This document shows, one piece after another, positions 1-39,912 of a stretch of DNA of 39,912 bases. Position 1 is the stretch's first letter. Each line of letters starts with the position of its first letter. Source of the DNA: Acidobacteriota bacterium (GTDB lineage: Bacteria; Acidobacteriota; Thermoanaerobaculia; Multivoradales; Multivoraceae); assembly GCA_026708285.1 (NCBI GenBank), contig JAPOVF010000129.1:1-39912 (forward strand), written 5' to 3'. A program made the translations under genes and the position numbers. The notes beneath the pieces are model-generated. The model searched no databases. It was not told the DNA's origin and worked only from the letters and a program-made list of their open reading frames with translations.

Positions 1-836
<836 letters not shown>

Positions 837-908
837 AATCCTGCATGCGCTCGGCATCCGTGACGAAGCCACGGAAGCCCAGCGCCGTCATTTCGGCATT
901 GGTCGCCC

Positions 909-962
909 CCGGAAACGAGTTCCGGAGTGCTTGTCTCGTCCTTGTCGGACGTCATCTCCGAC
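909..962 (-). other. rRNA leader stem-loops
   Basis: Two perfect 6-bp inverted repeats sit in the leader between boxA and the 16S 5' end: one at 944-962 (GTCGGA ... TCCGAC, 7-nt loop) and one at 909-925 (CCGGAA ... TTCCGG, 5-nt loop). Neither is followed by a T-run on the transcribed strand, so they do not look like terminators. Precursor folding or RNase III processing of the rRNA leader is the likely role, inferred from position only. Confidence 0.45.
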
Positions 963-1010
963 GGCCGCCGTGGCCGCCGGGGAATCGACGCGGACTACTT
1001 CCTCTATTCA

Positions 1011-1037
1011 GTTTTCAAAGAACCGGCCCTTGCCGGT
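1011..1037 (-). promoter_or_regulatory. rRNA antitermination site: boxB-like hairpin plus boxA
   Basis: On the transcribed strand a perfect hairpin ACCGGC-AAGG-GCCGGT (1037-1022) is followed at once by GTTCTTTGAAAAC (1023-1011). The latter closely matches the boxA of rRNA leaders (E. coli TGCTCTTTAACA; Bacillus-type TTCTTTGAAAACT). Hairpin then boxA is the order of the nut-like leader elements bound by NusB/NusE (S10). The site lies about 100 nt downstream of the predicted start and about 175 nt before the 16S gene. The assignment rests on motif and position together. Confidence 0.75.
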
Positions 1038-1136
1038 CGCGCGCCCCTTGGGCCGAGCCGCGCCAAGCGCCGCCCGCTGCGACCTGCCCGCGTCACGCCG
1101 TGGACTGCCGTCCGCGTTCCGCTGAGCGAAGCGAGA

Positions 1137-1166
1137 ACTCTAGTGCGGCTTCCGCGGCTCTGTCAA
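1137..1166 (-). promoter_or_regulatory. rRNA operon promoter (sigma70-type)
   Basis: The minus strand shows a perfect -35 TTGACA (1166-1161), an 18-bp spacer and a -10 TAGAGT (1142-1137, 4/6 to TATAAT), giving a start near 1130. It lies between purN, which stops at 1179, and the rRNA leader. No T-tailed hairpin separates purN from this promoter, so transcripts from the pur genes may read into the rRNA operon. The -35 is strong; the -10 is moderate. Confidence 0.7.
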
Positions 1167-1178
1167 GTCCCCGGGGGC

Positions 1179-1825
1179 TTAGGCCGGCTGCGCCCCCCTG
1201 CTCTCCGCGTCGGCCCGACCGAAGAGGACTCTCCGCCCCTCGATCCGCCACTCCTCGACGATGAGACGGCGGAGTGCTTCGGCATAGAGCTGGTGTTCCT
1301 CCCGGAGGATGCGCGCCGCCAGGGACGCGGCGTCGTCACCGCTTCGCACCGGTACCGAGCGTTGGCCCACGATCGGACCGCTGTCCAGACCCGCGTCGAC
1401 GAGGTGCACCGTGCAGCCGCTCACGCGAACGCCGTGGTCGAGAGCCGCCTGCTGGACATCCAGACCCGGAAAGGACGGCAGCAGGCTGGGGTGGATGTTG
1501 AGGATCCGGTTCTCGAATGCGGCCACGAACTCCGGACTAAGCAGCCGCATGTAGCCGGCCAGGCAGATCCACTCCGCACCGGCCCTCTGGATCTCCTCCT
1601 TCACCAGGGCTTCGTGAGCGGCTCGCGAGTCGGCGCCGCGGCTGGGAACGACCGCCGTAGGCAGCCCCAACGAGCGCGCGTGCTGAATACCCGCCGCAGA
1701 GTGAACATTGCTCAGGACGAGAACGATCTCCGCAGGCAGCCTCTGCTCCCGGGTCGCCCGATAGAGCGCCTCGAAATTGCTGCCGCGCCCCGAGATGAGA
1801 ACAGCGATCGGTGTCTTTGACGCGG

Positions 1826-1853
<28 letters not shown>
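1179..1853 (-). CDS. purN: Phosphoribosylglycinamide formyltransferase
   Basis: This 224-residue protein transfers the formyl group of 10-formyl-THF to GAR, step 3 of purine synthesis. It shows the GART signature: N-terminal IAVLISGRGSNFEAL, the catalytic Asn-His of ILNIHPSLLPSFPG, and HLVDAGLDSGPIV with the catalytic Asp near residue 150. Length fits the family (~200-220) with a short N-terminal extension. The ATG lies 28 nt inside the 3' end of purM with a weak GGAG before it, so translation is probably coupled. It is the last gene of purSQLFMN and is followed 13 bp later by the rRNA -35 box. Confidence 0.97.
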
Positions 1854-2898
<1,045 letters not shown>

Positions 2899-2899
<1 letters not shown>

Positions 2900-4290
2900 T
2901 AGCCTGCTTCCAGGCGGAGCGGGAAGAGCTCCGCCTGGGTCTCGTCGTAGCCCTCGCCCGGCACCGGGTACTCACCCGTCCAGCAGGCCGTACAGTACGT
3001 ATCCGGGCGACCGGAAACGCAGTCCAGCAGTCCTTCGAGCGACAGGTAGGCAAGGCTGTCAGCCCGGATGAAGCGCCGAATCTCCTCCAGCGAGTGATCC
3101 GACGCGATCAGTTCGCCGCGCGTCGGCGTATCGATGCCGTAGATGCACGAGAATGCGGTCGGCGGCGACGTGATGCGGACATGCACCTGGGAGGCTCCGG
3201 CCTCGCGGACCATGTTGACGATCTTGCGTGATGTCGTGCCGCGCACGATCGAGTCATCCACCAGCACGATCCGCCTACCGGCAATCAGATCCCGGACCGG
3301 ATTCAGCTTCACCTTGACGCCGAAGTGCCGGATGGACTGCTGAGGCTCGATGAAGGTCCGCCCGATGTAGTGGTTCCGGATCAAGCCCAACTCGATCGGC
3401 GTTCCGGAGGCCCGGCTGTAGCCGAGCGCTCCGTAGAGGCCGCTGTCCGGCACCGGCACGACCAGATCCGCTTCGACCGGTGATTCCCGGGCCAGACGAG
3501 CCCCCATCTCCAGGCGCGACTGGGCCACCGTGTCCGAGAACACCTCGCTGTCCGGACGCGCGAAGTAGACATGCTCGAAGATGCACCGCGCCGCCCTGGA
3601 AACCGGCGGCAAGCGGTAACTCTCGATTCGATCTCCCCGCGCCAGCACCACCTCGCCACGTTCGAGTTCGCGAAGAAGCCGCGCCTCGAGCAGGTCGAAG
3701 GCGCAGCTCTCCGAGGCGAAGCACGGCTGCCCGTCGAGGTCCCCCAGGATCAACGGTCTGAAGCCATAGGGGTCCCGCGCAGCAATGAGGCCCTGGCGAC
3801 TGATGAGCAGGAGCGAGTAGGCCCCTCTCACCTCTCCCAGAACCCGCAGCAGCGACTCCACGATCTCCTCGTGAGGACGGGTGGCCATCAGGTGGAGGAA
3901 GACCTCGGAGTCGCTCGTTGTCTGGAAGATCGAGCCCGCCGCCTCCAACTCACCACGTGTGGCCATCGCACTGACCAGGTTGCCGTTGTGGACGATTCCG
4001 AGGGGCCCCATCGAGGTCATGACGACGATCGGCTGAGCGTTTGCAATGACGCTCGAACCGGCCGTCGAGTAGCGCGTATGGCCAATCGCGCGCTCGCCCG
4101 GCAGTCCGGAGAGTTTGTTCGCATCGAAGATCTCGGCGACCTTCCCCATGCCGCGCTCGGCATGGAGCTGGTCCCCATCCCACGACACGATCCCGGCGCT
4201 CTCCTGGCCACGATGCTGCTCCGCATAAAGACCCAGGTAGGTGAGGTTCGCCGCGTCCGGAGCCCCCTCAATACCGAAGATCCCGCACAT
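2899..4290 (-). CDS. purF: Amidophosphoribosyltransferase
   Basis: PurF makes phosphoribosylamine from PRPP and glutamine, the committed step. The 463-residue protein begins MCGIFG, so Cys2 is the Ntn glutaminase nucleophile. The PRPP loop is IVLVDDSIVRGTTSRK. Four cysteine contexts match the ligands of the [4Fe-4S] cluster in Bacillus-type PurF: CIFEHVYFARPDS, SCIYGIDT, and both Cys of TYCTACWTGEYP. Unlike B. subtilis there is no propeptide before Cys2. It starts 9 nt after purL stops. An oxygen-sensitive Fe-S enzyme is inferred from the conserved cysteines. Confidence 0.98.
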
Positions 4291-4299
4291 GAAGCTAGG

Positions 4300-6552
4300 T
4301 TAGCCGACGGCCCGGGGTAGAGCTTCGGTCCAGATACGCCGCAGCTCGTCGACCGAGCCGTCGACCGCGCCGCCATCAAAACCGAGCACGATGCGGTCAC
4401 CGCCCACTTCGCCAATGTCCGAAGCGGCCACGCCGAGGGCTTCCGCCGAAGCGAGCACCTCCTCGACCCGGGCCGGCGACGCCGTGACGATCGCCCTTCC
4501 CTGTCCTTCGGAGAAAAGACTCAGCGGACCGCCATCGAAGGATCCCCGCATGCCGAGGCCCCAGGGCATGGCGCACTCGGCCAGCGCCACGATCAATCCA
4601 CCCTCCGCGAGATCGTGACAGGCGCTCAGCCAACCCGACCGCCGCGCCCGGCGCAGCAGGCCGCAGAGGGCCGCCTCCCCCCCGAGATCGACGGAGGGCG
4701 GGCGCCCCGCCTCGACGCCGTAGAGCAGTCGCTGGTAGGCCGAGCCGCCGAACTCGTCTCCACTCCTGCCAAGCAGCAACACGCGATCCCCGGGGCGCCA
4801 GAAGCCGCAACCAAGCAGGCGGTTCAGCTCGCCCTCTACGCCCATCTCCATCAGCTCGTCGATCACACCCACCATCGCCACCGTCGGAGTCGGCCGCACG
4901 GCTTCGCCCTCGGTCTCGTTGTAGAGGGACACGTTGCCCGAGATCACCGGCACATCGAAGGCCCGGCACGCATCGGCCATCCCCGAGATGCACTCCCGAA
5001 GCTGCCACGCGATCTCGGGATTCTCAGGCGAGCCGAAGTTCAGACAGTTCGTCATGCCCACCGGCTCGGCACCCACGGTCGCCAGGTTCCGCACTGCCTC
5101 CGCCACCGCCTGCCGTCCACCGAGCCGCGGATCGAGCCAGCAGTACGAAGGGTTCACGTCCGAAGTCAGCGCGAGCGCCGACGGCGTGCCCTTGAGCCGC
5201 AGAACCGCCGCGTCCGAGCCCGGGCCGACGATCGTGTTCGAGCGCACGGTCGAGTCGTACTGTCGGAAGATCCACTCCTTGTCCCCAAGCTCGGGAGTCC
5301 CCAGCAGGCGCTTGAGCGCGCCGAGCGGATCGTCGGGCACCTCGGGTCGCACGTCCTCCTGACGCCGGGCCAGATCGGCCGGAGGCCGGGCAGGCCGGTC
5401 ATACACCGGCGCTCCGTCCACCAGCGGCTCGACCGGCATGTCCGCCACCGTCCGGCCGCGGAACGCCAGACGGGCTCGACCGTCCTCCGTAACCCGACCG
5501 ATCGTCCTTGCCTGAAGGCCCCAGCGGGCGAGGATCGAGGCGACCGTCCCTTCCTGCCCTCTCTGGGTGACGAACACCATCCGCTCCTGAGACTCGGAGA
5601 GCATGATCTCGTACGGAGTCAGGGACGCTTCACGCAGCGGCACCAAGTCGAGATCGAGCTCCACCCCCGCGCTACCACGCGCCGCCATCTCGAAGCAGGA
5701 GCTGGTGAGTCCGGCGGCTCCCATGTCCTGCACTCCGAGCACGACCCCGCTTCGCATCGCCTCGAGACTCGCTTCAAGCAGCACCTTCTCGGTGAACGGA
5801 TCACCGACCTGAACGGTCGGCCGCTTGGCTTCGCTCTCGCTATCGAAGGCCTCCGAAGCCATCGTCGCACCGTGAATGCCGTCCCGACCCGTCCGGCTTC
5901 CGGCATAGAGGATCGGGTTCCCGGCGCCCGAAGCGACAGCCGTGAAGATGCGCTCGCGACGACAGACGCCGAGCGCGAACGCGTTGACCAGGATGTTGCC
6001 GTTGTAGGAACTGTGGAAGCCGGTCTCGCCGCCGACCGTTGGAATACCGACACAGTTGCCGTAGTCCCCGATCCCCCTCACGACCCCGTCGACGAGGTGC
6101 CGCATGCGAGCGCCGCGCTCGCCGTCGATGTTCCCGAAGCGCAGGGAATCGAGACAGGCGATCGGACGGGCGCCCATCGTGAACACATCCCGCAGGATGC
6201 CGCCGACACCCGTGGCAGCACCCTGGTAGGGCTCGATAAAGCTCGGGTGGTTGTGGCTCTCCATCTTGAAGGCCGCCACCCAACCGTGACCGATTTCGAC
6301 GACTCCGGCGTTCTCGCCAGGCCCGTGAACAACCCGGCGACTCCGGGTCGGAAAGCGGCGCAGGTGGATCTTCGACGACTTGTACGAACAGTGTTCCGAG
6401 TAGAGAGCCGACGCAATCCCCAGCTCGGTGTAGGTCGGGACCCGTCCCAGAAGATCGCAGAGACCGCCGTATTCCTCTGTCGTCAGGCCGTGCTCCGACG
6501 CAAGCCTTGCATCCACCACAGGTTCGCCGGCGAGGGAACTGGGCGCCGTCAC
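4300..6552 (-). CDS. purL: Phosphoribosylformylglycinamidine synthase, large subunit
   Basis: PurL is the FGAM synthase subunit that uses ammonia delivered by PurQ, with PurS as bridge. From the GTG at 6552 the protein has 750 residues, the size of the small (Bacillus-type) PurL, which has no fused glutaminase and needs PurS and PurQ. Motifs: [38 protein letters not shown] with the catalytic His, GGETGFH, and a second AIRS half with SGNVSLYNE and DLAEGGL. The reading frame is open further upstream, but that part overlaps purQ in another frame and is unlike PurL; GTG 6552, just after the purQ stop, is chosen. The GAGG before it is rather close. Confidence 0.97.
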
Positions 6553-6557
6553 GACCT

Positions 6558-7277
6558 CTACCCGCCGACCGCCGCCGGCAACTCCGCCCCACGGCCGACC
6601 CGAACCGCTCCGGTCAGCAGTGCGAGACCGTCGCCGTTGCCCAGCAGGGCCTCGGCGCAGCGCTCCGGGTGGGGCATCAGCCCGAGCACGTTGCCCTCCG
6701 CGCTGCATACGCCGGCGATCGACCTCTTCGATCCGTTCAGGTTGGCCCCGGACGCCAGGTTCCCTTCGGAATCCACGTACCTGAAGACCACCTGTCCGCT
6801 CTGTTCCAGATCATCCAGGGCCTCGTCGGTGTCGACGTAGTTGCCCTCGGCATGGGCAATGGGCATGCGCAGCACCTCGCCCCGGCGGTATCCCGAGCAG
6901 TACACCAGGTCGTCGCGCTCGACCCTCAGGTGCACGTCGACGCTGAGGAAGCGGAGGTCGCGATTCCTCCGCATCGCGCCTGGAAGCAGGCCCGCCTCGA
7001 GGAGCATCTGGAAGCCGTTGCAGATGCCGAGCACCCGGCCTCCCGCTTCGGCGTGCCGCCGCACGGCGGCCATGATCGGCGAGTGCGCCGCCATCGACCC
7101 GGCGCGAAGGTAGTCGCCGTACGAGAATCCGCCCGGCAGGACGATCAGCTCGCATCCGTCAAGAGACGTCTTCTGGTGCCAGAGGAAGACCGTCTCTTGC
7201 TCGAGCACATGCCCGAGCACGTGGTAGACGTCGTGATCGCAGTTGCTGCCGGGGAAGACGACGATCCCGCACTTCAC
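6558..7277 (-). CDS. purQ: Phosphoribosylformylglycinamidine synthase, glutaminase subunit
   Basis: PurQ is the class I glutamine amidotransferase supplying ammonia to PurL. The 239 residues start [16 protein letters not shown] (GTG at 7277), carry the nucleophile Cys86 in GICNGFQML, and end with the His/Glu pair in LMPHPERC. An upstream in-frame start would add 20 residues without homology, so GTG 7277 is preferred. It overlaps purS in GTGA (start GTG, stop TGA). Family length is ~225-230; the C-terminus is a little longer. Confidence 0.97.
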
Positions 7278-7540
7278 GCCCGGATCCACTCCACGCTGTA
7301 GTCCTCGACGATGGGGTTCGCGAGCAGATGGCGGCACATGCGGTCAACCGCTTCCGAGGCCTCGGTGCTGCTCGCCGCACGAAGAGCGACCTCGAAGCTC
7401 TTGCCGGCCCGGATGCGCTGTACACCGTCGAAGCCGATTCGCTCGAGCGCGCCTTCGATCGCCCGCCCCTGGGGATCGAGAACCTCGGCACGCGGATAGA
7501 CCAGCACCCGCGCCACGAAGCGCTTTCCGTCCGGCGTCAA
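7274..7540 (-). CDS. purS: Phosphoribosylformylglycinamidine synthase subunit PurS
   Basis: PurS is the small protein that docks PurQ to PurL. The diagnostic stretch is ARVLVYPRAEVLDPQGRAIEGAL followed by GFDGVQRIRAGKSFEV. A TTG start at 7540 is chosen: it is preceded by GGAGG (7550-7546) at 5-nt spacing, lies 1 nt after the stop of the metallo-beta-lactamase gene, and gives 88 residues, close to the usual 80-85. GTG codons at 7516 and 7564 are alternatives. The tight junction places purS in the same transcript as the upstream gene. Confidence 0.93.
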   Translation of the reverse strand: MTPDGKRFVARVLVYPRAEVLDPQGRAIEGALERIGFDGVQRIRAGKSFEVALRAASSTEASEAVDRMCRHLLANPIVEDYSVEWIRA

Positions 7541-7541
7541 C

Positions 7542-8447
7542 TCAACCTCCCCTGTGCCATCCACTTTCCGTACCGACGTCCAACCAGGGCCCCGGCCGAT
7601 GCTGTTCGGCCACCACCAGCTTCGCGCGTGAACACCGGCGATCGAGAACCGGTTGCACCGCCGCGGCGGCAAACGCGGGCGAGTTGTTGGTTTGCGACAG
7701 ATGGCACAGGACGACCCACGACAAGCGATCCGACAGGAGCTCGTCGAGGCCGGCCGCGGCTTCCTCGTTGCTGAGGTGTCCCCGCGCCGACGCCACTCGC
7801 TCCTTCAGGCGCCAAGGGTATGGTCCCGTGCGCAGCATGTCGAGATCGTGATTCGACTCGAGCAGCAGAACGTCGAGATCCTGGAGACTCCGCCAGGCTT
7901 CCGCGGTTCGGCGACCCAGATCGGTCACCAGCCCCAGGCGATATCCACCACCGCTTTCGACGACGATCCCGACCGGCTCCCGCGCGTCGTGGGACACCGG
8001 GAACACCTCGATCCGGAATCCGGCCATGGTGAGCGGAACGCCGGGCCCCATCGGCCGGGCGAGGTTGCCCAGGCCGCCCAAGTCGGGGTCGCGATACGTG
8101 CCGCGGGTTCCGTAGACGGGAACCCGGTGGCGTCGAGCAAAGCGGCTGGCGCCGCGACTGTGGTCATTGTGCTCGTGGGTCAGCAGCACCGCGTCCACGT
8201 CGGCCGCGGAACGGCCGACCATCTCCAGCCTCCGCTCCAGCTCCCGGCACGAGAAGCCGGCATCCAGCAGCAGGCAGCCGTCGACGCTCTCCACGATCGT
8301 CGCGTTGCCTCCGCTTCCTGATCCGAGTACCGCCGCTCGCAGGCCAACTCCGCTGGCGCCTCGGCGCCGCCTCAATTCGAGCTTTGACTCTCGCGCGGCG
8401 GCCGCCAGGGCGCCGTCGCCGAACAGCGAGAGTTGGCCTCCAGGCAT
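7542..8447 (-). CDS. YycJ/WalJ-type metallo-beta-lactamase-fold hydrolase with N-terminal beta-clamp motif
   Basis: The 301-residue protein is an MBL-fold hydrolase. LGSGSGGNAT (about 41-50) and the metal motif HEHNDH (91-96) are typical of the YycJ/WalJ branch, as are VTDLG, ESNHD and the GHLSNEEAA region. Family members are putative nucleases; B. anthracis yycJ mutants are reported mutators. An unusual ~35-residue N-terminal extension holds QLSLF at residues 5-9, the exact consensus pentapeptide for binding the DNA polymerase sliding clamp. ATG 8447 is chosen over an in-frame TTG at 8453; both keep the motif. It sits directly before purS (1 nt gap) and 38 nt after the outer-membrane protein gene. 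Substrate unknown. Confidence 0.88.
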   Translation of the reverse strand: MPGGQLSLFGDGALAAAARESKLELRRRRGASGVGLRAAVLGSGSGGNATIVESVDGCLLLDAGFSCRELERRLEMVGRSAADVDAVLLTHEHNDHSRGASRFARRHRVPVYGTRGTYRDPDLGGLGNLARPMGPGVPLTMAGFRIEVFPVSHDAREPVGIVVESGGGYRLGLVTDLGRRTAEAWRSLQDLDVLLLESNHDLDMLRTGPYPWRLKERVASARGHLSNEEAAAGLDELLSDRLSWVVLCHLSQTNNSPAFAAAAVQPVLDRRCSRAKLVVAEQHRPGPWLDVGTESGWHRGG

Positions 8448-8485
8448 CCGCAATCAGGCTGATCGATGCCCGCCCCGGCCGGTCT

Positions 8486-11398
8486 TCAGAAGCGCTGGCC
8501 GATCCAGAACGTCGTACGGCTGTCGCCCGACTCCTTCAGGTCCCACTGGGTCGCGAAGTCCCAGTGGAGATCGACGCCGAGCATCCTCACCGTGAGTCCG
8601 AAGCCGTAGGCGGCGATCGCATCATCCAGCCGGCTGTTCTCGGAGTCCCAGATCTCGAAATCCTGGATGCCGTCGAAGTAGGCGCCCGCGATGTCGAGGA
8701 AGAACCGCCCCTGGATCCCCTGGAAGGTCCAGATGGGTGTCACGAAGAAATCGATCAGCGGGAAGCGCAACTCGAGATTGGTGAAGAAACCGTGGTCGCC
8801 GACCATGTCGCGGAAGTCCACGCCCCGCACCGTGTCCAGGCCGCCGAAGTACACGGGTGTCGGAAAGTTCCCCGTTCTCACGCTGGCGAACAACCGGGTC
8901 GCGAAGACACTGCGCCGGGTGAGCGGGAAGTACTTGCGCGCGTCGAGTTGGAACGTCTGGGTCAGGGCGCCGGACGTTTCGAGGTCCGGGGAGTACTCGG
9001 CCGAGAGGCGGTAGCGGTGGCCGCTCGACGGTCCTGCCGGCCCGAACACCGTCGTGTCCCCGACCAGCGCGGCATCAATCGACGGATAGTCATCCTCGCG
9101 CGGAACGACGATGGGAATCGGGCGGCCGAAATCGTCGAGTAGCAGGTTGTAGTCGCTGTCGCGCGCGTACTGCTGAAAGTCCAGCTTGCGCCGGATGTAG
9201 CTCACTCCCAGCTCGAACCGCCGGTAGAAGCTCATCGGGTAGGAGATCGAGAATCTGGTGCCGGTGTACTGGATCGCGGACCGGCCGCGCTCGTAGTACC
9301 CGTAGCGGTAGTTACGGCTGACGTAGAAGTGGCGCTCGTCGAACAGCGACACCTGCCATTGGAGCCGGTTCGAGAGGTTCAGATAGGACACGTTGAACTG
9401 CGAGAATTGCTCGATCGAAGCGAAGGTCGTGAACAGGCGCCGGTCGCCGAGGAAGTCCGAGAACTGGAGGTAGACCAGCCCCAGGAAGGTCTGGTTGTCG
9501 TCCACGCCGATCGCTGTCTGGGCGTCCTCCAGGAACAGCCGCCAGCCGCGCTTGTCCTCCTTGTTCGACTCGTCGATGGAGACCTGAATATCGGGCTCGA
9601 AGAGCTCGATGGGCGGAATCGGATCGCCTCCGGTGCTCACGTCGACGACCTGGACCTCGCCGATCGGTTCGTCGACGTCCGTCTCGTAGAGGTCGAACCG
9701 CCCCTGCCAGAAGCCGGTGTACACCAGCCGGTCATCGCTGCCCGCCTTGGTCAGCACGGTGGGCTGGAAGCAGCCGGTGATCGCATTCGTGTACTGACGC
9801 AGCTCGCCGGTCTGAAGGTCGAGCCCGAAGATGTTCTCCGCGCCGGTTCGATCCGACGTGAAGTACACCCTGCGGTCGTCTCCCGAAAAGACGGGGTCCG
9901 TGTTGTGGTACTCGTCGCTGCCGAGCCGGGATCGCTCCCTCGTCTCGAGATCCAGGCGGAAGAGCTGGGCCGTCTCGCCCGGCACCGAGGAGAACACGAG
10001 CCATCTTCCGTCGTGGGAATAGGACGGCGCGCCGTCGAAGACCTCGTCGTTTGTGAGGTTTCGGATCTCGAGGGTATCCAGGTCGAGCTCGAAGATGTCG
10101 TACTGGCCGTTCTGGTTGCCGCCGAACGCGACCCTCCTTCCGTCCGGACTCCAGCTGGGCGCCGTCTGCTGCTCGATCTCCATGTCGATCACGCGGCGCA
10201 CGCCGCCGCCGATCACGTTGACGATCGCCAGGGAGTAGCCATCTTCCTTGCGCACGAAGGCGGCAAGCGAGTTTCCGTCTGGCGAGAAAGCGAGGTCGCG
10301 TCCGTGCTTGCGTCCCAGGCTCAGCATCTGGGCGACGTAGTGCCGGAACTCGGCGGTGTACCCCTTGGTCAGGTTCCGCACAGGCTCGCGCTCCTGCGTA
10401 TCGAAGAGCACGATGTCGATATCGCCCTGGAAAGTCGAGAACGCGGCCACGAGATCGCCCGAAGGCGACGCCACCGGGGACGTTTCCTGGCTACCCTGCG
10501 GCCGCGTCCTGAACGGTCGGCCGAAGTCGCTGGGCTCGCCGGTCGCGACCAGCTCGGGCAGGTACTGGTTACGGAGCCAGCGCCGGAACTCCAGGTCGAA
10601 GTCCTCCGGATCGATCCGGAAGGCGCGCTCGATCGCGCGGCCGACGCGGGCGCCGATCGTGTTCCGGAACTCGAAGAGGAAGTCGATCACGCCGTCCGCA
10701 CCCCACCGCTCCTCCATGAAGTCGAACGCGGCGTGGCCGTAGCGGTAGGCGAAGAAACCGCCGGCCTGACCCGATGTGATCGGCGGCAGACGGTCATTCA
10801 CCACCGCATCCCGAAGGTACATCCGGTCCGAGGTGCTCTCGTCCTTGGCGAAGTAGCTCGCCATCCCCTCCATCAACCACTGGGGAGGATTGGTCGTCAG
10901 AGCACGTCCGAGGCTGCCTCCAAACAGGATGTGGTACTGGAAGATGTGGGTCAGCTCGTGGAGGAGCAACTCGTAGAGCTCGATGTCCGGCAGGTCGATC
11001 GGCATCACCATCCGGAACCTTGCGGACGTGGCGAAGGCGGCGACTCCCTCCGGGATGAAGTTGATCATCACGTTGTTCTGGAGGAAGTCCGAGTGCGTGT
11101 TGTAGATGATCAGCGGCGTCGGCTCCTGGATCTGGTAGTCCAGGTCGAGGGACAGTTGATCGTAGGCGCTCTCGGCCATCGAAGCCACCTTCTGGAGCTG
11201 GTTCTCGCTCTCCGAGTAGTAGTAGATGTCGAAGTGAGTCGAGTGGTAGATGCGCCAGTCGAAGTCCTCGTAGCGGACCTTGTTCTTGCCGAAGCCCTGA
11301 GCCTCCAGGCCGGCGCCGGCACCGACCAGAAGCGCGCACGCGAGTGCGGCTGTGCGAAAGGCCCACTGTCGCGCGGGCCGTAGTACTGGTGAGTGCAC
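8486..11398 (-). CDS. Outer-membrane protein: gluzincin peptidase domain, TolB-like propeller, BamA-like barrel
   Basis: This 970-residue protein has a signal peptide (to about residue 34, ending LEAQ). A peptidase MA-like domain follows, with HELTH at 147-151 and a likely third ligand Glu177 in WLMEGMASYFA, so the zinc site looks intact. Residues ~300-620 hold repeated TolB/PD40 blades (FSPDGNSLAAF, WSPDGRRVAFGG, YSHDGRWLVFSS, FSGDDRRVYFTSDRTG). The last ~300 residues resemble a surface antigen/BamA barrel: GGLDTVRG and a terminal Phe (WIGQRF), the Bam recognition signal. The start is GTG 11398 behind GGGAGGAG. That Shine-Dalgarno overlaps the stop region of the preceding gene, so they are coupled. 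Probably a secreted or surface protease of unknown substrate. Confidence 0.85.
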   Translation of the reverse strand: MHSPVLRPARQWAFRTAALACALLVGAGAGLEAQGFGKNKVRYEDFDWRIYHSTHFDIYYYSESENQLQKVASMAESAYDQLSLDLDYQIQEPTPLIIYNTHSDFLQNNVMINFIPEGVAAFATSARFRMVMPIDLPDIELYELLLHELTHIFQYHILFGGSLGRALTTNPPQWLMEGMASYFAKDESTSDRMYLRDAVVNDRLPPITSGQAGGFFAYRYGHAAFDFMEERWGADGVIDFLFEFRNTIGARVGRAIERAFRIDPEDFDLEFRRWLRNQYLPELVATGEPSDFGRPFRTRPQGSQETSPVASPSGDLVAAFSTFQGDIDIVLFDTQEREPVRNLTKGYTAEFRHYVAQMLSLGRKHGRDLAFSPDGNSLAAFVRKEDGYSLAIVNVIGGGVRRVIDMEIEQQTAPSWSPDGRRVAFGGNQNGQYDIFELDLDTLEIRNLTNDEVFDGAPSYSHDGRWLVFSSVPGETAQLFRLDLETRERSRLGSDEYHNTDPVFSGDDRRVYFTSDRTGAENIFGLDLQTGELRQYTNAITGCFQPTVLTKAGSDDRLVYTGFWQGRFDLYETDVDEPIGEVQVVDVSTGGDPIPPIELFEPDIQVSIDESNKEDKRGWRLFLEDAQTAIGVDDNQTFLGLVYLQFSDFLGDRRLFTTFASIEQFSQFNVSYLNLSNRLQWQVSLFDERHFYVSRNYRYGYYERGRSAIQYTGTRFSISYPMSFYRRFELGVSYIRRKLDFQQYARDSDYNLLLDDFGRPIPIVVPREDDYPSIDAALVGDTTVFGPAGPSSGHRYRLSAEYSPDLETSGALTQTFQLDARKYFPLTRRSVFATRLFASVRTGNFPTPVYFGGLDTVRGVDFRDMVGDHGFFTNLELRFPLIDFFVTPIWTFQGIQGRFFLDIAGAYFDGIQDFEIWDSENSRLDDAIAAYGFGLTVRMLGVDLHWDFATQWDLKESGDSRTTFWIGQRF

Positions 11399-11408
11399 TA
11401 GCTCCTCC

Positions 11409-12134
11409 CTAGGGCGTGAAGATCACGCGCGCTACTTCGATGTCCTTCTGCGTGAAGACGCCGAGAATGCGGTCCTCCAGCGCGTACAGGTTCTCGAACA
11501 TGCCCTGCAGCGGATCCGCCTGCTCGCCTTCGAAGCTCTTGAAGTCCTTGAAGTTGTCGTTGTAGATCATTTCGCCGGACTTGCCGTCGAAGACCATGAC
11601 GACGATGTCGTACTCGAATCCGGTCTGTTCGACGAGCACCTGGCGATACATCGTGCGGCCATCGAAGGGCGACGTGTACTCCTCTGTCCGGTAGCCGGAG
11701 CGGTCCTGGATGTCGAAGTCCAGCGTGCCGGCGAGGATGAGATCCGCCTGTGTCCGTTCTCCCAGACTGCGCCAGAAGTCCTCGTCACGCGACAGCATGT
11801 CCAGATCGTAGGTCGGGTAGTCGATTCGGCCGGCCTCGACGATCCGCAGGTCCGTTTCCCGCCGGAGCACCTTGTTCAGGTAGCGCTCGAACTCCCCCTG
11901 CACGTCGATGTCCGTGCCTTCGATCCGGCCCTCACCTTCCTGGCTGACCACGAGAAAGGGGGCGGGCAGCAGGGTGCTGCGCCCGGCCAGGTCGATCCGC
12001 GCCCTCATCGGCAGCTTGAGCCGCACTTCCACCGTGCCTTCTGCGGTCGCGGGTGCGGCCGTGAAGACGCCCGTCAGGCCCGCCAGGAGCCCAACCAGGG
12101 CAACGACCGCCGAGACCCTACGACCGACTTCCAT
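11409..12134 (-). CDS. Secreted protein, possibly CsgG/LpoB-like fold
   Basis: The start is ATG 12134, with GGAGGTGG 6-9 nt upstream, giving 241 residues; an ATG at 12158 lacks this site. A signal peptide spans about residues 1-32 (hydrophobic core SAVVALVGLLAGLTGVFT, cleavage near ATAEG). The mature part has no known motif, but the pattern of DLRIVEAG, ADLILAGTLDF and YDIVVMVFDGKSGEMIY recalls CsgG/LpoB-type periplasmic domains. That resemblance is by eye and uncertain. It stops 10 nt before the GTG of the barrel protease and is surely cotranscribed with it, so a periplasmic partner of that protein is inferred. Confidence 0.75.
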   Translation of the reverse strand: MEVGRRVSAVVALVGLLAGLTGVFTAAPATAEGTVEVRLKLPMRARIDLAGRSTLLPAPFLVVSQEGEGRIEGTDIDVQGEFERYLNKVLRRETDLRIVEAGRIDYPTYDLDMLSRDEDFWRSLGERTQADLILAGTLDFDIQDRSGYRTEEYTSPFDGRTMYRQVLVEQTGFEYDIVVMVFDGKSGEMIYNDNFKDFKSFEGEQADPLQGMFENLYALEDRILGVFTQKDIEVARVIFTP

Positions 12135-12219
12135 CACGTCCCACCTCCAGCCATCCAACAGTCAGAGTGCAAGAACTGTTCCATGGTCCCGGGAACATCG
12201 GAGCGCATCCAGTAGACGG

Positions 12220-12708
12220 TCACCGACCCTCAGCGGCCGGCGCGCCCGTGGTGCTCTTCGGCAGGACCGGCGCCGTCGCGGTGTCGTCGGTCCCGGACTC
12301 TTCCTCCGCGGGATCGCCCCTGAAGTTCTGGTAGTACTCGACGAATCGCGAGTAGTTGCGACGAACGTCACGTTCGCGGGGCGCCAGCCTCAGAGCCTGC
12401 TGGTAGTAGTTCAGTGCCTGCTCGAACAAACCCAGGGCCTCGTGGGCCACCGCGATGTTGCTCAGGATCTTCGGGTGTTCCGGTTCGATCCGGCGAGCCT
12501 GTTCGAACCGGAACAGGGCCTCGCTCCAGAGACCGCGGTCGGCCATGTCGACGCCGAACTTCCACTGCTCGCGCGCCTCGGGAGCCACCTTGCGTTTCTG
12601 CGCCTCGGCGGCACCGGACCCCGCCAGCACAAGGAAGACGGCGACGATCAGCGGCAGAACGCGCGGCGGACATTGAGCGGTGCGCGTCACCGATCGAGTA
12701 TAGATCAC
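12220..12708 (-). CDS. Secreted tetratricopeptide-repeat protein
   Basis: The protein has 162 residues from GTG 12708, or 156 from GTG 12690, which gives a cleaner signal peptide (VLPLIVAVFLVLAGSGAAEAQ). Residues ~45-115 form at least two TPR units (WSEALFRFEQARRIEPEHPKI, ALGLFEQALNYYQQALRLAP), followed by an acidic, low-complexity tail. Signal cleavage after AEAQ implies a periplasmic location. It is the first gene of the leftward block that leads into the surface protein, MBL and pur genes. TPRs indicate protein-protein binding; the partner is unknown. Confidence 0.8.
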   Translation of the reverse strand: MIYTRSVTRTAQCPPRVLPLIVAVFLVLAGSGAAEAQKRKVAPEAREQWKFGVDMADRGLWSEALFRFEQARRIEPEHPKILSNIAVAHEALGLFEQALNYYQQALRLAPRERDVRRNYSRFVEYYQNFRGDPAEEESGTDDTATAPVLPKSTTGAPAAEGR

Positions 12709-12787
12709 GGACCCGGAATCCGTCTCTGTCTCTGAACGCTGATTTCAGGCACACGCGACGCGCCCCGATCGGGCAAGGGAGACAGCG
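12709..12787. promoter_or_regulatory. Divergent intergenic region between TPR gene and dprA
   Basis: This 79-bp gap separates two divergent genes, so it and its edges should hold both promoters. On the minus strand TATACT (12702-12697) is a fair -10 that would start transcription near the alternative GTG 12690; on the plus strand TATAGA overlaps the same spot (12699-12704). I find no convincing -35 for either. dprA has AAGGGAGA as its Shine-Dalgarno. Only the arrangement is certain, not the boxes. Confidence 0.35.
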
Positions 12788-13993
12788 ATGGCAGAACGAC
12801 CGGTCCCCGAGAGCGGCCCCCAGGAGAGCCAGTGCGATGAGATCCGGAGAGCCCTCATCGCCCTGAACATGGTCCACGAACACCGCGGACTGGTGTGCGC
12901 GCTCGCTCAACGAGTTCAGGCCGGAGGCGATCTCGCCTGCGGTGACTTCGCAGAGCGGGCAGCCGGAAGCCTGGAGGCGCCGATCAAGAACGTCCGGGAA
13001 ACCCTGCGTACCGCCCGCGGATGCCTCGGCAGCGTCGGCGCCGAAACCGCCAGGGCAACAGAGATCGGAGCCACGCTCATCACACTCGTCGACGCCGACT
13101 ATCCACGCGCGCTGGCCGACCTCGGACTGCACGCGCCGCCTGTTCTCTACGTCCGCGGCAATCTCCCGGATGGACCCGCTATCGCGATCGTGGGTTCACG
13201 CAAGGCGGACGCCTACGGCCTGGAGGTCGCGGGCTGGTTCGCCAGAAGGCTCGCCGCTGCCGGGCTGATCATCGTCTCCGGATTCGCCCGCGGGATCGAT
13301 CAGGCCGCGCACCGCGGCGCTCTCTCCGCACGGGCGGGGACCGGCCGCACCGCGGCGGTGCTCGGTTGCGGCCTGGACATCGACTACCCGCGGAACAGCC
13401 GGCGCACCGCCGCCGAGATCACCCGGCGCGGTTGTCTGATCAGCGAGTTCCCCCTCGGCTGGCAACCGCGTCCCTGGCACTTCCCGATCCGCAATCGAAT
13501 CATCGCCGCGCTCGGCTACGCATCGATCGTGGTCCGCGCCGCCAACCGTTCGGGATCCCTGATCACCGCCCGTCTGGCCCTCGACCTGGGGCGCGAGGTC
13601 TATGCTGTCCCCGGCTCCGTACTGTCACGCGAATCGGCAGGGGCCCACCTGCTGCTCCGGGACGGCGCGATCCCCGCGCTGGACCCCGATGCGCTGCTCG
13701 AGACCCTGCCGACCGCCGTCCTGGACGCCCTGGAGCGCCGGACGCTCCAGGACGCAGCCTCGGCCCGATCCCCCGAAGGGGCCAAGAGCGCCGACGCCGC
13801 TCGGCAAGATGACGTCGACTCCGACGTCGACGGCCTTCTGGTGGCGCTGCGCAGCGGCGCTCGGACGCCCGAAGAACTCGCATCCAGACTGAGTCTTCCG
13901 ATCCCCGGTGTGCTGGCGACCCTGGCCCGCCTGGAAATCGACGGGCTGGTACGTCGCTACGACGGTGCCAGCTACGCACTGATGGCCCGCTAG
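12788..13993 (+). CDS. dprA: DNA-processing protein DprA
   Basis: DprA binds incoming single-stranded DNA and loads RecA during natural transformation. The 401-residue protein has an N-terminal helical region, a Rossmann-like core with GSRKADAYG, VSGFARGIDQAAHRGAL, AVLGCGLDIDYP, ISEFPLG and FPIRNRIIAAL, and a C-terminal winged helix (~residues 345-400). ATG 12788 has AAGGGAGA about 6 nt upstream. The gene abuts topA convergently (11-bp gap). The dprA-topA-trmFO-xerC-hslVU neighbourhood is widespread; here topA is inverted relative to the others. No other competence gene is in the window. Confidence 0.96.
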   Translation: MAERPVPESGPQESQCDEIRRALIALNMVHEHRGLVCALAQRVQAGGDLACGDFAERAAGSLEAPIKNVRETLRTARGCLGSVGAETARATEIGATLITLVDADYPRALADLGLHAPPVLYVRGNLPDGPAIAIVGSRKADAYGLEVAGWFARRLAAAGLIIVSGFARGIDQAAHRGALSARAGTGRTAAVLGCGLDIDYPRNSRRTAAEITRRGCLISEFPLGWQPRPWHFPIRNRIIAALGYASIVVRAANRSGSLITARLALDLGREVYAVPGSVLSRESAGAHLLLRDGAIPALDPDALLETLPTAVLDALERRTLQDAASARSPEGAKSADAARQDDVDSDVDGLLVALRSGARTPEELASRLSLPIPGVLATLARLEIDGLVRRYDGASYALMAR

Positions 13994-14004
13994 CTGATGG
14001 CCTC

Positions 14005-16695
14005 CTAGCGCGACCTCCTCTTCGTGGTGCGGCGCTTCCGACCGGGCCGCCGCTTCGGCGCTCGCGGGTCCTTGCCCTGGGCCTTCAGCCTTTCCTCCCG
14101 TGCCGCCAGCAACTCGAGCGCCTCCTTCAGATCGACTTCCTGCGCGTCCCGACCCTTGGGCACCGATGCGTTCACCTGGCCATCCGTCACGTAGGGGCCA
14201 AAACGCCCCTTCCTCACCGAGACCTCCAGGCCGCTCTCCGGGTGTTCGCCCAACTCGCGAAGCACCGACGCGGAGCCGCCGCGTCCGCGCTTGGGCTGAC
14301 GCAGAAGCCCTAGCGCCTGCTCCAGGGTGACGGTCGCCAACTGCTCGTGGCCCTTGAGACTGCGGCTTTCCTTGCCGCTCCTGACGTAGGGGCCGAAGCG
14401 TCCATCCTGGACGGTGACTGGCTCGCCGGTCTCCGGATGGCGCCCAAGTTCACGCGGAAAGGAAAGCACTAGGACAGCCTCGTCCAGGGTCAGGCTGGCG
14501 CGATCCATGGACGGCCACAGGCTGGCCATCTTAGGCTTGGCGGCTTTCGCTGACCGCTTGCCGCCCGCCGCGCCCGAACTCGGTTCGCCCAGCTGGACGT
14601 AGTCGCCGTAGCGACCCGTCTTGACGTAGATCGGTTCGCCCGTCTCCGGATGGTGTCCGAGGGGACCATCCTGCTCGGAAGCGCCACGCAGCAGCTCCAC
14701 CGCGCTCTCGAGAGTGACCTCGTCCGGTGGCACGTCGTCTCCGATCGAAACCCGCTGGCCGTCATCACCGGCCTGCAGGTAGGTGCCGTAGCGGCCGACG
14801 CGAACGACCACATCCCGCCCTTCGTCGTCCTGTCCCAGGAGCAGGGAACAGACTGCCCGGGCATCGATGCTGTCCACACCCTCGCCGACCATGGACCGAA
14901 GACCCCGCCGTTCATCGCTGGCCGGTCCCTTCTCCCGACCGTAGTAGAAGTTGCGCAACCAGGGCTCCGCCTCCCGGACGCCGTCCGCGATCTCGTCCAG
15001 GTCGCTCTCCATGCGGGCCGTGAAGTCCAGGTCCACGAGGTCCCCCAGGTGCTGCTCGAGCAGCCGGGTGACGGCAAAGGCGAGGAACGTCGGCACCAGG
15101 GCCGATCCCTTTTTCCACACATAGCCGCGGTCGACAATCGTCTGCAGGATCGCGGCGTAGGTGGACGGCCGCCCGATTCCCTGTTCCTCCATCTCACGTA
15201 CCAGGCTGGCCTCGGTGTAGCGAGCAGGCGGCTGCGTCGTGTGGCCCTTGGGTTCGGCGCCCGGAAGGCCGACCGTCTGGCCCTCGTGAAGCGCAGGCAG
15301 GAAACGCTCCTCGTCCTCCGCGCGAGCCTTCGGATCGTCCCGACTCTCCACGTAGACCCGCAAGAAGCCGGCGAAGCGGAGCACGCGGCCGGAGGCGGTC
15401 AGCCCCACCGAGGCCATCGAGGGCGTGGAGGTCGAAAGCAGGACGGTCGTGCTCGTTCCCTTCGCGTCCTTCATCTGGGACGCCAGTGTCCGCTTCCAGA
15501 TCAACTCATAGAGCCGGAAGGAGTCCCGGTCCAGGGATCCACGGACCTGGTTCGGCGTACGGAAGCTCGTGCCCGCGGGCCGGATCGCTTCGTGCGCCTC
15601 CTGGGCGTTCGCCCTTCTGGAGTAGAAGCGCGGCTTCTCCGGCGCGTACTCGGGCCCGAAGAGTTCGACGATCTGCCGGCGCGCGGCGGCAATCGCCTGG
15701 CCGGAGAGCGCGGTCGAATCCGTACGCATGTAGGTGATGTAGCCGTTCTCGTACAGTCCCTGAGCCACTCTCATCGTTCGCTGCGCCGCGAATCGGAGTT
15801 TCCTGGCGGCCTCCTGCTGCAGCGTCGACGTGATGAAGGGCGCGTAGGGGCGGCGGGTGAACGGCTGTTCCCTGACCTTCGTCACCACCGGCCGCGTTCC
15901 CGGCAACTCGCGCCCCAGCGTCACGGCCTCGGCCTCCATCAACAGACGGGCGGCCGTCTTCAGCTTGCCCGTGTTCCGGTCGAAGTCCCGCCCACGCGCG
16001 AGCGCCTTGCCGTCCAGCGTCGCAACGCGCGCGGGGAAACGCCTCGCCTCACCGTCCTCCGTCTCGAGCTCCACTTCCACGGTCCAGTAGTCAGCGGGCA
16101 CGAAGGCCATCCGTTCCCGCTCCCGTTCGACGACGATCCGGGTCGCAACCGACTGGACGCGACCCGCCGACAGCCGCGGCTGAACCTTCTTCCACAAGAC
16201 GGGAGAGACCTCGTAGCCATAGAGCCGGTCGAGCACCCGCCTCGCTTCCTGGGCGTCGACCAAACGACGATCGATCTCCCGTGTGTCCCGGAGCGCGGCC
16301 TCCACGGCGGACTTCGTGATCTCGTGGAAGACCATCCGCCGCACGGGCACCTTGGGACGCAGCACTTCCTGCAGATGCCACGCGATCGCCTCGCCCTCGC
16401 GATCCTCATCGGTTGCGAGCACCAGTTCGTCTGCGCCGCGCAGCGCGCTCCGGAGTTTCGTGATCTGACCCCGCTTCTCGCTCGGGATCACGTACAGGGG
16501 ATCGAACCCGCCCTCGATATCGACGCCGAGACGCGCCCAGGGCCGGCCTCGGTACTTCTGCGGCACCTCGGCAGCCGTCCGCGGCAGGTCCCGGATATGG
16601 CCGATCGAGGACTCGACCTGGTAGCCGGGGCCCAGGTAGCGCTCGATCGTCCGGGCCTTGGCCGGCGATTCGACGATGACGAGAGCGTTAGTCAT
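14005..16695 (-). CDS. topA: DNA topoisomerase I (type IA)
   Basis: TopA relaxes negative supercoils. The start is ATG 16695 (MTNALVIVESPAKARTIERYL), giving 896 residues; the open frame upstream is non-homologous. The TOPRIM acidic motif TDEDREGEAIAWH is near residues 95-107, and the catalytic Tyr is Y322 in YITYMRTDST. HEAIRP and PSTYA motifs are present. The C-terminal third lacks any CxxC zinc finger; instead it has four degenerate repeats, each around GR[YF]GxY (GRYGTY, GRYGDY, GRFGPY twice), often followed by HPETGEP, and a Lys/Arg-rich tail. Repeat-only C-termini occur in several phyla. It diverges from trmFO with a 67-bp gap. Confidence 0.97.
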   Translation of the reverse strand: MTNALVIVESPAKARTIERYLGPGYQVESSIGHIRDLPRTAAEVPQKYRGRPWARLGVDIEGGFDPLYVIPSEKRGQITKLRSALRGADELVLATDEDREGEAIAWHLQEVLRPKVPVRRMVFHEITKSAVEAALRDTREIDRRLVDAQEARRVLDRLYGYEVSPVLWKKVQPRLSAGRVQSVATRIVVERERERMAFVPADYWTVEVELETEDGEARRFPARVATLDGKALARGRDFDRNTGKLKTAARLLMEAEAVTLGRELPGTRPVVTKVREQPFTRRPYAPFITSTLQQEAARKLRFAAQRTMRVAQGLYENGYITYMRTDSTALSGQAIAAARRQIVELFGPEYAPEKPRFYSRRANAQEAHEAIRPAGTSFRTPNQVRGSLDRDSFRLYELIWKRTLASQMKDAKGTSTTVLLSTSTPSMASVGLTASGRVLRFAGFLRVYVESRDDPKARAEDEERFLPALHEGQTVGLPGAEPKGHTTQPPARYTEASLVREMEEQGIGRPSTYAAILQTIVDRGYVWKKGSALVPTFLAFAVTRLLEQHLGDLVDLDFTARMESDLDEIADGVREAEPWLRNFYYGREKGPASDERRGLRSMVGEGVDSIDARAVCSLLLGQDDEGRDVVVRVGRYGTYLQAGDDGQRVSIGDDVPPDEVTLESAVELLRGASEQDGPLGHHPETGEPIYVKTGRYGDYVQLGEPSSGAAGGKRSAKAAKPKMASLWPSMDRASLTLDEAVLVLSFPRELGRHPETGEPVTVQDGRFGPYVRSGKESRSLKGHEQLATVTLEQALGLLRQPKRGRGGSASVLRELGEHPESGLEVSVRKGRFGPYVTDGQVNASVPKGRDAQEVDLKEALELLAAREERLKAQGKDPRAPKRRPGRKRRTTKRRSR

Positions 16696-16705
16696 GCGCG
16701 CGGGC

Positions 16706-16756
16706 GACGATAGTAGAGCGGGAGGCCTTGTCAAGCCGCCGGGGCCTTGCCATGAT
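16706..16756. promoter_or_regulatory. Overlapping divergent promoters of topA and trmFO
   Basis: The 7-bp TTGTCAA at 16728-16734 reads TTGACAA on the other strand. Leftward, TTGACA (16734-16729) with a 16-bp spacer and TATCGT (16712-16707) would start topA mRNA a few bases before its ATG. Rightward, TTGTCA (16728-16733) with a 17-bp spacer and CATGAT (16751-16756) would place the start at or next to the trmFO ATG at 16763. The -10 boxes are only 4/6, but both spacings are right, and one shared -35 would make the two promoters mutually exclusive. Confidence 0.5.
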
Positions 16757-16762
16757 GCACCC

Positions 16763-18157
16763 ATGACCGCGCCCGTCGTAGTCGTTGGCGGCGGGCTCGC
16801 CGGCAGCGAGTGTGCGTTCCAACTCGCCTCCCGGGGCCGCCCCGTCACCCTGTACGAGATGCGGCCGCAGCGCTCGACGCCGGCCCACGCCGGCAGCGAT
16901 CTCGCCGAACTCGTGTGCTCGAACTCGCTTCGGAGCGATGACCCTCACCATGCCGCCGGTCTGCTGAAACGGGAAATGGAGCGTTTCGATTCCCTGATCA
17001 TCGCCGCCGCGAGGAGGAACGCGGTTCCGGCCGGCGGCGCGCTCGCCGTGGACCGGGCCGCGTTCGCCGCCGACATCACAGAGGCGATCGAATCCCACCC
17101 GGGCATCGAACTCAAACGTAAGGAACTGACCGCACTCCCCGCTACGCGGCAATGCGACTGCGTCATCGCCACCGGACCCCTCACATCGGAGGCGCTCGAA
17201 CAGCAGATCGAGGAACTGATCGGTACGGACCATCTCTACTTCTACGACGCGATCGCTCCGATCGTCACCGGAGACAGCCTCGACCACGACCGATTGTTCC
17301 GGGCCTCCCGCTACGGCAAGGGTGGCGACGACTACCTCAACTGCCCGCTCGACGAGACGGAGTACCGGAGCTTCCACCGTGAGCTGCGCGAAGCCGGCAC
17401 GATCGAGCTGCGAGAGTTCGAGCGGCCGCTGTTCTTCGAGGGTTGTCTGCCGATCGAGGAACTGGCCCGCCGCGGCGAGGACACCCTGCGCTTCGGACCG
17501 ATGAAACCGGTCGGCCTCAGGACACCGGCCGGCAACCGCCCCCATGCCGTCGTCCAGCTCCGGCAGGAGGACCTCGCGCGCAGCCAGTACAACCTGGTCG
17601 GCTTCCAGTCACGGATGACCTGGCCCGAGCAGCGCCGGGTCCTGCGCACCCTGCCCGGTCTCGAGCGCGCCCGGTTCGTTCGCTACGGACAGGTTCACCG
17701 CAACACGTTCATCAACGCCCCGCTGCACCTCGATCGCTGGTACCGCTTCGCGCGGCGACCGCATCTGCGTCTGGCCGGTCAGTTGACCGGCGTCGAGGGC
17801 TACCTCGAATCCGCGGCCACGGGGCTCGTCGTCGCCCTTTACCTCGTGCTCCAGGCGGGTGACCGGAAACCGCCTCCGCTCCCCGATACGACCGCCCTGG
17901 TAGCTCTGGCCCGGCACCTGACCGAGTCGAATCCGAAGCGCTACCAGCCGACGAACATCAACTACGGACTACTCGAGCCTCTGCGCGAGCGTGTCCCCCG
18001 ACGCGAGCGGCGAGCCGCATATGTCGCCCGCGCCCAACACGCCCTGGACGTCTGGCTCGATAGCATGGACCTCGCCGGAACAATCCCATGGAGACCCCCG
18101 TTCAGCAAGCCAGGACCAGAGGAACGGACGAACGCCCCGGCGCGCTCGCCGAGCTGA
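16763..18157 (+). CDS. trmFO: Methylenetetrahydrofolate-tRNA-(uracil-5-)-methyltransferase TrmFO
   Basis: TrmFO makes m5U54 in the tRNA T-loop using methylene-THF and FADH2. The 464-residue protein starts VVVVGGGLAGSECAFQLA, a dinucleotide-binding fold. It has the conserved Cys52 in LVCSNSLRSDD and the second Cys in FFEGCLPIEELA, matching the B. subtilis functional cysteines, plus RFGPMKPVGL and a GVEGYLESAATGL FAD motif. ATG 16763 is preferred over upstream in-frame ATGs because homology begins there. No Shine-Dalgarno is apparent and the predicted promoter starts at the ATG, so leaderless translation is possible. The 3' end overlaps xerC by 70 nt. Confidence 0.96.
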   Translation: MTAPVVVVGGGLAGSECAFQLASRGRPVTLYEMRPQRSTPAHAGSDLAELVCSNSLRSDDPHHAAGLLKREMERFDSLIIAAARRNAVPAGGALAVDRAAFAADITEAIESHPGIELKRKELTALPATRQCDCVIATGPLTSEALEQQIEELIGTDHLYFYDAIAPIVTGDSLDHDRLFRASRYGKGGDDYLNCPLDETEYRSFHRELREAGTIELREFERPLFFEGCLPIEELARRGEDTLRFGPMKPVGLRTPAGNRPHAVVQLRQEDLARSQYNLVGFQSRMTWPEQRRVLRTLPGLERARFVRYGQVHRNTFINAPLHLDRWYRFARRPHLRLAGQLTGVEGYLESAATGLVVALYLVLQAGDRKPPPLPDTTALVALARHLTESNPKRYQPTNINYGLLEPLRERVPRRERRAAYVARAQHALDVWLDSMDLAGTIPWRPPFSKPGPEERTNAPARSPS

Positions 18158-19062
18158 TCGCGGACTTCCTGGAGCACCTGGCGTTGGAGCGCAACTGTTC
18201 AGAACACACGGTACGCGCCTACGGTCGCGACCTCGCGGCCTTCGCGGACTTTCGCTCCGCAGGGGGCAGCCGCGATGCCGACCTTGAAGACATCGACCAA
18301 CTCCTGGTCCGATCGTTCGTCGCATCCCTCAACCAGCGCCGGCTTTCGCGACGGACCCAGGGCCGCCACCTGTCGGCGATGCGCGGCCTGTTCCGCTACG
18401 CCTGTCTCGCCGGCCGCATGCAATCGAACCCGGCGGACTCGGTGCAGACCCCGAAGGTCGAGAAGACCCTCCCACGCCACCTCCGGCCCGGTGAAATCGA
18501 CGCCCTGCTCGAGGCGCCCGCGGGACGCGCCGGCGTGCTCGGGCTGAGGGACCGCGCACTCCTGGAGTTGCTCTACGCCTCCGGCGTGCGGGTCGGCGAA
18601 CTCGTCGCCCTGAACTGGCGCGACATCGATCTCGGCGCCAGGGTGCTTCGGGTCGTCGGCAAGGGCGACCGCGAACGGATGACGCCGTTCGGAGAGCCGG
18701 CCGAGAAAGCGCTTCATCAGTGGCGGGCCGTATGGGAAGAGGTGTTTCGCAATCCCCCCGCCGGCAGCGACCAGGACGATCCCGTGTTCCTGAACCAGAA
18801 CGGCAGCCGCCTGAGCGCACGCTCCGTCCGCCGCATCATCGACCGCTACGTCGCGGAAACGGCACAGGCGCAGGGCGCCCATCCGCACGCCCTGCGCCAC
18901 AGTTTCGCCACCCATCTGCTCGAATCCGGCGCCGACCTGCGCTCGATCCAGGAACTCCTCGGCCACGCTTCCCTCTCGACCACCCAACGCTACATGCATG
19001 TGGACACTGGACGTCTGCTCAAGGTCTACCGGGAAACCCATCCCCGCGCAAAGGGCGGCTGA
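18088..19062 (+). CDS. xerC: Tyrosine recombinase XerC
   Basis: XerC resolves chromosome dimers at dif together with XerD. The 324-residue protein has the SAM-like N-terminal domain (~20-110) and a catalytic domain with the full set R168, K192, H267, R270, H293 and nucleophile Y302 (HALRHSFATHLLESGAD, LGHASLSTTQRYMHV). ATG 18088 lies 70 nt inside trmFO; the first ~20 residues are unconserved, so a later start cannot be excluded, but none is better placed. The context topA/trmFO/xerC/hslVU matches xerC rather than a mobile integrase. Confidence 0.95.
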   Translation: METPVQQARTRGTDERPGALAELIADFLEHLALERNCSEHTVRAYGRDLAAFADFRSAGGSRDADLEDIDQLLVRSFVASLNQRRLSRRTQGRHLSAMRGLFRYACLAGRMQSNPADSVQTPKVEKTLPRHLRPGEIDALLEAPAGRAGVLGLRDRALLELLYASGVRVGELVALNWRDIDLGARVLRVVGKGDRERMTPFGEPAEKALHQWRAVWEEVFRNPPAGSDQDDPVFLNQNGSRLSARSVRRIIDRYVAETAQAQGAHPHALRHSFATHLLESGADLRSIQELLGHASLSTTQRYMHVDTGRLLKVYRETHPRAKGG

Positions 19063-19130
19063 GGTCCCAAATCGGACCATCCGCCGCCCCGTACAGGCGA
19101 CAGAACCTGCGTCCCAGGAAAGGAACCCGC

Positions 19131-19955
19131 ATGAGACTTCCCATCGCCCGCACGACCACGGCCCTCGTGCTCTACCTGGCGGCTGCCGTCTTGCTCGTGG
19201 CTGCCGGGACCGCCGGAGCCCAGGACGATCTGCGCGGCTTCCAGCTCGACGGCGCCTACCAGCTCTTCCTGCAGGGCCAGGAGGCGCCCGGCTCACAGCT
19301 CTATCTCTCGCGAACCGCTGGCGCCTTCCTCGTCGTCGCCGACGACCTGTCATCGCCGATCCTCGTCAGTCTGCGCAATCAGGCGATCTACAAGGTGCAA
19401 CTGCTCAAGGTCTCACCAGCGGGCGAAGACACTCTCGACCTGCTGCCCGGCGCGCTGTTCGGCACGCCCGCTCCCTTCCGGCAAACTCCCACGGGCATCG
19501 AGTTCATCATTGACGACGTCCGCGCCCAGCTTCGGAAGCGCCCCTCGCTGGCTGGCGAAGCGACGCTCGAGGCGCTGTACGACCACGACCCGGGCTATCG
19601 GCGCTCCGCGAACGCCTACGAGACCAATGCGGCGGTCGTGGCGGAAGTAGCCGAGCTCAGCGCCGGCGTGGAGGTCCGCGTCGTCTTCGGAACCTGGTGC
19701 CATGTCTGCGAGCGCTTCATGCCGCGCGGCCTCAAGGTCCACGAGGAGCTCCAGGAATCGCCCCTGCGGTTCAGCTACTACGGGATGGGGGATGACGATC
19801 CCTGGGGCGATGCCGAAGTCAAGCGCCTGGAGGTGACGGAACTCCCCACCGCGATCGTCTACCGAGACGGCAGGGAGATCGGACGCTACGCCGGCGGCCC
19901 CGGGTGGACCACGCCCGAAGTCTCGCTACGCAACATTCTGCGCGAGAATCCGTGA
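19131..19955 (+). CDS. Secreted thioredoxin-fold protein
   Basis: The protein has 274 residues, with a signal peptide ending near AGTAGAQ (residue 31). Residues ~35-175 show no family I recognise. The C-terminal ~95 residues are thioredoxin-like: VVFGTWCHVCERFMP with CHVC at 190-193 and the cis-Pro loop ELPTAIVYRDG. The start ATG 19131 has AGGAAAGGAA upstream. Gaps of 68 and 61 bp to xerC and hslV make it a passenger in an otherwise conserved cluster. A periplasmic thiol oxidoreductase role is inferred; the reductant could be the DsbD encoded near the right edge. Confidence 0.82.
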   Translation: MRLPIARTTTALVLYLAAAVLLVAAGTAGAQDDLRGFQLDGAYQLFLQGQEAPGSQLYLSRTAGAFLVVADDLSSPILVSLRNQAIYKVQLLKVSPAGEDTLDLLPGALFGTPAPFRQTPTGIEFIIDDVRAQLRKRPSLAGEATLEALYDHDPGYRRSANAYETNAAVVAEVAELSAGVEVRVVFGTWCHVCERFMPRGLKVHEELQESPLRFSYYGMGDDDPWGDAEVKRLEVTELPTAIVYRDGREIGRYAGGPGWTTPEVSLRNILRENP

Positions 19956-20016
19956 AACGAACGGGCGGCTGCCCCGCGGCTCGCCGACCGCCAGACTGAG
20001 GGAGACGCCTGACCGC

Positions 20017-20565
20017 ATGACCACCATCCTGCTCGTACGCCGCGGTGATACGACGTGCATGGCCAGTGATGGCCAGGTGACGAACGGCGCCGCGAACACG
20101 GTGGTCAAGGCACGCGCCCGCAAGGTCCAACGCGCCGACCATGGCCGGATTCTCGTCGGATTCGCCGGCGGCGGCGCCGACGCCCTGGCCCTGTTCTCGC
20201 GATTCGAGGCCAAGATCGAGGAGTACCAGGGCAACTTCGAGCGCGCGGTCGTCGAACTGGCGATGGACTGGCGAACCGATCGCGCGCTCCGCCGACTCGA
20301 GGCGCAGATGATCGTCGCCGACGCGCACAAGAGTTTCCTGGCAATGGGCAACGGCGACCTCCTCGAACCCGATACCGGAATGCCGCTGGCCATCGGTTCC
20401 GGCGGTAACTACGCGCTCGCCGCCGCCCAGGCACTGCTCAGCCACACCGACCTCGACGCGGAACAGGTCGCTCGCGAAGCGATGCGGATCACCGCCGACC
20501 TGTGCATCTACACGAACCACGAAGTCACCGTGGAGCGCCTCGACGCCGACGGGCCGGCCGCATGA
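20017..20565 (+). CDS. hslV: ATP-dependent protease peptidase subunit HslV
   Basis: HslV is the proteasome-like peptidase core of HslUV. After Met removal the Thr at position 2 becomes the nucleophile (MTTILLVRRGD). Further family features are MASDGQVTNG, KVQRADHGRILVGFAGGGADA, ELAMDWRTDRALRRLEA, IGSGGNYALAAAQAL and CIYTNH. The 182 residues match the usual ~175-180. A one- to two-residue insertion near the substrate loop (NGAANTVVK) is minor. GGAGA precedes the ATG. The stop TGA overlaps the hslU ATG (ATGA). Confidence 0.97.
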   Translation: MTTILLVRRGDTTCMASDGQVTNGAANTVVKARARKVQRADHGRILVGFAGGGADALALFSRFEAKIEEYQGNFERAVVELAMDWRTDRALRRLEAQMIVADAHKSFLAMGNGDLLEPDTGMPLAIGSGGNYALAAAQALLSHTDLDAEQVAREAMRITADLCIYTNHEVTVERLDADGPAA

Positions 20566-21935
20566 CCCTCCAGCCGACGCAGAGTGCCCAGTTCGTCGAG
20601 AACCTGACGCCACGGGAGATCGTCGCGGCCCTCGACCGGCACGTCGTCGGCCAGAAGGACGCGAAACGCGCGGTGGCGATTGCCATGCGGAACCGCTGGC
20701 GACGGCAGCAACTCGATCCCGAAACAGCCGAGGACATCGCGCCCAAGAACATCCTGATGATGGGCCCGACCGGCGTGGGCAAGACGGAGATCGCGCGCCG
20801 GCTGGCCAGACTCGCGCGGGCTCCCTTCCTCAAGATCGAGGCCAGCAAGTTCACCGAGGTTGGATACGTCGGCCGCGACGTCGAGTCGATCGTCCGCGAC
20901 CTGATGGAGCTCGCTGTGGCGATGGTCGGGGAGGAGAAACGGGCCGCGGTGGAAGAGGAAGCCGCGTCGAGAGCCGAAGAGCGGCTGCTCCAGCTCCTGG
21001 TTCCCGAGGCGCCCCAGCCCACCGCCGACGCGAACGACCCGGACGCCCATAGCGCACCGAACGAAACCCGGGAACGATTCCGCCAATGGCTCGAGGAGGG
21101 ACGCCTGGACCATCGGATGATCGAGATCGAAGTCGATGACGCATCCCATCAGCAGTTCGAGATGTTCACCCCCCAGGGCGTCGAGGCGGTGGGAATCAAC
21201 CTGAAGGAGATGCTCCCGGGCCTGTTCGGCAAGCGCAAGCGGCAGATGGTCGAGGTGAGCGAAGCGCGTGAGATCCTGCGCCGGCAGGAGGCGGAGGCGC
21301 TCATCGATCGCCAGGACATCACCGAGGAAGCCAGACTCCGCGTGGAGCAGGCCGGCATCGTCTTTCTCGATGAGATCGACAAGATCGCCGGCAAGGGCGG
21401 CGGCCACGGTCCCGACGTGTCGAGGGAAGGCGTGCAGCGCGATCTCCTGCCGATCGTCGAGGGGACCACGGTGACGACCAAGCACGGCCCGGTCAAGACG
21501 GACCATGTGCTCTTCATCGGCGCCGGCGCCTTCCATGTGGCCAAGCCGTCCGACATGATCCCCGAACTCCAGGGGCGTTTTCCGATCCGCGTCGAGCTCG
21601 GTGCCCTGGGCGAAGCCGAATTCGTCCGTATCCTGACCGAGCCGGACAGCGCCCTGACCACGCAGTACCGCGCCCTCCTCGGCGCCGAGGGCCTCGACCT
21701 TTCCTTCCGCGAAGATGCGGTGAAGGAGGTGGCCCGCCTCGCCGTGCAGGTCAACTCCCAGACCGAGAACATCGGCGCCCGGCGTCTGGCCACCCTGATG
21801 GAGCGTCTGCTGGAAGAAGTCTCATTCGAGGCCCCCGACATGGAGGGCGTCAAGCTGGAGGTCGACGCCGCCTATGTCACCCGCGCTCTGGCCGACGTCG
21901 TGGAAGACCGGGATCTGAGTCGCTATGTCCTCTAG
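20562..21935 (+). CDS. hslU: ATP-dependent protease ATPase subunit HslU
   Basis: HslU is the AAA+ unfoldase feeding HslV. The 457-residue protein has Walker A GPTGVGKTE (68-76), the pore motif GYVG (101-104), an I-domain rich in Glu/Arg (~120-240), Walker B IVFLDEIDKIAGKGG, sensor region ELQGRFPIRVEL, and the C-terminal DRDLSRYVL tail that activates HslV. ATG 20562 within ATGA ties its translation to hslV; the frame upstream is non-homologous. Its 3' end overlaps the next gene by 11 nt. Confidence 0.97.
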   Translation: MTLQPTQSAQFVENLTPREIVAALDRHVVGQKDAKRAVAIAMRNRWRRQQLDPETAEDIAPKNILMMGPTGVGKTEIARRLARLARAPFLKIEASKFTEVGYVGRDVESIVRDLMELAVAMVGEEKRAAVEEEAASRAEERLLQLLVPEAPQPTADANDPDAHSAPNETRERFRQWLEEGRLDHRMIEIEVDDASHQQFEMFTPQGVEAVGINLKEMLPGLFGKRKRQMVEVSEAREILRRQEAEALIDRQDITEEARLRVEQAGIVFLDEIDKIAGKGGGHGPDVSREGVQRDLLPIVEGTTVTTKHGPVKTDHVLFIGAGAFHVAKPSDMIPELQGRFPIRVELGALGEAEFVRILTEPDSALTTQYRALLGAEGLDLSFREDAVKEVARLAVQVNSQTENIGARRLATLMERLLEEVSFEAPDMEGVKLEVDAAYVTRALADVVEDRDLSRYVL

Positions 21936-22200
21936 ACGAGCGTCACTCGAACCGCTCTCCATGCCGCTGGCCGGCGCCGTCCTGCTGCTGCTCCTGGTCT
22001 TCTTCGGTTGCGGCCGCAAGGGCGATCCTCTGCCGCCACTGCGGGAACCCGCGCCCGTCGAGGAGACGGCGCCCGCCGAGGTGGCAACCACGGAGGACGA
22101 GACAGAGAAGCCTGAAACGGACGAGGCGGTTGCAGACGACGACGTGGACGACCAGGACGGCGAGCCCGGCGACGAGGACGAAGACGGCCCGCCACCGTGA
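21925..22200 (+). CDS. Small LptM-like lipoprotein
   Basis: This 91-residue protein has a hydrophobic segment (~15-28) ending in a lipobox-like LVFFGC with Cys29, then GRKGDPLPP. CGxKGxL-P is the mark of LptM (YifL), which aids LptD disulfide maturation in E. coli and is often encoded directly before dapF, as here. The rest is a Pro- then Asp/Glu-rich tail without structure. The lipobox is imperfect (Phe at -2 and -3). ATG 21925 overlaps hslU by 11 nt; ATG 21961 is an alternative. Its stop overlaps the dapF GTG (GTGA). Identification rests on a short motif plus context. Confidence 0.7.
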   Translation: MSSRRASLEPLSMPLAGAVLLLLLVFFGCGRKGDPLPPLREPAPVEETAPAEVATTEDETEKPETDEAVADDDVDDQDGEPGDEDEDGPPP

Positions 22201-23036
22201 CGGCCCCAAAGGGTACGCCGTTCTTTCTGGTCTCCGGCGCGGGCAACGACTTCATCGCCCTCCTCGACCGTGAGGCGCCGCCGGCCGAGACGGTCCGGGC
22301 GTGGTGCCGGCGCGGCGTATCCGTCGGCGCAGATGGCCTGTTCAGCCTGCGCCGCCGAGCCGACGGACGCTACGTCCTCGACTACGCGAACGCCGACGGA
22401 GCCCGGGCGGCGCTGTGCCTGAACGCGGCCCGCTGTGCCGCCCGACTCGCCTTCGACCAGGAGCCGTCGATCTCCCGCGTTGAGATCGAGACGGCGGCAG
22501 GCACTCTGACAGCCGAGACAGTCAACGACACGAGCACCGCCGTCCTGGTACCCAAGCCGGGGCCGGGACATCCGCTGACGCTGCGCGCGAACGGAGAGAA
22601 CTACCCCTGCTACCGGACCCTCGTCGGTGTGCCTCACCTCGTCCTCTGGTGGCCAGGAGACCTGGATGAGGCACCGGTGGCGTCGCTCGGACCGGCCCTG
22701 CGCGCCCACCCGGACCTGGGCGCTTCCGGCGCGAACGTCCACTTCGTCGACATCGACCGTGAGGGCGGTTTCGGCATCCGGTCGTTCGAGCGCGGAGTCG
22801 AAGCAGAGACGCTGGCCTGCGGCACGGGCGTGGTGGCCGCAGCCGGCTGCGCCGTCGCGGAAGGCCGCCTCTCTCTGCCCCTCGTCGCGGCCACCCGCAG
22901 CGGCTGCGAGCTCCGTCTCGAGGAAGGCCCGCCGGAGCCGGCGGGTGCGGCTCGCTGGCGTCTCTCCGGGGACGCCAGAATCGTCGCGTCCGGCCGTATT
23001 CACGACCCGGCGACGCTGCTACCCTCCGCCCCATGA
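22197..23036 (+). CDS. dapF: Diaminopimelate epimerase (divergent)
   Basis: DapF interconverts LL- and meso-DAP for lysine and peptidoglycan. The 279 residues show GAGNDFI, VGADGLF, YANADG with Asn65, the first catalytic Cys74, ANVHFVDI, SFERGVEAET and the second catalytic Cys208 in ACGTG. Deviations are notable: the usual CGNGxR around the first cysteine reads CLNAAR, DGS is DGA, and the substrate-binding Asn of GNPH is Val145 (GVPH). Both cysteines remain, so activity is likely, but substrate contacts may differ. GTG 22197 overlaps the preceding stop; its own stop overlaps tyrS (ATGA). Confidence 0.88.
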   Translation: MTAPKGTPFFLVSGAGNDFIALLDREAPPAETVRAWCRRGVSVGADGLFSLRRRADGRYVLDYANADGARAALCLNAARCAARLAFDQEPSISRVEIETAAGTLTAETVNDTSTAVLVPKPGPGHPLTLRANGENYPCYRTLVGVPHLVLWWPGDLDEAPVASLGPALRAHPDLGASGANVHFVDIDREGGFGIRSFERGVEAETLACGTGVVAAAGCAVAEGRLSLPLVAATRSGCELRLEEGPPEPAGAARWRLSGDARIVASGRIHDPATLLPSAP

Positions 23037-24274
23037 GCAGCTTCCCGCCGGTTTCCGAGCAGATGGAACTGCTGCTGCGCGGGGCGGTCGACGTGGTCGA
23101 GGAGGACGCGCTCCGAGGCCGGCTCGAGCAATCCCGCCGGGAGGACCGCCCGCTGCTGGTCAAGACCGGCTTCGATCCGACCGCGCCCGATCTGCACCTG
23201 GGGCACGCCGTCCTCCTGCGCAAGATGGCGCACTTCCAGCAGCTCGGTCACCGGGTCGTGTTCCTGGTCGGCGACTTCACCGCGATGATCGGCGATCCCA
23301 CGGGCAAGAAGGCCACCCGGCCCCAGCTCTCGCGCGACGAGGTCCTGGCCAACGCCGCCACCTACCAGGAGCAGGCCTGGAAGGTGCTCGACCGGAAACG
23401 GACCGAGATCCTGCACAACAGCAAATGGCTCGCCGAACTGGGCGCCGAGGGACTCATCCGGCTGGCGGGTTCCTACACCCTCGCCCGCATGATGGAGCGC
23501 GAGGACTTCCGGGCAAGGTTCGAGAACCGCGAACCGATTTCGATTCACGAGCTTCTGTACCCGCTGACCCAGGGATACGACTCCGTGGTCCTTGAAGCCG
23601 ACGTCGAGCTTGGCGGACACGACCAGCTACTCAACCTTCTGGTCGGCCGAGATCTGATGCGCGCACGCGGCCTCGATCCGCAGATCGCCCTCACCGTTCC
23701 GCTCCTGGTCGGGACGGATGGCGCGCAGAAGATGTCGAAGAGCCTCGGCAACGCGATCGCCTTCGAGGACACGCCCCGCGAGATGTTCGGCCGCACGATG
23801 TCGATCCCGGACGACCTGATGTGGGACTGGCGGCTGCTCCTGACCGACCTCGACGAGGCCGAGATCGACCGCCAGAAGTCCGCCGTGCTCGACGGTCGGG
23901 CAAGCCCTCGCGATTTCAAGGCCGACCTGGCCCGCGACCTGGTGGCGCGCTTCCACGGCCGCCAGGCCGCCGACAAGGCCCGCTCCGAGTTCGACCGGAT
24001 GTTCCGGGGCGGGGGCGTGCCGGACGAAATCGAGACCCGCCTCGTTCCCGCCGGCTTGCGGCTCTTTGCCTTGCTCGCCGACCACGGCCTGGCCGGGAGT
24101 CGCGCGGAGGCACGCCGCCTCATCCAGCAGGGGGCCGTGTCCCTGGACGGCGACAAGGTCCGCGACCCGCACATGAGCCTCGAGGAGGGAACGCAGTGCC
24201 TGCTCAAGGTGGGCAAGCGGCGTTTTCTCCAGGTGAGGGTCACCCGAGCCGTGTCTTCACGGATCCACCAATAG
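23033..24274 (+). CDS. tyrS: Tyrosyl-tRNA synthetase
   Basis: The 413-residue class I synthetase charges tRNA-Tyr. It has HLGH at 55-58 (DPTAPDLHLGHAVLL), VGDFTAMIGDPTG, the tyrosine-binding region (YDSVVLEADVELGGHDQLLN), KMSKS at 233-237 and a C-terminal S4 RNA-binding domain (~345-400, SRAEARRLIQQGAVSLDGDKV). Length and motifs fit the TyrZ-like (type 2) group. ATG 23033 overlaps the dapF stop by 4 nt. Confidence 0.97.
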   Translation: MSSFPPVSEQMELLLRGAVDVVEEDALRGRLEQSRREDRPLLVKTGFDPTAPDLHLGHAVLLRKMAHFQQLGHRVVFLVGDFTAMIGDPTGKKATRPQLSRDEVLANAATYQEQAWKVLDRKRTEILHNSKWLAELGAEGLIRLAGSYTLARMMEREDFRARFENREPISIHELLYPLTQGYDSVVLEADVELGGHDQLLNLLVGRDLMRARGLDPQIALTVPLLVGTDGAQKMSKSLGNAIAFEDTPREMFGRTMSIPDDLMWDWRLLLTDLDEAEIDRQKSAVLDGRASPRDFKADLARDLVARFHGRQAADKARSEFDRMFRGGGVPDEIETRLVPAGLRLFALLADHGLAGSRAEARRLIQQGAVSLDGDKVRDPHMSLEEGTQCLLKVGKRRFLQVRVTRAVSSRIHQ

Positions 24275-24284
24275 GATCGGCCCA

Positions 24285-24605
24285 ATGGCCGCACCGCAGC
24301 CTGAACACCGCCCCGAGGTCCAGCCGCCGCATCTCGTCGAGGACGATCCCGACCTCCCGCCCCTGCGCGTCGGCGTACGGATCCTCCTTTTCACGCTCGG
24401 TGCGTTCCTGGTCCTGTTCGGGTTGGTCTTCGGCCCGCTGCCCCTCATTCCGGCGGTCGTGCTGGTGCCTCTGGGCGTTGCGCTGCTTTCGCTCGCCAGC
24501 GACCGCTTGAATCGCCGCCTGCGGGTCTTCGTCATGCGCCGCTGGCCGAACGCCTGGAAGCGCATCCAGCGCGTGCGCGCCTGGCTGCACCGCCGGCTCA
24601 GTTGA
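24285..24605 (+). CDS. Small membrane protein, PGPGW-like
   Basis: The 106-residue protein has a polar, Pro-rich N-terminus (1-28) and two close hydrophobic helices (~30-50 and ~54-70) joined by FGPLPLIPAVV, then a strongly basic C-terminal tail (RRWPNAWKRIQRVRAWLHRR). The two-helix hairpin with a Gly-Pro turn resembles the PGPGW family of uncharacterised transmembrane proteins. It begins 11 nt after tyrS with AGGATCGG upstream and ends convergently 7 nt from the transporter gene. Function unknown. Confidence 0.7.
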   Translation: MAAPQPEHRPEVQPPHLVEDDPDLPPLRVGVRILLFTLGAFLVLFGLVFGPLPLIPAVVLVPLGVALLSLASDRLNRRLRVFVMRRWPNAWKRIQRVRAWLHRRLS

Positions 24606-24612
24606 GCCGACG

Positions 24613-26007
24613 TCAGCCGGAGCTTTGCGCGCGCTTCCTCAATCCGCGCAGGAAGACCCCGTTGAGCGCGATCAGCACGACGGCGACGACGATCCACTGG
24701 CCGAACATGTTGCCGACGCCAAGCGGCCCCCAGAGCGGCTCGTTGCGGGCGCTCCAGATCATCCAGGCAACGAGGACCACCGCCTCGATCGCGACCAGCC
24801 GGATCGCCCAGTCCCACCAGGCGCCGACGCGCATGTCCTGGTCGCCGGTATTGATCATCTCGGCGCGGAAGCGCGTGACGCCGTAGCGGATCACGATCAG
24901 GGCGAAGAAGAGGCCGCAGAACATCAGCGCGACGCTCCACACGGTGTCCTGGTTCACGAAGGACGGCTGCCACAGCGCGGAAGGCACGCCAAGCACGAAG
25001 GCGGCGACCGCGATCGAGATGATCGCCTTGCGCCGTTCGAGTCCCGCCTCCTCGAGCGCCAGGCCGACCAACTGGAACATCGCCACGAGCGACGTCCAGG
25101 CGGCGAACACCAGGGCCATGAAGAACAGGATCATGAAGAACGAACCGCCCGGCATCGCGTTGAAGAGCTGCGGTATCCAGATGAACGTCAGTCCCTCGTT
25201 GCTGGCGCCGACGATCTGGTTGGCGGCTCCGGGCATGATCGAGAAGACGGTGCAGAGCACCATGACGCCGGCGAGCAGCGACACGCTGTTGTTCCCGAAC
25301 GCGAGCAGGAAGGAGTTCAGATTCGTGTCCTCCCGGCGGCGCGAGAACACCGCGTAGGTCAGCACCAGACCCCAGCCGGCGCCCGTGTCCCACGCGTTCT
25401 GGGTCAGCGCCTGCAGCCAGATGTTCGAGTCCAGCAGGTCGCTCCAGTTGGGCCTGAACAGGAACTCAAGACCGTTCACCGCACCCGGCAGCGTCACTGC
25501 CCGGATGGCGAGCACCACGACGAGCACCAGTAGCGCCGGCATCAGGATCCGTACCACGCTCTCGATGCCCCGGATCCCCTTGAGCACGACGATCACGCCC
25601 ATCGCGAGCGCCAATGCGTGGAAGATGAGCACCTGGGGCGTGTAGGAGAACTCCTCCCAGAGCTGGGCCGACCGCTCGCCCTGAAGCTGCATCGTGATGG
25701 CGGCCAGGAAGTAGCGCAGGGTCCAGCCCATGACCACCGCGTAGTAGAAGCCGATCGCCGCCGCCACCCAGGCAATCCAGCCGCCCATCCAGGCGAACCG
25801 CTCGCCCATCATCGCGGCGAACGTGCCCACCGTGCCGTTGCGCACTTTCTTGCCCAGTGCGAACTCCGCCAGGATCAGCGGCACCGACCAGAGCATCAGG
25901 AAGACGACCCAGGCGACGAGAAAGGAACCGCCTCCGTTGGACGCGGCGATCCGGGGAAATCGCCAGATGTTGCCGGTGCCGACCGCCATGCCGAGCATGG
26001 CGAGCAT
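24613..26007 (-). CDS. Sodium:neurotransmitter symporter (NSS/SLC6) family transporter
   Basis: The protein is a LeuT-fold Na+-coupled transporter for amino acids or similar solutes. Key motif: the TM1 unwound segment GMAVGTGNIWRFPR followed by NGGGSFLVAW, then about ten more hydrophobic helices over 464 residues. The first ATG is 26007, but the family's N-terminal signature continues in frame upstream (FSSRWGLM at about 26028-26005) as far as a stop at 26100, with no ATG, GTG or TTG. The true start may be a rare codon (CTG 26049), or a frameshift may have removed it. Substrate cannot be told from sequence. Confidence 0.88.
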   Translation of the reverse strand: MLAMLGMAVGTGNIWRFPRIAASNGGGSFLVAWVVFLMLWSVPLILAEFALGKKVRNGTVGTFAAMMGERFAWMGGWIAWVAAAIGFYYAVVMGWTLRYFLAAITMQLQGERSAQLWEEFSYTPQVLIFHALALAMGVIVVLKGIRGIESVVRILMPALLVLVVVLAIRAVTLPGAVNGLEFLFRPNWSDLLDSNIWLQALTQNAWDTGAGWGLVLTYAVFSRRREDTNLNSFLLAFGNNSVSLLAGVMVLCTVFSIMPGAANQIVGASNEGLTFIWIPQLFNAMPGGSFFMILFFMALVFAAWTSLVAMFQLVGLALEEAGLERRKAIISIAVAAFVLGVPSALWQPSFVNQDTVWSVALMFCGLFFALIVIRYGVTRFRAEMINTGDQDMRVGAWWDWAIRLVAIEAVVLVAWMIWSARNEPLWGPLGVGNMFGQWIVVAVVLIALNGVFLRGLRKRAQSSG

Positions 26008-26134
26008 CAGCCCCCAACGGCTGGAGAAGAGTTGGACGCCTGCGGCCAGTGCTCGAGATCCGTTCTGCCTCGTCTCAGGGAAGAACCATGGCGGACACTA
26101 TCAACCCGGACCGGCGTCCGAGTCCGCGCGCGAT

Positions 26135-26551
26135 TCAGCCGACCAGGTCGAGGCCGGCAAAGAAGAAGGCCCGCTCTACCGCTGCGTTCTCAGGCGAGTC
26201 GCTGCCGTGAATCGCGTTGTTCTGGATGTCCGTGCCGTAGAGGTTCCTGATCGTGCCCGGGGCCGCCTGGGCGGAGTCGGTGGCGCCCATCGTGTCCCGG
26301 AGGTGAGCGACGGCGTTCTCACGAGCCAGGGCGATCGCCACCGCCGGACCGCTGGTCATGAACGCGACCAAATCGCCGAAGAACGGCCGTTCCCGGTGCA
26401 CCGCGTAGAAGGCCTCCGCCTGCGCCCGCGAGAGCCGCACCCGCCGGATCGCCTGAATCACGAATCCCGCGTCCTCGAGATGGGCGATGATCCTGCCTGT
26501 GTTGCCCGCCCGGACCGCGTCCGGTTTGATGATCGTCAGCGTCTCTTCCAT
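26135..26551 (-). CDS. ndk: Nucleoside diphosphate kinase
   Basis: Ndk equalises NTP/dNTP pools through a phosphohistidine. The 138 residues begin EETLTIIKPDAV and include the active His115 in NAIHGSDS, plus the Kpn-loop region FYAVHRERPFF, DLVAFMTSGP and RDTMGATD. Length is standard. It follows sucD by 30 bp; an operon of succinyl-CoA synthetase with ndk is common, since Ndk can exchange the GTP/ATP formed by SucCD. Confidence 0.97.
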   Translation of the reverse strand: MEETLTIIKPDAVRAGNTGRIIAHLEDAGFVIQAIRRVRLSRAQAEAFYAVHRERPFFGDLVAFMTSGPAVAIALARENAVAHLRDTMGATDSAQAAPGTIRNLYGTDIQNNAIHGSDSPENAAVERAFFFAGLDLVG

Positions 26552-26581
26552 CCTTGACCGATCTCCCTCAGCGGGCGGCCG

Positions 26582-27454
26582 CTATGAAGCCAGCGCCGCG
26601 GCCGTTCGAGCTCCCATCTCGGCGGGCGAATCGACGACCAGCACGCCCGCGGCGGCCAGCGCTGCCTTCTTCTCCGCCGCCGTCCCCTTGCCGCCGGCCA
26701 CGATCGCGCCGGCGTGACCCATTCGCCGCCCCGGCGGCGCCGTGGCGCCGGCGATGAAGCCGACCACCGGGATGTCCAGGTGCTCGCGGATCCAGTCCGC
26801 CGCCTCCTCTTCAGCCGTGCCTCCGATCTCGCCGATCAGCACGATCGCCTCCGTCGTTTCGTCCTCCGCGAACAGCGCCAGCACGTCGATGAAGCTGGTG
26901 CCGGCTACCGGATCGCCACCGATGCCGACGCACGTCGTCTGGCCCAGACCTTCGTTCGTCAACTGCCACACTGCCTCGTAGGTCAGCGTACCGCTGCGGC
27001 TGATCACGCCGACGTTGCCCCGCGCGTGAATGTGGCCCGGCATGATGCCGACCTTCGCCTGACCTGGCGTGATCAGGCCGGGGCAGTTCGGCCCCAGCAG
27101 GCGGCTGTTGCGGCCGGCGAGGAAGGTCCTCACCCGCACCATGTCGGCGACGGGGATGCCCTCCGTGATGCAGACGATCAACTCGACGCCGGCGTCGGCC
27201 GCCTCCATGATCGCGTCGGCCGCGAACGGAGGCGGCACGAAGATGAGACTCGTGTTGCAGTCCGTCGCCCGGCGCGCCTGCACGACCGAGTCCCACACCG
27301 GGAAGCCCTCCACCGTGCTGCCCCCCTTGCCCGGAGTCACACCGCCGGCGACGTCGGTGCCGTACTCGCGGCACCCGATCGCGTGGAACAGGCCCTCCTT
27401 GCCGGTGATGCCCTGCACGATCAGGCGCGTGTCCCTGCCAACCAGGATCGACAT
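26582..27454 (-). CDS. sucD: Succinyl-CoA synthetase, alpha subunit
   Basis: SucD binds CoA and carries the phosphohistidine. The 290-residue protein has [14 protein letters not shown], the CoA-binding [37 protein letters not shown], and the active His247 in MGHAGAIV. Start ATG 27454, 11 nt after sucC ends. Together with icd and sucC it forms a TCA-cycle operon. Confidence 0.98.
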
Positions 27455-27465
27455 CGTCTCGGGTC

Positions 27466-28641
27466 CTACGCTCCCAGCGCCTCGACCGCGCGCTGGGCGG
27501 CCTCACCCATGCTCCCGGCGACGATGAAGTCGAAGCCGGCCCGCTCGAGCACTTCGCGTCCTTCCTCGACGTTCGTTCCCTCGAGCCGTACGACGACCGG
27601 CACACCGACGGGCGATCCCGCGGCAGCGAGTTCTTCGATCGCCGCGACCACACCGCGCGCGATGCGGTCGGTCCGCGCGATGCCGCCGAAGATGTTGATC
27701 AGCACCGCCTTGACTGCCTCATCCGAGAGGATGATCCGGAAGGCGCTCTCGACTGCCTCCTGCGAGGCCGAGCCGCCGACATCGAGGAAGTTCGCCGGCT
27801 CGGAGCCGACCAACTTGATGATGTCCATGGTCGCCATCGCCAGACCCGCGCCATTGACCATGCAGCCGATGCTGCCGTCGAGCTTGATGTAGCTGATGCC
27901 GTGCCCCGAGGCCTCGACCTCGAGCGGATTCTCTTCGTGGACGTCGCGCAGCTCGGCGATTTCCCGCCTCCTGAACATCGCGTTGTCGTCGAAGTTCATC
28001 TTCGCGTCCAGCGCGTAGACGTCACCTTGCGGGTCGACCATCAGCGGATTGATCTCGACCAGCGATGCGTCCGTCTCCAGATACGCGGCCACCACGCTCG
28101 CGACTGCCGCCTGGATCTGACGGGCGGTGCCGCCCGAGAATCCCAGGCCGGACGCGATCCTCCGGCACTGGAACGGCAGGACGCCGAGTTGCGGGTCGAT
28201 CAGCTCGCGAAGAATCGCATCGGGTTCCGTCCGCGCCACCTCCTCGATGTCCATGCCGCCGGAACGCGATGCCATCAGCACCGGACATGCCGCGGCACGG
28301 TCCAGAGTCACGCCCAGGTAAAGCTCCTGCTCGATGTCGAGCGCCTCTTCGATCAGGACCTTCCGAACCTGCTGGCCCTCGGGACCGGTCTGATGTGTTG
28401 TGAGCTGCATGCCGAGGATCTCGCCGGCGAGCCGCTCCGCCTCCTCCGGACTGGCGGCCAGCTTGACGCCGCCGCCCTGGCCGCGGCCGCCGGCATGAAT
28501 CTGGGCCTTGACCACGGAGCGGCCACCGAAGTCCCGGCAGATCTCGGCAGCCTGCCCGGGATGCTCGATCACCTTCCCCTGTGGCACCCTGGCGCCGAAT
28601 CGGCGCAGGATCTCCTTGGCCTGGAACTCGTGGATCTTCAC
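27466..28641 (-). CDS. sucC: Succinyl-CoA synthetase, beta subunit
   Basis: SucC supplies the ATP-grasp nucleotide site. The 391-residue protein starts [16 protein letters not shown] and includes [70 protein letters not shown] and [14 protein letters not shown]. All family blocks are present and the length is standard (~388). It begins 13 nt after icd ends. Confidence 0.98.
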
Positions 28642-28654
28642 GACGCGCCGTGCC

Positions 28655-29878
<1,224 letters not shown>

Positions 29879-29909
29879 AGCGCGGCGCAGGGTATCACGT
29901 TCCCGCCCT

Positions 29910-29927
29910 CGCCGACGCCTGTCGGCG
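29910..29927. promoter_or_regulatory. Inverted repeat between divergent icd and cdd
   Basis: A perfect 7-bp inverted repeat CGCCGAC-GCCT-GTCGGCG lies in the 74-bp gap between the icd and cdd starts. There is no T-run, so it is not an obvious terminator. Placed between divergent genes it could be an operator or a leader hairpin; in GC-rich DNA a chance occurrence is also possible. Confidence 0.35.
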
Positions 29928-29952
29928 CCGCCCGCTGTTATGGTCTCAGGCC

Positions 29953-30468
29953 ATGAGCGGGCAACCCCTCTTCCACCCACCGATTCCGGCTCACGCCGCG
30001 ACCTGGGAAGGCATCGACTGGGAGGCTCTCGTCGACGCCGCGCTCCGCTGCCGGGAACGGGCCTACGCTCCCTACAGCGGTTTCAGGGTGGGCGCCGCGC
30101 TCCTGGCCGCCGACGGCCGCATCTACAGCGGCTGCAACGTGGAGAACCGCGTCCTCGGCCTAACCCTCTGCGCCGAGCGTGGCGCGCTCTCGGCGGCGGT
30201 CGCCGACGGCCGGACCTCGTTCCGGGCCCTGGCCATTGCCACCACCGCGACGCCGCCATGCGCACCGTGCGGGCAATGCCGCGACGCACTGGCCGAGTTC
30301 ACCTGCGACCTGCCAGTCGTCTCGGTCACGGCGGGCGACCACGAGGCGACGAAGTGGAGTCGCTTCACGCTCCAGGACCTGCTGCCCGAACCGTTCGATC
30401 TTCCGCAGCCAGGGCCTCGGCCACGGAGTCGTGGATCGGGAAAAGAGACGCCACGCCGGCAACGGTGA
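29953..30468 (+). CDS. cdd: Cytidine deaminase
   Basis: Cdd deaminates cytidine/deoxycytidine in pyrimidine salvage. Zinc ligands and the catalytic Glu are clear: C73-A-E75 in LTLCAERGA and C103/C106 in [25 protein letters not shown] and GCNVENR bind nucleoside. The family core normally ends near LLPEPF (residue 148). Here 23 extra Pro/Arg-rich residues follow, and they are encoded opposite the end of the STAS gene. A ~20-residue N-terminal extension is also present. Total 171 residues versus the usual ~130. Confidence 0.95.
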
Positions 30469-30733
30469 GCAATTGGACGATCCGCTCGGAGGGCCGGATG
30501 AGGATCAGCTTGCGTTCCTCGGCGCGAAGGCGCACGAGGTAGCCGACGAGCTCCCCGATCCCGGTCGAGTCCATGTAGTTCACATCCGAGAGGTCGAGCA
30601 GAACGTGACCGTCGCCCTCGGCAAGACTGCGCTTCAACGCGTCGGCCAGAAAACGCGCGCTCTGGCCGAGTTTGATCACGCCCTCGACCGCCAGAAGGCT
30701 GGAATCGCCAATCTGTCGCTTGTTGATGATCAT
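30365..30733 (-). CDS. STAS-domain anti-anti-sigma factor-like protein
   Basis: This 122-residue single STAS domain resembles SpoIIAA/RsbV. DLSDVNYMDSTGIGELVGYL (about 47-66) holds the Ser that is the phospho-site in such proteins. ATG 30733 is the only start that fits the domain; no Shine-Dalgarno is evident. The last 104 bp overlap cdd on the other strand. No kinase, phosphatase or sigma factor lies nearby, so its partner switch is elsewhere. It ends the leftward operon containing the oxidoreductase genes, 64 bp after the DUF1326-like gene. Confidence 0.88.
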   Translation of the reverse strand: MIINKRQIGDSSLLAVEGVIKLGQSARFLADALKRSLAEGDGHVLLDLSDVNYMDSTGIGELVGYLVRLRAEERKLILIRPSERIVQLLTVAGVASLFPIHDSVAEALAAEDRTVRAAGPGA

Positions 30734-30797
30734 CAGAGTGGCCGCCGGCGCGGCTGCTTCGATCCGCCCAACAGGGGGCGCGTTCCAGAGGGCCTGC

Positions 30798-31478
30798 TCA
30801 GCGACTGAACCGACCCACGAAGGAGCTGCGCTTGCCGGGGCTCTTCCAGGTGGTGCCGAGACCTTCTCCCTGCCAGCTGTGCTCCAGCGCGACGCCCGGC
30901 TCCGCGCCTTCCGTCGGCGCCAGCGGCGGATAGAAGACCGTCTCGTTCCCGCACAAATGGTCCCGGTGATCGAGGGGCCGGGTGCGCAACGCCGCAAGCT
31001 CACCGGCGTGAACAGCAGCCGCCCCGTTCGCCCGTACGTCGAACTCGACTTCGGCGGTCAGGGACACGGCCACGTCCGCCAGCAACTCGCCGCCCATGCC
31101 GCGCGCGAACCCCTCGAGCGCGCGCCGCTGTGTCGGGTTGGCACCGGCATCCACCACCAGGACCGACTCGGCGCCGAGACGTTCGGCGTAGGGATCGCCG
31201 AGGGTGGCTTCGGAACGCACGACGGCGAGCACGGAAAGGCCGGAAAGATCGACGCCATCCCAGCCACCTTCTTCGATCCGCCACGCCATGATCGCTTCCT
31301 TGCCGACCAGTCCGACCTCCGAGTTGGCGAAACACGGTCCGGTGTAGACGTCTGCGGTCCGCGCTTCGACGTAGGTCCCCGAGACCTGGACTCCGGCACC
31401 CATCGCCGCCGCGGGCAGCAGGATGAAGACTGCGGCCGACAGGGCAGCAGCAAGGCGATGCATCTCGGCAAGTCTCAT
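30798..31478 (-). CDS. Secreted DUF1326-like protein
   Basis: The 226-residue protein starts at ATG 31478, with AAGGAG about 10 nt upstream, and has a signal peptide (AAALSAAVFILLPAAAMGAG). Mature sequence: VSGTYVEARTADVYTGPCFAN, then KEAIMAWRIEEGGWDGVDLS and GLSVLAVVRSEA. The GxxAWxIxxGxxDGVxLSGL pattern is that of DUF1326, whose function is unknown. Two cysteines remain in the mature part (GPCFAN and HLCGNETVFYPP). The start overlaps the stop of the small cysteine protein in ATGA, so the two are made together. Metal or thiol chemistry outside the cytoplasm is plausible but unproven. Confidence 0.8.
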   Translation of the reverse strand: MRLAEMHRLAAALSAAVFILLPAAAMGAGVQVSGTYVEARTADVYTGPCFANSEVGLVGKEAIMAWRIEEGGWDGVDLSGLSVLAVVRSEATLGDPYAERLGAESVLVVDAGANPTQRRALEGFARGMGGELLADVAVSLTAEVEFDVRANGAAAVHAGELAALRTRPLDHRDHLCGNETVFYPPLAPTEGAEPGVALEHSWQGEGLGTTWKSPGKRSSFVGRFSR

Positions 31479-31735
31479 GTCGACCAGTCTCCTTTGGCTT
31501 GGCCGTAGCGTTCGAAGCAACCCCGGCCCTCCCTGCAATGTTCCTTCGACGCTACAACGCCATCGGGTCCCAGACAGTTCATGCTGTGCGTGCACCAGAC
31601 GAATCCGTCGTCGATCTCGTGCTGCGGATCGATGGCCGCCCCGGGCTCCGACGGAGCAAGGGCCATGAACATCGTCTTCCAACGCAGCCTTCGGCACAGT
31701 AGAGGTGCGTCGTTCGCAGCCAGTCGGTCAGCCAA
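31475..31735 (-). CDS. Small cysteine-rich protein, CX5C-X12-CX5C
   Basis: I do not recognise a named family. A TTG start at 31735 is proposed: GGAGG lies 9 nt upstream and the codon follows the FAD-subunit stop by 4 nt, giving 86 residues; ATG 31672 or 31666 are alternatives. The core DDGFVWCTHSMNCLGPDG through EHCREGRGCFERYG has four Cys in a symmetric CX5C-X12-CX5C arrangement, plus one N-terminal Cys (LLCRRLRW). No signal peptide is visible, so it may be cytoplasmic. ATGA overlap with the DUF1326 gene supports its being real. It could bind a metal or serve as a small redox/maturation factor; that is inference. Confidence 0.75.
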   Translation of the reverse strand: MADRLAANDAPLLCRRLRWKTMFMALAPSEPGAAIDPQHEIDDGFVWCTHSMNCLGPDGVVASKEHCREGRGCFERYGQAKGDWST

Positions 31736-31739
31736 GACG

Positions 31740-32714
31740 TCAAGCCTCCATGCCGGCGGCGAGCCCAAGCGCCCGTCTGGTGGCCGTCCGGGCGAGCTGC
31801 ACCTTGTATCGATTGCCGCTCATCGGCCGCGCGTCGGAGGCGGCCTTCTCTGCCGCCTCTTCGATCCGTGCCGGCGTCAGTTCGCCGCCCGCCGCCACCT
31901 CGCCCGCCGCGACGGCGACATAGGGGATCGGAGCGGCGTGGCCCAACACGATCCGCGCCTGGTCCACCCGCGGCGCCTCTCCGGTCAGCGAGACCGCGGC
32001 CGCCATCAACGGCCAGTCCAGCGACCGGCGCTGGCGGACCTCGTACACCGCGGAGCGGACGCCGCCGACCGCGGCCGTTATCTCGACCAGCAGCTCGCCG
32101 CGTCCCAGAGTGTTCTCGCGCTCGCCTTCGCCCTGTGGCGCCCGGTAAAGCGCCTCGACCGGCACCTGCCGCTCGCCGTCCGGCCCCCTGACCGTCGCCT
32201 CGGCACCGAGCGCAACCAGGAGCGGCGCGAGACTGGAGGGGCTGACGAAACGCGCCTGGCCCTCCGGGAAGATCGCGTGATAGCGGTTGTCGCCATCCGT
32301 GACCATCGACCGGCCATCGCGTCCCAGGGCGAGCAGACCGTAGCCGCGGCGGTAGTACCAGCAGCGCGGGCGCTGCAGCAGATCGCCGCCGACGGTGCCC
32401 ATGGACCGTAGTTGAGCGCTGGCCACGCCGTCGATCGCGGTCACGAGGGCCGGCACGGCCTCGGTCGCTCCAGCGTGATCCCGCAGATCCTGCAGTGTCG
32501 TCATCGCTCCGATCCGGAGCCGGCCCCCAGAGACGTCGATATCGGAGAGGCCCTCCACGCCGCGCAACGAAACGAGCCGCTCGACCCGTTCGACATCGTC
32601 CTTGAGCAGGCTCAGGAGGTCCGTTCCGCCCGCGAGGACCTCGCTGCCCTCGACCTCCAGCAAACTGACCGCCTGTTCGATCGTCGTCGGCGCCGCGTAG
32701 CTGAAAGGTCGCAT
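31740..32714 (-). CDS. Molybdenum hydroxylase, FAD-binding subunit (PaoB/CoxM-like)
   Basis: The 324-residue FAD subunit passes electrons from the Fe-S subunit to an acceptor. FAD motifs are VLAGGTDLLSLLK (27-39) and SMGTVGGDLLQRPRCW (104-119). It then follows the PaoB/YagS type (YYRRGYG ... DNRYHAIFPE). In E. coli PaoB the segment after QRxRC binds an extra [4Fe-4S] cluster through four cysteines. Here only C118 remains and the segment is short, so that cluster is probably absent. ATG 32714 shares a base with the Mo-subunit stop (TGATG). Confidence 0.93.
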   Translation of the reverse strand: MRPFSYAAPTTIEQAVSLLEVEGSEVLAGGTDLLSLLKDDVERVERLVSLRGVEGLSDIDVSGGRLRIGAMTTLQDLRDHAGATEAVPALVTAIDGVASAQLRSMGTVGGDLLQRPRCWYYRRGYGLLALGRDGRSMVTDGDNRYHAIFPEGQARFVSPSSLAPLLVALGAEATVRGPDGERQVPVEALYRAPQGEGERENTLGRGELLVEITAAVGGVRSAVYEVRQRRSLDWPLMAAAVSLTGEAPRVDQARIVLGHAAPIPYVAVAAGEVAAGGELTPARIEEAAEKAASDARPMSGNRYKVQLARTATRRALGLAAGMEA

Positions 32715-34843
32715 CAGGCCGCCTCCCCGCCGCCTGCGAGCGCGTCCAGCACCCGGTCCGGCGTCAGCGGCAGGTAGGGCACACGAACCCCGATCGCATT
32801 CGCCACCGCGTTGCTGATCGCGGCGCCGGGCGAGATCACCGGCGGCTCGCCCAGACCGATCACGCCCCGCCCGTCATACGCCGGGCCGGTCATCATGTGG
32901 ACTTCGAGCGATCCAACGTCCACGAGACCCGCGAGCTTGTAGAACTCCATGTCGGCGTTCAGCAGCCGACCGGTTACCGGATCCGGAATCCACTCCTCGA
33001 ACAGCGCGTAGCCGACCCCCATGATCAGACCACCGTAGACCTGACTCTCCGCGAGGCGACGATTGATGATCAGGCCGCAGTCCTGCACCGCGATCATCCG
33101 TTCCACCCGGACCACACCGGTGTCCATGTCGACCTCGACCTCGGCGATCTGGACACCGCCGACACCGCTCGAGATCAACCGCCCGGGGCCTGGATTGCGC
33201 CCCCGCGCACTGACCGGCGCACCGCCGATCTGCGCCGCCGCTTCGGGCCAGGACATGCCGCGCGAGGGTTCGCCTTCCACGTACACGCGGCCTCCCGCCG
33301 CCTTCAGTTCCTCCGGTTCCGCCTCGAGCCGGGGTGCGACCCGCGCCAGGACCTCGCGCAGGGCGTCCTGCGCCGCGCGCCGGGTCGAGGCGGATACGCC
33401 GCCCACGGTCGAACTGCCGCCCGAAGGACCTGACTGGGGGAAGCGGTTGTCGCCCATTGATACGTGGACCTGGTGGAGTTCCAGGCCGAACGTCTCCGCC
33501 AGCACCTGGGCAACAACGGTGCGCGTCCCGGTGCCAATGTCCTGGGACCCGATCCGCACTTCGACCGCACCGTCGGGATGGACGGTCACATCGCAATTGC
33601 TCGAATGACCACGACCGCCCCAGGTGTGGATCGAAACGCCCATGCCTCGCTGCAGAGCGCGTTCCCGGGACCGCTTCCGGGGCTGCCAGCGCTCCTTCCA
33701 GCCCGCCATCTCGGCGGCGATGCCGAGCTCTTCCCGGTACACGTCGGCCCGTCCCGTCAGATCCAGGTTCCGGTCGAGGAAGTCGATCGGGTCCAGATCC
33801 AGCTCGTTGGCCAGGTCGTCCAGGCAGGCCATGGTCAGGAAGCAGGCCTGCGGGTGGTTGGGCGCCCGCCAGGCCCGCGATCCGGCCAGATTGGTCGGCA
33901 CCGACGTGTGGCGCAGGCGCCGGTTCGGCAGTCTGCTGAACACGTACGGCAGCGGCGTCTGGCCCGTGCCTGGCAAACCGCCCGAACCCCAGGAGTCCGA
34001 GTCCCAGGCGACGAGTTTGCCCTGCTCATCCGCCCCAACCCGAATCCGGGCAAACGCCGAGGGCCGGCTGCCCGCGACCGCCACCTCCTGGTCCCGGTCC
34101 AGGAACAGCTTCACCGGCGCGCCGGCCTTGCGCGCCAACTCGGCGCCGACGATCCCCCAGCGGTCGGGCGAGAACTTCGAACCGAAGCCGCCGCCCATGT
34201 ACTCGGTACGGATCCGCACCTGGGTCGCCGGTATGCCGAGTTCGGAGGCGAACTGGCCGCCCAGGGTGGAAACGGCCTGCGTCGAGGCGTGAACTTCGAG
34301 TTCGTCGCCGTCCCATCCCGCGACCTGCCCGTGCGGTTCGAGGCACATGTGGGCCATCTGCGGCATCCCAAGCGTCTGCTCGACGATGCGGTGAGCCGAG
34401 GCGAAGGCCGCGTCCGGGTCGCCGTCGGTTCGCTCGGAACCCGGCTGCGCCGCCGGCGCCCGGTCACGATGTTCCTCCGTCACGAAGTGGGGCAACACCT
34501 CGTACTCGACCCGGATCGCCCGCACGGCGTCCCGAGCGATGTCCTCAGTCTCCGCGGCGACCGCGGCCACCTCGTCGCCCGCCCACTGAATCTCGGAACC
34601 CTCCCCCTGGATCACGTGGACGACGCGCACGCCGGGCAGCGCCTCCGCCGCCGAGGTGTCCATGCCCAGGATGCGGGCGTGAGCGTGCGGGCAGGTCAGG
34701 ATCTTCGCGGCCAAGAGGCCCGGCGGATTCTGGTCGGACGGGTACCTGGCGAACCCGGTCGACTTGACCGGACCGTCCAGACGCGCCGGCCGGTGGCCGA
34801 TCTGGCCCCTCCGGTCGGCCTCGGGCCAGGAGTAGTCAGCCAA
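32714..34843 (-). CDS. Molybdenum hydroxylase, molybdopterin-binding subunit (PaoC/XdhA-like)
   Basis: This catalytic subunit of an aldehyde oxidase/xanthine dehydrogenase-family enzyme binds the Mo cofactor. TTG 34843, preceded by GGGAGG at 8-nt spacing, gives 709 residues; the open frame upstream is non-homologous. Early part: RLDGPVKSTGFARY. Cofactor regions: MGGGFGSKF, WRAPNHPQACF, GSQDIGTGTRT, GPSGGSSTVGG, and near the end GVIGLGEPPVISP, whose Glu is the usual catalytic base. It has no signal peptide, so it presumably rides across the membrane with the Tat-tagged 2Fe-2S subunit, as in E. coli PaoABC. It overlaps the preceding gene by 8 nt. Substrate, probably an aldehyde or N-heterocycle, is unknown. 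Confidence 0.92.
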   Translation of the reverse strand: MADYSWPEADRRGQIGHRPARLDGPVKSTGFARYPSDQNPPGLLAAKILTCPHAHARILGMDTSAAEALPGVRVVHVIQGEGSEIQWAGDEVAAVAAETEDIARDAVRAIRVEYEVLPHFVTEEHRDRAPAAQPGSERTDGDPDAAFASAHRIVEQTLGMPQMAHMCLEPHGQVAGWDGDELEVHASTQAVSTLGGQFASELGIPATQVRIRTEYMGGGFGSKFSPDRWGIVGAELARKAGAPVKLFLDRDQEVAVAGSRPSAFARIRVGADEQGKLVAWDSDSWGSGGLPGTGQTPLPYVFSRLPNRRLRHTSVPTNLAGSRAWRAPNHPQACFLTMACLDDLANELDLDPIDFLDRNLDLTGRADVYREELGIAAEMAGWKERWQPRKRSRERALQRGMGVSIHTWGGRGHSSNCDVTVHPDGAVEVRIGSQDIGTGTRTVVAQVLAETFGLELHQVHVSMGDNRFPQSGPSGGSSTVGGVSASTRRAAQDALREVLARVAPRLEAEPEELKAAGGRVYVEGEPSRGMSWPEAAAQIGGAPVSARGRNPGPGRLISSGVGGVQIAEVEVDMDTGVVRVERMIAVQDCGLIINRRLAESQVYGGLIMGVGYALFEEWIPDPVTGRLLNADMEFYKLAGLVDVGSLEVHMMTGPAYDGRGVIGLGEPPVISPGAAISNAVANAIGVRVPYLPLTPDRVLDALAGGGEAA

Positions 34844-35474
34844 CGCTGTCGCCTCCCGGTTCGCCCGGACCGCCAACCACGGCGCGGATGCCCTTGTAGG
34901 TTCCGCAGCGACAGAAGTTGCCCCCCAGGCCAGCTTCGATGTCCTGCTCCGTCGGCGCCGGACTGCGCGCCAGAAGCGCCACGGTGGCGACCACGAAGCC
35001 GGGCGTGCAGTAGCCGCACTGCTGCGCATCGTTCTCCACGAAGGCCTGCTGCACGTCGTGCATCGCGTCCGGTGAGCCCAGTCCCTCGACGGTCGTGATG
35101 CTGCGCCCCGCGGACTCGATCATCAGGCGGCAGCACGCATAGACCGGACGGCCGTCCTCGAGCACCGTGCAGGCACCGCAGGTGCCGCGATCGCAGACTC
35201 TCTTCGGGCCCGTCACATCGAGGCGGTCGCGCAGTCCGTCGAGCAGCGTGACCCGGGGTTCCACTTCGAGACGGCGGGCGACGCCGTTCACTTCGAGTTC
35301 GATCTCGACCGCGCCCGGACCGACGGTCGGAGCACCCTCCGCGTCGTTCTCCGCGACGGCAGCGGCCGCGTCTTCCGGCAGCAGGCTCGCCGCCAGGGCC
35401 CCCGCGGCGCCGCCCCGCAGAAACGACCGGCGAGAGAGTCCCGATCCCTTTGCGTCGTCGCTCACGCGCCTCAC
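34836..35474 (-). CDS. Molybdenum hydroxylase, [2Fe-2S] subunit with Tat signal (PaoA-like)
   Basis: The 212-residue protein carries a twin-arginine signal (LSRRSFLRGGAAGALAAS) and then a plant-type ferredoxin domain (CDRGTCGACTVLEDG ... ACC) and the second helical [2Fe-2S] domain (QQCGYCTPGFV ... NFCRCGTYKGI). All eight cluster cysteines are in place. The signal marks a periplasmic enzyme. Gene order Fe-S, Mo, FAD differs from E. coli paoABC (Fe-S, FAD, Mo). It begins 36 bp after the M50 protease gene. Confidence 0.95.
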   Translation of the reverse strand: MRRVSDDAKGSGLSRRSFLRGGAAGALAASLLPEDAAAAVAENDAEGAPTVGPGAVEIELEVNGVARRLEVEPRVTLLDGLRDRLDVTGPKRVCDRGTCGACTVLEDGRPVYACCRLMIESAGRSITTVEGLGSPDAMHDVQQAFVENDAQQCGYCTPGFVVATVALLARSPAPTEQDIEAGLGGNFCRCGTYKGIRAVVGGPGEPGGDSVG

Positions 35475-35510
35475 CCCATCTGGTCGAGTGGAACGGTCAG
35501 CTTAGCAGTT

Positions 35511-36635
35511 TCAGGACCCCACCGCGCCGGTGTCACGGTGCCTGAGTCGGTTGCACACCTCCACGAACTGGGACAGGCCGTCCGCGGTGAGCATTCCGCG
35601 CAGCTCGTGGTCCCGGACCACCCAGAGAGCGCGCGCCGAGCTCTGCAACTGCCGCAGTACCTCCAGCAGGTCGCAGTCCTCGGTCACGGTGAGCGGTTCG
35701 CGGTTCATCAGTTCGAGCAGGGGTGTGTCGCCCGGGCATCGGGCCACGAGTTCGAGCAGGCGATCCCGGTCCACCTCGCCTGCGACGCGTCCCCAGCCAT
35801 CGACGACCGGGAACTGCCGCTGCGTGGTGGAGAGAAGCAGCCGCACCGCCCACTCGATCGTGTCCTGCGGCGCCAGCCGTTCGCAGCGGGTCATCATCGC
35901 CTCCCCCGCCCGCCGGCCCTCGAGGGCCTGCAGCGTCTTGACCAGCGAGGACTCGCGGGTCGCTCCCAGGAGCACGAAGAAGGCCGTCAGGAGAAGCAGC
36001 ATGTTGAACATCAGCCCAATCACCCACGGCACGAGCGCGGCCAACCCGAGCACCGCCGCCAGCGCCATCCCCAGCCGGGTCGCGATCCTGGTCGCCCGCT
36101 CCTGACCCAGGAGGAAGGACAGCGCCGATCGCAGGATGCGGCCGCCGTCGAGCGGGAACGCTGGCAGCAGATTGAGCGCAAACAGACACAGGTTGCCGAA
36201 CAGCAGCCATTGCAGCGCGGAGTGCAGATCGACGACGGCGCCGGCGCCCCAGGGTGGCAGCCCGGCCACCAGCAGTCCAAAGAAGAGCACCACCGCGAGG
36301 GCCAGGTTCACCAGCGGGCCGGCAGCCGCGATCGCCAATTCGGCCAGACCCTGCGGATAGCCGTCCAGGCGAGCCACGCCTCCGATCGGTGTCAGCACGA
36401 TTTCGCGGGTCTCGATCCCGTACCGTCGAGCGGTCAGGGCGTGGCCCAGCTCGTGCAGGACCACGCTCGCCAGCAACCCCACGACAACCAGGCCGAGCAG
36501 CACGGCGTTGCTCTCCAGGTTCGGCGCCAACACCGCCATCCAGACCAGGAGCAGGATGAAGGTGAAGTGGACCCGCACGCGGATCCCGAACAGGTTGAGC
36601 ATGGGGAAGGCGAGCCTGCCGACCAAGGGTCTCAT
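35511..36635 (-). CDS. M50 (site-2) metalloprotease with CBS domains
   Basis: The 374-residue intramembrane protease has ~6 hydrophobic helices over residues 20-235. The zinc site is H61-E62-x-x-H65 in VVLHELGHALTARRYG, and the third ligand is Asp163 in NLLPAFPLDGGRIL. Two C-terminal CBS motifs (~240-370: MTRCERLAPQDTIEWAV, MNREPLTVTEDCDLLEVL) suggest gating by a nucleotide, as in SpoIVFB-like S2P group III. ATG 36635 sits in ATGA with the aminotransferase stop and has GGAGGCGGG upstream. The target protein is unknown. Confidence 0.93.
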   Translation of the reverse strand: MRPLVGRLAFPMLNLFGIRVRVHFTFILLLVWMAVLAPNLESNAVLLGLVVVGLLASVVLHELGHALTARRYGIETREIVLTPIGGVARLDGYPQGLAELAIAAAGPLVNLALAVVLFFGLLVAGLPPWGAGAVVDLHSALQWLLFGNLCLFALNLLPAFPLDGGRILRSALSFLLGQERATRIATRLGMALAAVLGLAALVPWVIGLMFNMLLLLTAFFVLLGATRESSLVKTLQALEGRRAGEAMMTRCERLAPQDTIEWAVRLLLSTTQRQFPVVDGWGRVAGEVDRDRLLELVARCPGDTPLLELMNREPLTVTEDCDLLEVLRQLQSSARALWVVRDHELRGMLTADGLSQFVEVCNRLRHRDTGAVGS

Positions 36636-37804
36636 CCCGCCCGCCTCCTTCTCGCGCCCAGCAGCTCCGCCATCCGCTCCAGCCCAGTCGTCAGCATCCG
36701 GTCGCTGCAGGCATAGGAGAGGCGGATATGGCCTTCGCATCCGAACGCCGAACCGGGCGTCGTGGCCACGCCGGCCTCGTCCAGCAGGCGGCGGCAGAAC
36801 GCCGCCGAGTCGGGACAGCGGTCATCGAACCAGGCGCTCACGTCCGGGAACGCGTAGAAGGCGCCGGCCGGCGGCGGGCAGACCACTCCCGGAATCCGGT
36901 CCAGCGCGGCCAGGACGAGCGCGCGGCGCCGCGCGCACGCCGCCACCAGGGCAGCCGCCTCGGGCGGCTCCTGCTCCAGGACCGCCTCGGCGCCGGCCAT
37001 CGCGAATGAGGTCGCGTTCGAGGTCACGTGGCTCTGCACGGCGGCAGCCGCGGCAATCACCGAAGGGGCGCCAAGCAGGTAGCCGAGCCGCCAGCCGGTC
37101 ATCGCGTAGGTCTTCGAGAACGAACCCACCAGAACGACCGTCTCCGGGTACCGGGCCGCCAGCGACGCGACGCTGGCGTGCCGCTGGCCGTCGTAGATGA
37201 ACCGCTCGTAGGTCTCGTCCGAGATCAGCAGCGCGCCCCGCTCGGCACAGGCGCGGGCGACGCGCTCCAGGTCCAGGACCCCGGCGACCGCACCGGTGGG
37301 GTTGCACGGCGAGTTGATGACCACGGCCCGCGTCCGCTCCGACATCGCATCGATCAGAGGCTGCGCCCGAATCGCGAAGCCGTCCGCGGCAGCCATCGGA
37401 ACCGTGACGGCCGTAGCGCCCGCGAGCCGCACCTGGGCCGGAATGCTGACCCAGGCCGGCGTCGGCACCACGACTTCGTCACCGGACGACAGAAACGCCT
37501 GGGCCAGCTCGTACAGCGCCGCCTTGGCGCCCACCGTGACCAGCACGTTGGCCGCGCTCCAGGGCGCTCCCTCCTTGCCGTACCGGACCGCCAGCCCCGC
37601 TCTCAGCTCGGGCGTGCCTTCCAGCACCGTATACTTCGTCCGGCCCTCATCCAGGGCCCGCCTCGCAGCCCTTACGGCTGTCTCCGGCGAGGGGAAGTCG
37701 GGCTCTCCGGCTCCCAGGTCGAAGACTTCGACCCCCTCGCGGCGCAGCTCGGCCACCCGCCGGGAGACAGCCATCGTCGCCGACTCGCGCTCACCGGAAG
37801 GCAT
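36632..37804 (-). CDS. Class I PLP-dependent aminotransferase (aspartate aminotransferase-like)
   Basis: The 390-residue fold type I aminotransferase resembles the AspB/prephenate-aspartate subgroup. Motifs: FDLGAGEPDFPSP, NSPCNPTG (Asn168), SDETYERFIYDG (Asp196), the PLP lysine K231 in SFSKTYAMTGWRLGY, and IRLSYAC with the C-terminal Arg. ATG 37804 is the only full-length start, because an in-frame TGA lies two codons upstream. The usual N-terminal arm before ESATMAV is therefore short. That ATG overlaps the divergent dsbD ATG in CATG. No Shine-Dalgarno is evident. Confidence 0.92.
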   Translation of the reverse strand: MPSGERESATMAVSRRVAELRREGVEVFDLGAGEPDFPSPETAVRAARRALDEGRTKYTVLEGTPELRAGLAVRYGKEGAPWSAANVLVTVGAKAALYELAQAFLSSGDEVVVPTPAWVSIPAQVRLAGATAVTVPMAAADGFAIRAQPLIDAMSERTRAVVINSPCNPTGAVAGVLDLERVARACAERGALLISDETYERFIYDGQRHASVASLAARYPETVVLVGSFSKTYAMTGWRLGYLLGAPSVIAAAAAVQSHVTSNATSFAMAGAEAVLEQEPPEAAALVAACARRRALVLAALDRIPGVVCPPPAGAFYAFPDVSAWFDDRCPDSAAFCRRLLDEAGVATTPGSAFGCEGHIRLSYACSDRMLTTGLERMAELLGARRRRAG

Positions 37805-39692
37805 GAATCAGGATCGTAACAGCAGGTTGGGAGCCGGAGCGGCGGCCACTGTCGCCGCGCTTCTGTGCCTGGCAACGGCGGCCGGAGGTCAGTTCAGGAC
37901 GCCGCAAATGGCTTCGCTCGAGGCGTTCGCCGACCGCACCTCCTACGCTCCCGGAGACTCGGTTCGCATCGCCGCGGTGATCAACATCGAAGACGGCTGG
38001 CACATCCAGAGCCACACACCGACTTTCGATTACCTGATCGCCACCGAGATCGCCTTCGAGCTGCCCGCCGCCTGGCCGCGGCCGGACGTCCGCTATCCCG
38101 ACCACATCATGTGGCAGTTCGGGTTCTCGGAGGATCTGCTCGCGGTCTACGAGCACGAGGCGGTGATCCACGCGGGATTCGATCTGCCTGCGGACGCGAC
38201 AGCCGGTGTCGTCGACGTGTCGGCCGAGCTTCTCTACCAGGCCTGTGACGACATCCAGTGCCTGCCGCCCATCACGACCGAGGCAACCGTTTCGCTCGAG
38301 ATCGGAGCCACCGGCGAGCCAACGGGCCATCCAGCCTTCGAAGCCGCGCCGGCCGCGCCCGGCGGCGGCTCCGGCGGTGGTCTCGGGCTGTTCGCAGCCC
38401 TGATTCCGGCGCTACTCGGCGGGTTGATCCTGAACGGCATGCCGTGCGTCCTGCCGATCGTCTCGCTCAAGCTCTTCGGGTTCGCTCAGGCGTCGGGAAG
38501 GCCCCGCCGGGAGATCGTGGGCGGCGCGCTGATGACGACCCTGGGCATCCTGGTCTCGTTCTGGGCGCTGGCCGGCGCAACGCTCCTCGCCCGCTCGGCC
38601 GGGCAGGCGGTGGGATGGGGCATCCAGTTCCAGAACCCCCTGTTCGTGACCTTCCTGGCCCTGGTGCTCACCCTGTTCACCCTGAACGTCTGGGGCCTGT
38701 TCGAGATCAATCTGCCGCACGCACTCGCCAGCCGGCTGGGCGGCCACACGCACTCGGCGCATGAGGGGCACTCCCACTCGCACTCCGAGCACGCCGCCAG
38801 CCACCAGGCCGGCGGCGGGGCCGGCTACTCCGGGCACTTCTTCTCCGGCGTGTTCGCCACCCTGATGGCCACGCCCTGCTCGGCGCCCTTCCTGGGCACC
38901 GCGGTCGGCTTTGCGCTGAGCCAGCCGGCGGCCACGATCGTCCTCGTGTTCACCGCGGTCGGCATCGGCCTCGCCACTCCCTACCTGCTGCTGGCCGCCA
39001 TGCCCCGAGCCACGCGGTTGCTGCCCCGGCCCGGCGAGTGGATGGTGACCCTGCGCGGCGTGATGGGCTTCCTGATCGCCGGCACGACCGTGTGGCTGCT
39101 CTACGTGCTCGCCGCCCAGATGGACAGCGCCCGGCTCGCCTTCCTGGAGATCGGCCTGCTCACCCTGGCCCTCTTCATCTGGCTGCAGAGCCGTAGCCAG
39201 AAGACGGGTCTGCGCGTCTTCGGTCGCGCCGGCGCGGTCGCAGCGGCCGTCCTGGTGATGCTGCTGGCGAACGGCGCGACCGCCCAATCCCGCGGCCCCG
39301 GCACCGCGGCAGGCGGCGTGCAGGTCCTGGACTGGGTGCCGTGGGACCCGGTCCAGGCCGAGACGCTCGCCGCCGAGGGCCGGCTGGTCTTCGTCGACGT
39401 CACCGCGGACTGGTGCGCGACCTGCAAGGTGAACGAGCGCCTCGTGCTCGAGACCGACGAGACGGCCGAACTCTTCGACCGCTACGAAGTGGTCGCGATG
39501 AAGGCCGACTGGACCAACCGGAACGACGACATCGCCCGCTACCTGGCGAGCTTCGGACGCTACGGCATTCCGTTCTACGCGCTGTACCGACCGAACCAGG
39601 AGCCCCACGTGTTCAGCGAACTCCTGCGCGGCCGCCGCCTGGAAGAGGCGATCCGCGACTCGGTCGGCGAACCCGTCGGCGCGGGGTCCTAG
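37803..39692 (+). CDS. dsbD: Thiol:disulfide interchange protein DsbD (three-module)
   Basis: DsbD carries electrons from cytoplasmic thioredoxin to periplasmic thiol proteins. The 629 residues include a signal peptide (1-29), a DsbD-alpha-like domain with C148/C153 (YQACDDIQCLPP), a ~200-420 membrane domain with the paired C215 (LNGMPCVLPIVSLK) and C359 (ATPCSAPFLG), and a C-terminal thioredoxin domain with C538/C541 (ADWCATCKVNE). A loop at ~314-334 has eight His (HTHSAHEGHSHSHSEH). All three Cys pairs are present, so the relay looks complete. The start ATG 37803 has GGAAGG only 1 nt away, too close for a normal site; TTG 37827 is possible. Confidence 0.94.
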   Translation: MNQDRNSRLGAGAAATVAALLCLATAAGGQFRTPQMASLEAFADRTSYAPGDSVRIAAVINIEDGWHIQSHTPTFDYLIATEIAFELPAAWPRPDVRYPDHIMWQFGFSEDLLAVYEHEAVIHAGFDLPADATAGVVDVSAELLYQACDDIQCLPPITTEATVSLEIGATGEPTGHPAFEAAPAAPGGGSGGGLGLFAALIPALLGGLILNGMPCVLPIVSLKLFGFAQASGRPRREIVGGALMTTLGILVSFWALAGATLLARSAGQAVGWGIQFQNPLFVTFLALVLTLFTLNVWGLFEINLPHALASRLGGHTHSAHEGHSHSHSEHAASHQAGGGAGYSGHFFSGVFATLMATPCSAPFLGTAVGFALSQPAATIVLVFTAVGIGLATPYLLLAAMPRATRLLPRPGEWMVTLRGVMGFLIAGTTVWLLYVLAAQMDSARLAFLEIGLLTLALFIWLQSRSQKTGLRVFGRAGAVAAAVLVMLLANGATAQSRGPGTAAGGVQVLDWVPWDPVQAETLAAEGRLVFVDVTADWCATCKVNERLVLETDETAELFDRYEVVAMKADWTNRNDDIARYLASFGRYGIPFYALYRPNQEPHVFSELLRGRRLEEAIRDSVGEPVGAGS

Positions 39693-39702
39693 CCAGGGGC
39701 GT

Positions 39703-39912
39703 TCAGGCCGTCGGCTTGGGCGACGCCACCAGTACGTCCCCCACATCCTCCTCTCCGAGCAGGAACACCTGGTCCAGCCGGCGCACGGCGGCGCCGGAAT
39801 CGAAGTCCATGCACAGGTCCGCGCCGTCCAGCATTCCAGGTTCACCCTGTCCGACCTCGTCGCGCAACAGAACCACCCAGCGATCCGCGACCCGAACCAG
39901 ATCGCCCGGCGC
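39703..39912 (-). CDS. Unrecognised protein, C-terminal fragment (runs off window)
   Basis: An open frame on the minus strand enters from base 39912 and ends at a TGA (39705-39703), giving the last 69 residues. Sequence begins APGDLVRVADRWVVLLRDEV and ends DVGDVLVASPKPTA. It is acidic with one Cys and no membrane segment. Codon bias fits the genome, and it ends 10 bp from dsbD convergently. I recognise no family; the start and most of the gene lie outside. Confidence 0.7.
   Translation of the reverse strand, partial: APGDLVRVADRWVVLLRDEVGQGEPGMLDGADLCMDFDSGAAVRRLDQVFLLGEEDVGDVLVASPKPTA

Follow-up and report, generated by a model that had tools for sequence, protein, structure and literature searches.

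The stretch of DNA analyzed here (39,912 nucleotides; hereafter the window) carries a YycJ/WalJ-type gene of the MBL fold between purS and a gene for a PD40 beta-propeller protein (Table 1). purQ and purL come after purS, both exceeding the cut-offs of their NCBIfam models (PurQ and PurL), and repair genes are absent from this neighborhood. We doubt that the PD40 neighbor and yycJ are functionally linked. A purine-gene neighborhood recurs elsewhere: yycJ adjoins purS-purQ-purL in the window (4303-8447) and purC on a Pseudomonas aeruginosa record (L318).

Table 1. Features of the yycJ locus, in window coordinates.
Feature	Position	Strand	Detail
YycJ/WalJ-type MBL-fold gene	7542..8447	(-)	301 aa from ATG at 8447
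N-terminal tail, residues 1-35	8343..8447	(-)	MPGG + QLSLF + GDGALAAAARESKLELRRRRGASGVG
Predicted clamp-binding motif QLSLF	8421..8435	(-)	residues 5-9 (ATG)
MBL nuclease-like core, residues 36-301	7545..8342	(-)	PF12706 75 bits, PF00753 55.7 bits
HxHxDH metal-binding motif (HEHNDH, residues 91-96)	8160..8177	(-)	sequence
purS, adjoining gene downstream	7277..7531	(-)	NCBIfam PurS above cut-off
PD40 beta-propeller protein, upstream neighbor	8486..11398	(-)	stops 38 bp before yycJ ATG

As listed, the open reading frame spans 7542..8453 on the reverse strand and begins with TTG at 8453, with the ATG lying downstream in frame. This TTG is the sole earlier start, and an in-frame stop stands immediately upstream of it. 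Read from the ATG, the protein opens with MPGGQLSLFGDG, and the product comprises an N-terminal stretch (MPGGQLSLFGDGALAAAARESKLELRRRRGASGVG) followed by the core (LRAAVLGSGSGGN). The QLSLF motif occupies residues 5-9 when counted from the ATG (MPGGQLSLF) and residues 7-11 from the TTG, and is retained with either start. It is followed by a linker that begins with Ala and continues rich in Arg and Gly (GDGALAAAARESKLELRRRRGASGVG). The sequence-only reading had placed QLSLF at residues 5-9 of a YycJ-type MBL frame, ahead of an Ala/Arg-rich linker and an MBL core; the frame is real, and motif, tail, and core with its HxHxDH and Pfam matches were all recovered in ATG numbering. The tail is missing in tail-less relatives, whose frames open at the core. 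Recoding through the in-frame TGA flags was considered and rejected, since in the loci read in frame TGA is an ordinary stop at the end of the alignment.

An NCBIfam scan of the window protein returned no YycJ model among its matches, and family membership was therefore established through the wal-operon protein. The core shares 36% identity over 242 aligned positions (168 bits) with the MBL protein of the Priestia megaterium wal operon, which lies between yycI and a trypsin-like gene in the order yycF-walK-yycH-yycI-MBL-trypsin-like-rlmH, and 40% identity over 237 positions with a Phascolarctobacterium protein adjoining htrA and rlmH. This homology to the wal-operon MBL protein assigns the window protein to the YycJ/WalJ family. 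The Priestia wal operon and rlmH (L315, NZ_CP140268.1) sit on a record labeled as a 410-kb plasmid. The window gene itself lies outside a wal operon, and the Pseudomonas, Bacteroides, and Neochlamydia relatives also have other neighbors; we accordingly use the core to judge membership beyond Bacilli, where a wal-operon location is not taken as defining. The MBL metal site is complete: in an alignment of 64 proteins (the window protein numbered from residue 2), the H, H, D, and H columns of HxHxDH and the later His/Asp metal ligands are invariant. Published work describes YycJ/WalJ as an exonuclease that acts 5'-3' on duplex DNA and takes part in mismatch repair in Bacillus anthracis, where interruption of YycJ gives a mutator phenotype (extracts of PMC4801191). 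By homology, the window protein is likely a 5'-3' DNA exonuclease.

The sequence-only reading had asked whether the motif is kept within an otherwise variable N-terminus, with homologs that lack it or begin after it as the refuting case; conservation was borne out within the genus and in 22 of 38 other loci of the order. QL[SP]LF is retained in all 21 same-genus genomes, the window included, and among its five residues the third alone varies (S/P). Synonymous codon changes occur in three of the four positions other than the third. Within the genus, dN/dS is 0.095 when QLxLF is taken together with the four residues after it, 0.32 for the linker, and 0.05 for the start of the core; the five motif residues taken alone give 0.24, a value due entirely to the S/P change. 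The starts themselves vary, being either ATG with PGG-like residues or TTG with [SR]R. The TTG starts (among L009-L020, L022, and L023) mostly lie 1 nt past a GGAG, unusually near for a ribosome site, and members starting with ATG mostly have GGAGG just within the gene.

Outside the genus, 39 further genomes of the order were sampled, 38 of them with a YycJ locus; the exception was G035, whose match reached only E 2.7e-4. When a possible start codon is required ahead of the motif, 22 of the 38 loci carry an N-terminal clamp motif, 12 of them in strict form, if overlapping matches are counted (21 and 11 if they are not, the difference being L089). The motifs occur as pentapeptides (QLSLF, QLDLF, QIRLF, QASLF, QLELF, QPSLF) and as hexapeptides (QLHLGL, QMPLGL, QMALGL, QLDLGL, QLPLSL, QLELAF, QSLLDF, QSLLDL, QAPLNF, QAPLPF, QAALPF), and the stretch from motif to core is variable in both length and sequence. 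The other 16 loci lack the pattern. Among the sampled loci, it is absent from families f4 (4), f6 (6), and f7 (2) and from two loci of f9. Two of the 16 have near-misses (QLAVPF, QQSFFAP), and two, both of f6, bear a C-terminal motif instead.

The same recurrence was seen among database relatives. From the best 120 of 2135 hits we parsed 105 N-terminal tails of at least 8 aa, three of which are mis-parsed fragments. A strict motif is present in 28 of the 105 (shuffle mean 0.5, maximum 5), and a relaxed motif, which was devised post hoc after the tails had been inspected and which scores several truncated-looking gene calls as misses, in 89 (shuffle mean 5.2, maximum 13). After clustering at 75% identity, the relaxed motif occurs in 28 of 33 tails (shuffle mean 2.0) and the strict motif in 10 (mean 0.3). 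Recurrence of the motif across the family is far above chance. For background, we took 235 non-YycJ ORFs with a minimum length of 250 aa out of the window and the retrieved loci, many of which are probably shadow frames; their N-termini hold one strict and five relaxed motifs, and their C-termini none and two, respectively.

Beyond the order, the N-terminal form all but disappears. Among Acidobacteriota loci from other orders (99 given, 94 readable), an N-tail motif occurs once, as a weak QKSLYL, and in the named-genome set (66 given) it is absent from all 34 loci readable for N-tails. The other end of the protein gave a different picture. Two tail-less f6 proteins of the window's own order end in clamp-like sequences (QLSLFG in L088, QGTLF in L067); having the C-terminal tag without an N-terminal one, they look like a switch of ends. 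C-terminal motifs also occur in other families of the class (L182 QMPLF, L218 QMALF, L223 QLSLF), in further tail-less proteins (L215 QLRLW, L121 QLRLF, L241 QVSLPF, L245 QVALPF), and on a Gemmatimonadetes record (L114, QIDLF). The counts are 2 of 37 order loci, 8 of 93 Acidobacteriota loci from outside the order (6 once L203 and L211, whose matches lie within the core and are taken as chance, are set aside), and 4 of 66 in the named-genome set, where all C-termini were read in the match frame (L114, L121, L107, and L126). By its look, the match in L107 is a chance one. In tail-less L126 (Oscillospiraceae, Bacillota), QMPLW ends five residues short of the C-terminus, which may be chance or a further tagged lineage. 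Within the class sample, the C-terminal motif is present in 13 of 13 readable f10 loci (14 given) and in the one f12 locus; no accepted C-terminal motif was found in the 27 loci of f11, f13, f14, f76, and f77, a sample in which one gene appears twice and three loci end before the stop. A relaxed match in L304 was not accepted, as it lies inside the core.

In two of these lineages the C-terminal motif is strongly conserved. Among relatives of L223 (best 120 of 6387 hits), a strict motif falls within the last 25 residues in 120 of 120 (shuffle mean 0.8), exactly at the C-terminus in 99. Among those of L114 (best 120 of 5290 hits), the last 25 residues hold a strict motif in 91 and a relaxed one in 109 of 120 (shuffle means 0.5 and 7.3), and 92 of the 109 lie exactly at the C-terminus; here pentapeptides (QLSLF, QMDLF, QIDLF) interchange with hexapeptides (QLSLGL, QLDLAL, QLAFDL). 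Clustering at 70% identity reduces the L223 set to 6 clusters and the L114 set to 41, with the relaxed motif in 37 of the 41. Since both sets are the best-listed hits of motif-bearing queries, they give conservation in those lineages and not prevalence. The tags were placed on a quickly built tree of 65 cores, in which support is weak at 19 of 62 inner forks; with the two near-miss tails scored as absent and one row set by hand, parsimony requires 4 changes for the C-terminal tag, 6 for the N-terminal tag, and 10 for a three-state character.

The predicted clamp hook sits N-terminally in one order and C-terminally in others, and because other lineages bear the C-terminal motif, the pattern is one of repeated clamp-tagging of YycJ and not of one tail in one lineage. 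Many YycJ proteins carry no tag at all. Families f4, f7, f11, f13, f14, f76, and f77 have YycJ with an accepted tag at neither end in the sampled loci, most Acidobacteriota YycJ loci outside the order are tag-free, and Priestia WalJ begins at the core, with both a terminal extension and a clamp motif absent. A tether is therefore not needed for YycJ function generally, as the sampled families and Priestia WalJ are without one; the tag is an accessory, lineage-level option, without which sister lineages and Priestia WalJ manage. This agrees with the lineage-specific repair nuclease suggested by the sequence-only reading.

The prospective partners are encoded in the same genome. DnaN is present as one full-length copy (TIGR00663, 281.5 bits) that aligns lengthwise with solved bacterial clamps, and the genome thus has a clamp of the standard type to go with a QL(S/D)LF-type motif in a protein terminus. 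This DnaN keeps the segments TDGHRL, FPDYEKV, and a C-terminal IMPMRL, of which TDGHRL, FPDYEKV, and MPMRL are, we assume from E. coli, those that form the peptide pocket. One MutS1 scores above cut-off and has QLSLW within its C-terminal tail (L271); in QLSLW, tryptophan takes the last place of the clamp motif. One MutL scores above cut-off, bearing QTLLVP and DQHVAHERILYE; we take DQHA(X)2E(X)4E in MutL to be an endonuclease mark. QTLLVP agrees with the MutL consensus Qxh(L/I)xP and is similar to the QTLLLP that brings MutL to the replisome in Caulobacter, both given in extracts of PMC8034640 together with the MutS motifs QMSLL and QLSFF. MutH (TIGR02248) was not found in this genome, which is 93.6% complete, with an E. 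coli control positive. For MutH-less systems, the same extracts of PMC8034640 present a scheme in which degradation of the nicked strand falls to the WalJ exonuclease.

Taken together, these observations are best explained by a YycJ/WalJ exonuclease that is bound to DnaN through its N-terminal QLSLF and serves in mismatch repair, a reading we regard as probable from sequence comparison. Its two parts differ in strength: the tail motif very probably binds DnaN, and a role in mismatch repair in this lineage is suggested less firmly. In the mechanism we propose, the QLSLF peptide would insert into the hydrophobic pocket of DnaN, the sliding clamp, and the flexible linker would keep the YycJ nuclease at newly replicated DNA. 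MutS, with its QLSLW tail, would detect a mismatch, and the MutL endonuclease (QTLLVP) would nick the new strand beside the clamp; the clamp-held YycJ could then enter at the nick and excise toward the mismatch.

The tag by itself is silent on pathway, and the clamp-bound nuclease might instead serve another task at the fork, beside RecJ, such as resection where forks have arrested or trimming of 5' ends on lagging-strand fragments. In keeping with this, walJ and recJ were among the DNA-repair genes recovered in a B. subtilis screen for survival after replication arrest (extracts of PMC9836290). We nevertheless consider such a task unlikely in place of mismatch repair, given the mutator phenotype and mismatch-repair assignment in B. 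anthracis cited above and the clamp motifs that this genome's MutS and MutL also carry. The motif could also bind a partner other than the clamp, or be a signal of the start region, as it lies at the very terminus of the protein and clamp binding is a prediction. Hexapeptides are a form of bacterial clamp motif, and the residues allowed, the freedom of the third position, and the swapping of penta- and hexapeptides all fit such motifs; moreover, a motif found at either end of the protein is unlike a translation signal. Both versions of this explanation thus appear quite improbable. A further alternative is a chance pentapeptide in an Ala/Arg-rich tail under low constraint. The codon pattern Q-[LF]-x-[LF]-F is not enriched genome-wide, with 38 occurrences in 4.99 Mb, and is rarer than its reversed control (75), so that a single QLSLF match is not significant; the second exact QLSLF codon match in the genome (C93) lies mid-frame in an anonymous ORF. 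However, all 21 same-genus genomes conserve the motif, and it recurs in dissimilar tails far more often than in shuffles, which makes coincidence almost inconceivable.

The remaining alternative concerns the core, which might be a small-molecule phosphodiesterase of the PhnP or Apyc1 kind, placed at the clamp for some other reason. The window protein does match the PhnP NCBIfam model, but at 28.8 bits against an equivalog cut-off of 272.25 bits, and a sequence search of the PDB returned Apyc1 at E 1.4e-4, but with ribonuclease TTHA0252 as the best matches at similarly weak E. Among the matches listed, most relatives carry PF23023 (Anti-Pycsar_Apyc1) in the precomputed Pfam column, and source names include 'phosphoribosyl 1,2-cyclic phosphodiesterase'; in our own scans, by contrast, the window protein gave no PF23023 match at E 0.001 and L223 scored only 21.2 bits where the cut-off is 50. 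The wal-operon relative, moreover, is YycJ/WalJ, described as a DNA exonuclease, and a soluble enzyme acting on metabolites would have little use for a clamp tag. We therefore regard a phosphodiesterase as very improbable.

Returning to the clamp-bound exonuclease, the best reading of the comparative evidence is that YycJ in these bacteria would be a sliding-clamp client whose tag was gained more than once. We lean toward a broader interpretation, in which YycJ exonucleases form an unlisted class of clamp clients, repeatedly hooked to the clamp in at least two phyla, and may supply the clamp-bound excision nuclease of MutH-less mismatch repair. Extracts of a review give the clamp consensus as QL(S/D)LF and name MutS, MutL, NucS, Nei2, and XthA as partners; YycJ occurs nowhere in the review's text (PMC9690074). 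The sequence-only reading knew of no earlier description, and we likewise found no paper in the open-licence literature linking YycJ or an MBL-fold protein with a clamp motif; the exonuclease family is known, and its clamp tag appears undescribed within the literature searched. In MutH-less bacteria, the exonuclease that acts after MutL nicking, and its hold on the new strand, are poorly defined. A clamp tag on YycJ would put this repair step in direct connection with the replication fork, and the fact that lineages differ in which end of the protein bears the tag is evolutionary evidence for YycJ working at the clamp. A five-residue tag also offers simple tests, with tagged and untagged species as a natural comparison.

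Among known systems, the Apyc1 and PhnP phosphodiesterases share the MBL fold and weak sequence matches with the window protein, but the scores fall under curated cut-offs and the substrates differ; to our knowledge, these enzymes have no clamp tag. The closer likeness is to YycJ/WalJ of Bacilli, with which the window protein shares a homologous core (36% over 242 positions) bearing HxHxDH and, farther downstream, GH[LV]SNE and HLSQ.NN. Unlike Priestia WalJ, the window protein is tagged and its gene lies by purSQL and not by walRK. NucS/EndoMS has a fold other than that of YycJ and is independent of MutS and MutL. It is an endonuclease, whereas YycJ is a predicted exonuclease; yet in its case, too, a nuclease of mismatch repair is linked to the clamp (extracts of PMC9690074), as is predicted here for YycJ. 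The predicted tethering also resembles that of MutS and MutL, in which a short terminal or linker motif brings a mismatch-repair enzyme to DnaN (extracts of PMC8034640). In contrast to MutS and MutL, the tag here sits on the predicted downstream exonuclease, and at its N- or C-terminus according to lineage.
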